A DNA stretch of 64,000 bases, from NCBI RefSeq assembly GCF_000169175.1, contig NZ_AAWS01000002.1, forward strand, positions 186,001 to 250,000. Direction: 5' to 3'. A program made the translations under genes and the position numbers. The notes below the pieces were generated by a model. That model was not told where the DNA came from and ran no database searches. It saw nothing but the letters and a program-made list of their open reading frames with translations. The DNA is from Microscilla marina ATCC 23134. Its GTDB lineage: Bacteria; Bacteroidota; Bacteroidia; Cytophagales; Microscillaceae. Positions within the stretch are counted from its first letter, which is position 1. Every line of letters begins with the position of its first letter. This document shows positions 1 to 64,000 of this stretch, piece after piece.

Positions 1-1
1 A

Positions 2-1606
2 AGCCCGCTTACCAAAATATTGCAAAGAAGAATTTTCCTCCCCATCGGTAAACAATAACATCACCTTGTTATTTTGGGCATTTTTTAGGCTTTCGAGCCC
101 CTCATCGGCCCCTGCATACAAGGCAGTACTGCCACCATAGCGAGTAAGGCCATCAAACTTTACACAATCGGTTTTGCTGCCTTGTGCCGTCAGTCTTAGC
201 TCAGTCTCTAATCGTTCGTCAAACTTTACCACCGATATTTTATCGTTGGGGTGCTTGGTCAAAATAAACTTACGGGTAGCTTCTTCCAGTTTTTTAATAT
301 TGCCCGCCATTGAGCCACTGTAGTCCATCACCAACGAAATATCATAAGGTTTAGAGATCATTTCGTGTATTTCGCGTACTTTGAAGTTGTTAATGGCATA
401 CCGTCGCCCTTTTACACTCTCCACTATTTTGCGGAAAAATTTGCGTGATTCGCGGTAGCTTACATACGGTGGGGCAAGGTGGCTTATAAAGTTGCCACTG
501 GTATCTGTCACTAGTACATACAGCTTTACCTCTTTGGGAAACTTAGAGCGGTCAGTGGCAAAAATATCAAAATCAAGTTTTTGCCCTTTTTTTAAGGTAG
601 TTTTCTTCGCCACATTTTTTATAAATTTTCGTCTAATTACCCTCACCCTAAAGCTTTTTACAAAAGATTTTTCTCCGTCATCTATCAAAAACTTATAAGT
701 GGTATTACGCAAAGGGGCTACCTCCATGCTGCCCACCAAAGGCAAACTGTCACCTCGGTAAATTACACTTTTCATCCCTTTGGCATTCCATCTAATCAGG
801 GTTTTACTGCCCAGTAAAATATCTTTTTTACCCTTAAAAGTAACCGGAACAACCTTGATTGGTAGCTTTACAAAGTTTACCTTGCGGTTGTTGCGTATCA
901 CCATCATTGAGTAGTTTTTTGACCTTTTGGGCTGCAACAGAGTCGTTCCTTCGGTGGGCAAAGTATCGTTCTGAAAAACCACAAAACGCGCTTGCTTAAA
1001 CCGCCACTTTACCCTTACTTTCTCACCTACACTTATGCTACGGGGACCTTTAAAGTATTCGTCAAACTTTACCTTCACCGTGTGGGTGTCTCTTACTACC
1101 TCGCCGTAGCGGTCTTTAGCTTCTAATATATATTGAGTAGTACTGTCAGGCTTGATCGTGAGGCTTTCGTTGGCTTTCAAGGTTTTGTCAAGCCCGGCAA
1201 TACGAATGGTTTTGGCATCGCGCACGCTCCAGTACAAATTTGCCTCTTCGCCTTCGGCAATTTCATCGTCTCCATCAAACTTATCAATCACTGCTGAGCG
1301 CTTCACTACTTTTACTTTGTATTCTTTAGTAACTGTATGTTTTTTGTTGCGGGCAATCAGCTTGTAAGTAGTGGTTTGGCCAGGTTTGATTTTAATTTTT
1401 CCCTTGGCGGGTAAATTGTTTTGAACCCCCTCTATTTCTACTGAAGTGGCCTTGGGCACATTCCACGACAGGGTAACTTCATCGCCATAATTTACAAAGC
1501 GCCTGCCGCGAAAACGTTCTACGGTAGGAGGAGGGGTACAGGCTTGAGCCATCAAAACAAAAATGCATAGCCATAAGAACAGGTAGTAGTGTTTAAAATT
1601 AAGCAT
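2..1606 (-). CDS. VWA-domain lipoprotein with Ig-like repeats (3' end outside window)
   Basis: Open frame on the minus strand starting at the ATG at 1606 and running off the left edge, so only the N-terminal 535 residues are seen. The N-terminus is a signal sequence ending in MAQAC, a plausible lipobox, so the protein is probably a lipoprotein. Residues about 30-330 contain at least four spaced copies of a beta-sandwich-like pattern (G-x-x-V-x-L-x-W-x-V...A-x-x-V-x-I), for example GDEVTLSWNV and GEKVRVKWRF. They are followed near residue 440 by DYSGSMAG, a DxSxS MIDAS motif that opens a von Willebrand factor A domain. VWA domains bind divalent metal and protein ligands; the partner here is unknown. 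The gene stands alone in this orientation. Function beyond adhesion or binding is not inferable. Confidence 0.8.
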   Translation of the reverse strand, partial: MLNFKHYYLFLWLCIFVLMAQACTPPPTVERFRGRRFVNYGDEVTLSWNVPKATSVEIEGVQNNLPAKGKIKIKPGQTTTYKLIARNKKHTVTKEYKVKVVKRSAVIDKFDGDDEIAEGEEANLYWSVRDAKTIRIAGLDKTLKANESLTIKPDSTTQYILEAKDRYGEVVRDTHTVKVKFDEYFKGPRSISVGEKVRVKWRFKQARFVVFQNDTLPTEGTTLLQPKRSKNYSMMVIRNNRKVNFVKLPIKVVPVTFKGKKDILLGSKTLIRWNAKGMKSVIYRGDSLPLVGSMEVAPLRNTTYKFLIDDGEKSFVKSFRVRVIRRKFIKNVAKKTTLKKGQKLDFDIFATDRSKFPKEVKLYVLVTDTSGNFISHLAPPYVSYRESRKFFRKIVESVKGRRYAINNFKVREIHEMISKPYDISLVMDYSGSMAGNIKKLEEATRKFILTKHPNDKISVVKFDERLETELRLTAQGSKTDCVKFDGLTRYGGSTALYAGADEGLESLKNAQNNKVMLLFTDGEENSSLQYFGKRA

Positions 1607-1697
1607 CTTTCGAATAGTGTTTATAGTAGTATATACGGTTGTAGGTGCTACAGTTTTTATTGAATACCAATGTATATTTTGGCAATGAGTGATTAGG

Positions 1698-1835
1698 AAC
1701 ATGTTCAAAATAAGTGTCGAGATTGAGATCATAAACTCAAGGCTGACTGAGGCACTTTTTGCGGGCGTAGCAGCGCTACGGACAATAAAAGTAACGAAAG
1801 TCAGGAAAGAGGATATGTTCTAAACCGGACAGTTA
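1698..1835. repeat. Dispersed intergenic element, family with GCAGCGCTACGG core
   Basis: Shares, in order, TGTTCAAAATAAGT, CTGACTGAGGCA, TTTTTGCG, TAGCAGCGCTACGG, AATAAAA-TAACGAAAG and TTCTAAA-CGGACAG with a second copy at 38848-39100. The core also occurs at 26985-27015 and 50045-50075. Noncoding. The rest of the 1607-2160 gap shows nothing beyond this and the terminator at 2111. Confidence 0.7.
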
Positions 1836-2110
1836 TTGCGATCACGTTCCTTAGCTCTATAAATAAGCCCCGCTCATTATAGATAGGCTAACTACACTTA
1901 CTTGTTAGCTGTATCTACGTTCCAGTACTCAAAAACGTGCAGGTTTTCTTATTTTTATCCGTTCCTATCTGTATACTTTGTCGAAGTGAAACACTGGAGA
2001 TTTTTTTTCTTTTTGCTGGTGAGGATATAGCTATGCTCAATTTGTCCCAAGGGTAAAGCAAAGCAAGGATTGCATCAGGAGCAAAAGTAGACCTTGACCA
2101 AATGCCACAA

Positions 2111-2143
2111 AAAAAGCGAGACATGAATGCCTCGCTTTTTTTG
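2111..2143 (-). terminator. Bidirectional hairpin terminator
   Basis: Perfect 10-bp stem (AAAAAGCGAG with CTCGCTTTTT) around a 10-nt loop, with A/T tracts on both sides. It lies just downstream of the SCP2-like gene on the minus strand, which it probably terminates. Confidence 0.75.
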
Positions 2144-2160
2144 TGTTGGTTTTAAGCTTT

Positions 2161-2448
2161 TTAGTTAAACAACGAAGATAGTTGCATTGCAACATTCATG
2201 TCACCGTCTAACTGCATTTTTCCACCCATGAAAGCCTCCATTGGGTTTAAGTCGCCAGCCATCATAGCATCAAAATCGCTCAACTCCATGTTGATGGTAC
2301 AAGCAGCTTCTTTGTCTTCGTTGCTTACGTCATTGCCATCAAGATGAATAACACCACCTTCGTTGAATACAAATTTGATTGAAGAGTCAAAACCAGTGCC
2401 TCCAGCAACTAATTCTTGCACTTTTTGAGTAGTAGCTTCTACGCTCAT
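2161..2448 (-). CDS. SCP2 sterol-binding-fold protein
   Basis: A 95-residue cytoplasmic protein that corresponds to a single SCP2 domain. Visible family features are an amphipathic N-terminal helix, the strand pair SSIKFVFNEGGVIHLDG, a central TINMELSDFDAMMAGDLNP segment, and the C-terminal GGKMQLDGDMNVAMQLSSLF, which matches the conserved GKLKIKGDMxxAMKL pattern of the family. SCP2 domains bind lipids or acyl-CoA in a hydrophobic tunnel; a bacterial single-domain version has no assigned reaction, so the ligand is unknown. It is monocistronic, with a strong hairpin terminator 20 bp downstream. The upstream 600 bp gap separates it from the divergently transcribed susC-like gene. Confidence 0.88.
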   Translation of the reverse strand: MSVEATTQKVQELVAGGTGFDSSIKFVFNEGGVIHLDGNDVSNEDKEAACTINMELSDFDAMMAGDLNPMEAFMGGKMQLDGDMNVAMQLSSLFN

Positions 2449-3056
2449 AATAATATAAGTTGTTTAAATTTTATAGTTTCATTGTTTTTTCAAGCGCCTG
2501 CCCAATTTTTTGTCTTTGAATGTAAAAATTGCCCATTTCACTGCCCACAAAACACTGGAAAGAGTAGCAAGGTAAAACCTATCACCTCCCAAATATTTGT
2601 ACCAGTAATCACAGGTACATTTTTAACCCAAAAAAAAATAGTTATTGGCAAACGCTGATTTAAAATCGGGGGTGAAGTTAGCTATTTTTTACAAAATCCA
2701 AAAGCACTGTTTTCAAGAAAAATGACTGGCAGTCTTGTCGTCATACAACGATTGTTCTGTATTCGTGGGGTAGTTAATGGTATTATCAAAATAAAAAGTA
2801 AGCATGTGTAGTAAAATGGATATTTAATTTTAGAAAATAACTTTAAATGGGTGTTTTCCATATTTGTTATAAGTTTTGTTTTTTTCAGGGGGTAACCATT
2901 GTATATGCCAAATAATATTTCAAACGGTATAAGTTTTATAAAAAAGCCTTAGTTTTGCTTCGAAGGATTACTATATATTAATAAGCTTATTTCCTAACAA
3001 AGTTTTGTGTATGTGGAGGTAGGCAAAATAAATAATTATTTTAAACGCCATTTTAT
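2449..3056. other. Divergent intergenic region, no gene seen
   Basis: 608 bp between the SCP2 gene (minus) and the susC-like gene (plus). AT-rich, no credible coding frame and no strong hairpin. It must hold the promoters of both genes; one promoter candidate is listed separately. Confidence 0.5.
2950..2957 (+). promoter_or_regulatory. Candidate Bacteroidota -7 box for the susC-like operon
   Basis: TAGTTTTG matches the TAnnTTTG consensus of the Bacteroidota housekeeping sigma factor and lies 99 bp before the ATG at 3057. I do not see a clear TTG/TTTG -33 box at normal spacing, so support is weak. Confidence 0.3.
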
Positions 3057-5996
3057 ATGAAAAGAAAATTACTTGTATTACTCACTTTATGCCTTATTAC
3101 TTCCTTTGCCTGGGCGCAAACCCGCAACATTACGGGTAAGGTAGTAGACAAAGATGGACAAGCTTTGCCCGGTGCTACCGTGATGGTAAAAGGCACCACC
3201 AACGGAGCCTCTACCGATGTCGATGGCAAGTTTACCTTGAGTGTGCCCAACAACGCCACCCTTATTGTCAGTTTTATAGGAATGACCACCAAAGAAGTGT
3301 TGGTGGGGTCACAAACCCAAATTAATGTGACCCTCACTGACGAAAACTCTATTCTGGATGAGATTGTAGTTACTGGATTGGCTTCTAACGTAAAAAGAGC
3401 CAACCTTGCCAACTCGGTATCTACTATCTCGTCGCAAGAGCTGGTAGGGGTTACTTCTCCTCCCACTGTAGATGGAGCCTTGTACGGAAAACTTACAGGT
3501 GCCAACATTGTAAAAAACTCAGGCGCGCCTGGGGGAGGTATTTCTATCCGTTTGCGTGGGGTGTCGTCTATTATTGGGCAAAACCAACCCTTAATTATTG
3601 TAGATGGGGTGTATCTCGACAACAGTGAGATTCCCAGTGGAACTCGTTTTGTGTCTGGTGCCAATGACGGAAATGAAGAACAATCTTCTAACCGTTTGGC
3701 TGATTTATCTTCCAACGATATAGAAAGAATAGAGGTGTTGAAGGGAGCATCTGCAGCGGCTATTTATGGTACACGTGCCAACGCCGGAGTAATGATTATT
3801 ACGACCAAAAAAGGAAATGCAGGTAAAACCCGCTTCCACTTTGAGCAATTGGTAGGTACTGCCCGTGCCATCAAACTTTTAGGACAAAGGAATTATGACA
3901 CCGAAGCCAAAGTAAGAAGTTACTTTAGTGACCCCAACAGTGCCGATGCCAACAGTGCTGTAGCTCAGTGGAACGCTGTCAAAGCTGCCAATGGTGGTGA
4001 GCTGTTTGACTACGAAAAAGAAGTGTATGGTAACATTGGCGGCATTTTTCAAACCAACTTTAGCGCAAGCGGCGGCAATGACCGTACTACCTTTTATGCC
4101 AGTACGTCTATCCGTAACGAAGAGGGGATCATCCGAGGTACTGGTTATCGCAGAAGAAACTTCCGCCTGAATGTCACCCATAAATTGTCTCAGTATGCCA
4201 AACTAACTGCTGGCTCTTATTTTGTGAGTTCCAGTGCTGACCGTAGCTTTACCGGAAACGAAAATGAAGGTGGATTGAGTTACGGTTATAACCTGACTTC
4301 TACCCGCCCCTGGAGCAATCTTTTTCCTAACGAATTAGGCGAGTATCCCGACAACCCTGGGGTTTCGGGTAACCCATTATTTGTACGTGATGGCATGTAC
4401 AACCGCGAGGAAGTTTTCCGTACAATCCAAAGCCTTGGCGTAGACTTTACTTTACTGCAGCGTGACAATATGCTATTGAAGTTTAACCTGGGGGGGGGAG
4501 TTGATATTTATAAATTTGGCACCTTTACTTTTGTATCTCCGCTGCATACTGCTCAAAGAGGCGTGTCTAACGGTTACCTGGCAGAAGGCGCCAATACGGT
4601 CATCAATGGCAACTACCAAGGCGCTTTGATGTTTAATGTAAACCTGGGTAGCATTGATCTTACGTCTCAAGCAGGGGTAACTGGTCTTTACAAAAACAGA
4701 AACTTTTTATTAGCCAGAGGTATCGACCTGAACAGCAAACAAAATTTACAACAAGTTGGCGCACCATCCACCAACCAATTATTAGCTACTGAGCAAGATT
4801 TTGGCTATTTCTTCCAACAAGAAGCTAATTTTGCCGACAAGGTAATCTTAAGTGCCGGAGTGCGTTTAGATAAGTCTACGCTCAACGGTGACCCCAATAA
4901 AATGTATGCTTTCCCTAAGGCGTCAGTAGCTGTAAATGTAGCCAACTTTGATTTCTGGACATTGAAGAACGTGGTGAACCAGGTAAAACTAAGAGCTGCT
5001 TTTGGGCAAACAGGTAGTAGCCCTGGCTTTGGTGCCTTATTTACTGGTTTTGACCGGGCAAGTATGGGTGGTTTAAGTGGATCAACCATCAAGGGGATAA
5101 GAGGAAACCCTGGTTTGGAGCCTGAAATAGCTACTGAGATAGAAGCAGGGCTTGATTTGGGTTTCTTGGCTAACCGTATCTTTTTTGAAGCTACCTACTA
5201 TCGCCGTGGGGTAAAAAACCTATTGATCGAAAATGCTTTGCCTTCATCAAGTGGGTTCTCGTCTGAAATAACCGATGCTGCTGACATGGTAAACACTGGG
5301 GTAGAGTTAACCTTGGGTGGTGATCCTTTTGTAAGTAAAAACTTTAGCTGGTCTACCCAGTTTCGTTTTTGGTTCAACCGTTCGGTAGTGACCCGTTTAG
5401 ATGTACCTGCTTTTGCCCCCCCTGGTGCTTCTTTTAGTATAGGCTTAGGGTCTTTTTATATAGAAGAAGGGCAGTCTATTACCCAGTTTAAAGGAAGAGA
5501 TGCAAATGGCAACCTGATCACTATTGGAGACGCCATGCCCGACTTTCAGTTATCGTGGAACAACACCATGAAGATTGCCAAAAACTTTGAGCTTTCGTTT
5601 TTGTGGCATTACAAAAAGGGAGGCGATAACCTTAATTTAAGTTTGTTTCTGGCAGATTTGGGACAAACCAGCTTTGACTATGACACCCCTGAAGGCGAAG
5701 CCAGAAGAAACGGAACAGGTTCGGCGCGTTTCTTAGAAGATGCCACCTACCTTAGACTAAGAGAAGTTGCTTTGTTTTACAATATACCCAAGAGCTTGAC
5801 CAAAAAGTGGTTTGGCAACAAAGTAGAAAATATCAGATTAGGCGTTTCGGCTCAAAACTGGCTGACCTTCTCAAACTACAAATGGTACGACCCTGAGGTA
5901 TCTACCAAAGGGGGATCTGGCTTATCTTCAGGAATAGATGTGGCCCCTTTCCCAAGTTCTAAGCGAGTATTCTTTCACCTGGCGGCTACTTTTTAG
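3057..5996 (+). CDS. SusC/RagA-family TonB-linked outer-membrane transporter
   Basis: 979 residues, the usual length for the family. Residues 1-20 are a signal peptide ending in WAQ. Residues about 23-100 form the carboxypeptidase-regulatory-like beta domain (NITGKVVDKDGQALPGATV). Then comes LDEIVVTG, the typical TonB-box region, a plug domain to about residue 225 (IIVDGVYLD, IERIEVLKGASAAAIYG, ANAGVMIITTKKG), and a 22-strand barrel ending in an aromatic residue (HLAATF). SusC proteins import oligosaccharides or peptides across the outer membrane in a complex with the SusD lipoprotein, energised by TonB-ExbBD. The substrate cannot be told from sequence. The next gene, 111 bp downstream, is its SusD partner. 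Codons for a Gly triplet contain a run of nine G at 4490-4498, which may slip. Confidence 0.96.
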   Translation: MKRKLLVLLTLCLITSFAWAQTRNITGKVVDKDGQALPGATVMVKGTTNGASTDVDGKFTLSVPNNATLIVSFIGMTTKEVLVGSQTQINVTLTDENSILDEIVVTGLASNVKRANLANSVSTISSQELVGVTSPPTVDGALYGKLTGANIVKNSGAPGGGISIRLRGVSSIIGQNQPLIIVDGVYLDNSEIPSGTRFVSGANDGNEEQSSNRLADLSSNDIERIEVLKGASAAAIYGTRANAGVMIITTKKGNAGKTRFHFEQLVGTARAIKLLGQRNYDTEAKVRSYFSDPNSADANSAVAQWNAVKAANGGELFDYEKEVYGNIGGIFQTNFSASGGNDRTTFYASTSIRNEEGIIRGTGYRRRNFRLNVTHKLSQYAKLTAGSYFVSSSADRSFTGNENEGGLSYGYNLTSTRPWSNLFPNELGEYPDNPGVSGNPLFVRDGMYNREEVFRTIQSLGVDFTLLQRDNMLLKFNLGGGVDIYKFGTFTFVSPLHTAQRGVSNGYLAEGANTVINGNYQGALMFNVNLGSIDLTSQAGVTGLYKNRNFLLARGIDLNSKQNLQQVGAPSTNQLLATEQDFGYFFQQEANFADKVILSAGVRLDKSTLNGDPNKMYAFPKASVAVNVANFDFWTLKNVVNQVKLRAAFGQTGSSPGFGALFTGFDRASMGGLSGSTIKGIRGNPGLEPEIATEIEAGLDLGFLANRIFFEATYYRRGVKNLLIENALPSSSGFSSEITDAADMVNTGVELTLGGDPFVSKNFSWSTQFRFWFNRSVVTRLDVPAFAPPGASFSIGLGSFYIEEGQSITQFKGRDANGNLITIGDAMPDFQLSWNNTMKIAKNFELSFLWHYKKGGDNLNLSLFLADLGQTSFDYDTPEGEARRNGTGSARFLEDATYLRLREVALFYNIPKSLTKKWFGNKVENIRLGVSAQNWLTFSNYKWYDPEVSTKGGSGLSSGIDVAPFPSSKRVFFHLAATF
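4490..4498 (+). repeat. G9 homopolymer inside the susC-like gene
   Basis: Nine consecutive G encode Leu(last base)-Gly-Gly-Gly around residue 480 of the barrel. Such tracts are classical slippage sites; a one-base change would truncate the transporter. Confidence 0.9.
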
Positions 5997-6107
5997 CACA
6001 CCCACCAGCAAGCGCTGTCTCCAGTCACATTACCTGATTTGTAAGTGCTTTGAGCAAGTTGGGGATTGACTGTTGATAAATTAACAAATCAAATTTGAAA
6101 TAGAAAT

Positions 6108-7409
6108 ATGAAATCTATATATAAACATTTATTTATGCTTGTATGGTTTACTGTAGCAGTAACCTCTTGTAATTTTAAAGAACAAGTAGACCCCAACCGA
6201 CCAGGGGTAGACGAATTGGTTACCAAGGGTCAGGTGAACGCATTGACCATTGGCTTATTGGCTGATATTAGAAACGGTCTTCAGATATACCGTACTGCGT
6301 CAGGTTCTATTGCTCGTGAACTGTATTTATTCGACGCTGACCCTCGAAATACCCAAGACTTGTTGGGTAAAAATGGTGGGCAGCTCGACAACAATTCTTT
6401 TTATTTGACCGATTGGTATGAGCCTTATTACAGGGTGGTAAAAGACTGTAATCTGTTGATAGCTGCTGTGGCTAAAGACATTCCAGGCGTAAGCACTACT
6501 GAAGTAAAAGGATATACAGGTTTTGCCAAAACAATGAAAGCCCATGTTTTTATCCAGGTATTAAACTTATTGGGTAGCAATGGGGTGCGTATAGAGGTGG
6601 CTGACCCTGCCAACCTGGGACCATTTTTGAAAGATGCCGCCGCTTATACAGCCATCAGAAGCTTGCTTGATGAGGCTGCTACAGACTTAGATGCCGCTGG
6701 TGCTATTTTTGGTTTTGGTTTGCACGAAGGGTTCAAAGATTTTAATACACCTGCCAATTTTAAGAAATTTAACCGTGCTTTGGCGGCTAAAGTAGCTTTG
6801 TATCAAAAAAGCTGGGCAGATGTATTGACCCAGTTGGGAACGTCTTTTTATAGCGAAACAGGCGATTTGAATGCCGGTCCTCAATATAACTTTTCGAGCA
6901 GTGCCAACGACCTACTCAACCCATTGTTTTATGGTACAGGGTCTGACAATATTTATGCGCACCCATCCTTTAACCAAGACGCTGAAGTGGGTGACCAACG
7001 GGTGGCCACCAAAACCTTGGCACAAATAAGTACCAAAGATAACCTTACTGCTACTCACCGTCAGAACATCTATAAAAGTAGTGCAGACCCTGTGTCTATT
7101 ATTCGCAATGAAGAACTGATTTTGATGGCGGCTGAAGCCAATATTCAACAAAACAACGCGGCTGAAGCGGTAAGGTTGATCAATATTGTGAGAACTGCGG
7201 CTGGTCTTGCCAATTATGCCGGGGCTACCGATCAGGCAACCTTGATCACGCAATTGTTAAAAGAGCGTCTTTACTCATTATGGTTAGAAGGGGTACGTAT
7301 GGCAGACCTCAGAAGGTATAACCGCTTAAATGCAGCCAATTTACCCATCGATCGTGCAGGCGATATAGTACATACTGAGTTTCCTATTCCTTTGAGCGAC
7401 TCTAACTAA
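6108..7409 (+). CDS. SusD/RagB-family outer-membrane lipoprotein
   Basis: 433 residues with an N-terminal signal and lipobox (VAVTSCN), so it is lipidated and surface exposed. The central region is alpha-helical and rich in Tyr/Trp/Asn, with the family-like LTDWYEPYYRVVKDCNLLI stretch near residue 105. The C-terminus contains the SusD hallmark NEELILMAAEANIQ...AVRLINIVRTAAGL...LLKERLYSLWLEGVRMADLRR. It forms the lid over the SusC barrel and captures the ligand. At 433 residues it is on the short side for SusD, and it ends soon after the ADLRRYNRL motif. It follows the susC-like gene by 111 bp without a terminator, so the two form an operon. The presumed operon terminator (7596-7631) is separated from the stop by an inverted-repeat element. 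Confidence 0.92.
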   Translation: MKSIYKHLFMLVWFTVAVTSCNFKEQVDPNRPGVDELVTKGQVNALTIGLLADIRNGLQIYRTASGSIARELYLFDADPRNTQDLLGKNGGQLDNNSFYLTDWYEPYYRVVKDCNLLIAAVAKDIPGVSTTEVKGYTGFAKTMKAHVFIQVLNLLGSNGVRIEVADPANLGPFLKDAAAYTAIRSLLDEAATDLDAAGAIFGFGLHEGFKDFNTPANFKKFNRALAAKVALYQKSWADVLTQLGTSFYSETGDLNAGPQYNFSSSANDLLNPLFYGTGSDNIYAHPSFNQDAEVGDQRVATKTLAQISTKDNLTATHRQNIYKSSADPVSIIRNEELILMAAEANIQQNNAAEAVRLINIVRTAAGLANYAGATDQATLITQLLKERLYSLWLEGVRMADLRRYNRLNAANLPIDRAGDIVHTEFPIPLSDSN

Positions 7410-7426
7410 AAGAAGACCAGAATGAT

Positions 7427-7587
7427 GAACTTGTTTAAGGTTTTGGCATTGAGAGCAAAATGAGTGATTTTTCACATAGACGAGGCGTGGAAGGCGGAGT
7501 TTAGCCTAGCTAAATGAGCATTTTCACAACGAAGTATATGGGTAAAAGAACCATTTTGAATTATTTGAAAAAACCTTAAACAAGTTC
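7427..7587. mobile_element. 161-bp MITE-like element with perfect 18-bp terminal inverted repeats
   Basis: GAACTTGTTTAAGGTTTT at 7427-7444 is the exact reverse complement of 7570-7587. GAT flanks both ends (7424-7426, 7588-7590), a possible 3-bp target duplication. No coding capacity. It sits between the susD stop and the operon's terminator. The interior GACGAGGC...AACGAAGTAT echoes the element at 26923-27086. Confidence 0.75.
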
Positions 7588-7595
7588 GATAAATG

Positions 7596-7631
7596 AAGCA
7601 AGGCAACCAATGAGTTGTCTTGCTTTTTTTT
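7596..7631 (+). terminator. Rho-independent terminator
   Basis: Ten-bp stem GCAAGGCAAC / GTTGTCTTGC (one G-T wobble), six-base loop, then eight T. Likely the terminator of the susCD-like operon. Confidence 0.8.
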
Positions 7632-7726
7632 GTTTGAGAGGCAAAATTTACCATCTTCCACTTTCGTTGAATAATTTACACTGTTTTGTGCCATACTGAA
7701 GTACTATTTAATTTTAAAATAAAAGA

Positions 7727-8878
7727 ATGAAAAAACACATTTACTCCACTACTTTTCTTTTGTTGATGCTGGGGGCAAGTTGGCTTATTTACGCCTGTCG
7801 CACCCCCGAAAGCCGTACCCAAACAAATACAGCCAAGCTCGATTCGCTGGATTATAAAATAGGGCAAATGCTGATGGTAGGCTTTAGAGGTACTAGTATC
7901 AAGGGCAAAAGCCACATCAAACGCGACATTCGTAAGCATCATTTGGGGGGAGTTATTTTGTATAGCCGAGACCTGCTCATGGGGGCAAAACCTCGCAACA
8001 TAGTGTCTAAATCACAGTTAAAAACGTTGATTACCGACCTCAAAAAACTTTCTGACGTACCCTTGTTGGTGGCCGTAGACGAAGAAGGAGGGAAGGTAAG
8101 CCGATTGAATGCAAAGTTTGGCTTTGCTACTACCCAAACTCCCCAGGAAATAGGAGAGATCAACGACTTGGTTGCCACCGAAAAATGGGCAACTCACATT
8201 GCCCAAAAAGTAAAAGCCATGGGCTTTAACGTAAACTTTGCGCCGGTAACCGACCTCAATGTAAACCCCAAAGCACCCATTATTGGCAAGCTGGGGCGTA
8301 GCTTTTCGGGCGACGTAAATACTTTGGTACAGCACGCCCTCAAGTTTACCGAAGTACACCAAAAGCACGGTATTGTGTGCGCAATCAAGCATTTTCCGGG
8401 GCACGGAAGTGCTATTATGGACTCTCACCTGGGCTTTACCGATGTAACTACTACCTGGAAACCCATAGAACTCAAGCCTTTTAAACAAATGATTGAACAG
8501 GGGTTTGATGGGATGGTGATGACCGCCCATGTATTTAATAAAAAACTGGACGCGAAGTATCCGGCTACTTTGTCCAAAAAAATTATGAACGACTACCTCC
8601 GGAAAAAATGGGGCTGGCAGGGCATTATTATTTCTGACGATATGCAAATGAATGCCATTGCCAAAAATTTTGGGATTGAAGAAGCATTAGAAAAGTCTAT
8701 CAATGCCGGAGTCGATATTGTACTTTTCTCAAACAATGGCAGAATCTTTTATAACAAAAACATAGTGCCTGAGGCGATCAACATTATTAAAAAACTCATC
8801 AAGCAAGGTAAAATCTCGCGCAAGCGCATTGATGAATCTTACCAAAGAATTAAAAAAATGAAGCAGGGACTAAAGTAA
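7727..8878 (+). CDS. Glycoside hydrolase family 3 lipoprotein, beta-N-acetylhexosaminidase type
   Basis: 383 residues. The N-terminus is a hydrophobic signal followed by LIYAC, so a lipoprotein. The rest is one GH3 N-terminal TIM barrel: LVAVDEEGGKVSRL near 112, NFAPVTDLN near 168, KHFPGHG with DSH at about 221-234 (the KH(F)PGHG-x4-DSH signature of NagZ-like enzymes, which supplies the His/Asp acid-base dyad), and IISDDMQMNAI near 300 containing the nucleophile Asp. NagZ-type enzymes cleave N-acetylglucosamine from peptidoglycan or chitin fragments. Unlike cytosolic NagZ, this one is exported and anchored, so it likely acts on external or periplasmic fragments. It lies after the SusC/D operon but behind a terminator, so it is separately transcribed. 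The exact substrate is an inference. Confidence 0.92.
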   Translation: MKKHIYSTTFLLLMLGASWLIYACRTPESRTQTNTAKLDSLDYKIGQMLMVGFRGTSIKGKSHIKRDIRKHHLGGVILYSRDLLMGAKPRNIVSKSQLKTLITDLKKLSDVPLLVAVDEEGGKVSRLNAKFGFATTQTPQEIGEINDLVATEKWATHIAQKVKAMGFNVNFAPVTDLNVNPKAPIIGKLGRSFSGDVNTLVQHALKFTEVHQKHGIVCAIKHFPGHGSAIMDSHLGFTDVTTTWKPIELKPFKQMIEQGFDGMVMTAHVFNKKLDAKYPATLSKKIMNDYLRKKWGWQGIIISDDMQMNAIAKNFGIEEALEKSINAGVDIVLFSNNGRIFYNKNIVPEAINIIKKLIKQGKISRKRIDESYQRIKKMKQGLK

Positions 8879-8899
8879 GCCCTTTGCTTCTTTTTTTTT
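8861..8899 (+). terminator. Terminator overlapping the GH3 stop codon
   Basis: AAGCA-GGG pairs with CCC-TT-TGCTT (2-nt bulge), followed by nine T. The stem starts inside the last codons of the GH3 gene. Confidence 0.5.
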
Positions 8900-8923
8900 G
8901 CTTAAAAAGTTTTTATTCTGTAA

Positions 8924-8950
8924 GGAACTACACAGTCAACTGTGAGTTCC
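8924..8950. repeat. Near-perfect dyad between convergent genes
   Basis: GGAACT-a-CACAGT-ca-ACTGTG-AGTTCC: twelve paired bases each side with a single bulge and a 2-nt centre, no T-run. It could be a protein-binding dyad or RNA hairpin. Confidence 0.55.
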
Positions 8951-9032
8951 CCTCAGGGTAAATTTTGAAGATCATCCATTAGGTCAAACTCAGGCCTGCC
9001 ACTGTGATGTTTGGTGGTTCTGTAAAATGATT

Positions 9033-9506
9033 TTAAACCCCTTTTTGATATAAGTTTATAAAATAACTAAAGCTCCGGCTAAACCAACTTCTTTTTTCTG
9101 TAGACAACCCAAACGGGCATTTGTCAATGGTTTCATTGGCAGACTCCGACACATTCTGAAAATGACTCAGGTGGGCATCATTCTTTGACTTAAGGTTCAA
9201 TAATTTCTCTTTTACTGACGGCTTCATTTCTTCGGCGTAGTTGGTGAGCAAATCTGCAATTTGTTGGTTACTCTGTTTGGCTCGGTATTGAAAACTGTCT
9301 ACTTGTGCCCGTAAAACCATCCCGTCTACTTTGGTAAGTTGAGTTTGGTACGCTTTGAGCAAAAGAGCGGCTTTGTCATAGTTTTGAGCTTTGATTAGGG
9401 TTTCTATTTGTTGCGCGAGTTTTTTTGGAGGAACGTCATGTTGCTGGGCAATTCCGTAAAAAAACGTGCTGATGAGTAGCATATAGCTAATAATATATTT
9501 GGTCAT
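9033..9506 (-). CDS. Small secreted protein, unknown function
   Basis: 157 residues. Residues 1-21 are a signal peptide ending in IAQQ. The mature part is helical and charged, with a short TPR-like amphipathic pattern (LIKAQNYDKAALLLKAYQTQL) and one cysteine near the C-terminus (IDKCPFG). I do not recognise a family. It lies convergent to the GH3 gene and about 190 bp downstream of, and in the same direction as, the 535-residue membrane protein. It could therefore share their transcript, although the gap is long. It is probably periplasmic. Confidence 0.7.
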   Translation of the reverse strand: MTKYIISYMLLISTFFYGIAQQHDVPPKKLAQQIETLIKAQNYDKAALLLKAYQTQLTKVDGMVLRAQVDSFQYRAKQSNQQIADLLTNYAEEMKPSVKEKLLNLKSKNDAHLSHFQNVSESANETIDKCPFGLSTEKRSWFSRSFSYFINLYQKGV

Positions 9507-9694
9507 GGTTTAGGTTGTTTTGAGTGGTTGTGAGTGATTTACTTTGCACAAAAGTCACCCGAATCCATCACAAAGTCAAGGCAGTACCACTTGCCAAGTT
9601 GCCCAAAATACTACACCATCTTGACCAACTCCTGAACAACTTTTACCAAACTTGCCCAAAGTGATAAATAGCTGCAAAACCCATTGATTTACTG

Positions 9695-11302
9695 TTAGTT
9701 ATAAAAACTTTCTTCATACATTGGTTTCCCTTCTTTGTTCAGCAAGCGCACCCATTTTATTGCCCAGGATCCTTTGCCACTAAAGGTGATATTGGTAAGT
9801 TCCCCAATGTTTTTGACAATGGTTTGGGACAAGATTTTTTCATTGTTCCAATACACCTCAATGAGGCTCCCCCTGACGACCCACTTAAAGGTGTTCCATT
9901 GGCGGTAAGTATCTATATCGTGGGTAAATTTGCTGGCAATGTTTACAGGGTATTTTTTTCTGTTCAGCCAATACTCGCAGCCGTCCAGCTCTAGCTCATA
10001 GCTTAATCGTTTGGCAATTGCCTGCATAGATTTTTCGCTGCCTGTTACAGTCATGCTTAAATGATTGCAAGTAGCATTAGAGGGCTTATTTATCAGTTTT
10101 ATTTTTGTTTCAAAAGTATGGTAGTTGCCATCTACCCCGTAGTGGCGGGTGTTTCTTAAAGTACTAAAGTAGTAAGAGCGGTATTGTGGGGGTACCAACG
10201 TTATCGGAAACACCAATGTACAATCCTGCACTAGCTTATGGGTGGGCTGGTAGGCACCGATAAATTTTTTACCCGCATGCACCCAACCTATCCAGTGAGT
10301 AGATGCTTGGTAAACCCTGAGTTTTTTTAGTAGGGTACGCCTGTGTCGCAAGTACAATGTACCATCGGGTTTGTTGACAATAAAACTAATGGTGTCTTGT
10401 TTTTTGGTGGATGTATATAAACGAGGCGTAATGTCTGTGTGGTAACTACTACCAATACTGATGGTATCTATTGGAAGCTGGCGCACGTCATACGTTACAA
10501 ATACAGTACTTTTATTTTTGCCCTTGATATGCTTTACTATAGAAAAAGTGATCCGCTGCTTGATTTGCTCAGGGGTAAGTTGAGCAAGGGTGGTTTTTTG
10601 GGGTAAACTTGCCAGGTCTTTTTTACTCCAAAACCACCATGTTGCAGCCAGCCCCAATACCAGGGACAGCATTCCGGCAGTAGCCCAAAGCATCTTTTTT
10701 TGTTGACTGGTACGCCAAGGCACCTGTGCCGCATTTGTGTTTTGCATGACTTCATGCACCAACTGTAGTTGAACAGTGGGCGAGTATACAGGCAAAGGTG
10801 GGGTAGTAGGGGAATTTTTTTCTTCTGTTGGCAAAGGTACCCCTAGCTGTTGTTGGTGAAAAGCATTTTTTTGCCAATAGTCCCAAAAGCGGCTATAGTC
10901 GAGGTATACCCGGTAAAAATCGTCCCAGTGTTCAAAATGAAAAACATTGTTTTGATAACCCACATAAATGGCCAACCCTTGTTTCTTTTTGTCATTGCGT
11001 GAGGTACCGTCTTTGTTTTTACCTAACAAACGTTTAAGCGAAGAACCCGAAATGGTGTACAGCGAAAGCTCTTGTTTTGATACGTTTAGTTTTTGCTGAA
11101 TTACTTGATTAATATCTATTGCCAGGCTTTCGAAAAAGCCATTGGGAAGTTTGGCAATAGACATAGGCAAGTGATGGGGGTGCTTGTTTCTAAATATTTT
11201 GTACCAACGCTTTTCTTGCCAAAGTTCCTCTACTTTGGCATCCCATTCTTTATAAATTTTGTGGATCAAACACCTTCTTAATAACTCATCTGCTGTGATC
11301 AT
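9695..11302 (-). CDS. Single-pass membrane protein with a LamG-like C-terminal region, unknown function
   Basis: 535 residues. Residues 1-200 lack a signal peptide and are charged and aromatic-rich (cytosolic); one membrane segment lies near 207-227 (WATAGMLSLVLGLAATWWFW). The C-terminal 300 residues would be periplasmic and beta-rich. The last part resembles a concanavalin/LamG-type jelly roll (FSTLRNTRHYGVDGNYHTFE, WNTFKWVVRGSLIEVYWNN, ITFSGKGSWAIKWVRLLN), as in proteins that bind sugars or peptides, but no catalytic motif is visible. The start is only 3 bp after the stop of the TPR/HTH gene, so the two are translationally coupled. A plausible reading is a membrane partner or output of that regulator. 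No family name is claimed. Confidence 0.8.
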   Translation of the reverse strand: MITADELLRRCLIHKIYKEWDAKVEELWQEKRWYKIFRNKHPHHLPMSIAKLPNGFFESLAIDINQVIQQKLNVSKQELSLYTISGSSLKRLLGKNKDGTSRNDKKKQGLAIYVGYQNNVFHFEHWDDFYRVYLDYSRFWDYWQKNAFHQQQLGVPLPTEEKNSPTTPPLPVYSPTVQLQLVHEVMQNTNAAQVPWRTSQQKKMLWATAGMLSLVLGLAATWWFWSKKDLASLPQKTTLAQLTPEQIKQRITFSIVKHIKGKNKSTVFVTYDVRQLPIDTISIGSSYHTDITPRLYTSTKKQDTISFIVNKPDGTLYLRHRRTLLKKLRVYQASTHWIGWVHAGKKFIGAYQPTHKLVQDCTLVFPITLVPPQYRSYYFSTLRNTRHYGVDGNYHTFETKIKLINKPSNATCNHLSMTVTGSEKSMQAIAKRLSYELELDGCEYWLNRKKYPVNIASKFTHDIDTYRQWNTFKWVVRGSLIEVYWNNEKILSQTIVKNIGELTNITFSGKGSWAIKWVRLLNKEGKPMYEESFYN

Positions 11303-11305
11303 AGA

Positions 11306-13210
11306 CTACACACTGGCTATAAAATCGTATAAATCGTCTTTGGCTCCCAAGGCAAGCTTTTTCTTAAGGCGATAGCGTGCCACTTGCATACTTTTAGGGG
11401 CTACATTCAGCATTCGGGCTATTTCTTTGCCCGAAAGTTTAATGCGAAGATAAGCACAATGTTTTAATTCGTTTTGGGTAAGGTTAGAAAACTGCTGACT
11501 GAGGTCTTCGAAAAAGCGTGGGTGTACTTTTTCAAAGTGCAGCTTGAACCTATCCCAGTCATCAGTGAGTGTGATGTTATTATTGATCAGCGTTGTGATT
11601 TTTTTTAGCGACTTTCTTTTATCTGTCGGTGTAAACTCTATAAGCCCAGTTACCATGTCATTGATATTACCCAAAATCTCGTTTTTTTGGTATACAAACA
11701 TGGCAGTAGTACTTAGTTCGCGTTGGCTGTGTTCGAGCGCATTCTGAAGCTTATCCGTCTTAAGTTGGTTGAGTTCTGCTTGAGTTTTTAGTTCTTCCTG
11801 GATATGCCTGTGTTCTTTGTCTTTGAGTATAGCCTGTGTTTCAAGATGTTCTTTTTCCAAACGGGTTTTTTCAGTGTTTACCTCAAACGTCCGTTCTTTT
11901 TGTTCAAACAAAGCTCTGCGCATTCTGGTACGGTTCCAAAGTGCCACCACTACGATCAGTAATACTCCAGCTCCGGCAAAAGCTACGTTGCGTTGCAAAC
12001 TCCTGATGTTGGCCTCCTGGGCTTTTAACGCATTGTCCTTTTTCAACAGGGCAATTTCTTTTTGGTTTTTCTCAAATTCGTGCTTTGCCTCTATGTTGGC
12101 TATAGCCTTCCCTTTTTCCAGGTTTAGTAGGCTGTCCTTATGCACCAAGTACCGCTGTAGATATTCATTGGCTTTTTTGTGGGCACCTTGTGCTGTATAA
12201 AACCGGGCAATAGTTTGTTCGGCACGGCATACTATTTCCAGGTACCCTGTTTTTTGCGCTATTTCGTACGCCTGTTGAACCGCCGCCTGTGCTTTGTCAG
12301 GTTTGCCCAGTGCTTCGTATGCCTCAGCTATGTTTTGATAAGTACGGCTCACCTCTTTAGTAAACTGGTTTTGTTCCTGTATTTTTTTTGCTTTTAGCCA
12401 TACCTGAAGCGCTTGGCGGTATTCTTTCCGAAAAAAATGTAATACCCCAATATTGACCAATATGGTAGCTATACGTGCCTGAATATGGTGACTTTCGGCA
12501 ACTTTAAGTGCCTTTTGGTAATAAATCAATGCTGAATCGGACTTTTGGGTACGGCGGTATACCACCCCCATGTTGATCAAATTATTGATTTTTGCCGAAG
12601 GCGATACTTTAGGTGTTTGTTGGCTCAATTGTTCAGAGGTTTTAAAATACCTCATGGCCTTTTTATAATCTTTGGTAAAGAGATATACCAACCCAATATT
12701 GGTATGAGACGACACCAACCCCACAGAGTCTTTGATTTTTTCGCGCAAGCGCAAGGCTTCGTGGTGCAACTCCAATGATTTTTTATATTGCCCCTTGGGG
12801 CGATAAATTGCTGCCAGGTTGTTGAGGCAAGCTACATATTGTTTGGTGTTGTTCAATTGCTGAAACATAGACATTGCCTGTTTAGTACTATCTATGGCAG
12901 TGTTCAAGTTACCCTTGAGCCAATAAACTACTCCTAACTTGTGCAGTGCCAAAGCCTTGCCCCTTGAGTAGCTGAGCTGGTGGGCAAGGGCATAAGCTTG
13001 TTGGGCATACCTGAGGGCGGTATCGGCTGAGCTATACTTAAATTCCCAGGCAAGCTGATCAAGCGTGAGTACCCGTGTGGTGTCGGTTTGGATGGGGAGC
13101 ACATTTTTCAGACTATCTATTGCGTGGGTGTTTTGGGCATGGACAGACACGCCCCATAGCGTGAGCAGACTTACCAGGCTGGATAAGGTAAATAATAAAC
13201 GGTGTTTCAT
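11306..13210 (-). CDS. TPR sensor with membrane segment, coiled coil and LuxR-like HTH
   Basis: 634 residues. The signal peptide ends in VHAQ; then come about seven to eight tetratricopeptide repeats (residues 60-340; e.g. ALHKLGVVYWLKGNLNTAID, SHTNIGLVYLFTKDYKKAMR). A membrane helix lies near 405-425 (VAFAGAGVLLIVVVALW), followed by a long coiled coil (430-500) and a C-terminal helix-turn-helix (LTQNELKHCAYLRIKLSGKE...VAPKSMQVARYRLKKKL). This is the Bacteroidota architecture in which a periplasmic TPR sensor is tied directly to a cytoplasmic LuxR-like DNA-binding domain, a one-protein transmembrane signalling design. The ligand and targets are unknown. It is first in an operon with the 535-residue membrane protein (3-bp gap), and diverges from the SigZ-like gene. 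Confidence 0.88.
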   Translation of the reverse strand: MKHRLLFTLSSLVSLLTLWGVSVHAQNTHAIDSLKNVLPIQTDTTRVLTLDQLAWEFKYSSADTALRYAQQAYALAHQLSYSRGKALALHKLGVVYWLKGNLNTAIDSTKQAMSMFQQLNNTKQYVACLNNLAAIYRPKGQYKKSLELHHEALRLREKIKDSVGLVSSHTNIGLVYLFTKDYKKAMRYFKTSEQLSQQTPKVSPSAKINNLINMGVVYRRTQKSDSALIYYQKALKVAESHHIQARIATILVNIGVLHFFRKEYRQALQVWLKAKKIQEQNQFTKEVSRTYQNIAEAYEALGKPDKAQAAVQQAYEIAQKTGYLEIVCRAEQTIARFYTAQGAHKKANEYLQRYLVHKDSLLNLEKGKAIANIEAKHEFEKNQKEIALLKKDNALKAQEANIRSLQRNVAFAGAGVLLIVVVALWNRTRMRRALFEQKERTFEVNTEKTRLEKEHLETQAILKDKEHRHIQEELKTQAELNQLKTDKLQNALEHSQRELSTTAMFVYQKNEILGNINDMVTGLIEFTPTDKRKSLKKITTLINNNITLTDDWDRFKLHFEKVHPRFFEDLSQQFSNLTQNELKHCAYLRIKLSGKEIARMLNVAPKSMQVARYRLKKKLALGAKDDLYDFIASV

Positions 13211-13695
13211 TCGTGGTTTTTATGGTTGCTTGGTGCAGTATTTAAGATGAAGCATTACACAGGTAAACGGCTTAAAAATAAAAGAGCTAAAAAGAAAGCA
13301 TATAACTTTTTGGTATTTGGTATAGCCATAGATATTGACTAAATATAGCCCGATTACCATAAGTGCTTACCTACAATCAAGTGATTGAGTTTAAGCAAAA
13401 CTGTGTACGTAGTGCCTTTGCAGTAGGTGCTTTGACTCAAATAGCCCTTTTATTACTTGTTTTGGTTGATCAAAGCCAGCAATATAAAAAAGCAATTTTG
13501 AAATACGAACAAAAATAGCACTATACAATAATATTTCTGAGAGATTACATAGAAGTTGTTTCGATTTCTACTAACTTAAATTACGCCTGGGTAAAGCTTT
13601 TTTTTACCAATTAAGGCTTGAACATTAAAAAAACAAATGCATAGGCCATCTATGATAGGCGAAAAAAAAATATTTATACTCAAAAACTCAACGAT
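13211..13695. other. Divergent intergenic region, no gene seen
   Basis: 485 AT-rich bases between the TPR/HTH gene (minus) and the sigma factor (plus). I see no long hairpin, no member of the repeat families found elsewhere, and no credible frame. Confidence 0.45.
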
Positions 13696-14226
13696 ATGCA
13701 TACCAACATGGACACCCTCTGGCTCGACCTCAATGAAGAACTGTATAAGTTTATTGTAGGAAAGGTAAAAGAGGAACAAACGGCAAAAGATATTCACCAA
13801 GAGGTTTTTTTAAAGGTTCAAACCAATATCCACCAGCTAAAACATACTTCTAAGCTTACCTCTTGGGTGTATCAAATTACCAGAAACACCATTGTTGACT
13901 ATTTTCGAAAAGCAACCCACCACAGTATACCCATCGATCAGGTAGATATTCCTGAAGCAGCCACCGACAACTTCGACTATGCACACCTCACCAACTGCAT
14001 CAACCAAAAAATAGCGCATCTTTCGGCACAACATCAAGAAGCAATTGTGTTAACCTCCTTTAAAAACTATTCGCAAAAAGAACTCGCAAAGCATTTAAAA
14101 ATCTCCTATTCTGGAGCAAAGTCAAGGGTACAAAAAGCACGGGAAATTTTAAAAAACAATATTTTAGATTGCCCAAATGTTGCGGCTGATCGTTCGGGCA
14201 AACCAATAGATTTTGAAAATAATTAG
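13696..14226 (+). CDS. sigZ: ECF-type RNA polymerase sigma factor, SigZ-like
   Basis: 176 residues. Region 2 is at about 10-75 (DLNEELYKFIVGKVKEEQ, DIHQEVFLKVQ, LTSWVYQITRNTIVDYFRK) and region 4 at about 108-160 (LSAQHQEAIVLTSFKNYSQ, ELAKHLKISYSGAKSRVQKA). The C-terminal tail, with a cysteine (LDCPNVAADRSGKPIDFE), matches the tail typical of the SigZ subgroup (C...D-R-x-G...I-D-F). The start at 13696 lacks a clear Shine-Dalgarno sequence, as is usual in Bacteroidota; a second Met at 13708 is possible. No anti-sigma gene is adjacent, which fits SigZ. The regulon is unknown. Confidence 0.9.
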   Translation: MHTNMDTLWLDLNEELYKFIVGKVKEEQTAKDIHQEVFLKVQTNIHQLKHTSKLTSWVYQITRNTIVDYFRKATHHSIPIDQVDIPEAATDNFDYAHLTNCINQKIAHLSAQHQEAIVLTSFKNYSQKELAKHLKISYSGAKSRVQKAREILKNNILDCPNVAADRSGKPIDFENN

Positions 14227-14265
14227 AAATAGCTCCGTCTTTTTTGCTCCCTTGCCGTCCACCTT

Positions 14266-14536
14266 AGAGCTTGTTTAAAATTTCGGTTATAGGATATTTT
14301 ATGATGAATTTTGGGATTAGATGCGTCACATTTTGAGGTAATAGCAGCGCTATTGCTGATAACCGAACCTGTAGCTTTGCTACGGTGAGCTCTGCTTTAG
14401 CTAAATTAACTTCGTTGAGCTCACCACAGCGCAGCTGTAGGTTCGGTTTGACAAAATATAATTAGAAAAGTCGCGTAAAAGCTCACAGTCCCGAACTTGA
14501 TTCGGGGACCTAATCAATGAAGTTTAAACAAGCTCT
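14266..14536. mobile_element. 271-bp MITE-like element with AGAGCTTGTTTAAA ends, abutting phzF-like gene
   Basis: AGAGCTTGTTTAAA (14266-14279) is inverted exactly at 14523-14536. The interior holds smaller hairpins: CGGTTAT...ATAACCG, GTGAGCTC...GAGCTCAC, and GTCCCGAA...TTCGGGGAC at 14489-14511. It ends 24 bp before the ATG at 14561, so it supplies the phzF-like gene's upstream region. A decayed relative is at 49569-49735. Confidence 0.75.
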
Positions 14537-14560
14537 TACACAACACAAAAAAATATACAC

Positions 14561-15445
14561 ATGGAGAATTCAAAAAAAACAGTGACGGTACAAATTCTGA
14601 ATGCTTTTGCCGAAAATGGAAAAGGTGGCAACCCGGCAGGAGTGGTTTTAAATGCAGATACACTATCAGATAAAAATAAACTCGAAATTGCCAAAAAGGT
14701 AGGGCTATCAGAAACTGCTTTTGTGTCTAGGTCTCAAACTGCTGACTTTAAGCTAGACTTCTTTACCCCTAACAAACAAATAGCCCATTGCGGACACGCC
14801 ACAGTAGCTGCTTTTTCTTATTTGAAACAACAAGAGGTGCTCAAAAGCGAAAGTTCCTCTAAAGAAACGATAGATGGCAAACGAAATATAGAGATGCAAG
14901 GAGACTTGGCTTTTATGGAGCAGCTGGCGCCAACTTACGTAGCTGTACATCCGCAAGAAGATAACATTTTGGCATCTTTGGGTTTGAGTAAAACCGACCT
15001 GATACCCAATGCCCCCATTCGGTTGGCAAATACAGGTAATTCATTTGTAATTGTTCCAGTCAAAGGCCAGGAAGTCTTGAAAAAGATCGTGCCTGATGCC
15101 GATTTGATAAGCAAAGTAAGCGAAACCCTTGACCTGATTGGTTATTATGTGTTTGCTGTGGACACTACCAACTATGATGTTACTACTAGAATGTTTGCGC
15201 CACGTTATGGCATACCAGAGGAGGCGGGCACTGGAATGGCAGCCGGACCATTGGCTTGTTACCTGTTTGATTGCTTGCACCTGAAAAAAGAAAGTTTTCG
15301 GATTCAACAGGGCAAATACATGGCTACACCTTCTCCTAGTTTGATTATGGTGAACCTGAAGGTTGAAAGTGGCAAAATAAAAAGCTTGATGGCAGGAGGA
15401 AAAGGGTTGTTAGACCGACAGTTGGAGATTGAGCTGGATGGTTAG
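14561..15445 (+). CDS. PhzF-family isomerase/epimerase
   Basis: 294 residues, standard for the PhzF fold (two diaminopimelate-epimerase-like halves). Visible motifs are GNPAGVV near 24-30, LSETAFV near 50 carrying the catalytic Glu, FFTPNKQIAHCGHATVAAF near 67-85, and EEAGTGMAAGPLACYL near 220 in the second half. PhzF itself isomerises a chorismate-derived intermediate in phenazine synthesis, but most family members have unassigned substrates, and no phenazine genes are present here. A cytoplasmic metabolic role is all that is safe to say. The gene is monocistronic, with a 271-bp inverted-repeat element immediately upstream and a hairpin terminator directly downstream. Confidence 0.9.
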   Translation: MENSKKTVTVQILNAFAENGKGGNPAGVVLNADTLSDKNKLEIAKKVGLSETAFVSRSQTADFKLDFFTPNKQIAHCGHATVAAFSYLKQQEVLKSESSSKETIDGKRNIEMQGDLAFMEQLAPTYVAVHPQEDNILASLGLSKTDLIPNAPIRLANTGNSFVIVPVKGQEVLKKIVPDADLISKVSETLDLIGYYVFAVDTTNYDVTTRMFAPRYGIPEEAGTGMAAGPLACYLFDCLHLKKESFRIQQGKYMATPSPSLIMVNLKVESGKIKSLMAGGKGLLDRQLEIELDG

Positions 15446-15458
15446 CCAAAACGGACGC

Positions 15459-15497
15459 CCCCTTGACCAATTTTATTGCCAAGGGGTTTGTTGTTTT
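15459..15497 (+). terminator. Terminator after phzF-like gene
   Basis: CCCCTTG (15459-15465) pairs with CAAGGGG (15480-15486), followed by a T-rich tail. Confidence 0.6.
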
Positions 15498-15587
15498 ACA
15501 AAAAATCGTTTACCTTAAAACTACCGACTTCTATCTGTTGATTTTATAAGTTTTTAATAATCAGTACATTATAAAACCGACAATAGA

Positions 15588-15655
15588 TTTGAAGCACCGA
15601 TATGCATCGGCATCTAAAGACTTGTCGCTAAAAGCTTAAGGCTGTAGAAGCTTCT
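15588..15655 (-). repeat. Dispersed 65-bp repeat with CCGAT..ATCGG hairpin
   Basis: On the minus strand nearly identical to 33541-33604 on the plus strand (about 5 differences in 64). The central part, TTAGATGCCGATGCATATCG, contains a small dyad. Shorter copies of this centre are at 19290-19320 and 53890-53925. Confidence 0.8.
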
Positions 15656-15750
15656 ATCTATTAAAGGCTGAAATAGCTTGGAATAATCGCCCAAAAATAC
15701 TTGATTAGCAAAGCTATAAACAATTTTATTACATATAAATCCAAACGACT

Positions 15751-17337
15751 ATGATAGATATCCCTTACTTTGCCGACCTTCACTGTCATCCTACTATGAA
15801 GCCTTTTCGTCAAGTGCCACAAGCAAATATTTTTGATAATATAGATACGCAAGGAGCTTGTCAGGAACTAAACTGGCTCACCCGACCCGCCGCCAAAAAC
15901 ATTGTAAAAGTATCGCAAACTAATATAATGAAGTGCCAACAGGGGAAACTCAGGCTAATGTTTGCCTCTATTCATGCGCCTGAGCGTAAATTTTTTGATC
16001 TGAAAGACTGGGTAGAGTTTATGCTTGAATTTAGCGCCAACGATCAAACAGTAAAACTTGGGGTGTGCATGACAGGCTTTGATCGTTCTGTAGTAGAAGG
16101 GTATATAGACGCTCATCGTAAGAATAAAGACCAAGCCATTCATTATTTTGATGAAACCCAACGCGAATATGAATACCTGGTGATGCAAGCAAAACAAAAT
16201 GAGTGTATAGGCATTGCGGGCGATTATGAAGAACTGCAGCGCATCTTAAGTACACCTGATTCAGTGGCAATTATCCCAACTATAGAGGGCATGCATAGTT
16301 TGGCTATTTTCACCAATTTTGAGCAACAAAACCTGAGTTTCGATCAGGTAAACGATACTTCTGACCCTTACTATCAACACTTTGCTACCCAGTACCAAAT
16401 TAACATTGGTAGAATAAAAAGCTGGGGAGGAGGGAACCATGCGCCTTTTTTTATCACTTTTACGCACTATTTCTGGAACTTGCTCTGTGGGCACGCCAAA
16501 TCGGTAGAAAGCTTTGCCATGAGCCAATCATTTAATCTGGATAAAGGTTTTTCAGCATTGGGCAAGGTGGCTGTTCAGGCTTTATTGAGCCGAGAAAATG
16601 GGCGGCGTATATTGGTAGATACCAAACACATGAGTGTAGCATCGCGCCGCGATTTTTATGATATTTGGGACCATTACAAGAGTCAAGGCGATAGTTTTCC
16701 TATTATTTGCAGCCACGCAGCCCTCACCGGAAAGGCTACCTTGAGCGACCTGGAGGCAAGCTATGACAAAGGGCATGTGCTCGAAAATGAATATTTCAAC
16801 ACCTGGTCTATCAACTTATGCGACGAAGATGTACGATACATTCATCAATCGGGTGGTTTGCTTGGGTTAATGTTTCACGATGAGCGCATGCCAGGTGGTT
16901 TAGCCAAACAAGCCATTGAAAAGGCCAAGGCATTGCCCGATGCCCAGGAAAGATATGACCAAATGCGCAATGAGTATTTACGCCTTTGGATGGTCAATGC
17001 TCTTCAGGCAGTAAGGGCAATCAACGATGTAAGTGCCTGGGATATACTCTGCATTGGCTCTGACTATGATGGTATTTTAAACGGCTTTGATATTTATGAA
17101 GATGTAGCCTGTTACCCCGATTTGCAATTGCATTTATTTCAATACTTGCATAACCCTTTGCCTTGTCCCTTTGTAGAAGGTTTGCAAACTAAAGAAGACA
17201 TCAAAAAACTCTACTTTGGATTGACACCTGAGCAAATTATGGAAAAAGTGTTGTACAAAAATGTAGACAATTTTATGATGCGTTACTACAACAATTATTA
17301 TTTGAAACAAGGCAAAGCGGTAAATTTAATGGCATAA
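15751..17337 (+). CDS. Membrane dipeptidase-type (M19) metallohydrolase
   Basis: 528 residues, longer than typical renal-dipeptidase homologues. The amidohydrolase-fold signatures are present: DLHCHP at residues 9-14 (the H-x-H zinc ligands), IIPTIEGMHSL near 172 (the Glu in the bridging position), LVDTKHMS near 290, ICSHAAL near 315, and CIGSDYDG near 435. M19 enzymes hydrolyse dipeptides or related amides with a binuclear zinc centre. There is no signal peptide, so it is cytosolic. Insertions between residues 70-160 and 200-260 make it a divergent member, and the substrate could be other than a dipeptide. It is transcribed alone; a strong hairpin lies between its stop and the convergent esterase gene. 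Confidence 0.88.
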   Translation: MIDIPYFADLHCHPTMKPFRQVPQANIFDNIDTQGACQELNWLTRPAAKNIVKVSQTNIMKCQQGKLRLMFASIHAPERKFFDLKDWVEFMLEFSANDQTVKLGVCMTGFDRSVVEGYIDAHRKNKDQAIHYFDETQREYEYLVMQAKQNECIGIAGDYEELQRILSTPDSVAIIPTIEGMHSLAIFTNFEQQNLSFDQVNDTSDPYYQHFATQYQINIGRIKSWGGGNHAPFFITFTHYFWNLLCGHAKSVESFAMSQSFNLDKGFSALGKVAVQALLSRENGRRILVDTKHMSVASRRDFYDIWDHYKSQGDSFPIICSHAALTGKATLSDLEASYDKGHVLENEYFNTWSINLCDEDVRYIHQSGGLLGLMFHDERMPGGLAKQAIEKAKALPDAQERYDQMRNEYLRLWMVNALQAVRAINDVSAWDILCIGSDYDGILNGFDIYEDVACYPDLQLHLFQYLHNPLPCPFVEGLQTKEDIKKLYFGLTPEQIMEKVLYKNVDNFMMRYYNNYYLKQGKAVNLMA

Positions 17338-17385
17338 GGGACTGATAATAAAAAGCTTCACTGTGTTTTGACCCAACAGTTTTGT

Positions 17386-17431
17386 TTACAACAAGCGTTC
17401 ATTATTTGTTGAATGCTTGTTGTAATTTTTT
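17386..17431. terminator. Bidirectional terminator between convergent genes
   Basis: Sixteen-bp stem TTACAACAAGCGTTCA / TGAATGCTTGTTGTAA (one G-T), loop of eight, flanked by T6 on the plus side. It serves the M19 gene and possibly the convergent esterase. Confidence 0.8.
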
Positions 17432-17434
17432 GCC

Positions 17435-18784
17435 TTACCTGAGCATTCCAAACTGCCTTCTTATCCAGTAAAACTTACGCCTACGATGTACCTCTCCACC
17501 ACCACCGTGCCGCCCATAAGGGTATACATAATAAGATTTAGGGGCTTTGATGTGGTTATAAGTTGCAAAACAAGTAATAGGGGGGCAGGTAAGGTCTTGT
17601 AGCCCCACACTCATAAGTACAGGAACCTTGATGTAAGGGGCAAAGTTTTTGGTATCGAAATAAGAAAAGTTTTTGCGTGATTTTTTCCAGGTCATGCCTG
17701 GGGTAGCCTTGATGTACCTTTTTACCTCGTCTCTAAAGTTAGACACGATTTTTAGCAGACGCGGAATATCAGACAAAAAAGGCACATCGGGCGCGCATAG
17801 CTTTACACGTTTGTCAAGAGCGGCAGTCATTAAACTCAAAGCTCCCCCTTGGCTGGCACCCTCTACTGCTACCCGGCTGTGGTCGAGCTCAGGGCGGGTA
17901 GCCAAAAAGTCGAGCGCCCTTATACAGTCCATCACGGCTCCCCGATACACATATTTGTAGGGGTCTTTCAGGAGGTGAGTAAAAAACTTGAAATAGTTGC
18001 CTTGAGGGTTTATTTCATCCTTACTATTGCCGTGTCCCCTAATATTGAGCGATAAAACAGCAAAGTCGAGAGGAATGCCATGCAAAGGACGCTTTTTGAG
18101 GGATTGAACATTAAAAAATGAGCCTCCCAGCGAAGGCAGCTGTAGAATGACGGGGTGCTTGGTACCTTTAGTAGGTACCCGGTACCAACCCCTGACGGTG
18201 ACATGCCCCATGCTTTTCATTTCTACCAAATATACATTGTACTGAGGAGTACACAATTGTTTGCGTTTGGTTACTTTGAAATGAGGATGTACCTGACGCA
18301 AGCGCCAAAGTGAAGTTTTCCAGAATTTTTTAAAATCGACTTGTTTATTTAACGGAGAGCGTTGCTTGTTGATGGCGTAGCCCAACACCATATAGGCGTG
18401 CGACAACCACCCCGTGTAGTTTTTAAGCGAGCAACTTGCCAGGTAAAAGTTGGGCGATGAAGCAAAGTATTGAAAGTTTACTTCTATGGTTTTGCGGGCG
18501 GGCACCAGCACGTGCCTGGTCTTGGTTTTTAGGTGGTGGCGTGGTTGCAAAACGGCAATGTTACAGTATACCACAGCACGCACCGGAGCATAAGTATTGT
18601 TTTTGATCTGACAGCTAAATTTGAGGGGTTTACCCAGCTTAAAGGTTCCATTACCCTTGAGCACGATCACTTTGGCAGTCAATGATTTTTTTTTCTTCTT
18701 TTTCTTCTTTTTTTGGCAGTAGCCAGGTTGGGTTGCCCCAAAAATTGCCATACTCACCCACCATACAATCAATAAATGCTTCAT
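17435..18784 (-). CDS. Secreted alpha/beta-hydrolase, acetyl-xylan-esterase (CE7)-like
   Basis: 449 residues. The signal peptide ends near GYCQ and is followed by nine consecutive lysines (residues 25-33). Residues about 40-110 look like a beta-sandwich (TFKLGKPLKFSCQIKNNTY). The catalytic domain shows an RGHGNS oxyanion region near 247, the nucleophile elbow VEGASQGG near 308 (Ser about 311), the acid in SVGLQDLTCPP, and the His in YGRHGGGG near the end. The order and the GxSQGG elbow match the AXE1/CE7 family, which deacetylates xylo-oligosaccharides or cephalosporin C. Specificity is not certain; many Bacteroidota secreted members are of unknown substrate. The poly-Lys tract is encoded by an A/G-rich run at 18686-18712 and is a low-complexity oddity. 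Confidence 0.85.
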   Translation of the reverse strand: MKHLLIVWWVSMAIFGATQPGYCQKKKKKKKKKSLTAKVIVLKGNGTFKLGKPLKFSCQIKNNTYAPVRAVVYCNIAVLQPRHHLKTKTRHVLVPARKTIEVNFQYFASSPNFYLASCSLKNYTGWLSHAYMVLGYAINKQRSPLNKQVDFKKFWKTSLWRLRQVHPHFKVTKRKQLCTPQYNVYLVEMKSMGHVTVRGWYRVPTKGTKHPVILQLPSLGGSFFNVQSLKKRPLHGIPLDFAVLSLNIRGHGNSKDEINPQGNYFKFFTHLLKDPYKYVYRGAVMDCIRALDFLATRPELDHSRVAVEGASQGGALSLMTAALDKRVKLCAPDVPFLSDIPRLLKIVSNFRDEVKRYIKATPGMTWKKSRKNFSYFDTKNFAPYIKVPVLMSVGLQDLTCPPITCFATYNHIKAPKSYYVYPYGRHGGGGEVHRRRKFYWIRRQFGMLR

Positions 18785-18911
18785 ATACTTTTTACTTTCT
18801 CAAAACTTACCCAATACAAAAACAATAGTCCGCAGCCCCCCGAAAAGGTTCTAGTACTCCAGACACTAAATATGTAAAGCACTATTTCGCTTCTTTTGCC
18901 CTTTGACTTCT

Positions 18912-18955
18912 CTTGAAAAATATCGCGTAGCTACGGCTATGCTCAATTTTTCAAG
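18912..18955. repeat. Dispersed hairpin, GCGTAGC-GCTATGC core
   Basis: Ten-bp outer arms CTTGAAAAAT / ATTTTTCAAG and inner arms GCGTAGC / GCTATGC. Related hairpins are at 29188-29228 (inverted), 27622-27672 and 36160-36203. Confidence 0.75.
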
Positions 18956-19019
18956 ATCGCCAAAGAACAAAACCGAGCTTTTCGCGAGCTCAACGTAGTT
19001 AATCTAACCAAATTTCCAC

Positions 19020-19046
19020 TTTACCTACTTAGAAGCTAGAGTACTA
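19020..19046. repeat. 27-bp exact dispersed repeat
   Basis: Identical over 27 bp to the reverse complement of 63274-63300; contains TACTTAGAAGCTAGAGTA. Confidence 0.85.
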
Positions 19047-19255
19047 GGGACTAGTTGCAAGGTTCTAGGTACACCCTGTTCTACAGGCAACTAACAAGTT
19101 CATAGTATGTTTATTTTCAGCGGTTTATGAATTTGTTAGTTAATAGCAAACTCGAATAAATACTCTCATACCTAATCATCAAAGAGTGAAAGTAGTTTTG
19201 TTTACTAAATTCTTTTAAAGTGTTTGCACCACAAACTACTCTACCTACTATTTTT

Positions 19256-19406
19256 TCGCCTCGGTTTGTGTCTTCACAACCGAGTTTACGAGTCCTTAGA
19301 TACCGATGAATGTCGGTGCTCAGCAAAGCTAAATCGCCTTGTCTTAATGCTTGTAAATAGTGTTTTTCAGGGTTCCGATCAGCTCGTGGAGACACGAGCT
19401 GAGGCG
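19256..19406. repeat. Inverted pair of TCTC/TCTT-loop hairpins
   Basis: 19260-19284: CTCGGTT-t-GTG, loop TCTT, CAC-AACCGAG. 19381-19400 read on the minus strand: AGCTCGTG, loop TCTC, CACGAGCT. Both are preceded by CGCCTC in their own orientation, so the pair faces inward. A third copy is at 31898-31932. Confidence 0.7.
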
Positions 19407-19713
19407 ATGACGGTACTTTTGGAAAACCGAAGCTACATTACTGTGCTGGACTCAACGAAGTTAAAAGCTGGGTAGAGTAACCACAAACGCTCCTATAAAT
19501 AGAGTTTAAATATTTAAATGGCTGATATTTTTACTTGAAATCACTGCGGAGCATTGAAAAAGTAACAAGCTACTTATTTCAAATGTTTTTTTTGATCAGG
19601 CATCAACATCTTGGAACACTCTTTAACTAATTTAAAAAGTATTTGTAAAAGTACATTCTTTGGCTTTGAGCAGAAAATCAATGGTAAAGAAAAAGGAGAA
19701 AGTTTTGTCAGGT

Positions 19714-20196
19714 TTATACTTCCACTTCTACCTGAAGCGAAATGGGTAAATGGCTGAAGCTTGCCTGAAGTTGTTCGCCGTATTCGGCTACTTCTTCCTG
19801 ATCGGTGATCCACTCAATGTGTAGGGGTATTTTTACCTTTTGGCGATAATCCGCCAATATACTTATGAGTTGTTTGATGCCTTTAAAAGCGCTCAGGTTT
19901 ATTTGGTCTAGTTGAATGTGAAACTCAATAGGGCAAGTGTTTTCGCTGAGATAGTGGGTCATCCAATCAATAATGGGGGCAAAAAAGGTGTGGTCGTCAT
20001 CGTCAAACGCATTGCCAGTGATCTGAAACAAATTAATGGCCACATCAAAGCAAACTTTTGGCGAACTACTGCTTGCATTGATCAATAAACTTTGCATAGG
20101 TCCGGAGGGCTTGTTTACTCCAGTAGTATTATTAGAAAACAGGCGCTTTCTCAATAAACTACATCTTTGTTTGATGATTTGATACAAAGTTGCCAA
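19714..20196 (-). CDS. SiaC/DUF1987-like protein, divergent copy
   Basis: 160 residues. About 50 N-terminal residues precede a SiaC-type domain: KVCFDVAINLFQITGNAFDD, FFAPIIDWMTHYLSENTCPI, EFHIQLDQINLSAFKGIKQL, a helix, and a C-terminal PISLQVEVEV strand. SiaC proteins are small phosphoproteins that, in Pseudomonas, control a diguanylate cyclase through phosphorylation by SiaB and dephosphorylation by SiaA. Here the phosphosite loop, usually FNTSSS, is reduced to INLSAF, leaving a single Ser, so regulation by that switch may be altered. No kinase, phosphatase or cyclase partner is adjacent. Two other SiaC-type genes are in the window (33723, 61874). Confidence 0.72.
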   Translation of the reverse strand: MATLYQIIKQRCSLLRKRLFSNNTTGVNKPSGPMQSLLINASSSSPKVCFDVAINLFQITGNAFDDDDHTFFAPIIDWMTHYLSENTCPIEFHIQLDQINLSAFKGIKQLISILADYRQKVKIPLHIEWITDQEEVAEYGEQLQASFSHLPISLQVEVEV

Positions 20197-20291
20197 TGTC
20201 TTTTCAATTTAAATATTTACACTAAAACTATCACTTAAATAAGGTGAGTAGTTGAGTAGCTTGGTGGTGGTAGCTATACAAATATAACAAA

Positions 20292-20328
20292 GTCTCTGCA
20301 CATCAGGGCGTACAGAGACCATTTTTTT
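20292..20328. terminator. Hairpin downstream of aroB
   Basis: GTCTCTG / CAGAGAC with a 14-nt loop. T7 follows on the plus strand, a weaker TTTGTT tail on the minus strand. It is placed to terminate aroB, but the better U-tract points the other way. Confidence 0.45.
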
Positions 20329-20372
20329 GAAAATTGTGGTAAAAAGGTACACGAAATTGCAGTGGTATCTGG

Positions 20373-21425
20373 CTACAAACCTTGATACCATTGCAGTGCC
20401 TGACTTACTTCGTTGAGCGTAATGGGTTGGTTAAAGTTGGCTTTGCCTACCTGCTCTAGCAAGGTACATTGTATTTTACCACCCTCATTTTTTTTGTCTT
20501 GCCTGGTCAATTGGGCTATAGCAGCTACTTCTTCGTCTTTGATTGTCAACGTAGGGTACAGTTTATCAATGTATTGGGTAATACGGTTGAGGTCACTTTC
20601 ACCAATAAAGCCTTTTTGTTGTGCCAGGTATGCTTCGCACATCATACCAATAGCAATGGCTTCGCCGTGTAGCAAGGCCCTTTGGTCATCGGTCAAGTAG
20701 TAGCTTTCTATAGCATGCCCTATAGTATGCCCAAAGTTAAGTATTTTGCGCAAGCCACGTTCGTAAGGGTCAGTATCTACCACTTGTGCTTTTACTGCTA
20801 CCGAGTGCTGTACAATGTCTTGCCAGTCGAGGGTATGGTAATTACTCTGCTGCAGGGTTTGCCACTTGTCAGCATCGGCAATGAGGCAATGTTTGATAAC
20901 CTCGGCGTAGCCCGATAGCAGTTGACGGGCGGACAATGTTTGCAAAAAAGGAATATAAATGTATACCAGGTTGGGTATCTTAAATGTTCCAATGTGGTTT
21001 TTAAACTGCTGAAAATCAATGCCTAACTTGCCCCCTACGCTCGCATCTACCTGCGATAACAAGGTAGTAGGCATTTGAATAAAGTCTATGCCACGCTTAT
21101 AAGTAGTGGCACAAAAACCACCCATGTCGCCAATCACTCCACCTCCCAGGTTAATCACCATTCCCTTGCGATCCATCGCGTAGTCAGTCATTTGTTGCCA
21201 GATGTGGCTACAGGTAGTCAGGGTTTTATTTTGCTCACCGCTTTGAATCTCTATGAGCAAGTGTTCGGTGGGCAAAAAAGGTTTAAGCAAGGGGTAGCAA
21301 TGTTCGTGGGTGTTTTCGTCTACTATGACCGCTATTTTGGTAGGGTTACGTTGAGTTACAAAACGTTCAAATTCGTTTAAATCAAGGGCAATACGCACAT
21401 TTTGACTTTCCATCAAAGCATTCAT
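20373..21425 (-). CDS. aroB: 3-dehydroquinate synthase
   Basis: 350 residues, full length. It converts DAHP to 3-dehydroquinate, the second step of the shikimate pathway, using NAD and a divalent metal. Visible signatures: SGEQNKTL near 72, NLGGGVIGDMGGF near 103 (NAD binding), YKRGIDFIQMPTTLLSQVDA with SVGGKLGID (residues 118-145), KNHIGTF...P, GYAEVIKHCL near 182 (metal Glu), and NFGHTIGHAIE (about 237-247, metal His) followed by LHGEAIAIGM with the second His. It is probably transcribed on its own. Neighbouring genes are not shikimate-related, which is common in Bacteroidota. Confidence 0.97.
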   Translation of the reverse strand: MNALMESQNVRIALDLNEFERFVTQRNPTKIAVIVDENTHEHCYPLLKPFLPTEHLLIEIQSGEQNKTLTTCSHIWQQMTDYAMDRKGMVINLGGGVIGDMGGFCATTYKRGIDFIQMPTTLLSQVDASVGGKLGIDFQQFKNHIGTFKIPNLVYIYIPFLQTLSARQLLSGYAEVIKHCLIADADKWQTLQQSNYHTLDWQDIVQHSVAVKAQVVDTDPYERGLRKILNFGHTIGHAIESYYLTDDQRALLHGEAIAIGMMCEAYLAQQKGFIGESDLNRITQYIDKLYPTLTIKDEEVAAIAQLTRQDKKNEGGKIQCTLLEQVGKANFNQPITLNEVSQALQWYQGL

Positions 21426-21558
21426 TCTTTTCTATTATTTTTTTAATTCAACACTAAGTTTGAACAATAGTAAGTAAAATACTTGAAATCTCCGTACCTG
21501 TTTGGGCTATAGGTCAAGTTTGACCACAGGTTGGCTATGCTGCGCCCACTGTTTTACC

Positions 21559-22929
21559 CTACCTTGTGCGTAGCCGCTCTGCTACTTTTAGGTCAGTATT
21601 GAGCTGTTCAAAATCATAGTACATGCCTTTTTCGTCCGAACGACTTTCTGCGTCGAGTTCTATGGCTTTTTTGTCAAGCAACTTGCCCAGGTTAGAGTGT
21701 ACGGGTTGTTTGCCAACAGGCACCAAGGCGGTTTGTAATTGTTTGACTTCTTTATCACGGTAAATCTTCTGGTCTACCTGATTAAAAATTACCCTTAGTA
21801 GCTGATTCTCTTCATTTTGAGCGTCTATTCGACGGTTTTCTGACTTCATTGCCTGACGACGCATAAAGGGAATTAACCAAAATAAAAAAGAAAAGGCAAA
21901 GGGGATCATAGTTGTCCAAACATAAAATACATCAGGCAATGTATCTATATTTTCTCCATCAGACACCAGAAATAAAATCAAAAAAGGCGCTACCAAGGAC
22001 ATAATCCAATTAAAAGCATTGACATACATGATGTTATTGTTGGTTTCCTTGTCGTTGTCGTTCATGGGACGGTGAGGAATCGGGCGTTTCCAAATTGGAA
22101 GCACAGCCTGATGTGGGGTGGAGGCTATCAACGGGTTCTTAACTTCCTGCTCATCGTTTGTACCAAGCACTGTAGGGTCAAAATCGGCAAAGGTATACAC
22201 AATTACCCCTTCCTCGGTTACGGTAGCATCGCCGTGGTAGTTGGCCAATAGTTGAGCTGCCTCTTCTTGTGCCTGGCGCACGCTCCATCCAGTCAGTTTT
22301 ACAATTTCAGCTACTACTATTTTGCCTTGGTTTTGGCTAATGAAACGCAATAATTGTTTTTCCAGCTTTAGGTCATCCGTTTTTTGTCGGGTGGCCCCAA
22401 ACACATAAGAAAACACTTGGTGAATGTAGCCATCATCGGACAATATATCTCCTTCTCTGCCTTTCATCAACATACTGAACACATCACGCAGGGCTTTCAA
22501 TATTTTTCCAAGTACTTCGCCCAATATATCGCCGTTGCGGGTAATAATAGCCACAGCAAAAGCCAGCACTAATACATAAAACAGCAAATAGGTAAACAAC
22601 ATGAGTACAATCCATACCTTGAAGAAAAAGGTAAAGCCTTTCCACGCCAGTTTAAACGCCTTTTGGAGCATCATTTTTGGGGTCAATTGCTCCTCGCGTG
22701 ACTCAAAATCGAATACGTACACCAACTCGTGTTTTTCGTTGGTTTCGAGGTGTGCCGGGTAGTCGTCGAGCAAACTACGCACTGCCAGGTCTACCCAATC
22801 TTTAGACAAGCCTGTGCCCACTACCATGTCTAGTTGAGTGGCTCCTTGAGGTTTGGTTTTCAGGAAGTTGACCAGCAGTTTTTTAAACTCCGCTTCGTTA
22901 TAGTCTTTTCGGTCTATAGTGTTATCCAT
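21559..22929 (-). CDS. Membrane protein with three winged-helix-like modules (paralogue 2 of tandem pair)
   Basis: 456 residues; no family recognised. An N-terminal 75-residue module (DYNEAEFKKLLVNFLKTKPQ ... GLSKDWVDLAVRSLLDDYPA ... YVFDF) has a helix-helix-wing feel. It is followed by a membrane hairpin (about 92-135). A second module of the same style is at 180-260 (LLRFISQNQGKIVVAEIVKL, WSVRQAQEEAAQLLANYHGD ... VIVYTF), then two more membrane segments (about 310-365) and a C-terminal third module (LLRVIFNQVDQKIYRDKEVK...). Each soluble module seems to be a wHTH-type fold facing the cytosol. Its start ATG overlaps the stop of the upstream paralogue by 8 bp (ATGGATAA), so the two are translationally coupled and likely made in fixed ratio. 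Confidence 0.82.
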   Translation of the reverse strand: MDNTIDRKDYNEAEFKKLLVNFLKTKPQGATQLDMVVGTGLSKDWVDLAVRSLLDDYPAHLETNEKHELVYVFDFESREEQLTPKMMLQKAFKLAWKGFTFFFKVWIVLMLFTYLLFYVLVLAFAVAIITRNGDILGEVLGKILKALRDVFSMLMKGREGDILSDDGYIHQVFSYVFGATRQKTDDLKLEKQLLRFISQNQGKIVVAEIVKLTGWSVRQAQEEAAQLLANYHGDATVTEEGVIVYTFADFDPTVLGTNDEQEVKNPLIASTPHQAVLPIWKRPIPHRPMNDNDKETNNNIMYVNAFNWIMSLVAPFLILFLVSDGENIDTLPDVFYVWTTMIPFAFSFLFWLIPFMRRQAMKSENRRIDAQNEENQLLRVIFNQVDQKIYRDKEVKQLQTALVPVGKQPVHSNLGKLLDKKAIELDAESRSDEKGMYYDFEQLNTDLKVAERLRTR

Positions 22930-24532
22930 TTCTTATTGTTTTAATTACCTCTAAGTCGGTTTGCACTTCTTCAAATATATAATAAGCCCCTTGTGTGTCT
23001 GCCATACTTTCTGCCTCAAGCTCATGAGCCTTTTGGTCAAGCAATTGGGGCAATTCTTTGTTTCTAAGTTTTTTGCCCTCAGGTACTATTTTTTGTTGAA
23101 GCCCATCCAATACCTCATGTTTGTATAGCTTGCCTGGTATTTGGTCAAATATCACTCCCAGCAATCTGTATTTCTCGTTGATGGCATCTATGCGGCGGTT
23201 GACTGCATTTACTCCAAAGCGACGTAAATTCGGGATAAGCCAAAACAAAAAAGAGTAACAAAAGGGAATAACAAATAGGATAATCAAATATGTTTTATTC
23301 AAAAAAAAGCTTAAGCTTATATCCGAATCATCTTTAAAAGCCCCTACGATCAACATAAAAGTTACCACAAGCATAATAGGTGATAAAAAAGACATCATCC
23401 AATTAAATTGATTGCCACTGACAATGCTGCGGTTGATCTCTTTATCATTGTCGTTCATTCTGCGAGCAGGTAACAAACGTTCCCAAATAGGGGCAGTTCC
23501 TAATTTTACAGCTTCTTCTATTTCCTCAGCATGTGTCTCCCTTAGTTCGGCTTTGGTAGGCAATTGTGGGGCGGGTATTTTTTCTTGTATGTTCTCTCCA
23601 CTCTCATTTTCTGCTTTTGTAACTAATAACTGTGTATGTTCTTCCAACAACTTTTTATGCTCCCTTTTCTTAATTTCAGTCAATTTTTTAGCCCTTAATT
23701 TCTGATTATAGGTTTCTACAAGCTTGTTTATTTCTTGGCTATCTTCTAAATCAGGAAAAGAATACACAATCACTCCCTCATCGGTTACTTCAGCATCGCC
23801 ATGATAGCTTGCCATGAGTTGAGCAGTTTCTTCTTGTGCCTTGCGAATGCTCCAACCAGTAAGTTGTACAATTTCGGCAGCAACGATTTTACCCTTATTT
23901 TGGACAATAAAATTCAATAATAACTTCTCTATCGCCAAATCGTCTGGTTTAGGGGTAGTTTCGCCAAATATGTAAGAAAACATCTGGTGTACAGCACCCT
24001 CATCATCTTCTTGCTCTTCACTAGGGCGTCGGTTCAACAATGCAAAAGCATCTTGTACTATACGTTCTCCTTGTCCCATCACTCTTTCTATAAAGCCACC
24101 TGAACCAAAACCACCTTCATAACCAGCAAACAGTGCAAAGATGCTAATTACAATGAAGAATAAGATTAAAATAATGGCATTGACCAAAAAGTAGGTGCAA
24201 TACATGAGCAGTGTCCATACTTTGAAAAAAACAATGAAGCCTTTCCAAATGCCACGCAACACCTTATTTGCTACCTGTAAGAAGGTAAGGCTTTCTTCTT
24301 TGGCGTCAAAGTCAAACACATAGATGAGTTCATGTTTTTCGTTGGTTTCGAGGTGGGCAGGGTAGTCGTCTAGCAAAGCACGTACGGCAAGCTCGACCCA
24401 GTCTTTAGACAAGCCAGTACCTACTACCATTTCTAGCTGGGTGGCTCCTTGGGATTTGGTTTTCAAGAAGTTGACCAACAATTTTTTAAATGCTTTTTCG
24501 TCGTAGTCTTTTCTATCTATAGTATTATCCAT
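22922..24532 (-). CDS. Membrane protein with three winged-helix-like modules (paralogue 1 of tandem pair)
   Basis: 536 residues. It has the same layout as the next gene: N-terminal module, membrane hairpin (about 95-140), second module (200-265), two membrane segments (about 385-445) and C-terminal module. By eye 69 of the first 80 residues are identical to the downstream paralogue, while the membrane and loop parts have diverged. It carries an extra charged linker of roughly 70 residues (about 272-345, rich in Glu and Lys) and a Gly-rich loop after the first membrane hairpin (GYEGGFGSGGF). The near-identity of the first module against weaker similarity elsewhere suggests strong constraint or gene conversion there. 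Function unknown; the repeated wHTH-like design suggests membrane-tethered DNA or protein binding. Confidence 0.82.
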   Translation of the reverse strand: MDNTIDRKDYDEKAFKKLLVNFLKTKSQGATQLEMVVGTGLSKDWVELAVRALLDDYPAHLETNEKHELIYVFDFDAKEESLTFLQVANKVLRGIWKGFIVFFKVWTLLMYCTYFLVNAIILILFFIVISIFALFAGYEGGFGSGGFIERVMGQGERIVQDAFALLNRRPSEEQEDDEGAVHQMFSYIFGETTPKPDDLAIEKLLLNFIVQNKGKIVAAEIVQLTGWSIRKAQEETAQLMASYHGDAEVTDEGVIVYSFPDLEDSQEINKLVETYNQKLRAKKLTEIKKREHKKLLEEHTQLLVTKAENESGENIQEKIPAPQLPTKAELRETHAEEIEEAVKLGTAPIWERLLPARRMNDNDKEINRSIVSGNQFNWMMSFLSPIMLVVTFMLIVGAFKDDSDISLSFFLNKTYLIILFVIPFCYSFLFWLIPNLRRFGVNAVNRRIDAINEKYRLLGVIFDQIPGKLYKHEVLDGLQQKIVPEGKKLRNKELPQLLDQKAHELEAESMADTQGAYYIFEEVQTDLEVIKTIRNG

Positions 24533-24716
24533 AGGTGTTGCTTATTGGTATAAATCAAAGTCGTTTTTTTAGACATCCTAATCACCTTTAAAAGTTATAA
24601 ATAATTGAATAAAAAACAGTATGATTGTAAAAAAAATAGCAATTTGAAGGCTGAAAATCTAAAACAATGATTGTACGCTTTATCATAAACTATTTATCCA
24701 AAAACAAAACATCATT

Positions 24717-26705
24717 ATGGGGGTACAAGAAGTTAAAATAGCTGCCAACCAAAAAGAACTGAACAGGTTTACCCGTTTTTTGCTCAAAGACATTCAGGCA
24801 ATGGAATACATGCTTGAAAACGATTGGTTTGAGCAAGCACCTATCAGAATTGGTGCCGAACAAGAAGTATGTCTGGTTGACGAGCACGGCAAGCCTGCCC
24901 CAAAGTCTATGGAAATACTGGCGGCATTGAATCATCCAAGTTTTACTACCGAACTTTCCAGGTTTAATATAGAAGCCAACCTTAGCCCGGTAGAGTTTAC
25001 AGGCGATTGTTTTAGCAGGGTGCAGAAAGAATTGGATGACTTGATGGACCTCATTCATAAAACCGCCCACGACCTGGAAGCCAGGGTGATTCTCACCGGA
25101 ATTTTGCCTACCATTCGCAAGTTTGACCTTGACATAGAAAACCTGACACCTATCGACCGTTACTATGCTTTATTGCAAGCTATAGAGCGCTTGCGCGGCA
25201 AAGCAGCTTATGAACTCAAGATAGAAGGGCTGGACGAATTGAACCTTAAACACGACTCGGCATTGATTGAGGCGTGTAACACCAGTTTTCAAGTGCATTT
25301 GCAAGTCACCCCTCAAGATTTTGTAAGTAAATATAATATAGCGCAAGCCATTTCTGCCCCCGTGTTGGGGGTGAGCAGCAACTCACCTATGTTGTTTGGC
25401 AAACGTTTATGGAACGAAACCCGCATTGCGCTTTTTCAGCAATCGGTAGATACCCGTATTACCAATGAGCACCTGCGTTACACCAGCCCCAGGGTGACCT
25501 TTGGCAATGGCTGGGTCAAAAACTCCATCTTGGATTTATACAAAGAAGACATTGTGCGTTTTAAGGTATTGCTCACCACCGATGTAAAAGAAGATGTGCT
25601 GGATTCGGTCAAAAACAATAAAACGCCCCAGCTACAGGCATTGAGTATTCACAACTCTACGGTGTACCGTTGGAACCGCCCTTGCTACGGCATCAGCCCT
25701 AACGGAAAACCCCATTTGCGCATAGAAAACCGTATTTTACCTTCAGGACCTACTACCTTGGACGAAGTGGCCAATTCAGCGTTTTGGGTGGGGCTAATGA
25801 ATGGCTTTGAAGAAGCTTACCCAGATGTAACCAAGGTGTTGGAGTTTGACGATGTAAAGGCTAATTTTATAAAAACTGCTCGCACTGGACTGGGAAGCAA
25901 ACACCATTGGGTACACGGCAAAACAGTAAACGACATAGAGTTGATCCAAAAAGAACTTTTGCCCATTGCCCGCATTGGTTTAGAAAAAGCTAAGGTAGAC
26001 GAGAAAGACATTAACAAATACCTCGAAATCATAGAAGATCGCACCGAAACTGGGATGAATGGCTCAAGATGGATACTGAAGTCTTACTCAAAATTGCTCA
26101 AAGAATCGACTAAAGAGGAAGCCACTACAGCTATTGTGGCTGGAATGGCATATAATCAAAAAACAAAAAAACCAGTCCACGAATGGAAACTTGCGAGTAT
26201 ACAGGATATTGCCGATTGGCACCCTACTTCGTTACTTGTCGAGGAATTTATGACTACCGATATATTTACTGTAAGTAAAGATGAAATTCCTGAGTTTAGC
26301 GCCGATATGATGGACTGGCGACGTATCAGGTATTTGCCCATCGAAAACGAGCAGGGGGAACTCATTGGTTTGATTACTTCGAGGCAGTTGTTGAGGCATT
26401 TTTCTACCATGTATAAAAACGAAAAACTGGACTACAGTACCATCAAAGACCTGATGATCAAAGATCCACTGACGATTGCGCCTGAGGCTACTATTATAGA
26501 AGCTATAGACGTAATGAATACCCAAAAAATTGGCTGTCTTCCAGTGGTGAATAACAAAAAGCTGGTGGGAATTATTACCGAAAGCAATTTTTTAAGTATT
26601 ACCTCAAGTTTGCTTAAGCGACTGGCCGCCAAAAAGAAAAAAGCCATTAGAAAAGAAGAGGAAGCCAAACAAGAGAATAACACCGAGCCTGAGAAGGATA
26701 GTTGA
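24717..26705 (+). CDS. Glutamate-cysteine-ligase-like (GCS2) protein fused to two CBS domains
   Basis: 662 residues. Residues about 10-400 form a GCS2/carboxylate-amine ligase domain: IRIGAEQEVCLVD near 44 (the E-x-E metal/ATP region), FNIEANLSPVEF near 83, NTSFQVHLQV near 195, and RIENRILPSGPT near 345. Residues about 505-560 and 573-630 are two CBS domains (VEEFMTTDIFTV...GELIGLITSRQL; IKDLMIKDPLTI...KLVGIITES), a Bateman module that senses adenine nucleotides. The C-terminus is a charged tail. The ligase half would join an amino acid to a carboxylate using ATP; with the Bateman module it could be energy-gated. No gshB gene is adjacent, so glutathione synthesis is not established. Confidence 0.88.
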   Translation: MGVQEVKIAANQKELNRFTRFLLKDIQAMEYMLENDWFEQAPIRIGAEQEVCLVDEHGKPAPKSMEILAALNHPSFTTELSRFNIEANLSPVEFTGDCFSRVQKELDDLMDLIHKTAHDLEARVILTGILPTIRKFDLDIENLTPIDRYYALLQAIERLRGKAAYELKIEGLDELNLKHDSALIEACNTSFQVHLQVTPQDFVSKYNIAQAISAPVLGVSSNSPMLFGKRLWNETRIALFQQSVDTRITNEHLRYTSPRVTFGNGWVKNSILDLYKEDIVRFKVLLTTDVKEDVLDSVKNNKTPQLQALSIHNSTVYRWNRPCYGISPNGKPHLRIENRILPSGPTTLDEVANSAFWVGLMNGFEEAYPDVTKVLEFDDVKANFIKTARTGLGSKHHWVHGKTVNDIELIQKELLPIARIGLEKAKVDEKDINKYLEIIEDRTETGMNGSRWILKSYSKLLKESTKEEATTAIVAGMAYNQKTKKPVHEWKLASIQDIADWHPTSLLVEEFMTTDIFTVSKDEIPEFSADMMDWRRIRYLPIENEQGELIGLITSRQLLRHFSTMYKNEKLDYSTIKDLMIKDPLTIAPEATIIEAIDVMNTQKIGCLPVVNNKKLVGIITESNFLSITSSLLKRLAAKKKKAIRKEEEAKQENNTEPEKDS

Positions 26706-26852
26706 GGAATGGGATCCTCATTAGGTACTGGTTTTTACTCCCTACTCTATAAGCTTTTACAGTTTTATAGCACATTGGCTCATTTTTAAACATACTCTAA
26801 CTCAAGTTACGCGGTTTTCTGAAGGTCACATATTTCTATTGTTGCGCAATGC

Positions 26853-26885
26853 GTAGCCCAACCATTGAGCAATAAAGCCATATAA
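26853..26885. repeat. Dispersed hairpin related to 39225-39275
   Basis: CTATTGTTGCGCAATGCGTA followed by ACCATTGAGCAATA resembles the minus strand of the perfect hairpin at 39231-39270 (GCTCTATTGT / ACAATAGAGC). Confidence 0.5.
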
Positions 26886-26922
26886 TTATTAAAATAAGTA
26901 GATTTGTGTAGCTTCAGTACTC

Positions 26923-27086
26923 TAAGGAATGGTGAGAAATTAAATTACCATTCTTGAGGTAGAGGTTTTGTTTTGAGACGAGGCTATTTTTTGCGCCCAT
27001 AGCAGCGCTACGGGCAAAAAAATAACGAAGTATCAAGGCAATAAATCACCTCTCAGAGTGTAAATTTATTTTTGAACAATTCCTAA
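26923..27086. repeat. MITE-like element, TAAGGAATGGT ends
   Basis: Imperfect terminal inverted repeats (TAAGGAATGGTGAGAAATTA versus, inverted, TTAGGAATTGTTCAAAAATA). The interior holds CATAGCAGCGCTACGG and AATAACGAAGTAT. Sister copy at 49938-50134. It ends 34 bp before the HisI start codon. The rest of the 26706-27120 gap shows only the hairpin at 26853. Confidence 0.65.
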
Positions 27087-27120
27087 TTACCAAGTAAAGA
27101 AACAAACTCAAAAAAATAAA

Positions 27121-27513
27121 ATGAAAAAGGTTTTGGAAGAAGGGCGAGACTTTACGCCACAATTTGAAAAGAGGGGGGGCTTGTTACCTGTAGTTGTACA
27201 GGAGCAAGCTTCTGGCAAGGTGTTGATGTTGGGGTATGCCAATGAAGCAGCTTTGCAAGAAACCTTAGATACTGGATATGCCACTTTTTGGAGCACCTCA
27301 CGTAATGAGCTCTGGACAAAAGGCAAAACTTCGGGCGACTACCTAAAAATAACCCATATATTGACTGATTGTGACCAGGATGCCTTGGTTTATCAGGTAA
27401 CAATGATGGGTGCAGGGGCTTGTCATACTAAAGATGAAAACAACCAGGCGCGTGTTTCTTGTTTTTACCGAAAGATGGCTTCTGGCAAAACTTTGGAGTT
27501 TATAGATAAATAA
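27121..27513 (+). CDS. hisI: Phosphoribosyl-AMP cyclohydrolase
   Basis: 130 residues, the length of the stand-alone HisI domain. It opens the purine ring of PR-AMP in the third step of histidine synthesis, as a zinc/magnesium enzyme in the cytosol. All key motifs are present: MLGYANEAAL near 37-46, TFWSTSRNELWTKGKTSG near 57-74, the metal site DCDQDAL near 87, GAGACHT near 100, and SCFYRKM near 115. HisI is often fused to HisE in Bacteroidota and sits in a his operon; here it is alone and unfused, with no other his gene in the window. A run of seven G lies near codon 18 (27173-27179). A repeat element ends 34 bp upstream. Confidence 0.94.
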   Translation: MKKVLEEGRDFTPQFEKRGGLLPVVVQEQASGKVLMLGYANEAALQETLDTGYATFWSTSRNELWTKGKTSGDYLKITHILTDCDQDALVYQVTMMGAGACHTKDENNQARVSCFYRKMASGKTLEFIDK

Positions 27514-27621
27514 AAGCACTAAAATGATTATATTGTTACCAAAAATGCCCAAAAAATAAGGTTAGTGATCTTTCATAAATAATTTGAGCCATTAAAGTGT
27601 ATCTATTGCCCTCATTCTTCT

Positions 27622-27672
27622 CAAAAAAAAAGCTTCATAGCTTTGGCTATGCACCGTTTTTTTTGAATCGTC
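27622..27672. repeat. Dispersed hairpin, CATAGC-GCTATG core
   Basis: A-run, CATAGC-tttg-GCTATG, then T8, flanked by TTCTCA / TGAGAA. Same design as 18912-18955. It lies in the 27514-27934 gap, which otherwise holds only the element at 27827. Confidence 0.6.
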
Positions 27673-27826
27673 TGAGAACAATATATTTTCTTGAATTGGC
27701 ACATCTTATTTTTTCCAGATCACTTATAGTATAGGGAGCGACAAATTTGCCAGTGTAACAATGGAGCCATGGCAACTCTTTTGAGGGTTTGCTGTGACCT
27801 TTTGTGGCATTTTGCGACTACCCTAT

Positions 27827-27913
27827 TAGCTTGTTTAAAATGTGTTATTTTCAATGTCAAAAGTAGAGACTGATTTATACATAAAACCTTTTGCTCACAT
27901 TGAACAAGTCTTA
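27827..27913. repeat. 87-bp inverted-repeat element upstream of CDF gene
   Basis: TTAGCTTGTTTAAAATGTG is inverted imperfectly at 27896-27913. It belongs to the AGCTTGTTTAAA family seen at 14266-14536, and ends 21 bp before the ATG at 27935. Confidence 0.6.
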
Positions 27914-27934
27914 AAATGAAGCCTGTAAAATATT

Positions 27935-28930
27935 ATGGATAAAACTATTGGAGAAAACACTGCCCACGGTCACCAGGCCAATGACCACACTCATGTACAC
28001 GAGCCACATCACACACATGACCATCATAGTTGCCAACATGACCACGCCAGTGGGCACTCTCATGTACACCCGGTAACCTCAAACTTAAAGGTAGCTTTCT
28101 TTCTCAATTTTTGCTTTACTATTATTGAGCTGATAGGTGGTGTACTTACCAACTCAATGGCCATTATGTCTGATGCCATTCACGACTTGGGCGATACTAT
28201 AGCCATTGGCTCTGCCTGGTTTATGGAGCGTTACTCAGAAAAAGGTTGCGATGATCGCTACAACTATGGTTACAAACGTTTTTCGCCTTTATCGGCGTTT
28301 ATTACTTCGGTGATATTGATTGTGGGGTCAGTTTTTATTTTTATCGAAACCATCCCCCGGCTCATTCACCCTGAGGCAGTCAATGCCAAAGGCATGTTGT
28401 TGTTGGCCATTTTGGGGGTCACCATGAACGGCTTGGCAGTGTTGCGGCTAAAGTCAGGCAACAACGACTCTATCAATCAAAAAGCAGTGATGTTGCACCT
28501 CATGGAAGATGCCTTGGGTTGGGTGGCAGTATTGGTAGGTAGCATAGTAATGTTGTTTGCCGATGTGCCCATTATCGACCCTATCTTATCGTTGTTGATT
28601 GCAGTATATATATTATATAATGCCTTTAAAAACCTGCGGGCTATTCTGAATGTGTTTCTACAGGCAGTGCCTCCTAAATTTGACCTGGAGACCACCAAAG
28701 AAAAGATTTTGAAAATACCCCATGTAATCGACCTGCACGACGTAAGGGTGTGGTCTATGGATGGCAGCGAGATGATTATGAGCCTACACCTGGTGGTAGA
28801 AGAAAACCTCAGCAGTGCCCAGTGTAAGGCGCTTAAGCACGAAGTAAAACACACTTGCCAGCACCTTCACATAGGACATGTTACTTTAGAGCTCGAAACC
28901 CTCTCGGAAGGGTGTAAGCTAGTAAAGTAG
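27935..28930 (+). CDS. Cation diffusion facilitator (Zn/Co/Cd efflux family)
   Basis: 331 residues. The N-terminal 45 residues are cytosolic and contain about 16 histidines (HEPHHTHDHHSCQHDH), a metal-binding tail. Six membrane segments follow (about 50-70, 80-98, 118-138, 150-165, 183-200, 203-222). Helix II carries MSDAIHDLGD, with the H-x-x-x-D metal site; helix V has the matching HLMEDALG. The C-terminal cytosolic domain (about 235-331) is the ferredoxin-like CDF dimerisation domain (VIDLHDVRVWSMDGSE, CQHLHIGHVTLELE). CDF proteins export divalent metals by proton antiport. The His-rich tail fits zinc. An 87-bp inverted-repeat element sits 21 bp upstream of the start, so regulation may depend on it. 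Confidence 0.95.
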   Translation: MDKTIGENTAHGHQANDHTHVHEPHHTHDHHSCQHDHASGHSHVHPVTSNLKVAFFLNFCFTIIELIGGVLTNSMAIMSDAIHDLGDTIAIGSAWFMERYSEKGCDDRYNYGYKRFSPLSAFITSVILIVGSVFIFIETIPRLIHPEAVNAKGMLLLAILGVTMNGLAVLRLKSGNNDSINQKAVMLHLMEDALGWVAVLVGSIVMLFADVPIIDPILSLLIAVYILYNAFKNLRAILNVFLQAVPPKFDLETTKEKILKIPHVIDLHDVRVWSMDGSEMIMSLHLVVEENLSSAQCKALKHEVKHTCQHLHIGHVTLELETLSEGCKLVK

Positions 28931-29146
28931 CCGGGCAAGCTCAGGAAAAACATCTTTGACTGGTTTTTCGTGGTATTTTTTAATACTGGTATATGCCAGC
29001 CCTGCCTCAAGATTGAGCAGTACATCTTTTTTGTTTTGGGGGTTAAGTTTTTTAATAGCTTTGACAAAAGTCTTTTCCCCTATTTTGTGTACCAGGGCTA
29101 CTATTATAGTGCCGTGCCCTAGTACCTTATCCTCTAAGTAAATGCA
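28919..29146 (-). pseudogene. Possible 5'-truncated gene remnant
   Basis: A 75-codon open frame on the minus strand with no ATG, GTG or TTG at a usable position reads like real protein (VLGHGTIIVALVHKIGEKTF, LNPQNKKDVLLNLEAGLAYT, ending KPVKDVFPELARLLY). Its stop overlaps the end of the CDF gene. A dispersed hairpin (29188-29228) lies just upstream, so an insertion or deletion there may have removed the original start. I do not recognise the family. Confidence 0.4.
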
Positions 29147-29187
29147 CTATTTATTTAGGATGAGATTTGTTCTCTGACGAACTTCAA

Positions 29188-29228
29188 AAATTGAGCATAG
29201 CCATAGCTACGCGATATTTTTTAAGTAA
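29188..29228. repeat. Dispersed hairpin (inverted copy of 18912-18955)
   Basis: CAAAAATTGAGCATAGCCAT followed by AGCTACGCGATATTTTT is the reverse complement, nearly base for base, of 18913-18950. Confidence 0.75.
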
Positions 29229-29260
29229 AGTCAGGGGGCAAACATCGCCGAAATAATGTA

Positions 29261-29518
29261 TCAGGTATTTAGAGGTTGAGGTACTAGCCCAGCCGAAGCA
29301 TCAAAGGTTTTGAAAGCAAGCCGTTTGATAGATTTTTGATCTTTGTTTACCGCCTGTTGCAACAATTTGCAGTAGGGAAAGTTTTCATCTTTGGCAAAAA
29401 CCATTGTTTCTTTCCAGATTGCAATACCCGCCACTTGGCTACAGTCACTTTTGACAGCAGCTTGGTTAAATAAGCATACAGATAATACAGTAGCAAAAAA
29501 GTGTTGTATCATTTTCAA
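29261..29518 (-). CDS. Small secreted protein, unknown function
   Basis: 85 residues. A signal peptide of about 20 residues (MIQHFFATVLSVCLFNQAAV) precedes a short mature part with two cysteines (SDCSQVAG, PYCKLL) that could form a disulfide, and a helix DQKSIKRLAFKTFDAS. It is the last gene of the run 30499-29261 on the minus strand, about 85 bp after the four-helix membrane protein. No family recognised; short length makes the call moderate. Confidence 0.55.
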   Translation of the reverse strand: MKMIQHFFATVLSVCLFNQAAVKSDCSQVAGIAIWKETMVFAKDENFPYCKLLQQAVNKDQKSIKRLAFKTFDASAGLVPQPLNT

Positions 29519-29603
29519 TTAATTTTAGGTGTTGCCTATACCTACGTACTGTAGCAAGAAACGGTAAAGGTGAGGTACTGTTTCATAAGCATTTCAGGGT
29601 TTG

Positions 29604-29999
29604 TCATACACCCAAAAACAACAACCCACTGATGAGCAACATCAACATCCACTGCCCCAACTTGAGGTAATTTTGAGCAAAAGAGCGGGAAATGGCCACC
29701 GTTACCAACCAAAACAAAGCATAGCCCAACGTATATATTGCCAGCAACTGTACCACAAAAGCTGGGTGAGGAATCCAATTTGTAAAATTAATCAAGGAAA
29801 GTAAAACCGTAAGCATCAGCAAATCAAACGAAATCCAGTGCCACCCACAGCGGGTCATTGTCCAGGTTTCTTGTTTTTTTAGCCAGTGGCTATCATTGCT
29901 TGCCGGGGTGATCAGGTGCAGCTCGCGGTCGCCCATAAATGTATGTACTCCAAAGGCGAGCCCACCCAAAATGTTTACGATGATTAAGTAAGTATTCAT
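29604..29999 (-). CDS. Four-helix integral membrane protein, unknown function
   Basis: 131 residues with four predicted membrane helices: 5-20 (IIVNILGGLAFGVHTF), 55-72 (WISFDLLMLTVLLSLINF), 82-103 and 113-130. A conserved-looking charged stretch MGDRELHLITP follows helix 1. The start codon overlaps the stop of the upstream gene (ATGA at 29996-29999), so it is co-translated with the secreted 167-residue protein. Small membrane proteins of this size are common in Bacteroidota with no assigned function. Confidence 0.75.
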   Translation of the reverse strand: MNTYLIIVNILGGLAFGVHTFMGDRELHLITPASNDSHWLKKQETWTMTRCGWHWISFDLLMLTVLLSLINFTNWIPHPAFVVQLLAIYTLGYALFWLVTVAISRSFAQNYLKLGQWMLMLLISGLLFLGV

Positions 30000-30499
30000 T
30001 TGGTCATTCTTTTATAAGTAGCAGATAGAAAAACTTTGAGCCAACGCCCATCTTTGTAAGTACCCACCTTGTAGGCGTAAGCATTGGGAGAAATTTTTTG
30101 CCAACTGTCCCGAAAGCTTTGCCCTTGGTAAGTATAGTCATAATAAAGAAAGTTGCCTTCTACAGTGCAAGTTCCTTGAGTAATGCCACCAAAGACATCA
30201 AACTCCCAGAAAACCACCTGTTTTTTGGTGGCATCCCACGCCCTGATTCCCTCATTGCGCAAGCCAAAAGCACCTGTTTTTGGATCAGTAGTGCCAAAGG
30301 TTTGCACCTTGACAATGCGCTTATTTAACCCCCAACTATATACTTGTATTTGTCTAAATTTTTTGCCGTTGCCCCAGTCGCCGTTCATTTCCCATTTGTC
30401 CTGGGTGAGGTGTTCGAAAAATGCCAGCTGTGGGGTAGCTTGGCTGTAGGCACCAGTTGCCCAGCTCCACAGCACTAAATAAACCATGAGGTGTTTCAT
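29996..30499 (-). CDS. Secreted protein, possibly lipocalin-like, unknown function
   Basis: 167 residues. The signal peptide ends in AYSQ (residues 1-20). The mature part alternates strands and Trp/Tyr residues: WEMNGDWGNGKKFRQIQVYS, FGLRNEGIRAWDATKKQVVF, FDVFGGITQGTCTVEGNFLY, YDYTYQGQSFRDSW. This pattern (a W-x-G start, then strands describing a modified state) is like DUF1579 or lipocalin-type beta barrels of secreted Bacteroidota proteins, but I cannot confirm the family. It is likely periplasmic and is co-translated with the four-helix membrane protein. Confidence 0.75.
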   Translation of the reverse strand: MKHLMVYLVLWSWATGAYSQATPQLAFFEHLTQDKWEMNGDWGNGKKFRQIQVYSWGLNKRIVKVQTFGTTDPKTGAFGLRNEGIRAWDATKKQVVFWEFDVFGGITQGTCTVEGNFLYYDYTYQGQSFRDSWQKISPNAYAYKVGTYKDGRWLKVFLSATYKRMTK

Positions 30500-30564
30500 A
30501 TCACTTTTGAGAATAAGTACTTGGCAAAAGTGATGAAAAGGAAAGGAGGAAAATTGTAAAAAAT

Positions 30565-31383
30565 TTACCTCAAGGGTAAATAATGAATATAATCGCCCTT
30601 TTCGCGGATAAACTTTTTAGGGCTAAACCCTGCAAACTTCTTAAATTCCTTGATAAAATGCGCCTGGTCATAATAGCCGCAATCATATCCCAAAGCAGTC
30701 AATTGCACACCCTGCCCTTGAGCTATGTGCGCTAAAGCAAGATTGAAACGGGTGATTTGCTGGTATTGTTTTGGGCGAAAACCCACGTATTTTTTGAATA
30801 GGGCGATCAAGTGTTTTTGCGAATAACCCAATTGTTGGTGGAAATTTTTGAAGGTATGTGTATCGTTGTTTTGGTGAATTTGCCCTAAAGTATAATTGAT
30901 TGCCTGGGGAGGCAAAAACTCAGCCTTGAAACGTGCCTGCAGCCACCTATAGACCAACTCAAACCGGGTTTCGCTGCTAGGGTTGGCAAGCAGTTGCTCC
31001 CTGAGCCGGGCAATGTGTTGCCCAAAGACTAAGTCAGCCTCGATGACCAAATCATTGAGCTCGGTTACCGGAAAGTGTAAAAAAGGATAGGCGCCCTGAG
31101 GCAGAAAACGAATAATGAGCATAGAAGTCCCTATGCCCGAATCGATAGAAATATAGCCAGAGTGCATGCCCGACAACCAAGCGTGTTTGTGGGTGCTAAT
31201 GGGGGTAAGTAAACGATTGTCGTATATGTGTTGGGCAACGCCATGAAGCTCTACAATAAGGTTGAGCGAGCCATCGGGCAAAAGCCGTTCTACTTGGTGG
31301 GTGGGGGAGTACTGGTCGTAGAAAAGCACCGATTCTACCAGTTGATTGAGTGGGTAGGGAGGCGTACGTAGATCGAACTGCAT
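30565..31383 (-). CDS. AraC-family transcriptional regulator
   Basis: 272 residues. The N-terminal half (1-150) is a beta-rich sensor domain (VERLLPDGSLNLIVELHGVA, WLSGMHSGYISIDSG) like that of AraC regulators in which a P-D-G-x-x-x-L/I-V motif is typical. The C-terminal 100 residues carry two helix-turn-helix motifs: FHQQLGYSQKHLIALFKKYV and LTALGYDCGYYDQAHFIKEF, followed by the signature FKKFAGFSPKKF. It binds DNA as a monomer or dimer; the inducer is unknown. It lies directly downstream of the HMA gene behind a long hairpin, so it is probably separately expressed. Confidence 0.92.
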   Translation of the reverse strand: MQFDLRTPPYPLNQLVESVLFYDQYSPTHQVERLLPDGSLNLIVELHGVAQHIYDNRLLTPISTHKHAWLSGMHSGYISIDSGIGTSMLIIRFLPQGAYPFLHFPVTELNDLVIEADLVFGQHIARLREQLLANPSSETRFELVYRWLQARFKAEFLPPQAINYTLGQIHQNNDTHTFKNFHQQLGYSQKHLIALFKKYVGFRPKQYQQITRFNLALAHIAQGQGVQLTALGYDCGYYDQAHFIKEFKKFAGFSPKKFIREKGDYIHYLPLR

Positions 31384-31400
31384 GAGGCAATAGTAAAAGA

Positions 31401-31482
31401 GGCTGTCTCAGTTTTAATACTTGGTAGGTTTCAAAAGTTTGCCAGGTATCAAGTATTTCAAATAGCATATAATGAGACAGCC
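31401..31482. terminator. Long hairpin between HMA and AraC genes
   Basis: GGCTGTCTCA (31401) and TGAGACAGCC (31473) are perfectly inverted; inner arms TACTTGGTA / TATCAAGTA add pairing. It is either a terminator of the HMA gene or a short TIR element; there is no strong U-tract. Confidence 0.5.
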
Positions 31483-31498
31483 CCTTAGTATAACTTAA

Positions 31499-31747
31499 TT
31501 ACTTATTAAACAACTTCTTAAACAAGCCTTTCTTGGCAGGCTTGGCCTCATAACCCGCCTTATAAATTAAATTCGACACCTCCTCAGTGGTCATATTATC
31601 CCCCGTTTGTACCGTCAAAGGGCGGTCAGCGTGTTGCAAGTCTACCTGAAACGAATCTATGCGTGCTTCCTGAGCAAATGCTCCCTGAATTTTTTCTTCG
31701 CAAGCAGCGCACTTAATATTGGTATGCTCAAATGTATGTGTTTTCAT
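31499..31747 (-). CDS. Heavy-metal-associated (HMA) domain protein
   Basis: 82 residues, a single ferredoxin-like HMA domain with the metal motif IKCAACEEKI (CxxC) at residues 12-16 and a second half (MTTEEVSNLIYKAGYEA) typical of copper chaperones. The C-terminus is a Lys/Phe-rich tail (KKGLFKKLFNK). It would bind Cu(I) or another soft metal in the cytosol and deliver it to an ATPase or a regulator. No P-type ATPase is in the window. The variant loop CAAC instead of the usual M-x-C-x-x-C leaves metal specificity open. Confidence 0.85.
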   Translation of the reverse strand: MKTHTFEHTNIKCAACEEKIQGAFAQEARIDSFQVDLQHADRPLTVQTGDNMTTEEVSNLIYKAGYEAKPAKKGLFKKLFNK

Positions 31748-31897
31748 ATTTGTCGATGGTTTTCATTGTATAAAACAACAGGGTTTTCTTATAAGTAAAG
31801 CGGAAAAAATAAGATGTGCCGTTTTATGGCTCAGGTTATTTTTGTAGGTTTACTAAAAGGCTCTTTAGGAGAATATACCCTAAAAAAAACATATTCC

Positions 31898-31932
31898 CGC
31901 CTCGGGTAGTGTCTCCACGCCCGATCGAAACC
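31898..31932 (+). repeat. TCTC-loop hairpin, third copy
   Basis: CGCC-TCGGGT-a-GTG, loop TCTC, CAC-GCCCGA, followed by TCGAAACC. The bulged base sits at the same place as in the copy at 19260. It lies in the 31748-32058 gap, which holds nothing else I can identify. Confidence 0.65.
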
Positions 31933-32058
31933 TCGTACTTTGCAAGCTTCAGAGAGGTTTCTCATTTTTTATAAGAAAGCCCTGTATAAAACAATACAAA
32001 TTTATAAATAAAAGCGTTCATTTGATAATCTTTTTGCCTGACAAGGCTTGCACATGTT

Positions 32059-32652
32059 TTACACCGAGATCGAAGTCGTCTGTTCTAGTTTGCCCTTGAG
32101 GTGCACCAAACAGTTGTCTAGTAGGTTGTATATTCGGTAAATACTGATATAAGGAGCCAATTGACTTTTTAACTCTGCTGCTTGTTCCCACTGACTATTA
32201 ATGATCATGTACACTTCCGTCTGGTGAGCCTCATAGTGTTTCAGTGCTTGACGCATTTGTTTTATATCCACTAGCTCAGGGTGTAGTATTTCTATAATTA
32301 ATACCTGACCAGGGGTAGACTTTTGGGTAGTAAGTACTACATACCGTTGTTTTTGCACACAACTTACCTGTAGTTGTACATGGTCAGGAAACTGGGCTTC
32401 AGCCATTAACCGTGAGATAGAGTTGAGCGCGTATTTTTTAGATATATTGTAGTTGATTTGACGCTTAAAAATAATACTAAGCACCAGCACACTGAGGAAC
32501 CCAGCCAGGGTAAGGTGACCATATATGCCCACCAATAGTGCAGAAAGGACTAAAATAAATATCACTGCTATTTGTCTTGAGCATAGGGGAGGATTGTCAA
32601 GGCATTGGTCTTTAGCCAACGACATCTCATTGAAATCTTTCATAATAAACAA
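32059..32652 (-). CDS. Membrane-anchored protein, unknown function
   Basis: 197 residues with one or two membrane segments at about 28-60 (VIFILVLSALLVGIYGHLTL and AGFLSVLVLSIIF) followed by a cytosolic alpha/beta domain (VQLQVSCVQKQRYVVLTTQK, PGQVLIIEILHPELVDIKQM, EVYMIINSQWEQAAELKSQL). The domain has the strand-helix feel of a nuclease- or NERD-like fold but no catalytic motif is evident. A second Met at 32643 is an equally good start. It lies downstream of a small secreted protein on the same strand, 116 bp apart. No function proposed. Confidence 0.7.
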   Translation of the reverse strand: MFIMKDFNEMSLAKDQCLDNPPLCSRQIAVIFILVLSALLVGIYGHLTLAGFLSVLVLSIIFKRQINYNISKKYALNSISRLMAEAQFPDHVQLQVSCVQKQRYVVLTTQKSTPGQVLIIEILHPELVDIKQMRQALKHYEAHQTEVYMIINSQWEQAAELKSQLAPYISIYRIYNLLDNCLVHLKGKLEQTTSISV

Positions 32653-32768
32653 AAATTAGCCTAAAGAACATGGTAAAAAATACAGCTGATGCAGGCATTG
32701 CTACCATTGGTTTAGTAGTTTTGCTACAACAGAGCGAAACATAACAACAATTTGTTCGCTATATAGTT

Positions 32769-33185
32769 TTAACCGATGCTTGTAGGAATTTTGAGTTTAT
32801 GAAAAAACACATACAAATGATGGAAACGTTTGGCCTTGAGGGTAAGAGAAGCGTGGTGTAGCCATTCGTAATAAGATACTTGAAATTTGTGGGTTTGGTG
32901 TGAAACGAGTGCTTTCTGGAGGTGACCAAGCAACCGACGGAGTTTAAGGTTTTCTATTTCACCTTCTTTCTCCTTTTCTTTTTTGTTTTCTTCTTCTTTT
33001 TCTGAGGTACTGGACTGTACCAATACTTGCAGAAATTTTTGCCAAAAATTAAGCTCTTTGGTGGGCGAGATGTGACATTCCGTAGAGTTACTGTTCGATG
33101 CTGCGTATACCCCCAATGGAAGCGAGCTACGCAAGATCAACAATGTCAGCGTAATGGATAGTATTTTATAAAACGGTTGTTTCAT
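32769..33185 (-). CDS. Small secreted basic protein, unknown function
   Basis: 138 residues. The signal peptide ends near VYAAS (residues 1-29). The mature part has a highly charged linker (KEEENKKEKEKEGEIENL, about 62-79) and a helical, His- and Lys-rich C-terminal half (HQTHKFQVSYYEWLHHASLT). No family recognised. An AGCTTGTTTAAAA sequence, the end motif of the inverted-repeat family, lies 15-30 bp upstream (33200-33216), but I do not see a second end. Confidence 0.6.
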   Translation of the reverse strand: MKQPFYKILSITLTLLILRSSLPLGVYAASNSNSTECHISPTKELNFWQKFLQVLVQSSTSEKEEENKKEKEKEGEIENLKLRRLLGHLQKALVSHQTHKFQVSYYEWLHHASLTLKAKRFHHLYVFFHKLKIPTSIG

Positions 33186-33540
33186 CTGTTCGCCAATGAA
33201 TTTTAAACAAGCTTTGAATCTATATTACTTCATCAAATACTTGAGTAGACTTTTACAAGTGTACTTTTTTTAATGCCTAATTGCAAATATTATTCTGTAA
33301 TTTAATCTAAGAAATGCTTTATTAAAATAAAATATTTGTATTTGCCGAGAAAACACAATGTTACATTTGCAAACGCAAGTGTAAGGTCTTAGGTTGACCT
33401 AACCAGAGAAAGGCGAAAAAAGGAGAATAAAAAAAGGCTGCACTTCAAACGAAAGAAATATAATCAATGATCATTCAGGATGGGATATAGAATGATTGTC
33501 AAAAATAATTGAAGTACAAGCCTTGGAGTTGTTAGTCAGT

Positions 33541-33604
33541 AGCTTCTACAGCCTCAAGCTTTTAGCAACAAGTCCTTAGATGCCGATGCATATCGGTGCT
33601 TCAA
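33541..33604 (+). repeat. Dispersed 65-bp repeat with CCGAT..ATCGG hairpin
   Basis: Plus-strand copy of the repeat at 15588-15655 (inverted there). It is the only structured item seen in the 33186-33722 gap besides the 33200 motif. Confidence 0.8.
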
Positions 33605-33722
33605 GTTTGAGGCTGTTCTGCAAGCATACTACCTACTTCATCATGTATTAATTTTTAAATATTTATAAAATCAGTAGGTAGAAGTGATTGATAAAATTTT
33701 AAATTGCCTGGGTAGTAAGGGC

Positions 33723-34118
33723 TTAAGCTACCAAACTGCGTTCTTTCAAAACAATTTCGAATGGCATATCAAAATCTTCTTTAAAATCTTCGCCAGACTC
33801 TATCATGTCCATGTCATCGGGCGAAGCAAACCAGTTGACCATCACATAGCCTTTGGCTGCTTTGTGGTAGCCATCCAATATTTTGAGTATTTCATAAAAT
33901 CGGCGCGAAGAGCTGGTATTGAAATAAGAAACCTTGAAGTTAAATAGAATGGTTTGGGAGTATTGTTGGGTGTATGCTTCAAGCCAACTGAGGATTGGCT
34001 CATAAAAATCCATAGAGTATTCACTGAAAGACTCTCCTGTAATTTCGAACAAACTGTTTTCTATATTAAAAGATACTTGAGGGGTGTAGTATTTTTCGGC
34101 AACAAATAAACTTTTCAT
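33723..34118 (-). CDS. SiaC-family regulatory phosphoprotein
   Basis: 131 residues, the clearest of three SiaC/DUF1987 proteins here. Layout: strand pair (PQVSFNIENSLFEITGES), a helix (FYEPILSWLEAYTQQYS), the strand with phosphosite loop (FNFKVSYFNTSSSRRFYEIL), a second helix, then VNWFASPDDMDMIESGEDFK and a C-terminal strand. In Pseudomonas the Thr/Ser in this NTSS loop is phosphorylated by SiaB and dephosphorylated by SiaA, and unphosphorylated SiaC activates the diguanylate cyclase SiaD. All expected loop residues are kept here, so this copy is probably an active switch. Partner genes are not adjacent. Confidence 0.9.
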   Translation of the reverse strand: MKSLFVAEKYYTPQVSFNIENSLFEITGESFSEYSMDFYEPILSWLEAYTQQYSQTILFNFKVSYFNTSSSRRFYEILKILDGYHKAAKGYVMVNWFASPDDMDMIESGEDFKEDFDMPFEIVLKERSLVA

Positions 34119-34378
34119 AACACGATGATTAAATGACTACTGACTATTTTATTTAGTGATTTGTAAGGTTTACAGGTAGTACATTTTACTATCGATATAT
34201 CTCCCCCCTCAAGTAACTTTTTTCCAAAAAAAATATTTTTTGCTCATACTTAAGCAAAATAGTATCAGTTTCATACAGGACACAACTGCCTTTATACGGG
34301 TAAATGATGTTTGCCAACGGTACACTATTAACTACTTTTTGGTGTGTTAAAAGTTTGAAAATCAGGTGATTGAATGGA

Positions 34379-36061
34379 TTATTTTTTAATTAACTTTATT
34401 ACCTGCCTACCCGCAGAACCTTGCACCACGCATAAATATATGCCATTTGGCAGGTGAGCCATTTCCAGCCTTATTCTATGAATTCCTTGGGGCAATGTGC
34501 CCAATTGACGAGATTTGATGGTTTTGCCCGAAAGGTTAGTAATTTGTATTGTCAAACGAGTAGCACCAGTCAGGCTTACTTTTAAAAATAAGTGCTCTTT
34601 TATTGGGTTGGGGTAGGCATTGAGCGAGCCAAGTATAGAAGCGGACTGGTGGAGCCCATAGTAAGCGCTCAATTGTTGAATGCTTCCATACAAATTTAGT
34701 CTTCCTCCCGATACAGTAAAAGCCTGCAAACCAGCCACTGGATCAACTCCTGCCAAAATACATTGTTTAAGGCGTAAGGCAGTTTGTGCCGGGGCTGCTT
34801 TTACCGAGTCCATCAGGCGATTGGCAGGCATGGCATACAACAAAGCAATGGCGCCTGATACATAAGGCGCAGCTGCCGAAGTGCCACCAAAGACCCCGTA
34901 TGTACCTGTGTTTAAGGTGGTAAAACTATTAAAGCCAGGAGCCGCCAGGTCAATCGATTGTTTTCCATAACCAGCTCCTGTTATTTTTTCGTCAAAATTA
35001 TTGGTATTGGTTACTGTCACCAAATAGTTACTGGTGCAAGTGGTGGGCATGTCGCCTTCTGTATCTACATTGGTGTTATTATTGGTGGTAGCCGCTACAC
35101 TAAGCACCCCCACCTTGCCCAGTTCGTCATAAATGGCGCACCACAAAGGAGCATCTGCCGCTTTTAATGAGTCAACCCCCCAGGAAGCATGCGCTACCAC
35201 CACAAAAGCCCCTTGCTTGCCCCCACTTTCGTTGTATTTTTTGCGCATAGTCAATATATAGTCATACGCCGCAATAATGGACGCCTCATCTTGCCCTTTT
35301 ACCAACGACATGAGTTTTATTCGCCAGTTTACACCGCTTATTCCTATGCCATTGTTGCCTTCTGCCCCAATGATACCTGCTACTGGAGTACCGTGCCAAT
35401 GACCAATGCCATCATTATTGACATTATTGGTGTTGGTTTTAAAGTTCCAGCCGAGCACATCATCTATCCAGCCATTTTGGTCGTCATCTATTCCATTATC
35501 AGGAATTTCGTGCGTATTTCGCCAAATGTTATGGGTCAAATCTGGGTGACTGTCCAGTACGCCCTCGTCAATTACGGCTACTACAATGGTATCTTGGTGG
35601 GTGGTATAGCCTCCCGTATTTATTTGCCAGGCTTCTTCAGCATCAATGTCAATGTCCAATGTGTTTTGATTTATATTGTCATTGACCAGTTGCCACTGTT
35701 GGGTATACAATGGATCACTGATGAGGCGACCCCTGGGTTTTGTTAAAAGATGGTTTGTTTGTATGTCTGTAACAGCAGGGAAAGCATGTAGAGCGGTCAA
35801 AAATTGAGGCAGGGTTGCCCGGTTTGTATAACGTACACACCATACAGACAGGGTAGGTGCAATGCATCGTACCATTTCAATGGATGGGGCAATCAACGGA
35901 TGAGTAGTTTTAATTTTTTCAATCAGCTGTTTAAAATCAACCTGAGATATTGTGCGAATCAAAAACTCTTGAGAAGTACTTTCAAGTGTTTGTGCGATCG
36001 ATTGTTTGGGTTGTACACACCATATAAACAGCCATAACCAGAAAAGAAATTTGTACATCAT
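34379..36061 (-). CDS. Secreted subtilisin-like serine protease (S8) with T9SS sorting domain
   Basis: An upstream in-frame Met at 36100 exists, but the Met at 36061 (or 36058) gives a proper signal peptide (MYKFLFWLWLFIWC...SIAQ), so I choose 36061. Counting from 36100, the catalytic triad is Asp178 (AVIDEGVLDSHPDL), His236 (HWHGTPVAGIIG) and Ser408 (GGTSAAAPYVSG); the oxyanion Asn region is VVAHASWGVDS. Residues about 490-573 are a C-terminal type A sorting domain (NAYPNPIKEHLFLKV, LPNGIYLCVVQG...VIKLIKK), so the enzyme leaves through the type IX secretion system and is probably cell-surface anchored. An N-terminal propeptide (about 40-130) is expected. It degrades external protein. It is transcribed alone. 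Confidence 0.94.
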   Translation of the reverse strand: MMYKFLFWLWLFIWCVQPKQSIAQTLESTSQEFLIRTISQVDFKQLIEKIKTTHPLIAPSIEMVRCIAPTLSVWCVRYTNRATLPQFLTALHAFPAVTDIQTNHLLTKPRGRLISDPLYTQQWQLVNDNINQNTLDIDIDAEEAWQINTGGYTTHQDTIVVAVIDEGVLDSHPDLTHNIWRNTHEIPDNGIDDDQNGWIDDVLGWNFKTNTNNVNNDGIGHWHGTPVAGIIGAEGNNGIGISGVNWRIKLMSLVKGQDEASIIAAYDYILTMRKKYNESGGKQGAFVVVAHASWGVDSLKAADAPLWCAIYDELGKVGVLSVAATTNNNTNVDTEGDMPTTCTSNYLVTVTNTNNFDEKITGAGYGKQSIDLAAPGFNSFTTLNTGTYGVFGGTSAAAPYVSGAIALLYAMPANRLMDSVKAAPAQTALRLKQCILAGVDPVAGLQAFTVSGGRLNLYGSIQQLSAYYGLHQSASILGSLNAYPNPIKEHLFLKVSLTGATRLTIQITNLSGKTIKSRQLGTLPQGIHRIRLEMAHLPNGIYLCVVQGSAGRQVIKLIKK

Positions 36062-36133
36062 TGACTTCTTTAGGGAGCAAACAAGAAATAGTATACGCAT
36101 TTTTAGATGCTATTTTCCGTGAATATCTCGTTA

Positions 36134-36152
36134 CCCCGGCAGTTCCGCCGGG
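36134..36152. repeat. Small CCCGGC/GCCGGG hairpin
   Basis: CCCGGC-agttcc-GCCGGG; one of several CCCG..CGGG mini-hairpins in gaps (14489, 39102, 39150). It lies with a second hairpin at 36160-36203 (GCAATAGCTATGGCTATTCC). Confidence 0.6.
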
Positions 36153-36159
36153 ACTAGGA

Positions 36160-36203
36160 GTTTTTTTCAGCAATAGCTATGGCTATTCCTTCAAAAAATG
36201 CCT
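36160..36203. repeat. Dispersed hairpin, AATAGC-GCTATT core
   Basis: TTTTTTTCAGC-AATAGCTATGGCTATT-CCTTCAAAAAA; same design as the hairpin at 18912-18955. Confidence 0.5.
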
Positions 36204-36272
36204 TATTTCACTCAAAATTTCAACCTAAATTCTGCGTACTTTATTTCTTAATCCCTCCCTTGGTGATTAAAA

Positions 36273-36319
36273 AAAAGAGGTTGTTTGAAAAAGCAAGCCT
36301 TCTCAAAACAACCTCTTTT
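36273..36319. terminator. Bidirectional terminator
   Basis: Fourteen-bp stem AAAAGAGGTTGTTT / AAACAACCTCTTTT with a 19-nt loop and T/A tails. It terminates the lipoprotein gene at 36359 (minus strand). Confidence 0.75.
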
Positions 36320-36358
36320 GATAAAATAATTTTACGCAGTTTTGACTAAGTAAAACTA

Positions 36359-37030
36359 CTACTCAAAATAAGCAGTATAAGCACTTTGTTTTTTAGTCTT
36401 TACGTGGAACCTAAACTGGTAGCAAGGGTTTCTGTCTACGCTGTATGATTGGTTGTTAGACAGTTTGTACCATGTAGAAACAATAGTAGACCAAGAACTA
36501 CCAGAGTTTGGTCTATATTTCAAACCAAAAAACACCCGTCTCCAGACGTTATGACGCTCAATAAAAGCACTTTTGTCAACATTGGCTTGGCTGTAGTGCC
36601 AGTAATACTTCCAAGAAGCTCTTGATTGATCGTCAGGGTGGTTAAAAGTAATGGCAATTTTAGAAAATTCTGGAGCTAAAGATCTTTGCATTACTTCAAA
36701 AGAAACGTGCTGAGCATTGGCAGCGTTATCTTCTGTTTCGCCGTTTTCTTCGGTACCAGTAGTTTGTGGGCGAGCAATAGTCTCTCCCTTTTTCAAAGCA
36801 GTGAAAACAAAGTTTGCTGCAGTATACTGCTCAATCAATGATTTGTCATCGGCAGATACACGCATTACAATTGAGTTTTGACCGCTTTTGTCAAAAACTG
36901 TAATGTTTTTAGAAAACTTTTGAGAATCGTTAGCAGCAGGAACGCTTACTTCTTTTTCCGAATTTTTACATGCGTTGAGCATTACAATAAGTGCCAAAGC
37001 AAATATTGCTGAAAAGTGAATTCTTTTCAT
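36359..37030 (-). CDS. Lipoprotein, unknown function
   Basis: 223 residues with signal and lipobox (IVMLNAC at residues 15-21). The mature part has a strand-rich region (ITVFDKSGQNSIVMRVSADD), an acidic linker (TGTEENGETEDNAANAQ, about 92-108) and a C-terminal half rich in aromatic and basic residues (WKYYWHYSQANVDKSAFIER, FFGLKYRPNSGSSWSTI, CYQFRFHVKTKKQSAY). No family recognised. The alternating basic-aromatic C-terminal strands look like a beta-sandwich. It is followed by a strong terminator, so it is monocistronic. Confidence 0.75.
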   Translation of the reverse strand: MKRIHFSAIFALALIVMLNACKNSEKEVSVPAANDSQKFSKNITVFDKSGQNSIVMRVSADDKSLIEQYTAANFVFTALKKGETIARPQTTGTEENGETEDNAANAQHVSFEVMQRSLAPEFSKIAITFNHPDDQSRASWKYYWHYSQANVDKSAFIERHNVWRRVFFGLKYRPNSGSSWSTIVSTWYKLSNNQSYSVDRNPCYQFRFHVKTKKQSAYTAYFE

Positions 37031-37347
37031 AATGGATGTTAGTTTAGGTTGTAAAAGTATAGGTACTCAATAAAAAGTACCAGAGTTAGTTAAGATTATG
37101 CAATAAAGGAAGGTGTTTTTTTTGTGGGTAGCAAGCGTTTTATCATATATTTAATGTTAATTTTTTGTTAAACAACTATTTTTTTGAAACATTTGAATTA
37201 AACAAAAATGTGAAATATGATGTAATAAAAAACTTATAATTGCAAATAAGTAATATTGTCAAAATAAAATTTGGAAGTTACTCTAACAATATCACTAAAC
37301 TACGGTCACATAATCATTACTTGTGCTATAACCTTGGCTTCTTATGC

Positions 37348-38712
37348 TTAAATCGCCATAGAAAAAATGCGGGTTTCAGGTTTGTTTCTCCACAGGCGAG
37401 CATCAAACGCCATACAGATGTTGCGGATAAAAGGCCTGCCTTCAGCTTTTATTTTTATCCCTTCATTGCTTACACTAATCAACCCGTCTTTTTCAAACTC
37501 CTCAAGGTGGGGCATCAACCCGTCAAAACCTCCCAGCTTTGCTTCTTCGTTTGTCCATGAGGTTTCCAGCTGACACATGAGGTTTAGTATGTGCTGTCTA
37601 ATGATGAGGTCTTCAGTATTGAGGTGGTGCCCTCTGAACACGGGCAATTCACCAGAATTGACAAGGTGCTGATACTCTTCTACTTTTTTTACATTTTGGG
37701 CAAAAGCATACCAGGAGTCGCTAATGGACGAAACCCCGAGCCCAATCATTAATTGGGTTTTAGAGGAGGTATAACCCATAAAATTGCGATGAAGTCGTTT
37801 TTCTTCCAATGCCTGGTACAAATCATCATTAGACAAAGAGAAGTGGTCTAAGCCAATTTCCCGGTACCCTCCACTTTCAAGCAGTTGGCGCCCTTCTTCG
37901 TATAATTGACGCTTGGCGGCAGACTTGGGCAAGTCGGTTTCTGAGTAGCCCCTTTGTCCGCTACCTTTGACCCAGGGTACGTGGGCATAGCTATAAAAAG
38001 CAATTCTATCGGGTGCCAGTGCTTCTGTTTTGCGAATGGTATCTAACACACTTTCCAGGGTTTGTAGAGGCAAGCCATACACCAAATCGTGATTGATGGA
38101 AGTGTACCCTACTGCTTTGCTTTGTTCGTGGGTCAGTTGCACCTGCTCGTAGGGTTGTATTCGTCGAATGGCTTTTTGTACGTTCAAGTCATAGTCTTGA
38201 ATGCCATAGCTAACCCTTCTGAACCCCAGGTTATACAATACCTGCAAGTGCTCTTTGGTAGTATTGTTGGGGTTGCCCTCAAAGCTAAATAAAGGTGTGT
38301 CATCCAGTTCAGTATCGGCTAAGATGCCTTCTATCAGCCAACCTAGGTTTTGGGCGCTAAAAAAAGTAGGGCTGCCACCACCCAAGTGCATTTCTTTGAT
38401 GCGGGGAGGAGTGTCAAATAAGTCTTTATACATTTGCCACTCTTTGAGTACCGTCTCTAGGTAAGGACGTTCTACCTGATGATTTTTAGTGATGCGTTTG
38501 TTACAACCACAAAATGTACAAAGGCTTTCGCAAAAGGGAAGATGTATATACAGGCTGATGCCTTCTTGAGGGTTACTTTCGCGAAATGAGCGGGCAACTG
38601 ATTGTTTCCATTGGTGGGCAGAAAATCGTTCGTTTTCCCAAAAAGGTACTGTAGGATAACTGGTGTAACGGGGTGCTGGAATGTTGTACTTATCTATCAA
38701 ATGTTTGTTCAT
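37348..38712 (-). CDS. hemN: Oxygen-independent coproporphyrinogen III dehydrogenase
   Basis: 454 residues, full length. A radical-SAM enzyme that oxidatively decarboxylates coproporphyrinogen III to protoporphyrinogen IX without oxygen, in heme synthesis. Cluster ligands are at Cys61, Cys65, Cys68 (FCESLCTFCGC; Cys70 is the extra conserved one). The N-terminal PAPRYTSYPTVPFW is the HemN-specific trip-wire, which distinguishes it from HemW. LHLGGGSPTFF near 110, FEGNPNNT and RVSYGIQDYDLNVQKAI follow. The C-terminal half (LRNFMGYTSSKTQLMIGLGV) is typical. The gene stands alone, with a 890-bp repeat-rich gap upstream; no other heme gene is in view. Confidence 0.96.
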   Translation of the reverse strand: MNKHLIDKYNIPAPRYTSYPTVPFWENERFSAHQWKQSVARSFRESNPQEGISLYIHLPFCESLCTFCGCNKRITKNHQVERPYLETVLKEWQMYKDLFDTPPRIKEMHLGGGSPTFFSAQNLGWLIEGILADTELDDTPLFSFEGNPNNTTKEHLQVLYNLGFRRVSYGIQDYDLNVQKAIRRIQPYEQVQLTHEQSKAVGYTSINHDLVYGLPLQTLESVLDTIRKTEALAPDRIAFYSYAHVPWVKGSGQRGYSETDLPKSAAKRQLYEEGRQLLESGGYREIGLDHFSLSNDDLYQALEEKRLHRNFMGYTSSKTQLMIGLGVSSISDSWYAFAQNVKKVEEYQHLVNSGELPVFRGHHLNTEDLIIRQHILNLMCQLETSWTNEEAKLGGFDGLMPHLEEFEKDGLISVSNEGIKIKAEGRPFIRNICMAFDARLWRNKPETRIFSMAI

Positions 38713-38847
38713 ACTTTATGCGTCTTTTATGCCTGTTTTCTGTTACAGACTGCATAATTACACACAAGTACATTACTTTGCTATGACTTTTGTCAGGTAT
38801 AGAATGTGGTAACCCAAAACCTACAAAAACTGAGTGTTAGCTAAGTA

Positions 38848-39100
38848 ACGTGTTCAAAATAAGTTTCTGTTTTTTAGGGCAAATACGTACAACTGACTGA
38901 GGCATTTAGCCTTTGGCAGAGCTCGGCAAAGCGAAGCTTTAGCCATCGGTTTTTGCGCTCAAGGCAACATCCGGGGGATGTTGAGCCAGACCGTGGGACG
39001 GTACTACGGGCAATAAAAATAACGAAAGGCAGTAAAGCGAACCGCAGAACGAAGTTCAAGCTCTGCGAAGCTAATTTATTCTAAATCGGACAGCTTCAAA
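38848..39100. repeat. Dispersed intergenic element, second copy of the 1698 family
   Basis: Shares TGTTCAAAATAAGT, CTGACTGAGGCA, TTTTTGCG, ACGGGCAATAAAAATAACGA and TTCTAAATCGGACAG with 1698-1835. It is longer because of inserts: the CATCCGGGGGATGTTGAGCC hairpin (also at 50010-50040) and an AGCTTTGCG..CTCTGCGAAGCT stretch. Confidence 0.7.
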
Positions 39101-39170
39101 GTCCCGATTTCTTATCGGGGTTATTGTTGAGGGCTACGCCCGAAATCCCGTTTACGGGGCGAACACGTTA
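39101..39170. repeat. Two CCCG..CGGG mini-hairpins
   Basis: CCCGAT-ttctt-ATCGGG near 39102 and CCCGT-tt-ACGGG near 39150, both in the gap between hemN and the barrel protein. Confidence 0.6.
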
Positions 39171-39224
39171 CTAATTAAACAATTCGTATTGTAATTGACT
39201 GATACTTTCCCTCACAAGGCTTGT

Positions 39225-39275
39225 GAAATGGCTCTATTGTGTTCTGCGATGCATTGCGAAACAATAGAGCAATAT
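39225..39275. repeat. Perfect hairpin GCTCTATTGT / ACAATAGAGC
   Basis: Ten-bp arms at 39231-39240 and 39261-39270, with inner GCGATGCATTGC. Relative of 26853-26885. Confidence 0.65.
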
Positions 39276-39463
39276 AACCATTTAAATAGAGGTGCTTAGA
39301 AGGGTTTGCGTGACTCCAGTAATGAACTTAGGGATAAGAAAGTAATTAATTACCCAACTTAAAAAAATGGCATACACACTTGTACTTTGAAACAGTATAC
39401 TCATTTGCGTCGTGTCTGACCAACAGCGCCTTTCTTTCCGCCGGCGTATGCACTCCTTCGCTA

Positions 39464-39484
39464 GGGCGACCACAAGGGTAGCCC
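39464..39484. repeat. GGGCGACC..GGTAGCCC hairpin
   Basis: GGGCGACC-acaag-GGTAGCCC followed by CCTACA: the kind of short structured repeat found scattered in many bacterial genomes. The rest of the 39276-39605 stretch shows no credible gene. Confidence 0.5.
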
Positions 39485-39605
39485 CTACAATAAACCTCTT
39501 GATTTATGCATAAATGTTTGTATATCAATAATTTTAAAAACTTCGCACAACCCTAATTCCGTATGCCAAAAATAGAAGTCAAGGAAGTTATTTTTTTCGC
39601 TTCCC

Positions 39606-40151
39606 TTAAAAGCTCTCGCCAATAGAAATTCCCGCCCAGGGGATAAAGCCAAAGCCCCGTTTGTTGTTGGTTTGTTCGTTGATGGCAATGTCCATAAGAA
39701 TAGGGGTAAAGCCCACGCGCAAAAACATACCATTGGCTTTTTGCAGGCGGTAACCAATGCGGGCAAAACCCAAGAGTATAAACTTAGGCGTATCTTGACC
39801 TATGCTTCTGTATACAACCATATTGCTTACTCCCAATCCGGTTTCTATAAAATGATTTTTTTTACCAAACAAAAGGTTACCTTCCAGTGGAATGATAGGG
39901 TAAAGGTAGTTTGCCTCAGAGTTGGTTGCCGGAAACAACCCCACGCCAATTCTAATGCTGGCAGCAAATTTACGGAAGTTAAAAGCCCGGTCATAGTTAA
40001 CCGAGCCGTATACAGCATTGCCCCCGCCTTCAAGAAAAAAACTGTTTACTTTTTTGATTTTTTTGGGAGAGTAACGATTATACTTTCGTTGTGCCTGAAT
40101 GCTACCTATGGTCATTACTGACAAGGCAAAGGCAAGGGCTAAGTTTTTCAT
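39606..40151 (-). CDS. Outer-membrane beta-barrel protein, small
   Basis: 181 residues. The signal peptide ends in IQAQ. The mature sequence alternates hydrophobic and polar residues in strands of 8-10 (GGNAVYGSVNYDRAF, AASIRIGVGLFP, NHFIETGLGVSNMVVY, ILLGFARIGYRL, GMFLRVGFTPILM), consistent with an 8-stranded barrel such as the OmpA/OMP_b-brl type. It ends in F. Its function, perhaps structural or in adhesion, is unknown. It lies 20 bp after the lipoprotein gene at 40172 and is probably in the same transcript, downstream of miaE. Confidence 0.8.
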   Translation of the reverse strand: MKNLALAFALSVMTIGSIQAQRKYNRYSPKKIKKVNSFFLEGGGNAVYGSVNYDRAFNFRKFAASIRIGVGLFPATNSEANYLYPIIPLEGNLLFGKKNHFIETGLGVSNMVVYRSIGQDTPKFILLGFARIGYRLQKANGMFLRVGFTPILMDIAINEQTNNKRGFGFIPWAGISIGESF

Positions 40152-40171
40152 GTTGTTTATACTATTTTAAC

Positions 40172-41056
40172 TTATTCTACGGTCACCGTTTTGAAACGTT
40201 CACAAGCACCATTGCCAAAATCTACAGTAGCTACTTTGCTTACGCTGGCGCTTTCAAAACTAATATTGATAATGCCCTTGGTGGGGTAGTATACCTGGTT
40301 GTTCCAGCAAAACATGTCAAATATCAAAGGGTCTTTGCCTATTTCCGGGTCAACTATCGTGTATTTGTTGGTGTTACTTGCCTGCTCAACAATGGTCAAG
40401 TGGGTAGTATCCGACCAGTACATGTCATCGCCAATACTGCGGCTTTGCAATCCTTTTATGAGTCCCCTTTCCTGATAGCCACTGCCAAGCATACCATTGG
40501 CGTTTAGCTGAAAATTAGTATAGGTTAGTTGTTGTTTGACAGTATCTTCTAGAGTAAAATCACTTGACTTAGACGTGTTTTTGACCGCTATAGTGCCCGA
40601 CAATGCCTGGCTGTTTAGTTGGAAATTATCAAAGGTGACCGACATTTGGTGCCCCGACGAATAATAGGTAGTAGTGCCTGTCTGTTGCACTATTATTTTG
40701 CCACCTCGGGTCTTGTTGGTAATGGCATCCGGGCAATTAGCTTCGCCATAATCAATGCTTATTTGTACCAGGTCATTGCTGGTTTTTACAATGCTTATTT
40801 GCGCCTCACAATCGTCAAAGGTGAGGTTTTGTGCCGTAGTAGAGGCAGCCTGTATCTCTTTTTGTGTTCTGAGTAGTACATCGCCCACTATGTTGAGTGC
40901 ATCATAAGCACTGCTTTGCAAAGCCACGTATTCGTTAATAAAACCTTCGGCTTCTACCAAACTTGGGTTAATGGTTTCCGGGGCTTCTTTTTCGCAGCTA
41001 TAGAGCGTGAGGCTTGCCAGCACAAACAGGTAAAATATATAATTGAATATTTTCAT
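40172..41056 (-). CDS. Lipoprotein, unknown function
   Basis: The frame is open from 41095, but that start would precede the stop of the upstream gene; the Met at 41056 begins a clean signal with lipobox (LTLYSCE), so I choose it (294 residues). The mature part is a repetitive beta structure (GGKIIVQQTGTTTYYSSGHQ, VTFDNFQLNSQALSGTIAVK, LTYTNFQLNANGMLGSGYQE), where two FQLN repeats are visible. The N-terminal helix (VEAEGFINEYVALQSSAYDAL) precedes a cysteine pair (FDDCEAQ, GEANCPD). No family recognised. It sits between miaE and a small barrel protein, with short spacings, so all three may be co-transcribed. Confidence 0.78.
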   Translation of the reverse strand: MKIFNYIFYLFVLASLTLYSCEKEAPETINPSLVEAEGFINEYVALQSSAYDALNIVGDVLLRTQKEIQAASTTAQNLTFDDCEAQISIVKTSNDLVQISIDYGEANCPDAITNKTRGGKIIVQQTGTTTYYSSGHQMSVTFDNFQLNSQALSGTIAVKNTSKSSDFTLEDTVKQQLTYTNFQLNANGMLGSGYQERGLIKGLQSRSIGDDMYWSDTTHLTIVEQASNTNKYTIVDPEIGKDPLIFDMFCWNNQVYYPTKGIINISFESASVSKVATVDFGNGACERFKTVTVE

Positions 41057-41066
41057 TGTTATAGGA

Positions 41067-41648
41067 TTAATGCATGCGGTCGCTACGCATCTCAAGGTTC
41101 AATATAATGTCGGCTTCTATCTCAAAAAACTCATCCAAACGTTTTTTTACTACTTCTTCGGGTAGGTATTCTTTGGCAAGGTTCACAAAATTTACGTAGT
41201 GATTTGCCTCAGAGATCATCAACTCATAGTAAAATTTTTTGAGGTCTTCATCGGCAATTTCTTCTGAGAGCAAACGAAAACGTTCACAACTACGGGCTTC
41301 TATAAGCGCACACACGAGTAGTTTGTCTAAAAACTGATCGTTGGGGTGCCCACCTTTGCGAATATGTTTAAGCAAATTAATCACGTACTCATCTTTGCGT
41401 TGGCGCCCCAGTTTAAACCCTCGTTTGTTGAGCTCGGCAAGCACCCGCTCAAAGTGCCCCCACTCTTCGGCTACTACTTCTGTCATCATTGCTACCAGCT
41501 TCTCTTTTTCGGGGTATTGTACAATGAGCGAAATACACGATGAGGCTGCTTTTTGTTCACAATAAGCGTGGTCTACTAATATGTCTTCGATGTTTTTTTC
41601 GGCAATATTGACCCAGCGAGGGTCAGTGGGTAATTTTAATCCTAACAT
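41067..41648 (-). CDS. miaE: tRNA hydroxylase, MiaE-type
   Basis: 193 residues. A ferritin-like di-iron four-helix bundle: EEWGHFERVL near 82 and EARSCERF near 117 with later EANHYVNF near 150 supply E-x-x-H style iron ligands, and DHAYCEQKAASS near 26 contributes the first Glu. MiaE hydroxylates the isopentenyl group of ms2i6A37 in certain tRNAs with O2. It needs MiaA and MiaB; neither is in this window. Length and motifs are those of the stand-alone family. The gene appears to lead a short transcript with the lipoprotein and barrel protein. Confidence 0.92.
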   Translation of the reverse strand: MLGLKLPTDPRWVNIAEKNIEDILVDHAYCEQKAASSCISLIVQYPEKEKLVAMMTEVVAEEWGHFERVLAELNKRGFKLGRQRKDEYVINLLKHIRKGGHPNDQFLDKLLVCALIEARSCERFRLLSEEIADEDLKKFYYELMISEANHYVNFVNLAKEYLPEEVVKKRLDEFFEIEADIILNLEMRSDRMH

Positions 41649-41759
41649 AATCTATTGTGTTAATACTGATAAGTCATCACAAGCCCTTAAATTTGCCTGT
41701 TTTTTAGTGATATACAGCAAAGAAGTTGAAACTAAAAATGAACAGGTTGTTCTGAACAT

Positions 41760-43772
41760 TTAATTAAAAAACATCCAGTTAAAGCCCACATTAAAAGCAG
41801 AGCGCATACCCACAAAAGTAGGGGTAGTAATATACCCTTGGTTGCTGTTGAATATATGGTTGAGGTGCGACATCTTAAGAAAAACCCTCACCCGTCCAAT
41901 TTGTACATTAAAAAAGAAATCTACCAAAGCATAAGCCGGAGAGAGGACGTTGTCTTGCAAATAAAACTGCTTGGATACGGGCATATAGGCATCTGCTTTG
42001 TATGCTGACTTGTAGTGAACCTCAAAGCCTATTTGCGTATGCATCAATTTGGTAAGCAGGCAGTCTTCGCAATAAATACGCGAATTGACCAGTATTTCAG
42101 GCACCCTAAGGTACTCAGTACTGCCCAAAGATTTAGACAACACCGCCTTGGTGCGCATATTTAAACTCCGCCAACGTACGTGAAAATCAACCCCACCACT
42201 TGCTATCTGCACCAACTCAGGAGCTTGGGTAGGCAATGCCTGTTCATTAAAATAAATGTAATCGTTGATAAGGGTATAACTACCAAAAGGCCTGGCGGTA
42301 AACCAAGAGGTGTGAATGTCATAACTAATAGACGCCTCGTTTGCCAGCATATTGTTGAGGTTGGTACGGTCCCATATAAAGTGATTGCTGGCAAAGCGTT
42401 GCTGAGCCAAAGTAGGTGTAGTAAACGAACTTTGCAGTTTTGCTATCAAGCCTCTTGACTCAAAGGCCACCGAAATTCGGTAATCGCTGCGCGCCGTAAG
42501 AGCATACTCGGCACTGGCATACAAGCGACTAAATTGGTTGAAGTTGATGCCGAAAGCCCCCCCTAAAAAGAGTTCGGTGTTGTTGGTGTTGATACGGGTA
42601 GGAATAGAGTCTAAAGTAAACTGAGGAATTGTCACCCCATTGATAATTAAATCGTCAGTAGCCCTAACTGTCACTCCTTCCACCTGTCCTTCCCTCGAGT
42701 GGGTAAGTTTGTATTGGCGTGCCCTGGCGTAGCCTTGGTAATAAATAGGGCCAATACTGCCTTTTACTCCTGCCATATTGTCAAACAAACGATACTTAAA
42801 ACCTTCGCTGGTGCCGTTGCTGTTGTACACATACATATCGGGGTCGGTAGCAAAAGGTCGGTAAAAATCCTGGTTGGTACTGGTAGTGATGCCCGTATCT
42901 TCGTAGTCGTCGCGTTGTCGGCTTAGGTTGAGTATATGAAAAAGCTGCAATTGTTTGAACAACGCATACTCATGGTACAAATGGTGGGTATTTTGGGTTT
43001 GCCAACTACGTGCTGTCAGCCCCAGTTGAGAGGCTTCCAGTTCATACCCAAACAAACTATCTACCCTTACTTCTCCATTGGCCAGGGTGTCAGACTCACC
43101 CAATACAATACCGCCTTGTTCCTGCACCATCTGGTTGAGGTGAGCAAAATTGTAGAGTAGTCTATAGCGCTTGTTTTTGCTTTGGTAGGCAGCGTGTATT
43201 GCCAGGCTATGGTGGTCAGCAGCAAGATCGCGGGTGGTTTCGCCTCCAAACTGTTTGTGGGTGTTTTCGCGTCGGTAAAGCAACCCAATGTTAAATCGTT
43301 CATTGATATTACGCGTATAGCGAAAATGAATTTTTTGGTTTCCTCTGGTGTTTTGCCCATATAATGCCTGGGTAAACGGCGAGCGGGTATTAAAATACTT
43401 TACCTTGTCAGGGTGAAGCACATAAGGTTGGTAGGCGTCCATTCCCAGCTGGGTGCCTATTTGTTCGGGCATTTGAAAATAAATCGGACGGATAGCCGTA
43501 CCTATCAGCCCCAGGTCCTGGTACATATTGTCAAGGCGTTGTACCATGTCATACTGATGTGTAGCGTTGAGGCTGGTGTCTACCATACGTAAGGTATCCC
43601 GGTTTTGTAATAAGTCTTTTTCCAGAAAAAAGCGGGTAGTTTTAGGACCGTATACATTTTTGGTTGTATCATCCAAAATGGTAGACTGGCTCCAGCTGCT
43701 GCATTGAACCCCCACTATAAGCCCCAAAACGAGCCATAACCTACTTATTCTCATATCTCCCAAATACTCCAT
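41760..43772 (-). CDS. Putative outer-membrane porin, Porin_10 type
   Basis: 670 residues. The signal peptide is best from the Met at 43754 (MRISRLWLVLGLIVGVQCSS...WSQ), six codons after the nominal start. The mature region begins with a typical plug-like segment (VYGPKTTRFFLEKDLLQNRD...LDNMYQDLGLIGTAIRPIYF), and continues with many antiparallel strands (IHFRYTRNINERFNIGLLYR, RYRLLYNFAHLNQM, RVRVFLKMSHLNHIF), ending in aromatic residues (FNWMFFN). This matches the Bacteroidota putative porin family of about 600-680 residues with unknown substrate. It is a single transcription unit, with a dispersed repeat upstream (43831-44076). Confidence 0.85.
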   Translation of the reverse strand: MEYLGDMRISRLWLVLGLIVGVQCSSWSQSTILDDTTKNVYGPKTTRFFLEKDLLQNRDTLRMVDTSLNATHQYDMVQRLDNMYQDLGLIGTAIRPIYFQMPEQIGTQLGMDAYQPYVLHPDKVKYFNTRSPFTQALYGQNTRGNQKIHFRYTRNINERFNIGLLYRRENTHKQFGGETTRDLAADHHSLAIHAAYQSKNKRYRLLYNFAHLNQMVQEQGGIVLGESDTLANGEVRVDSLFGYELEASQLGLTARSWQTQNTHHLYHEYALFKQLQLFHILNLSRQRDDYEDTGITTSTNQDFYRPFATDPDMYVYNSNGTSEGFKYRLFDNMAGVKGSIGPIYYQGYARARQYKLTHSREGQVEGVTVRATDDLIINGVTIPQFTLDSIPTRINTNNTELFLGGAFGINFNQFSRLYASAEYALTARSDYRISVAFESRGLIAKLQSSFTTPTLAQQRFASNHFIWDRTNLNNMLANEASISYDIHTSWFTARPFGSYTLINDYIYFNEQALPTQAPELVQIASGGVDFHVRWRSLNMRTKAVLSKSLGSTEYLRVPEILVNSRIYCEDCLLTKLMHTQIGFEVHYKSAYKADAYMPVSKQFYLQDNVLSPAYALVDFFFNVQIGRVRVFLKMSHLNHIFNSNQGYITTPTFVGMRSAFNVGFNWMFFN

Positions 43773-43830
43773 TAAATATTACTAACTTAAGTAGCTCGTT
43801 GAGCCACAAAAAAATATGCTTGTTTATTTA

Positions 43831-44076
43831 ACAATACTCCGCAGTGATTTTAGTCAAAGTTGTTTGCTGATTAACTTTGTTGAGCTCATCAGAGGCTCGG
43901 TTATCAGTTATTTCGGCATAAAACCGAAACACTTTTGAAAATAAAGTGAGTACACAATCTTAATTAATATTAAACACTGATTAACTTCGTTGAGCTCACA
44001 AGTTCGGTTTACAGTATTTAATAAGGTGAACATCTGCTCGAATCAGCTATGGACTATCGACTAAATACTATGGACC
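43831..44076. repeat. Dispersed 246-bp intergenic element
   Basis: Shares long blocks with 52364-52576 (ACAATACTCCGCAGTGATTT, AAACCGAAACACTTTT, AAATAAAGTGAGTAC, TTTACAGTATTTAA, GAATCAGCTATGGACTATCG). This copy holds two extra inserts of a TTAACTT-GTTGAGCTCA module. Confidence 0.8.
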
Positions 44077-44081
44077 ATTGT

Positions 44082-45131
44082 TTAAACAATGACTTCTTTG
44101 ATCAATTGATCAAAAACTGATTGTTGATTTAAAAAATAAATTTCAATAGGTATATAATAAAAAGGCAAATCGCCCAATATATGCTCGAAAGCTTTTGCCC
44201 CCAATTTTACAAAATCTTTTTCGGTAGTCAATAAAATAGTGTCATGGCTACTTACGGACTCAAATGCTTTTTTGACTCGCTCGGCATCGGCTTTAGTATA
44301 ATTTTGATGGTCACGAAACCGAATATGACTGGCAAGGTTAAAGTGCTGGCTTACATACTGCTCCAGCAAGTCGCCCTGAGCAATGCCACTTACCAATACG
44401 GCATTTTTGGGTAGGCTGTCGCCTAAAGGTGGACTGGCAAATATGGGTTGGGGTGTTTGATAACGAATGCCTGTAAAAAACACCGCAACATTGGGTGTTG
44501 TGTATTTTTTTATATTTGCCCTGATCTCTACTTGTTTGGCTGCTGCCAAACTGTCGGGGCATTTGCTCACAATGACTACATCGGCTCTTTTGGCGCCTCT
44601 GCGTCGTTCGCGCAGCCTGCCCGCCGGAAAGGGATGGTCCATATAAAATAAGCGCTGGTAATCGGTCAGCAAAATATTGAACGAAGGCGTCACTGCCCGG
44701 TGCTGGTAGGCATCATCGAGCAATATTACTTGTACTTCGGGGTGTTCGGTTAAAATATATGGAATGGCCAATGCCCTTTCTTCTCCCACACTTACTACCG
44801 CCTGGGTTCCATATTTTTTGTAAAACTGCATAGGTTCATCGCCTATAGTAGTAGCCGTGGCTTGTTCATCTGCCAAAATAAACCCCTTTGAATCTCTGCC
44901 GTAGCCCCGGCTTAGGGTGGCTACCTGGTAGTGCTTGCCCAGCAAACGAATGAGGTATTCTACGTGGGGGGTTTTGCCAGTGCCCCCTACGGTAAGGTTG
45001 CCTACATTGATCACGTTGGTGTCAAACTTAATGGCGGGACGTTGCCCTATGTTGTAGAGGTGATTCCGAAAGTCGGTGATCAATCCATACAATAAAGTAA
45101 AAGGATACAGCAGGATTTGGGTAAAGTTCAT
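44082..45131 (-). CDS. lpxK: Tetraacyldisaccharide 4'-kinase
   Basis: The frame opens at 45236, but the true start is the Met at 45131 (MNFTQILLYPFTLLYGLITD), since the upstream 35 codons run through an intergenic hairpin. 349 residues then. It phosphorylates lipid A disaccharide at the 4' position, an inner-membrane enzyme with an N-terminal hydrophobic helix (5-20). The Walker A motif GGTGKTP is at residues 49-55, preceded by NVGNLTVGG, and followed by LSRGYGRDSKG, GDEPMQFYKKY and LLDDAYQHRAV. The C-terminal LLTTEKDFVKL is a conserved family signature. It makes the organism a lipid A producer. The gene stands alone, between the porin and a HEAT-like gene. Confidence 0.94.
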   Translation of the reverse strand: MNFTQILLYPFTLLYGLITDFRNHLYNIGQRPAIKFDTNVINVGNLTVGGTGKTPHVEYLIRLLGKHYQVATLSRGYGRDSKGFILADEQATATTIGDEPMQFYKKYGTQAVVSVGEERALAIPYILTEHPEVQVILLDDAYQHRAVTPSFNILLTDYQRLFYMDHPFPAGRLRERRRGAKRADVVIVSKCPDSLAAAKQVEIRANIKKYTTPNVAVFFTGIRYQTPQPIFASPPLGDSLPKNAVLVSGIAQGDLLEQYVSQHFNLASHIRFRDHQNYTKADAERVKKAFESVSSHDTILLTTEKDFVKLGAKAFEHILGDLPFYYIPIEIYFLNQQSVFDQLIKEVIV

Positions 45132-45490
45132 AAAGCAAAAATAGGCAATATCAATAGTTATACTTTGAACCACACGAGTTAACCAAAAAAACTGATGTTG
45201 ACTGTTGACAATCCTCCGGGTACAAGTTCGAGGCATTGAGCCGAACTCGATGCGGAGGCATAATGGTTAACACTTCGATCATTGTTTACATAGTTGCTCT
45301 CTTATTCATATTCAAGAAGAGGCAAATACAGACTATCAGTCACAGATTTTGGTTGTATACCAAACATCTAAAACTTGGCAGTGTCTGGAAATAAGGGCAC
45401 AAAGATAGAGAATATTTGGGTTTTGTTATACAATCTCATTTATTTGAAACAGCAATAATTTGATACCATCGCTTTTTGAGAAGATAAACA
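45132..45490. other. Divergent intergenic region with one hairpin
   Basis: 359 bp between lpxK (minus) and the HEAT-like gene (plus). It contains the inverted repeat CCTCCGGGTACAAGTTCG / CGAACTCGATGCGGAGG at 45213-45258. No credible gene. Confidence 0.5.
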
Positions 45491-47728
45491 ATGACAATTT
45501 ATACCGTAGAAAACATTCAGGTTGACTGGGAGGACTTATTAGAGAGGTTGAAACACCATCCATCGACACAGGATTTTGAGCATTTCAAGCAAGTGGTGTC
45601 GGCTTACTGGGTTGATCAAGACAAGGGGGAAGTGCTTAAAGCTTCTTTTGTACAAATATATGAGCAGATCACCAGCTACTGCGAGGCAACTCAGGAGTTT
45701 TTGCTGAGTATTATGTTTGATTTTACCATTACCAACCTTATTGTCGATATATTGCCTCAGGTGTTTGACCAGTTGTTGGCGCAGGAATGCTCTCTGGAGC
45801 ATGAGTTTTTGGTTGTGCGTTATTTTATTGCCTATCGATGCGAAGGAATCGGTATATGGTTGTCGGTAGAAGACTTTAGAGGGTTGATGGAACGCTACCC
45901 CAGCGAACAGATGCAGGCGCATATATTGACCCATGTGGGCGACCTTTATGGGTATAATACATACGTGACGCCTGAAAACCGACAGGCTGCTATTGACCTT
46001 TGTTATGAGTATGTACAACACCCTAACCAACGTTTGGCGTATATTGCCTCAATAGGGTTGATGAGGTCGTTGAATTTTGAGACAGCAGACGATATTATTT
46101 GTAAGGTGGTAAACGCTTTTGTTGAGCCTTCGCCTTATATGAACTTTTACAGAGATACTTACCTGGTTTACAGGCGGGTACGCAAAGAGTTTTTGTTTAG
46201 CGATATTACCGAACGTGGCAGTAAACAAAGCGAAAAACATGCAACACCTGCCGATATTTTATTTTTGACCAATCATGTGTCACTCTTTAGGCAAACGGGC
46301 AAAAAACAGTTTACCCTGGTGGTACCCTTGTTGTTGAGTCATTTACAGCCCCAAAATCATAACTCTTTTATTATTCAAGCCATTATGTTGATGGTGTTTG
46401 GCGACAATACCATTCAAAATTACCGAAATTTTAACAAGGTGCAGCAGCAAGTACTGGAAACTTTGGTAGAAAAACAGTGGTTGCGGGAAGACAAGATTAC
46501 GGGAGAGTTGTTGGAAGCGCACGCAATTCCTCAAAACTTCATTGATTTGCAGGTGTTGCTCAACCGCCAAAGTGATCGTAAGGCATTGCCTGACTTTGAC
46601 AAACTGTATGAGGTAGACTGGAAAAACACTACCCATGCCTATGGCGAAGCAACCGATGTGCCTTTGCAAATTATGAAGTTGTGCTCTGAAGATAACGAAA
46701 CCCGTGAAGAAGCCTGGTGGCAGTTATGGGGCAACTTGTTTCATCAGGGGTCACGCTATCCGGCATCGGTTTTGGCGGTACCCTATTTCATTGATTTGCT
46801 CAAGTACGAGCAGGTGGCCGACAAGGAGAAGATTATGCAGTATTTGCTGGGGCTTACTTTGGGTTACCCCGAATACTATATTCACACCTCGCTCAACTAT
46901 GAACGCGATATTCTCAATTTTGAGAGCGAAGACGAGGCGTTGATGGCTGAGCTCTACCATGGGGTGGCAGAGGGCATACCAGTATACCTCCACTTTTTGG
47001 AAGGGGGAACAATGGAAGAGAAACAAGCGGCTATATTTTTACTGGCTTGGTTTTACCCTTTTCAGAAAAAAATAGTACCTGCCCTTAAGTACTTTATCGA
47101 AGAGGAAGAAAATGAAATGGTACAGGCAAACATATTACTGGCATTGAGTTACCTTACCAGCCCTACACCTGCCAACAATCACGCAGACTTTTTTAGGCAG
47201 TGGTACCAGCAGGCACAAAGCCAGTGGACAAAACTGGCGGCTACTATAGCCCTGTATCGTTTAGACGAGCCTCAATACCGCCAGGAAGTGCTCAATGAAC
47301 TATTGCAGCAATTGGGCAGGTCGGTGGCAGAAGAACAACAGCAAGCCGAAGAAACCATTGCCCAGACCAACTTGCCGTGGGTAGACGAGTTTGGCAATAT
47401 GGAGAGTTTTATCTCTGGTTTTTTTGATGAGTTAAACGAGCAACAAACCAGTCATGTAAACCAGGTATTGCTCGAAAAAATAAGAACTGTATCCATGTTT
47501 GAGTCGTTGGCACTCAATAATATCTTGTTTAGGCTTAACTTTGAGTATGCAGGCAAGCGCCCGGTGGCTTTTGACCAGTTGACCAAAAAACAAGTAGGCA
47601 TTTTGCAAGAGTTGCTTGCGATTGAGCAAATATGGAAAGTGGGTAATTTTATCAGCTTACTCAGCGACTATGGTTTGCCACAAGGACGACAAGAGATGCG
47701 TACTTTTTTGAAGGCGGGAGGTCTTTGA
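45491..47728 (+). CDS. Large helical-repeat protein (HEAT-like), unknown function
   Basis: 745 residues, no signal or membrane segments: cytosolic. Mostly amphipathic helices in pairs, with HEAT/ARM-like spacing in the second half (LAWFYPFQKKIVPALKYFIE, MVQANILLALSYLTSPTPAN, WTKLAATIALYRLDEPQYRQ). The first third is helical with many aromatic residues. There are no catalytic motifs. HEAT-type solenoids scaffold protein interactions; the partners are unknown. Two genes downstream (a second HEAT-type protein and an LRR protein), separated by a tandem-repeat array, are also repeat-scaffold proteins, so this may be a cluster of interaction proteins. The final residues are followed directly by the array. 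Confidence 0.75.
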   Translation: MTIYTVENIQVDWEDLLERLKHHPSTQDFEHFKQVVSAYWVDQDKGEVLKASFVQIYEQITSYCEATQEFLLSIMFDFTITNLIVDILPQVFDQLLAQECSLEHEFLVVRYFIAYRCEGIGIWLSVEDFRGLMERYPSEQMQAHILTHVGDLYGYNTYVTPENRQAAIDLCYEYVQHPNQRLAYIASIGLMRSLNFETADDIICKVVNAFVEPSPYMNFYRDTYLVYRRVRKEFLFSDITERGSKQSEKHATPADILFLTNHVSLFRQTGKKQFTLVVPLLLSHLQPQNHNSFIIQAIMLMVFGDNTIQNYRNFNKVQQQVLETLVEKQWLREDKITGELLEAHAIPQNFIDLQVLLNRQSDRKALPDFDKLYEVDWKNTTHAYGEATDVPLQIMKLCSEDNETREEAWWQLWGNLFHQGSRYPASVLAVPYFIDLLKYEQVADKEKIMQYLLGLTLGYPEYYIHTSLNYERDILNFESEDEALMAELYHGVAEGIPVYLHFLEGGTMEEKQAAIFLLAWFYPFQKKIVPALKYFIEEEENEMVQANILLALSYLTSPTPANNHADFFRQWYQQAQSQWTKLAATIALYRLDEPQYRQEVLNELLQQLGRSVAEEQQQAEETIAQTNLPWVDEFGNMESFISGFFDELNEQQTSHVNQVLLEKIRTVSMFESLALNNILFRLNFEYAGKRPVAFDQLTKKQVGILQELLAIEQIWKVGNFISLLSDYGLPQGRQEMRTFLKAGGL

Positions 47729-47730
47729 AG

Positions 47731-48100
47731 TTAATTACGAACCGACCAGAGGGAGCTCTGCCTTGGCTAATTACGAATGGGCGCGAGGCGAAGCTTTTTA
47801 ATTATGAATGGTTCAATTACGAACCGACCGCAGGGAGCTCTGCTTTAGCTAATTACGAATGGATCAATTACGAACCGACCAGAGGGAGCTCTGCCTTGGC
47901 TAATTACGAATGGGCGCGAGGCGAAGCTTTTTAATTATGAATTGTTTAATTACGAACCGACCGTAGGTAGCTCTGCGTAAGCTAATGGGCGCGAGGCGAA
48001 GCTTTTTAATTATGAATTGTTTAATTACGAACCGACCGTAGGTAGCTCTGCGTAAGCTAATTATGAATGGCTTCGCCCAATTCGTAATTCGTAACTCTCA
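47731..48100. repeat. Tandem repeat array, five copies of an AATTACGAACCGACC unit
   Basis: Copies of TTAATTACGAACCGACC begin near 47731, 47812, 47864, 47946 and 48021, alternating with GGGCGCGAGGCGAAGCTTTT. Each unit is followed by GGGAGCTCTGC or GGTAGCTCTGC. The array ends with an inverted AATTCGTAATTCG block (48080-48094). Noncoding; it fills most of the 47729-48209 gap. Confidence 0.85.
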
Positions 48101-48209
48101 AATTGCGAATACCCCCACTTTTTTGTGAAAACTCCATTTTTTTATCAACTATCGAAATACTTTGTCGTTGTCATGCATATAATTGTGGTCTTACTTAAAC
48201 TGATAAAAC

Positions 48210-48650
48210 ATGCACGCCATTACCCGCCTATTAGTTCATGCAGGCTTGATAGAAATGAATGAAAAAAAACTGAAACGCTGGGCAAAAAAACGCAAAATAT
48301 CTTCCATTATATATGCACTCAAACACGCCCATTACACCCATCGAACTTATGCCGCTACTTTGCTGGGAAAATTTGAACAACCTAAAGTAATACAGGCTTT
48401 GGTAGATGCCATAGATGATACAATGAGTTATGTGTCCTTAGAGGCAATCGCTGCATTAGAAAAAATGGATGTTTCGGCCACACAGCAAGCCTACATTGCA
48501 GAGAAAAAACGGTATTGGGAGGCAGTATTGCCTCAGGTGACAGCCATGAGGGCAAACATTCAAGGAGGCATTGCTGGGTTTTATAAAAGCAATATTCCTT
48601 CGCCCGATAGTTTCATCAATAATGATAACTCGGGGTGTTATGGTGTTTAA
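48210..48650 (+). CDS. Small HEAT-repeat protein
   Basis: 146 residues, cytosolic. Two HEAT-like helix pairs are visible: KRKISSIIYALKHAHYTHRT with YAATLLGKF, and QPKVIQALVDAIDD with YVSLEAIAALEKM, the phrase pattern common in HEAT domains (V-x-x-L-x-x-A-L...V-R-x-x-A-x-x-A-L). The C-terminal 50 residues are helix then disordered (SPDSFINNDNSGCYGV). It overlaps the LRR gene: the ATG at 48640 lies inside the last codons of this gene, so both are probably co-translated. HEAT proteins of this size act as protein scaffolds; no partner is known. Confidence 0.75.
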   Translation: MHAITRLLVHAGLIEMNEKKLKRWAKKRKISSIIYALKHAHYTHRTYAATLLGKFEQPKVIQALVDAIDDTMSYVSLEAIAALEKMDVSATQQAYIAEKKRYWEAVLPQVTAMRANIQGGIAGFYKSNIPSPDSFINNDNSGCYGV

Positions 48651-49554
48651 AAACAAAGGTATGATAAACAGGTATAATAGCTTTTTAGAAAAAAAAAGTG
48701 ATCAATTATGGGCGAGCTATACAGGCGATTCGTTCGAGTTTTGGCGGGCTTACGAAAAGCTGGTGGCTAGATCAAAAAAAAATGTAGTGCCTACTACATT
48801 CGTGAAGAAACAAATGGCAAAGCTTGTTCAGCAGAGAGAGTATGCCAGAGAGGGAGTATGGATAATGGTATTGATATTGATCACTTCTAGTATTTTTTTC
48901 TTAGGCACTAGACTATCAGAATCAGACATTACGAAAAACAATGCCTTGCCCGTTTTGCAACAAAAAAACTACCCACCCCAAACAAAGGTGCTGGACTTGT
49001 CAGATGAGCCACATCGAATAATGCCTGCCCAAATCACCAAATTACCTGCCTTAATTACCCTCAAGCTGTCCCGAAACGGAATGTTTAACTTATCGCCGGA
49101 GATAGGGCAATTAAAGCAATTGCAGGTGTTTGAAGTAACAGATAATTTCTTGACTACTTTGCCTCAAAGCATAGGGCAGTTGAAAAAGTTAAAGTACCTG
49201 AACTTGTCTAAAAACAGCCTGACACATTTGCCAGAAACCATTGCCAGGCTTGAAAGTCTAGAGGTGTTGATTTTGAGCCACAATGAAATAACTACGATTC
49301 CTTACGAGATTAAATCGCTTAAAAAACTCAAAATATTGGATATATCGCATAACAAAATTACAAGGTTGCCAGAAACCATCAATGCGCTCGACAACCTCGA
49401 AACCCTTATTATAAGTCATAATCAATTAACCGAACTGCCCTTGTACCTGGACAGGCTCAAAAAACTAAAGGTACTCAAGTTTGCGCATAATAAGTTTATT
49501 GTTCTGCCTGCTACCATAGGGACATTGAAAAAGACAGTAGGGGTGTACCAATAG
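48640..49554 (+). CDS. Membrane-anchored leucine-rich-repeat protein
   Basis: The frame is open from 48571, inside the HEAT gene, but the ATG at 48640 (overlapping its stop) or 48661 is the better start; 304 residues from 48640. A cytosolic N-terminus of about 75 residues is followed by one membrane helix (GVWIMVLILITSSIFFLG), then seven or so bacterial 23-residue leucine-rich repeats with the pattern L-x-x-L-x-x-L-x-L-S-x-N-x-L-x-x-L-P (LKYLNLSKNSLTHLPETI, LEVLILSHNEITTIPYEI, LKILDISHNKITRLPETI). LRRs bind proteins. The repeats would face the periplasm if the N-terminus is in the cytosol. A decayed copy of its 3' end is at 50189-50300. Confidence 0.82.
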   Translation: MVFKNKGMINRYNSFLEKKSDQLWASYTGDSFEFWRAYEKLVARSKKNVVPTTFVKKQMAKLVQQREYAREGVWIMVLILITSSIFFLGTRLSESDITKNNALPVLQQKNYPPQTKVLDLSDEPHRIMPAQITKLPALITLKLSRNGMFNLSPEIGQLKQLQVFEVTDNFLTTLPQSIGQLKKLKYLNLSKNSLTHLPETIARLESLEVLILSHNEITTIPYEIKSLKKLKILDISHNKITRLPETINALDNLETLIISHNQLTELPLYLDRLKKLKVLKFAHNKFIVLPATIGTLKKTVGVYQ

Positions 49555-49568
49555 ATGTATTTTGGTTG

Positions 49569-49735
49569 TAAGAGCTTGGAGGCAAACCTCCTGTGGTTAA
49601 ATTTTCGGTCATAGGAGGTTTTAGATTAGATGTGGAGCTTTAGCGAGTTTATAAATTCTCCGAACCAAGTTCGGAGTTGTAAACCCAACTTGATTCGGAG
49701 CTCTGTTTCACCTTTGAAAATTAGCATTTAAACTA
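49569..49735. repeat. Degenerate copy of the AGAGCTTG..TTTAAA element
   Basis: GTAAGAGCTTG, an 18-bp insert with GAGGCAAACCTCC, then TTAAATTTTCGGTCATAGGA matches the left part of 14266-14536 (TTCGGTTATAGGA). It ends in TTTAAACTAG, a decayed right end. Confidence 0.5.
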
Positions 49736-49763
49736 GTTTTGAAGGAATAGTAGCAGTACTTGA

Positions 49764-49952
49764 GCGAGGACAACGAATCATTGCATAACAATAATAAATC
49801 AAGAAAAAACGACCCTGAAGACGCTGAGTACTTATGGCCTACTCCGTATTTTTCACCTAATTCATCCATTAACTCGTCTGGTACAAGCCATTGCTCAAAT
49901 AAGAAAAGAAACCGAAGAAGCGCTGGAAGAAAAGTACTTAGGAATGGTGTAA
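49764..49952 (+). pseudogene. Possible C-terminal gene remnant
   Basis: A 62-codon open frame without a start codon ends in a coding-like helix (LTRLVQAIAQIRKETEEALE, EKYLGMV stop). Its last codons lie at the left end of the element at 49938, suggesting truncation or readout into it. No family recognised. Confidence 0.35.
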
Positions 49953-50134
49953 AAATAAAGTTCTATAGTAACGCCAAAATATTTTGTTGGCAGGAGAGGC
50001 AGGGCAATATCCAGTGGATGTTGAGCCAGCCCTGCGGGACGGCGTCATAGCAGCGCTACGGCAAGTTTTTTTAACGAATTCTGTCAGTGAAAGATGACGT
50101 TAAAAATGTAAATTTATTTTGGTACTATTCCTTA
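49938..50134. repeat. MITE-like element, TTAGGAATGGT ends
   Basis: TTAGGAATGGTGTAAAAATA is inverted imperfectly at the right end (TTTATTTTGGTACTATTCCT). The interior holds GGATGTTGAGCCAG and CATAGCAGCGCTACGG. Sister copy at 26923-27086, also preceded by AGTACT. Confidence 0.65.
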
Positions 50135-50188
50135 GCTCTTGCCGAAGCTTTGTATTAAGAAAAAAGAGAGCGTTTATCAATCCATATT

Positions 50189-50300
50189 TGCCACAAACCA
50201 TTGTTGATTTTGAGTCACAATGAAATAACGGTCATTCCTTACAATATTCTTATCTATTCTATCTCGAAAACTTACAATGCTTGTACAGGAGTACCAATAA
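50189..50300 (+). pseudogene. Decayed copy of the LRR gene 3' end
   Basis: TTGCCACAAACCATTG then TTGATTTTGAGTCACAATGA matches 49229-49290 of the LRR gene with about 24 bp deleted. It continues LILSHNEITVIPYNI, and ends like the gene (ACAGGAGTACCAATAA versus ACAGTAGGGGTGTACCAATA). This is a truncated paralogue. The rest of 50301-50624 shows nothing. Confidence 0.75.
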
Positions 50301-50624
50301 TCCACAGGGTTTGTACGATAGTCAGGTTTTGATAAGTAAATTGTTCGAACAAGTTTTTGACTTCTTTGTAAAAAGAGAAATTAGTTACACGCCTTTGTAT
50401 TCACTATTTTTATTTGATCACTAAAACATTTCTACCCAAAAAGCACATATCAACGGTGAGTGGTAGTTTTTATCTATAAGGTTTGAAGTGTTTATAGTGA
50501 AAAACAATGAATAAAATTACATGTAAATTACACGAAAAATCAAAACACTTCCTACCTTGCGAGCCAAATGACCGGTCTTTATTAACAAAATTTTAACAAT
50601 TATTTTTTTAATAACCATTATCCA

Positions 50625-51014
50625 ATGAAATACCTTAAAATAATTACAGCCTGCATGTTTATATCTTTTTTTGTTTCTTGTAAGCAAGAAAATGTGCAAC
50701 CAGATCAAGCTGCAAAACCAGAATTAACTACTGAAAGTAGTGTAACTAATAAGAAAAACATAACGCTTAGGGCTAAGCGTGTAGGCGACTACACTGTTGC
50801 TTTCTGGGTAGAGGGTACTACCGATGCCAGTTACAATTACTTTAAGTGGACATTTGGAGATAATACGAGTATTACTACTAGTGCTCCTTATGTTGTTCAT
50901 AAATACCCGAAAAGAAAAGGGTTTTACTATGCAAAAGTTACTGAAACGCATAGACTCAATGGCAATGTAGCCTCAGATGGTGCATTGATTGTTGTAGATA
51001 AGCTGGAACCTTAA
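50625..51014 (+). CDS. PKD-like lipoprotein
   Basis: 129 residues. The signal and lipobox (ISFFVSCKQE) are followed by a linker and one PKD-type beta-sandwich (VAFWVEGTTDASYNYFKWTF, with GDNTSITTSAPYVVHKYPKR; the W-x-F-G-D-N...H-x-Y pattern). PKD domains mediate protein-protein or carbohydrate contacts on the cell surface. A single-domain lipoprotein has no set function. It is monocistronic and is followed 65 bp downstream by a strong terminator. Confidence 0.8.
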   Translation: MKYLKIITACMFISFFVSCKQENVQPDQAAKPELTTESSVTNKKNITLRAKRVGDYTVAFWVEGTTDASYNYFKWTFGDNTSITTSAPYVVHKYPKRKGFYYAKVTETHRLNGNVASDGALIVVDKLEP

Positions 51015-51079
51015 AAAAACTTTTGCCCAACGGTTGATATAGCGCTAAATTTAGCCAGGGCAAGCGCATATAATTTGCA

Positions 51080-51110
51080 GACTACCTCAGTTTTGGGGTA
51101 GTCTTTTTTT
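51080..51110 (+). terminator. Terminator after the PKD-like lipoprotein
   Basis: AGACTACC / GGTAGTCT stem with a 9-nt loop, followed by T7. Confidence 0.8.
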
Positions 51111-51218
51111 GTGAGCCGTGTGGCTGTCTCGCTCCAAAGCCTTGAATAAGCTATGGTTTTTGAAATACCTGCAATGGCAGGCTGAGGAACTTACCTGAGT
51201 TAGAGGACTTGATTCTAC

Positions 51219-51253
51219 AAAAAAGCCCTACTGGGTGACAGTAAGGCTTTTTT
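51219..51253 (-). terminator. Terminator for the gene at 51276
   Basis: AAAAAAGCC-c-TACTG / CAGTA-a-GGCTTTTTT around a GGTGA loop; bidirectional. Confidence 0.75.
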
Positions 51254-51275
51254 GTTTATGATCAGATCAATTAAA

Positions 51276-52250
51276 CTACTGCTTAGGCGTATATTGTTGA
51301 CGCAATGCGCGCCCCGCCATATTAAACGTTTGTACATACTGGTTGTTCTTTTGGTTGAGCTCTTGTATGATTTGGTTGGCACGCTTTACATCTTTGCGGG
51401 TGAGTTTTTTGCTGTTTTTGGTAAATGTGACCAATTCTGTGTATTCTTTAGAAGCAAATTTTTTACGATATCGGGCTATTTTTTCGGCGGCTTTTTTATA
51501 ATCTGAGTTGCCATAAAAATCTTTGACTGCCTTAAGTTTGTTCAATGCTTCGCGTGCTGCAGCCAGGGTTTTTTTACGGTGACGTTCCATAACCCCCGCT
51601 TTTTTTGCTTCAAAGGCATCCATAAATCCTGCGTTGGCTTTTGACAGCTTAAAGTCTATGAGGTAAATAGAACGAGTATAGCGGTTTACCTGTCCCATCT
51701 TTTCAATAGCATCGTCTTTTCTTCCTTCGTTTACAATTTTGATATTGTTTTGCTTGGCAAAGTACTTAGAGGCTGCCTTGAAGCGTTTGTCGGCGCGGTC
51801 GAGTTTGGCTTCGGCATGGTCTTGAGCCTTGTAGTAGCGTTCCATTGCCAGGTAAGAGCTTTGGCTGTTTTTTTGGAGCGAGCTTGCTTCTTTAAACTCA
51901 ATGGTATAAATATTTTTCATTTGCTGTAGCACAGCCAATGCTTCTTTGCGAAAGCGATCGTTGCCATTAAACGCCTTAAGCTCTTTTAAACGTGCCAAAG
52001 ATTCGTCTATTTGGCTTACCACAGCACGTCGCTTGCGCTCAATGATCCGGTCGTTGTCGCTGTGTACCGACTTAGACACATACCCTACACTTTTGCTCAT
52101 CACTTTACTTTGGGCACTCATGATAGCGTCCCAGTATTCGCCCGCATTGCTAAACTCCTGTGCTTTTACTTGGTGAGAAAAAAATCCCATGAAAATGGTG
52201 AAAAAAGCAGCTGAAAATAAATATAAAAAAGATGATTGTCTCATGACCAC
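51276..52250 (-). CDS. Secreted helical protein, unknown function
   Basis: 324 residues. The signal peptide ends in VKAQ (residues 1-31; a second start, MRQSS, is equally good). The mature part is almost all helix, Lys- and Ala-rich with few aromatic residues: two similar halves can be seen (ARLKELKAFNGNDRFRKEAL near 85 and LNKLKAVKDFYGNSDYKKAA near 247), suggesting an internal duplication. It may belong to the LIC11966-type surface protein group, but I cannot confirm it. Probably periplasmic or surface-exposed. It is monocistronic with its own terminator at 51219-51253. Confidence 0.75.
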   Translation of the reverse strand: MVMRQSSFLYLFSAAFFTIFMGFFSHQVKAQEFSNAGEYWDAIMSAQSKVMSKSVGYVSKSVHSDNDRIIERKRRAVVSQIDESLARLKELKAFNGNDRFRKEALAVLQQMKNIYTIEFKEASSLQKNSQSSYLAMERYYKAQDHAEAKLDRADKRFKAASKYFAKQNNIKIVNEGRKDDAIEKMGQVNRYTRSIYLIDFKLSKANAGFMDAFEAKKAGVMERHRKKTLAAAREALNKLKAVKDFYGNSDYKKAAEKIARYRKKFASKEYTELVTFTKNSKKLTRKDVKRANQIIQELNQKNNQYVQTFNMAGRALRQQYTPKQ

Positions 52251-52363
52251 TAAATTTTGTTGAATGAATTGTTCTTGTTTAGAGTATTGCTTAAAGCGTG
52301 TCTTCAGAGTTAAAAATTACTTTTTTAACCCAGGTTATGATATTTAAACATACTCTTAGACTG

Positions 52364-52576
52364 ACAATACTCCGCAGTGATTTTAGTCTAAGTTGTTTAC
52401 TGGTTATCAGTTATTTATGAATTTAAAAACTACTTAATTGGGTGTTTAGACGCAAAACCGAAACACTTTTAAAAATAAAGTGAGTACGCAATCTTAAAAT
52501 ACTGGTTTACAGTATTTAACAAGGTGAACATTTACTCGAATCAGCTATGGACTATCGACTAAATACTATGGACTAT
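52364..52576. repeat. Dispersed 213-bp intergenic element, second copy
   Basis: Same blocks as 43831-44076 in the same order, without the two TTAACTT-GTTGAGCTCA inserts. It ends 122 bp before the acyl-CoA dehydrogenase start. It fills most of the 52251-52697 gap. Confidence 0.8.
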
Positions 52577-52653
52577 TGACTGATAAATATGCACAATAAT
52601 GCAGATAAATAAAAATTTGTGAGCTGCACTCTAGCCACTATAGAAAGTTCGTT

Positions 52654-52661
52654 TATATTTG
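52654..52661 (+). promoter_or_regulatory. Candidate -7 box for acyl-CoA dehydrogenase
   Basis: TATATTTG fits TAnnTTTG and lies 36 bp before the ATG at 52698. A TTTG at 52616 is too far upstream for a standard -33 box. Confidence 0.35.
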
Positions 52662-52697
52662 TAGTGAAAAATATCAATTGCAAACTACTTACATTAT

Positions 52698-53855
52698 ATG
52701 CATTTTATCCCCCGAAAAATATACAACGAAGAACATGAGTTATTTCGCCAGTCATTGGCAGATTTTGTAGCCCAGGAGATTACCCCTCACAATGCCCAAT
52801 GGGAAAAAGACCACATGGTTTCGCGTGAATCGTGGCTAAAGCTAGGTGAAAATGGCTTTTTGGGCATGCAAGTACCCGAAGCTTATGGAGGTTTGGGGAT
52901 TGAAGACTTTCGTTACAATGCTATTTTTACTGAAGTAATCGCTCAGTCGGGTTGTGCAGGACCAGCAGTAGGTTACCCATTGCACAACGATATTGTACTA
53001 CCTTATATACTGGAGTATGGTTCAGAGGAAACAAAGCAAAAATACTTGCCCAAAACTGTGTCGGGCGAAAGTATTTTAGCCATAGCGATGACCGAGCCAG
53101 GCGCAGGCAGCGACTTGCAGAGCATGCGCGCTACTGCCGAAGACAAAGGAGATCATTACTTGGTCAATGGCTCTAAAACTTTTATTACCAATGGTTACCT
53201 TGCCGACCTGGTAGTAGTGGCGGTAAAAACTGATCCTGCCCAAGGTGCCAAAGGAACCTCACTATTGTTGATGGAAGCCGCCGCTGAAGGCTTTAGCAAA
53301 GGCAAGCCTTTTGAAAAGGTGGGTTTACACGCTCAAGATACTTGTGAATTGTTTTTTGACAATGTAAAAGTACCTAAAGAAAACTTACTGGGCGAAGAAG
53401 GTAAAGGTTTTGGCTACTTGATGAACAAACTGGCACAAGAGCGTTTGGTAGTGGGATTAGGGGCTATAGGTGCCGCTGAAAAAGCTTTGGAAACCACTAT
53501 TCAATATACCAAAGAACGCAAGGCTTTTGGCAAGTCAGTGGCGCAGTTTCAGAACACCAAATACAAAATGGCAGAACTTGCTACTGAGGTACAGATAGGG
53601 CGGGTTTTTGCCGATTATTGTACCGAGCTCCACGATGAAGGCAAACTAGATGGCGCCACTGCCTCGATGGTGAAGTATTGGCTGACCGATTTGCAGTGCA
53701 AAGTAGCCGATGAGTGTGTACAGTTGCACGGGGGCTATGGCTATATTTGGGATTACCAGATTGCCCGCTCTTATGCCGATGCGCGCGTACAGCGTATTTA
53801 TGCGGGCACTAATGAAATTATGAAAGAGTTGATTTCAAGAAAGATATTTAGTTAG
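52698..53855 (+). CDS. Acyl-CoA dehydrogenase, long-chain type
   Basis: 385 residues, full length. An FAD flavoprotein that introduces the alpha-beta double bond in acyl-CoA in beta-oxidation. Signatures: AMTEPGAGSDLQSM near 131, SKTFITNG near 156, QERLVVGLGAIGAAEKALET near 248, KERKAFGKSV near 273, and near the C-terminus CVQLHGGYGYIWDYQIARSY, RIYAGTNEIMKELI. In short/medium-chain enzymes the catalytic Glu is the E of IYEGT; here that position is Ala. Long-chain and isovaleryl types instead use a Glu on helix G, and the AAEKALE segment provides one. So it is best read as a long-chain type enzyme. It stands alone, with no fad partner genes nearby. Confidence 0.93.
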   Translation: MHFIPRKIYNEEHELFRQSLADFVAQEITPHNAQWEKDHMVSRESWLKLGENGFLGMQVPEAYGGLGIEDFRYNAIFTEVIAQSGCAGPAVGYPLHNDIVLPYILEYGSEETKQKYLPKTVSGESILAIAMTEPGAGSDLQSMRATAEDKGDHYLVNGSKTFITNGYLADLVVVAVKTDPAQGAKGTSLLLMEAAAEGFSKGKPFEKVGLHAQDTCELFFDNVKVPKENLLGEEGKGFGYLMNKLAQERLVVGLGAIGAAEKALETTIQYTKERKAFGKSVAQFQNTKYKMAELATEVQIGRVFADYCTELHDEGKLDGATASMVKYWLTDLQCKVADECVQLHGGYGYIWDYQIARSYADARVQRIYAGTNEIMKELISRKIFS

Positions 53856-53881
53856 CAGCTTTGGCAGGGGGCAAGCTTTAA

Positions 53882-53927
53882 GCGACAAGTCGCAAGTCCT
53901 TAGATGCCGATGAATAGCCGTGCTATT
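53882..53927. repeat. Dispersed repeat, short copy of CCTTAGATGCCGATG
   Basis: CAAGTCCTTAGATGCCGATG followed by AATAGCCGTGCT matches the centre of 33541-33604. Confidence 0.65.
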
Positions 53928-54054
53928 CCCTACTCCATAGGGAGCTATCAAGTTTGTAAGGTGTTTACAACTTTGATAGCTAGCAAATGTGTAATGTAGA
54001 CCACTTGGTCATAACTAGATATTTATATAAGCAAGTCATCTCGACTTGAAACTC

Positions 54055-54096
54055 AAAGGTTTTAGTCTGCCATTGGCCAGACTAAAACCTTTTTTT
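54055..54096 (+). terminator. Strong terminator after acyl-CoA dehydrogenase
   Basis: Fifteen-bp stem AAAGGTTTTAGTCTG / CAGACTAAAACCTTT with an 8-nt loop, T7 tail. It also lies between convergent genes. Confidence 0.85.
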
Positions 54097-54152
54097 GGTA
54101 GGCGAGCACTCATAATGCCTATATTTCAAGGCTTGCCGCTGTTTCATCATTT

Positions 54153-55235
54153 CTACAAGGCAAACCGCACACTGCAAATCTTGGGTAGGTAGTGGTTCAA
54201 GGCTTGCCACGACTCTCCGGCATCTTCTGATAAAAATAAGTTGCCTGTAGTAGTGCCAAACGCCATAGTATTTTGATGGCGTGCCAACGAGTGGCGCAAG
54301 ACAATATCAAAACAATGTGCCTGGGGCAAACCCTCCCGAAAGTCTGTCCAGGTTTTGCCTCCATCTTCGGTATAATACACTGCCAGTGCCCCATCTACTG
54401 CCACCCGGCGGTCATCGCTGGTAGCCGGAATTACCCAGGCTCGGTCAGGGTTGTCATCATCTATGGCTATAGTAAACCCATACTTGGTAATACCTGTAGG
54501 GTCGGTTACATCTTGCCAGCTTTGGGCACCATTGGTAGACCTAAAAATGCCACAGTGATTTTGTTGCCACAATACTTCTGGGTGATGCGTACATTGCAAC
54601 ATCAGGTGTGGGTCGTGCCCTACAGCAGCGGTTGGGTTAGGCAAAAAATCGGCTTTTAAACCTTCGTTGCGCACCAACCAGGTTTTACCCCCATCGGCTG
54701 TTTCAAAAACCCCTGCACAGCTAATGCCCACCCATATTCGTTGGGAGTTGCTCGAATCTACCACTATAGAATGAATGCCTGGGTGGTTTCGACCGCCGCC
54801 AAACCAATGGTCAGGGCGAGATGGCTCATACCAGAGGGCTTCGTTGAGCACGAAACTTTGTCCGTTGTCGCTGCTTTTGAATAAGCCGCCGGGCTCGGTA
54901 CCTGCCCATAGCACTCCGGGGGCTTGCCCCATTTCTAGGTGCCAAACGTACTTGAGGGTAGCGGGTTTGCCCGGTTTTATTTCGGCATGGGTGGGGTATT
55001 TGGGGGCGGGTATTTCTGCCCAGGTAGCGCCTTCATCGGGTGAATAATGCAACTTGGTTCCCCAGTGTTTGTGCGCCAGACATACCCACCAATATCCGTT
55101 TTGGGGGGCTTGCCTTGCCACCGATACCGACATGCCTACAAAGTGCATATGATCAAATATCCATTTGCCTTGGGTATTTTTTTTATACACTGCCAATCCT
55201 TTGCTGGTGGCAATGAGTAGTGTTTTTTTGTTCAT
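54153..55235 (-). CDS. Asp-box (BNR) beta-propeller protein
   Basis: 360 residues without a signal peptide. Six Asp-box motifs (S/T-x-D-x-G-x-x-W/F) mark successive propeller blades: SPDEGATW near 67, SSDNGQSF near 126, TADGGKTW near 185, STNGAQSW near 235, TEDGGKTW near 290, SEDAGESW near 335. This is the sialidase-like/WD40-YVTN-BNR fold, six blades, but the usual sialidase catalytic Arg triad is not evident, so sialidase activity is unlikely. Possibly a cytosolic binding protein. It starts at 55235, directly abutting a 15-copy octanucleotide repeat, so there is no room for a normal ribosome binding site outside the repeat. Confidence 0.82.
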   Translation of the reverse strand: MNKKTLLIATSKGLAVYKKNTQGKWIFDHMHFVGMSVSVARQAPQNGYWWVCLAHKHWGTKLHYSPDEGATWAEIPAPKYPTHAEIKPGKPATLKYVWHLEMGQAPGVLWAGTEPGGLFKSSDNGQSFVLNEALWYEPSRPDHWFGGGRNHPGIHSIVVDSSNSQRIWVGISCAGVFETADGGKTWLVRNEGLKADFLPNPTAAVGHDPHLMLQCTHHPEVLWQQNHCGIFRSTNGAQSWQDVTDPTGITKYGFTIAIDDDNPDRAWVIPATSDDRRVAVDGALAVYYTEDGGKTWTDFREGLPQAHCFDIVLRHSLARHQNTMAFGTTTGNLFLSEDAGESWQALNHYLPKICSVRFAL

Positions 55236-55236
55236 G

Positions 55237-55362
55237 GGTTTTATGGTTTTATGGTTTTATGGTTTTATGGTTTTATGGTTTTATGGTTTTATGGTTTTAT
55301 GGTTTTATGGTTTTATGGTTTTATGGTTTTATGGTTTTATGGTTTTATGGTTTTATGGTTTT
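55237..55362. repeat. Octanucleotide microsatellite GGTTTTAT x15
   Basis: Fifteen perfect copies (55237-55356) plus a partial one. On the minus strand it reads ATAAAACC repeated and ends one base before the ATG at 55235. Every minus frame hits a TAA, so it is an untranslated leader/promoter tract for the Asp-box gene. Confidence 0.95.
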
Positions 55363-55434
55363 CATGTTGCTTGACGCAACATTCAAGACAAAGTCATTAG
55401 TGATAAACTGGTAGCTGACAATTTACCTGTCTAG
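55357..55434. repeat. Direct repeat flanking the four-helix-bundle gene (left copy)
   Basis: Shared almost base for base with 55824-55901 (TTTTCATGTTGCTTGA, CATTCAAGACAAAGTCATTA, GTGATAAACT-GTAGCTGA). Confidence 0.85.
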
Positions 55435-55800
55435 TTTATCATTCGTATACTTAATGAGGCTATTGATCAAATAAGGTAAATCTTTTAATTGAGTGTATAT
55501 GTGTGCGTATTGTTGTTGGGTGACTAACTTCCTTACTTTTGCCTTTTCGCACCAATCCAAGCATTCATACAAAGAACCTCTGGCGTATAAATAAAATTTT
55601 ATTTTATCCTTCTTATGATACCTTCCAAAACCCTCAGCAATGTTTGCCGAAATGCTATCGATTGCTCTTACAAATTGTTTTCCTACTGTATCTTTGGCAA
55701 AATAGTCCCAATGCGCAACCAGCTCCCACACGTCGTTACTCAATTGAAAAGCCTTTTTGTAAGCTTCTACATCGTTTAGAGTTAAATATTTTTTCGCCAT
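55423..55800 (-). CDS. Four-helix-bundle protein (S23 intervening-sequence family)
   Basis: 125 residues. It matches the family of small proteins encoded in 23S rRNA intervening sequences and, very often, as free genes in Bacteroidota: LNDVEAYKKAFQLSNDVWEL, FVRAIDSISANIAEGFGRYH (the S-x-x-A-N-I-A-E-G signature at about residue 50-58), then YARGSLYECLDWCEKAK and LPYLINSLIKYTND. It forms a four-helix bundle pentamer of unknown function. Here it is chromosomal and not in an rRNA gene. It is flanked by a direct repeat and followed by a remnant of the same gene, suggesting a duplication. Its own stop lies in the left direct repeat. Confidence 0.9.
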   Translation of the reverse strand: MAKKYLTLNDVEAYKKAFQLSNDVWELVAHWDYFAKDTVGKQFVRAIDSISANIAEGFGRYHKKDKIKFYLYARGSLYECLDWCEKAKVRKLVTQQQYAHIYTQLKDLPYLINSLIKYTNDKLDR

Positions 55801-55823
55801 TATTTTGATAGTTTATGTTATGG

Positions 55824-55901
55824 TTTTCATGTTGCTTGATACAACATTCAAGACAAAGTCATTAGTGATAAACTCGTAGCTGATAATTTACCTGTCTAGT
55901 T
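55824..55901. repeat. Direct repeat flanking the four-helix-bundle gene (right copy)
   Basis: Right copy of 55357-55434; same orientation. Confidence 0.85.
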
Positions 55902-55975
55902 TAGACTATTAATCAAGTAAGGTAAATTTTTTAATTTGGTGTGCATACTGTTGGCATTGTTGTATATTGATATAA
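55895..55975 (-). pseudogene. Remnant of a second four-helix-bundle gene
   Basis: On the minus strand it reads LKNLPYLINSL, like LKDLPYLINSL in the intact gene. The surrounding bases align with 55434-55525 with a deletion of about 20 bp. Only the C-terminal codons remain. Confidence 0.7.
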
Positions 55976-56050
55976 TAGTGTTTCACTGTTTTTGATATGG
56001 GCGTCGCTTCGCGAACCATCAAACAACAGAGCCATCAAACAATTACCTCC

Positions 56051-57214
56051 CTACTTCACCTTAAATTGATGCGTTGGTGTTAGCCACACGCCGTTACTGG
56101 TTTTAAACATAGTTTTGACCGTACAAGTAGGGTATTTACCCTCAGGGCGTGATTGGTCGGTACGTTTTAAGATAAATTTCATGGGGTGGTTTTTGGTCTT
56201 TTTCTTCAAAAATACTTGCGTAGCCTTGTGAGGGCTTACCTCCCAGCGTCCGTCTGGGTTGTCCCATTGTAGGTAAAAATGAAGGTCTTGTGAAGTGAAA
56301 TTATTCATGTGGAAACTAACCTCATAGCCTTCGGGGGTTTTCTTGAGTTGGCTAAAGTGGGCAAACTTTGGTTTGAATAAGTAATAATACAGCAAAAAGT
56401 TTTCGTTGTCGCGTGGGTATACCATTTTGGGTGGCAGTATGCTGCCTGCTTTGATAATGGCATAGCTAAATTTTTGATCGCGAACAGTGGCCAGTAAAAA
56501 GTGAGGAAAAGTACCACTGCGCAACTCGTGAGTGCCCGATTTTCCGGTAGCGTTGGTCATCACATATTGTATGCCGTCGCGTTCTGTGTATTCGTAATGA
56601 TGACGATGCCCATAAAACACGTTTTTTACTTTATGTTTTACAAACAATGAGTGCAATTGCTCGTGGTTTTTCAAGGTATAAACGGGGTGGTGAAAAAACA
56701 CCATTCGGTGGGCTTTATTCTGGGCTTTTTTGAGGTCTTTTTCCAACCATTTTATTTGTGCTTCGCCTATTTGCGCTTCTTTACCGTCGTTGCTGTTGAG
56801 TATGGTAAAGTGGGTGTTTTTGTAGTCAAACGAATAGTTGGTTTTGCCCCAATACTGTTTGTAATAGGGCAAAGGATTTCCTTTTTTGTCCAACACATCG
56901 TGGTTGCCGGGTACAGGGTAATAAGGCGTGTTGCCCAAGGGCAGTAGTTGGTCTTTAAACCTTGCCCATTGTTTCATAGTAGTGTCTTTGCCCTGGAGTT
57001 TACCTTTGATCAAGTCGCCTACTTGTATGACAAACGCGGGCGAGAGCTGGGCTACTTCGTTGATTATTTTGTTAAATAAGGCAGGGGTGTTAAACTGGCT
57101 GTCGCCCAATATCACAAAGCTAAACTCTGTTTGGGTAGTTTGCTGGGCAAATAAATTTCCCGAAAGGGTGATAAAAAAAGCCAGTGTTGCTATAAATCTT
57201 CTCAAATTCAACAT
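56051..57214 (-). CDS. Secreted calcineurin-like metallophosphoesterase
   Basis: 387 residues. The signal peptide ends in LFAQ. The core (residues 30-240) has the di-metal motifs: ILGDSQFN near 34 (the first Asp; the usual D-x-H is D-x-Q), VGDLIKG near 65, PGNHDV near 101, FFHHP near 175, and YGHRHHYEY near 203. The last 140 residues are a beta-rich extra domain (EGYEVSFHMNNFTSQDLHFY). It would hydrolyse phosphodiesters or monoesters in the periplasm or outside; the substrate is unknown. Replacement of His by Gln in the first motif is seen in several exported members and may change metal use. It diverges from the PPK2 gene with a 90-bp gap. Confidence 0.9.
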   Translation of the reverse strand: MLNLRRFIATLAFFITLSGNLFAQQTTQTEFSFVILGDSQFNTPALFNKIINEVAQLSPAFVIQVGDLIKGKLQGKDTTMKQWARFKDQLLPLGNTPYYPVPGNHDVLDKKGNPLPYYKQYWGKTNYSFDYKNTHFTILNSNDGKEAQIGEAQIKWLEKDLKKAQNKAHRMVFFHHPVYTLKNHEQLHSLFVKHKVKNVFYGHRHHYEYTERDGIQYVMTNATGKSGTHELRSGTFPHFLLATVRDQKFSYAIIKAGSILPPKMVYPRDNENFLLYYYLFKPKFAHFSQLKKTPEGYEVSFHMNNFTSQDLHFYLQWDNPDGRWEVSPHKATQVFLKKKTKNHPMKFILKRTDQSRPEGKYPTCTVKTMFKTSNGVWLTPTHQFKVK

Positions 57215-57304
57215 TTTACAACAATATTTTATGTATTATGAGGGCTAAATTTAGAGTTTAATCTCTAGAATTCTTGTTGTTAAAATGTTAAAGAAGTAAG
57301 AAAT

Positions 57305-58159
57305 ATGTCGGACTATAATCTCACCGTTGAAGATTTGCACCTGATTAATACCCGCAAGGGATTAAAAGAGCTGCTGAAGCATAAACATATTGACTGGAAG
57401 AAAATCGTGGAAAAATTACGCTACGAGGATGAGTTGGTGCTGCTACAGGCAGAGTTAAATAAGCTACATAAATGGATTCAAACTGATAAAAGGCGTGTGG
57501 CTATTATTTTTGAAGGGCGCGATGCTGCCGGAAAAGGTGGCACCATCAAGCGATTTGCCCAACACTTAAGTCCGAGAGCCACCCGGGTAGTGGCTTTGCC
57601 CAAGCCTTCCGATGTAGAAAAAGGGCAGTGGTATTTTCAGCGGTATGTGAGTCATTTGCCCAATCCGGGTGAAATGGTGTTTTTTGACCGAAGCTGGTAC
57701 AATCGTGCGGTGGTGGAGCCTGTGATGGGGTTTTGTACCAAGCAACAGTACGATCAGTTTATGCATCAGGTACCTGAGTTTGAGCATATGTTGTATGAAG
57801 ATGATCTGGTGTTGATCAAGTTTTGGTTTGCCATATCGAAAGAAGAACAACAGAAGCGGTTTAAAGAACGAAAGGTAAACCCGCTTAAGCAGTGGAAACT
57901 AAGCCCGGTAGACCAAAAAGCCCAGGGTATGTGGGACAAATACACCGTGTATAAAGAAAATATGTTTAGCCATTCGCATACTTCGTATAGCCCCTGGATC
58001 ATAGTAGAAGCCAATAATAAGCGTCAGGCAAGGTTAGAATCTATTCGTTATGTCTTGGCGCATTTCGATTATGAGGGTAAAAGTGATGCCAAGGTGTCGT
58101 TGCACCCCGACCCTAACGTAGTGATGCGTTATCACCGACATTCAGACCATTCAGATTGA
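57305..58159 (+). CDS. ppk2: Polyphosphate kinase 2 family protein
   Basis: 284 residues, single PPK2 domain (class I length). It transfers phosphate between polyphosphate and nucleoside diphosphates. Walker A is IFEGRDAAGKGGTIKRF at about 68-84, the Walker B / lid region is MVFFDRSWYNRAVVEPVMGF near 121-140, with the class-typical VVALPKPSD near 98 and RYVSHLPNPGEM near 113. The C-terminal WKLSPVDQKAQGMWDKYTVY and FSHSHTSYSPWIIVEANNKR are conserved family signatures. It likely regenerates GTP or ATP from polyphosphate. It is expressed alone; no ppk1 or ppx is in the window. Confidence 0.95.
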   Translation: MSDYNLTVEDLHLINTRKGLKELLKHKHIDWKKIVEKLRYEDELVLLQAELNKLHKWIQTDKRRVAIIFEGRDAAGKGGTIKRFAQHLSPRATRVVALPKPSDVEKGQWYFQRYVSHLPNPGEMVFFDRSWYNRAVVEPVMGFCTKQQYDQFMHQVPEFEHMLYEDDLVLIKFWFAISKEEQQKRFKERKVNPLKQWKLSPVDQKAQGMWDKYTVYKENMFSHSHTSYSPWIIVEANNKRQARLESIRYVLAHFDYEGKSDAKVSLHPDPNVVMRYHRHSDHSD

Positions 58160-58464
58160 TTATAGTAAGCTATAAGTAACAAGCTTATTAGGCACGCACA
58201 AGCTTCAAGCTGTCCCTTGCTTTACAAGGTTTCACGTTTGTATATCACGTTGATTTTTAGTGATGTATGAAAGCCTTTGTAGAGGCAAGTTTTAAGCTAT
58301 AAGTAGTAAGCTTCAAGCGACAAGTGCCCTCAGTTGACAATGATATATAGCACTTCACCATACGGCATAGCAACTTGCCTAATAACCCCATGAATGCCAA
58401 ATAGTATTTTGGATATTTGAAGTATACAAGTTGAAAATACTGATAATAACCAAACTATATAACT
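58160..58464. other. Gap with degenerate AAGCTT-rich repeats
   Basis: 305 bp with strings such as AAGCTATAAGTAACAAGCTT and TAAGTAGTAAGCTTCAAGCG (58170-58325), a loose repeat style that also occurs near 53875 and 61735. No gene. Confidence 0.45.
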
Positions 58465-59784
58465 ATGAAAAATCATCCTAAAGGGTTGTTTATCCTGTTT
58501 TTTACCGAAATGTGGGAGCGCTTTAGTTACTATGGGCTCAAAGCTTTGTTAGTGCTGTTTTTGGTGTCTAAGACCAAAGGTGGCTATGGTTGGGGCGAGG
58601 CAGAAGCTTTGAGTTTGTTAGGGCTTTTTACTGGCATGGTATACATCATGTCTATTCCAGGTGGCATCATTTCCGATCGTTGGCTGGGTCCCAAGCGTTC
58701 AGTAATGATAGGGGGAGCATTATTGTGCGTAGGGCATTTTATGATGGCTTTTCCTGACCCTACATTATTTTATGTAGCCCTTTGTTTTATTGTAGCGGGC
58801 ATAGGCATGCTCAAGCCCAATATATCTACTATGGTAGGCGAACTGTATACCGAACAAAAGCGTCGGGATGCAGGATTTATCATTTTTTATATGGGCATCA
58901 ACCTGGGGTCGTTTCTCGCCACCCTTTCTATAGGTTTTGTGGGCGAAACCTATGGTTGGCACTATGGGTTTAGCCTTGCTGGGTTTGGCATGGTGTTGGG
59001 GCAAATAGTGTTTATATGGGGGCAACGCTACCTTAAGCATGTGGGCAACAACCTAAAACAACGCCAGGAGGCACCCAAAGAACGCCTCAAACTATCGGGT
59101 ACCGATATCAATCGTTTGGTTGTGTTGGGCATATTGTTTTTGGTCATTTTTGTGTTTTGGATGTCGTTTGAACAAGCCGGAGGGCTGATGAATCTGTACG
59201 CCAAGAAATACACGAATCGGGTGGTGTTTGGTTGGGAGGTGCCCGCCAGCATGTTTCAGAGCATCAACGCGGGGTATATACTATTGTTTGGTGGGGTAGT
59301 GGCCGCTTTTTGGGCAGTCCGTAAAACATCGGCTATAGCCAAAATGGGGATAGGCACTATACTGGTAGGTGTTGGTTTTTTGTTTATGGTGGGAGCATCT
59401 ATGCAACGTGCCAGTGCTGGTCAATCGGCACTTTACTGGTTGTTTTTTGCTTATTGGTTCCATACCATTGGCGAGCTGTGTATTTCGCCAGTGGCGCTGT
59501 CTTACATTTCTAAAATAGCCCCCAAAGCCCTGGTAGGCTCTATGATGGGTGCCTATTTTGCTGCCACTGGTTTTGCCAATATTGCTGCTGCGGAGGTAGG
59601 CAAACTTGCGGGCAAACTGGGCGAGTTGAATATTTTTTCGGGTTTGGTCATTGTGTCGGTGCTTACGGGTAGTTTGTTGTTGGTTTTCGCCCAAAGGCTC
59701 AAGAAAATGACCAGAGAAGACGAGCTCGAAGAAGGCATAAAAGAGGACAGAAAAGAAGCAAAAGATGCAGTGAAAGTTACTTAG
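58465..59784 (+). CDS. POT-family proton-dependent oligopeptide transporter
   Basis: 439 residues, about 12-14 membrane helices. The family-defining E-x-x-E-R-F-x-Y-Y-G motif is at residues 10-23 (TEMWERFSYYG), with the helix 2-3 loop SIPGGIISDRWLGPKRSVM and GIGMLKPNISTMVGELY near 113 (POT motif with the conserved Lys/Pro). FIIFYMGINLGSF follows near 135. It imports di- and tripeptides with protons. The later helices (WLFFAYWFHTIGELCISPVA) carry the conserved E-L-x-x-S/P motif. At 439 residues it is somewhat shorter than the usual 480-500. The C-terminus is a short charged tail (EDELEEGIKEDRKEAKDAVK). It has its own terminator. Confidence 0.93.
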   Translation: MKNHPKGLFILFFTEMWERFSYYGLKALLVLFLVSKTKGGYGWGEAEALSLLGLFTGMVYIMSIPGGIISDRWLGPKRSVMIGGALLCVGHFMMAFPDPTLFYVALCFIVAGIGMLKPNISTMVGELYTEQKRRDAGFIIFYMGINLGSFLATLSIGFVGETYGWHYGFSLAGFGMVLGQIVFIWGQRYLKHVGNNLKQRQEAPKERLKLSGTDINRLVVLGILFLVIFVFWMSFEQAGGLMNLYAKKYTNRVVFGWEVPASMFQSINAGYILLFGGVVAAFWAVRKTSAIAKMGIGTILVGVGFLFMVGASMQRASAGQSALYWLFFAYWFHTIGELCISPVALSYISKIAPKALVGSMMGAYFAATGFANIAAAEVGKLAGKLGELNIFSGLVIVSVLTGSLLLVFAQRLKKMTREDELEEGIKEDRKEAKDAVKVT

Positions 59785-59831
59785 TACATTTATTTTTGCT
59801 GTACTGTTGTCTACACAAGTACACACACAGA

Positions 59832-59867
59832 GCACAAAAAACGGCTACATATAGCCGTTTTTTGTGC
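59832..59867 (+). terminator. Strong terminator after the peptide transporter
   Basis: Perfect 16-bp stem GCACAAAAAACGGCTA / TAGCCGTTTTTTGTGC with a CATA loop. Confidence 0.85.
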
Positions 59868-60208
59868 TTTAGAGTCCATCAGGCATTGCCTTTATAATAC
59901 AATTTGTTCGTCCCAATGCAGTACTTGTGCGACGACTGCTATCTTTTGTTTGTGGAGACAACTATTGGCTTGATTTCTCTTCTATTTTGCCACAAAAATG
60001 TAAACATTTGCTTTGGTATTCAAAATAGTGTAATAATGGAACATTATACAGGAACTTTCAAGCGGGTTTTTCTACTATCTTACCATTGAATTAGATTTTT
60101 ACTATATTTTATGCAAGCAAAAATCTGTGAATTTTAATATATTGCAAAGGATCATTCACCTGTGTATTGACAGGAATTATAAAAATCCAGCTTAAAAGAA
60201 TTGAGTCA
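59868..60208. other. Intergenic region, no gene seen
   Basis: 341 bp before the sugar-transporter-like gene. AT-rich, no member of the repeat families and no clear promoter box recognised. Confidence 0.45.
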
Positions 60209-61642
60209 ATGTTAACAACTACAAAGGAAGCAACAGCAAAACTAAAAACAAGCAAACCCCGCCTATCATTTTGGCAAATCTGGAACATGAGTTTTGGCTT
60301 TTTAGGCATTCAGTTTGGTTTTGCCCTACAAGGAGGCTTTATGTCCCGTATTTTTCAAACTTTGGGAGCCGACAAAGAAGCCATTCCTATGTTATGGATT
60401 GCCGCACCGCTCACTGGTTTATTGGTGCAGCCCATCATTGGTTACCTCAGCGACCACACCTGGCATCCCAGGTGGGGGCGCCGCCGTCCTTACTTTTTTA
60501 TTGGCGCAGTGTTGAGTTCTATTGCTTTGTTTTTTGTTCCTCACTCAAGCGCGTTATGGATGGCAGTTGGGTTTCTCTGGATTTTAGACGCCTCCATCAA
60601 TATCTCTATGGAACCATTTCGGGCATTGGTTGCCGACAAACTACCCGAATCACAACGTTCTTATGGGTTTATTACCCAAACCCTGATCATAGGCATAGGT
60701 ACCTGGGTGGCAAGCAATCTGCCTTGGATGGTGTCGCAGTTGGGCGTAAGTAATGAGACTACCGCCAGTGGGGGCATTCCTATGTCGGTGCAAGTGGCTT
60801 TTGCCATTGGTGCTTTTGTGTTTTTAACAAGTGTATTGTATACCATTTTTACCACCACCGAATACCCCCCCGAAGACCTGGAAGAGTTTGAGCGCCAAAA
60901 ACAGCAGAAAAAGCGTTTTGTTGCCGATATTCTCGACAACATCAAAACTATACCCCCTACCATGCAAAAGCTGGGATTGATTCAGTTTTTTTCCTGGTTT
61001 GCCTTTTTTACCATGTGGAGTATGGCTAACCCCGCCTTGACCGAGCACGTTTTCCAGACCCCTATGCCAGTAAAAAGTGCCTACGATATGGCTTCCCCTG
61101 CTGCTGCCAAGGCGTTTAAAGTGGCCAGTACAGCATTCCAAAAATCATCAAATCAAGTAGGGAGTTACATGGGCATTTATGGGCTTTCTTCTATGGTTTT
61201 TGCTTTGTTGCTCACCTTTTATACTGCCCACAGGCGAATCAATCGGAAACTTGTGCACATGGGGTCGCTCATTGCCGGAGGCATCGGTTTTATCTCTATG
61301 TATTTTGTGCCTTCGCCCCAGTGGCTTATCCTTTCGTTTACCCTGGTTGGTTTTGCTTGGGGGAGCATTCTCTCTATGCCCTATGCCATGTTGTCGAGTT
61401 CGGTAGACCCTAAAAAGATGGGGGTAATTATGGGGATTTTCAATATGTTTATCGTAATTCCTCAAATCGTTGCTGCACTTGGTGGGGTCAATATTGCCTA
61501 CAAACTATTGGGTAACCAAACCATTCACGCGATGATAGTGGCAGGGATCAGTTTGGTCATTGCGGGTTTGTGCAATCTGTTGATTACCAACAAAAATGCG
61601 ATTACCTATCAGCCCAATGAAGTGGTAACATCAACGAAGTAA
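60209..61642 (+). CDS. MFS transporter, GPH/SLC45 sugar-transporter-like
   Basis: The frame can be opened at a TTG at 60167, but the ATG at 60209 (MLTTTKEA) is the more likely start (477 residues). Twelve membrane helices. Signatures of the GPH/SLC45 branch: FWQIWNMSFGFLGIQFGFAL in helix 1, PLTGLLVQPIIGYLSDHTWH near 67 (helix 2), the basic loop HPRWGRRRPYFFIGAV near 86, and ASINISMEPFRALVADKLPE near 130. The later half has GFAWGSILSMPYAMLSSSVDPK. These transporters carry sucrose, maltose or other glycosides with protons or sodium. The exact sugar is unknown, and there is no adjacent glycosidase to suggest one. Confidence 0.9.
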   Translation: MLTTTKEATAKLKTSKPRLSFWQIWNMSFGFLGIQFGFALQGGFMSRIFQTLGADKEAIPMLWIAAPLTGLLVQPIIGYLSDHTWHPRWGRRRPYFFIGAVLSSIALFFVPHSSALWMAVGFLWILDASINISMEPFRALVADKLPESQRSYGFITQTLIIGIGTWVASNLPWMVSQLGVSNETTASGGIPMSVQVAFAIGAFVFLTSVLYTIFTTTEYPPEDLEEFERQKQQKKRFVADILDNIKTIPPTMQKLGLIQFFSWFAFFTMWSMANPALTEHVFQTPMPVKSAYDMASPAAAKAFKVASTAFQKSSNQVGSYMGIYGLSSMVFALLLTFYTAHRRINRKLVHMGSLIAGGIGFISMYFVPSPQWLILSFTLVGFAWGSILSMPYAMLSSSVDPKKMGVIMGIFNMFIVIPQIVAALGGVNIAYKLLGNQTIHAMIVAGISLVIAGLCNLLITNKNAITYQPNEVVTSTK

Positions 61643-61873
61643 GTATAATAGAGTTTTTAGCGGGGCAAGTACCAAGGCAGAATTAAACATGCCTAATGAA
61701 TAGGTGTAACTACTTTATGATGAGCAAGTTACTCTTACTTGTAGCTTATTACTTGCTGCTACTTATATGCCTTTAAGCATACGGCAAGGATGTGTCATGC
61801 CTTTTGAGGTGGTGTGTGAGTAGTTATCTCAGGAAGAATCAATAGAGGTTTTTAGGAGGGCTAAGTGTGGCTT

Positions 61874-62260
61874 TCATGCCTTATCTACTTTCAAGATATT
61901 GAGGGGCAAAACTCCCACTTTACTTTTAATTGTTTTTACATCTTTCATTGTTTTCATGTCACTACAGTTTATAAACCAATTGATCATTATCAATATTTTT
62001 TTGTTGGTGTACAAATCATTGAATAACTGGAGTATTTGAAGCAACGCAGCATAGGATGAAGAGTGATATTGGAGAAACTGTAAATTTACTGATATTGGTT
62101 TGTGGCTTACTTGTATGTATGCTTCGAGCCAATCTTTTACTTGTTGATAAAAAGCAGTAATGTGTTCACTGTCTTCTCCATAAATTTCGAAGAGGTTTGT
62201 ATGTCTATTGAATAAAATATAGCTTTTTCCCTCTTTGTCTTTCATTCTTAAATCGTCCAT
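61874..62260 (-). CDS. SiaC/DUF1987-like protein, third copy
   Basis: 128 residues in a SiaC-type layout: YILFNRHTNLFEIYGEDSEH, FYQQVKDWLEAYIQVSHKPI, VNLQFLQYHSSSYAALLQIL, KILIMINWFINCSDMKTMKD and a C-terminal strand. The phosphosite loop reads YHSSSYA rather than YFNTSSS, so several Ser remain but the Thr and Asn do not. The acidic C-terminal stretch of the canonical copy (ESGEDFKEDF) is replaced by a basic one. It is clearly diverged from the copy at 33723 and from that at 19714. It lies between a sugar transporter and an SDR gene, with no kinase or phosphatase next to it. Confidence 0.75.
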   Translation of the reverse strand: MDDLRMKDKEGKSYILFNRHTNLFEIYGEDSEHITAFYQQVKDWLEAYIQVSHKPISVNLQFLQYHSSSYAALLQILQLFNDLYTNKKILIMINWFINCSDMKTMKDVKTIKSKVGVLPLNILKVDKA

Positions 62261-62481
62261 AAGTATTTCTAAATAAAATAGTGTAATTGTGTGTTCAGTG
62301 TAAATACTTTAAAAAGGAAAGAATAGGTGGAAAGAATCGTTCAACGTTTGATTCTGTTCGATAAAAGAATGAAAACCCTTCTTTTTTGTCATATTCAATC
62401 CAAAACTGATTTTTTAGATTCTCTATAAATTTACTTTCCCGAAAGTTTGCCTGCTTTGTAGCAAGGGTGTATACTTATACC

Positions 62482-63276
62482 ATGTCAAAGTTTACAAATA
62501 AAGTAATATGGATTACGGGGGCTTCTTCAGGCATTGGAGAAGCCCTGGCTTATCATTTTGCCGCACAAAATGCCCGGCTTGTACTATCGGCACGCCGCCA
62601 AACTGAGCTCGAACGAGTAAAAAAACAATGTGGTGCTGCTGCCGATGTATTGGTATTGCCCCTTGACCTTGCCCAAAGCAACACTTTTGCCGATAAAGTA
62701 GCCGAAGTGGTTCAAAAATTTGGGCAAATAGATTACCTCATCAATAACGGTGGCATCAGTCAGCGGAGCCTTATCAAAGAGACACTCGCCGAGGTAGATC
62801 GCCAGATTATGGAAGTCAATTACTTTGGAAACATCTTGCTTACCAAGGCGGTGTTGCCTCACATGGTTGCTCAAAAACAAGGACATGTGACCATTATCAG
62901 TAGCGTTGCCGGAAAACTCGCCGCTCCTTTGCGTTCTACCTATTCAGCGTCCAAGGCTGCCGTTATTTCTTTTTTCGAAACCGTCAGGGCAGAATACCAC
63001 CACAACGTAGAGGTGTTGGTGGTGTGTCCTGGGTATATCCAAACCAACGTATCGGTCAATGCCCTTACCGGAGATGGCTCTGCCCAGAATACAATGGACA
63101 GCACCACTGGCAGCGGTATTTTGCCCGAACGTTGCGCAGCCCTTATTGCCAGCGCCATTCGCAAGCGCAAGCAGCAGGTCATTATCAGTGGGGCAAGAGA
63201 AAAACTGGGAATCATTGTCAAGAAATTTTTCCCTCGTTTGTTTGCCCACATGGTGCGCAAGGCTAAAGTAGCGTAG
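62482..63276 (+). CDS. Short-chain dehydrogenase/reductase, DHRS7-like
   Basis: A GTG at 62467 is in frame, but the ATG at 62482 (MSKFTNKVIW) sits where SDR proteins begin, giving 264 residues. Rossmann cofactor motif TGASSGIGE at 12-20, NNGG near 89-92 (typical of the SDR7-type group, where NNAG is usual), catalytic Ser in ISSVAGKLAAPL near 138, and Y-x-x-x-K as YSASK near 155, with a C-terminal stretch typical of the classical SDRs. The Arg-Arg after the second strand (SARRQTEL) favours NADPH. Substrate unknown; related Bacteroidota proteins act on lipids or steroid-like ketones. It stands alone. Confidence 0.93.
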   Translation: MSKFTNKVIWITGASSGIGEALAYHFAAQNARLVLSARRQTELERVKKQCGAAADVLVLPLDLAQSNTFADKVAEVVQKFGQIDYLINNGGISQRSLIKETLAEVDRQIMEVNYFGNILLTKAVLPHMVAQKQGHVTIISSVAGKLAAPLRSTYSASKAAVISFFETVRAEYHHNVEVLVVCPGYIQTNVSVNALTGDGSAQNTMDSTTGSGILPERCAALIASAIRKRKQQVIISGAREKLGIIVKKFFPRLFAHMVRKAKVA

Positions 63277-63300
63277 TACTCTAGCTTCTAAGTAGGTAAA
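63274..63300. repeat. 27-bp exact dispersed repeat
   Basis: Reverse complement of 19020-19046, 27 of 27 bases. It starts in the SDR stop codon. Confidence 0.85.
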
Positions 63301-63444
63301 TGTTGGGCTGTTTTTAAATACTGAAATTTGGGCTTTGACTGAAAACTAAAGATGAATAACCAAAGCCTGTACACGTCCACTTCCGATTTAAAAAATACTG
63401 ATTAACTTTGCCCATAAATTGCTTGTGTTGCAAATAATAGAGAT

Positions 63445-64000
63445 ATGTTACATCAATTAATACAAGCTGATATTCAGCTATTTACTTTTTTAAACGGATT
63501 CCACTCTCCTTTCTGGGACCAAGTGATGTGGTGGATAAGTGCCCGTACCCCCTGGATTCCGTTCTACGTGTTTTTGGTCGTGGCAATGGTCATGCGTTTG
63601 CGTTGGAAAAAAGGCTTGTTGGCGGTAGTATCTATAGTATTGGTGGTCATCATTGCCGATCGTTTTACTTCTGGTTTTATGAAACCCCACTTCAAACGCC
63701 CACGTCCCTCGCACGAACAAAAACTAAGGGCAACCACCCACGTAGTAAAAGACGCCAATGGGCACGAATATCGGGGAGGGGCTTATGGGTTTGCTTCGTC
63801 GCATTCAGCCAATGCTTTTGGCATGGCAATGTTTATGTTTTTGTTGTTTCGGGGGCACTGGCGCTGGATGTTTGCCTGGGCGTTTGTAGTAGCCTATAGC
63901 CGCATTTATTTGGGGGTGCACTACCCCGGCGATATTTTAGTAGGTGGTTTGGTGGGCTGTTTGGCTGCCTGGTTCATGTACCAGGTGTACAAAAGGTTGG
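63445..64000 (+). CDS. PAP2-family phosphatase (3' end outside window)
   Basis: The frame begins at the ATG at 63445 and continues past the right edge (185 codons seen). Membrane helices alternate with loops. The three PAP2 motifs are present: KPHFKRPRP near 73 (K-x6-R-P), SSHSANAF near 113 (P/S-S-G-H, here SSHS), and SRIYLGVHYPGDIL near 151 (S-R-x5-H-x3-D). An enzyme of this kind removes phosphate from lipid phosphates such as phosphatidate or undecaprenyl diphosphate at the membrane. The motif spacing is normal; the last helix is cut. An undecaprenyl-diphosphatase role is plausible. Confidence 0.9.
   Translation, partial: MLHQLIQADIQLFTFLNGFHSPFWDQVMWWISARTPWIPFYVFLVVAMVMRLRWKKGLLAVVSIVLVVIIADRFTSGFMKPHFKRPRPSHEQKLRATTHVVKDANGHEYRGGAYGFASSHSANAFGMAMFMFLLFRGHWRWMFAWAFVVAYSRIYLGVHYPGDILVGGLVGCLAAWFMYQVYKRL

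Follow-up and report, generated by a model that had tools for sequence, protein, structure and literature searches.

A tandem pair of predicted membrane proteins with three winged-helix modules each in Microscilla marina

Two neighbouring genes in the window, by which we mean the whole 64,000-nucleotide stretch of Microscilla marina ATCC 23134 analysed here, overlap and encode paralogues that are strikingly alike at their N-termini and much less so beyond. The locus raises the question of what these proteins bind at the membrane, what keeps their first modules alike, and whether neighbouring copies act together.

Gene pair and protein layout

Both genes lie on the minus strand, with the 536-aa gene (22922..24532) first in the direction of transcription and the 456-aa gene (21559..22929) second. 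The stop of one and the start of the other share 8 bp, ATGGATAA, at 22922..22929 on the same strand; both open reading frames and this overlap, read from the sequence, agree with a previous description of the locus made from the letters alone (the sequence-only reading). The pair of the neighbouring species overlaps by the identical length, according to its ORF coordinates (L011), and the two proteins are probably made by coupled translation. Comparison of the 456-aa gene with its 98%-identical ortholog in the second Microscilla genome gave dN ~0.012 and dS ~0.21, so the coding is real; the gene is under purifying selection, and the full open frames of both copies are kept in both genomes. Sigma-70-type promoters and terminators were no commoner than in shuffled sequence, and an operon was therefore not confirmed by that route. 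Against the second Microscilla genome, the 536-aa gene shows ~99-99.7% identity between 22948 and 24448, with flanks mostly at 92-96% and the upstream gap at 79%. The dS between the two genomes is 0.018 for this gene vs 0.21 for the adjacent gene, and on these values the 536-aa gene alone looks like a recent exchange tract.

Each protein consists of three soluble wHTH modules, the first of them N-terminal, set apart by two hydrophobic regions of which the second comprises two segments; the sequence-only reading had described this alternation. In the 536-aa protein, module 1 (24299..24505, minus strand, as are all the following) was placed by per-module family alignment and profile comparison and the first hydrophobic region (residues 98-143, 24104..24241) by hydrophobicity. 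Module 2 (23741..23944) was located by profile comparison; the second hydrophobic region covers residues 376-436 (23225..23407), and the divergent, wHTH-like module 3 (22943..23215) was again recognised by profile comparison. The corresponding features of the 456-aa protein are module 1 (22696..22902), the first hydrophobic region (residues 98-137, 22519..22638, by hydrophobicity), module 2 (22174..22377), the second, two-segment hydrophobic region (residues 300-356, 21862..22032) and a similarly divergent, wHTH-like module 3 (21580..21852, by profile comparison).

The two proteins are identical at 233/534 aligned positions (44%). The first 80 residues share 69/80 (86%), exactly the figure estimated previously, and the module 1 part differs clearly from the remainder (69/80 vs 169/367 identical residues, p = 1e-11). 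A charged linker follows module 2 of the 536-aa protein (residues 263-347, 85 residues, 39% D/E/K/R, 23492..23746, minus strand) and has a counterpart of 27 residues in the 456-aa protein; its presence had been noted correctly, and the earlier length of about 70 residues gives way to an excess of 58.

The pair is flanked by aroB and a GCS2-CBS protein in both Microscilla genomes. No conserved neighbour gene was found across genera, so gene order indicates no interaction partner. The divergent neighbour at 24717-26705 fuses a GCS2 glutamate-cysteine ligase-like domain to CBS domains, and a SiaC family regulatory phosphoprotein (PF09345) lies at 19714-20196. A mobile-element origin was rejected after tblastn gave no match in plasmids or phages and none in viral contigs.

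Fold and charge of the modules

We built three alignments, one per module, with 18-19 family members each, and compared them by hhalign. The module-to-module probabilities were 98.5, 95.4 and 96.5%, and the scores of 43-72 stand against at most 14.6 in column-shuffled controls (n=90), indicating that modules 1, 2 and 3 are copies of one domain. At the level of these profiles, the triplication of a single predicted winged-helix domain in the family is shown. A structure model of module 2 of the 456-aa protein, built on a six-row alignment of window and L040 sequences, reached a pLDDT of ~77-87 over the domain and has the order helix-strand-helix-helix-strand-strand. Among the Foldseek matches listed for it were CadC/ArsR, MarR, TFE, RAP30 and the PCI subunits of the proteasome and COP9; the best had E 0.013 and probability 1.00, and none reached E 0.001 or better. 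Winged helices were also among the PDB profile matches. The wHTH-like character claimed from the letters is thus borne out for module 2 by model and Foldseek; the other two modules follow from their profile-level homology to it. An AlphaFold model of the complete 456-aa protein was discarded as unusable (pLDDT 38 on a 4-row alignment). A distant relative of module 2 is also encoded in the window genome, in a soluble protein of 169 aa that contains two stretches resembling winged helices (L007:1210-1716, G000:C6).

A winged helix in a bacterial protein is usually taken as a sign of DNA binding, and transmembrane regulators of the ToxR/CadC/TcpP type combine a DNA-binding domain with a membrane segment and, in most cases, a sensor in the periplasm. 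The main rival to a protein-binding scaffold is a membrane-tethered transcription regulator like ToxR or CadC, in which one or more modules would bind promoters while the membrane segments sense a signal. The family resembles such regulators in that a single gene encodes a predicted integral membrane protein with a winged helix; DNA-binding winged helices have this fold, and the nearest Foldseek matches include CadC/ArsR and MarR repressors. It departs from them in the alternation of three homologous modules, two of them acidic, with membrane regions, and in having no periplasmic sensor domain. Sub-threshold Pfam matches to MarR_2 and HTH occur in the family (best E ~1e-4, under the cut-off), but no HTH match reaches the curated cut-off, and no conserved neighbouring operon presents itself as a target. 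Transmembrane transcription regulators are reported to be enriched in Bacteroidota (PMC10269533). Taking these points together with the charges given below, we regard the regulator as unlikely.

Mean net charge is -1.7 for module 1, -4.0 for module 2 and +0.6 for module 3, compared with a mean of +1.0 for a control set of 11 MarR-family helices from this genome (p = 0.02 for module 1 and 7e-5 for module 2). Given the acidity of modules 1 and 2, whose recognition helices are mostly neutral or acidic, the tethering of DNA becomes the weaker half of the earlier idea that the pair holds DNA- or protein-binding modules at the membrane. The MarR-family control set contains a few acidic helices too, and some DNA-binding winged helices may carry acidic recognition helices; for modules 1 and 2 the charge favours proteins over DNA as the ligand without proving it. 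Module 3 is on average not acidic and is preceded by a basic segment that might contact nucleic acid or the head groups of lipids.

Relatives that lack membrane segments bear on where the modules lie. A 352-aa member (L079:7966-9003, G004:C382) has all three modules and zero hydrophobic segments, in effect a soluble version, and a paralogue on contig C51 of the window genome is missing the first hydrophobic region. Both relatives suggest that the modules share one compartment, probably the cytoplasm. Acidic modules 1 and 2, together with a relative without membrane segments, point to a cytoplasmic protein-binding scaffold rather than a DNA tether. In agreement with this placement, a mostly basic flank follows the last segment in the members of alignment A1 that were examined, and such a flank usually also precedes the first segment. 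In most members, however, the charge-free core of the first hydrophobic region is only ~20-30 residues long, a length better suited to one crossing than to two; a topology with all modules in the cytoplasm, though the most likely one, is therefore not secure. The winged helices would most likely bind proteins, given their charge and the lack of basic recognition helices.

Among known protein-binding winged helices, those of EAP30/Vps36 (ESCRT-II) and of PCI proteins offer an analogy. The likeness to ESCRT-II EAP30/Vps36/SNF8 and PCI proteins lies in repeated winged helices for protein assembly at membranes, in a weak match of the module 2 profile to SNF8 (E 0.41) and in the Foldseek matches to proteasome and COP9 PCI subunits; it is a likeness of fold, not significant by sequence, and unlike the family those proteins have no membrane-spanning segments. 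Winged helices in ESCRT have been discussed (PMC10936438). In the PDB, the module 1 profile matches best by sequence to the C-terminal winged helix of EutK (PDB 3i71, Pfam EutK_C; E 0.0015), over 42 aligned positions only, and EutK is a soluble microcompartment protein. MarR and ArsR proteins (PF12802, CadC of pI258) share the fold, sub-threshold profile matches and top Foldseek matches, but they are soluble and DNA-binding, whereas the family is membrane-bound, triplicated and acidic.

None of the family members scanned against Pfam exceeded the cut-off, and neither did the two window proteins against NCBIfam, in agreement with the previous remark that no named family is known with this layout; the family is unnamed in Pfam and NCBIfam. 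For the MarR family PF12802, one relative (L015) scored 21.4 bits against a gathering cut-off of 27 and the window proteins gave no match. EAP30/Vps36 (PF04157) matched one relative weakly (E 0.037) and none significantly. PADLOC anti-phage defence profiles gave weak matches only (E 0.008 or worse), and a defence role was dropped for want of a convincing match. We do not class the family as MarR, ESCRT-II or PADLOC defence because these sequence tests failed. By its predicted segments and fold it has the integral membrane protein and winged helix of a transmembrane transcription regulator; we do not place it there because the charge evidence leans against DNA binding. No description of the three-module winged-helix and membrane architecture was found in the open-access literature.

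Distribution of the family

The search for relatives covered Bacteroidota genomes. Relatives were recovered from 26/146 close-relative genomes, from 35/390 genomes sampled across the order and from 12/395 sampled across the phylum, the last including genomes of another class that share the phylum only. The three-module architecture occurs in dozens of genera, usually as one gene per genome, and the overlapping pair in two Microscilla genomes only, that of the window and an uncultured Microscilla genome (L040). The pair is accordingly not confined to a single strain, but the earlier suggestion of a two-protein system co-occurring across Bacteroidota does not hold, most genomes having one copy.

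A tree of 44 sequences resolved two well-supported groups. The first is mostly single-copy and widely spread, and we found no member of it in the window genome. In the second, three families of the order have additional copies; it includes the window pair, which arose by duplication within the genus (tree support 100/99); the C51 paralogue is the third family member of the window genome. Some members carry extra C-terminal domains of ~150-200 residues that matched no Pfam family (L073 and L072, in G009:C13 and G060). On one contig of another genome (G577:C4), two 4278-bp stretches ~270 kb apart are 100% identical, and each contains a 713-aa family member (L114, L120).

First modules in tandem arrays

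Gene conversion might explain the likeness of the first modules, and the sequence-only reading had proposed synonymous divergence along the pair as a check. The window pair showed no dip in the first 80 codons, where synonymous differences at shared residues were 29/66, vs 76/160 in the rest (Fisher p = 0.66). Recent conversion is ruled out in this pair, its module 1 synonymous sites being as diverged as those elsewhere; protein constraint, or a conversion older than synonymous saturation, remains as the apparent source of the likeness.

New here is an independent tandem triple with the same pattern in stronger form. A genome from another family of the order (G060) has three genes of 616-621 aa arranged head to tail, 30 bp apart (L072:7195-12819, G060:C1). 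Over module 1 (~120 first codons near-identical) they show 99-100% identity with synonymous differences of 10-14%; outside module 1 identity falls to 38-59%, and synonymous differences rise to 23-34% in the first hydrophobic region and 46-67% beyond. Taken from module 2 onward they amount to 50-60%, and every comparison of this part with module 1 gave p < 1e-7. Homogenisation starts near the start codon, or in one comparison ~90 bp upstream of it, and stops sharply at about nt 360-390, within the first hydrophobic region. Judged by these synonymous sites, module 1 of the triple is recently gene-converted.

Paralogues that share a genome without lying in tandem, such as G004 C382/C637 and G010 C55/C63, reach only 41-42% identity over module 1. 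Among the single-copy relatives that we compared, the most conserved module is module 2 rather than module 1, which makes the likeness of module 1 specific to arrays. Tandem copies keep module 1 alike in two independent arrays; the pattern is shown, and the rule of a constant first module is drawn from these two. The route was gene conversion in the G060 array and probably amino-acid constraint in the window pair.

One reading of this pattern is an array with a constant and a variable part, where the shared first module serves as a platform, the diversified remainder supplies several recognition specificities, and conversion maintains the constant part. Its occurrence in separate arrays from different families of the order would fit, as would the sharp end of the G060 tract and the array-specific likeness of module 1. 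We nevertheless find it improbable, since the arrays number two, have two or three copies each, and the tract in the window pair is not recent.

Ordinary duplication without joint function, the overlap being a matter of chance and module 1 once converted or constrained separately in each copy, appears equally doubtful to us. Short overlaps are common in bacteria, and the duplication is genus-specific and known from two genomes only; the synonymous sites of module 1 are nevertheless as diverged as those of the rest, so its 86% identity reflects protein selection or old conversion, and the frames of both genes have stayed intact in both genomes with the 456-aa gene under purifying selection.

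The reading we prefer, with a likelihood just short of even, is that the pair are paralogues of an undescribed Bacteroidota inner-membrane scaffold family whose winged helices bind proteins and which form a mixed oligomer through module 1. The three winged-helix modules, interleaved with two hydrophobic regions, would face the cytoplasm; the near-identical first modules would assemble the oligomer, and modules 2 and 3, with the charged linker of the larger protein, may give the subunits different partners. The fixed-ratio heteromer suggested previously is plausible, and the independent triple with its homogenised first module lends it indirect support. A broader version, in which a widespread scaffold uses a triplicated protein-binding winged helix and its arrays hold module 1 in common through gene conversion or constraint while the rest diversifies, yielding mixed oligomers of several specificities, seems to us rather unlikely. 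If the scaffold reading is true, it adds a class of membrane scaffold to a phylum where such proteins lack annotation, and the constant first module in two independent tandem arrays is a testable sign of joint action by neighbouring copies.

Upstream of a copy in the G004 genome, an inverted repeat, GGGTGCATTTCAAATTTA...TAAATTTGAAATGCACCC (L078:147-232), is possibly a small mobile element.
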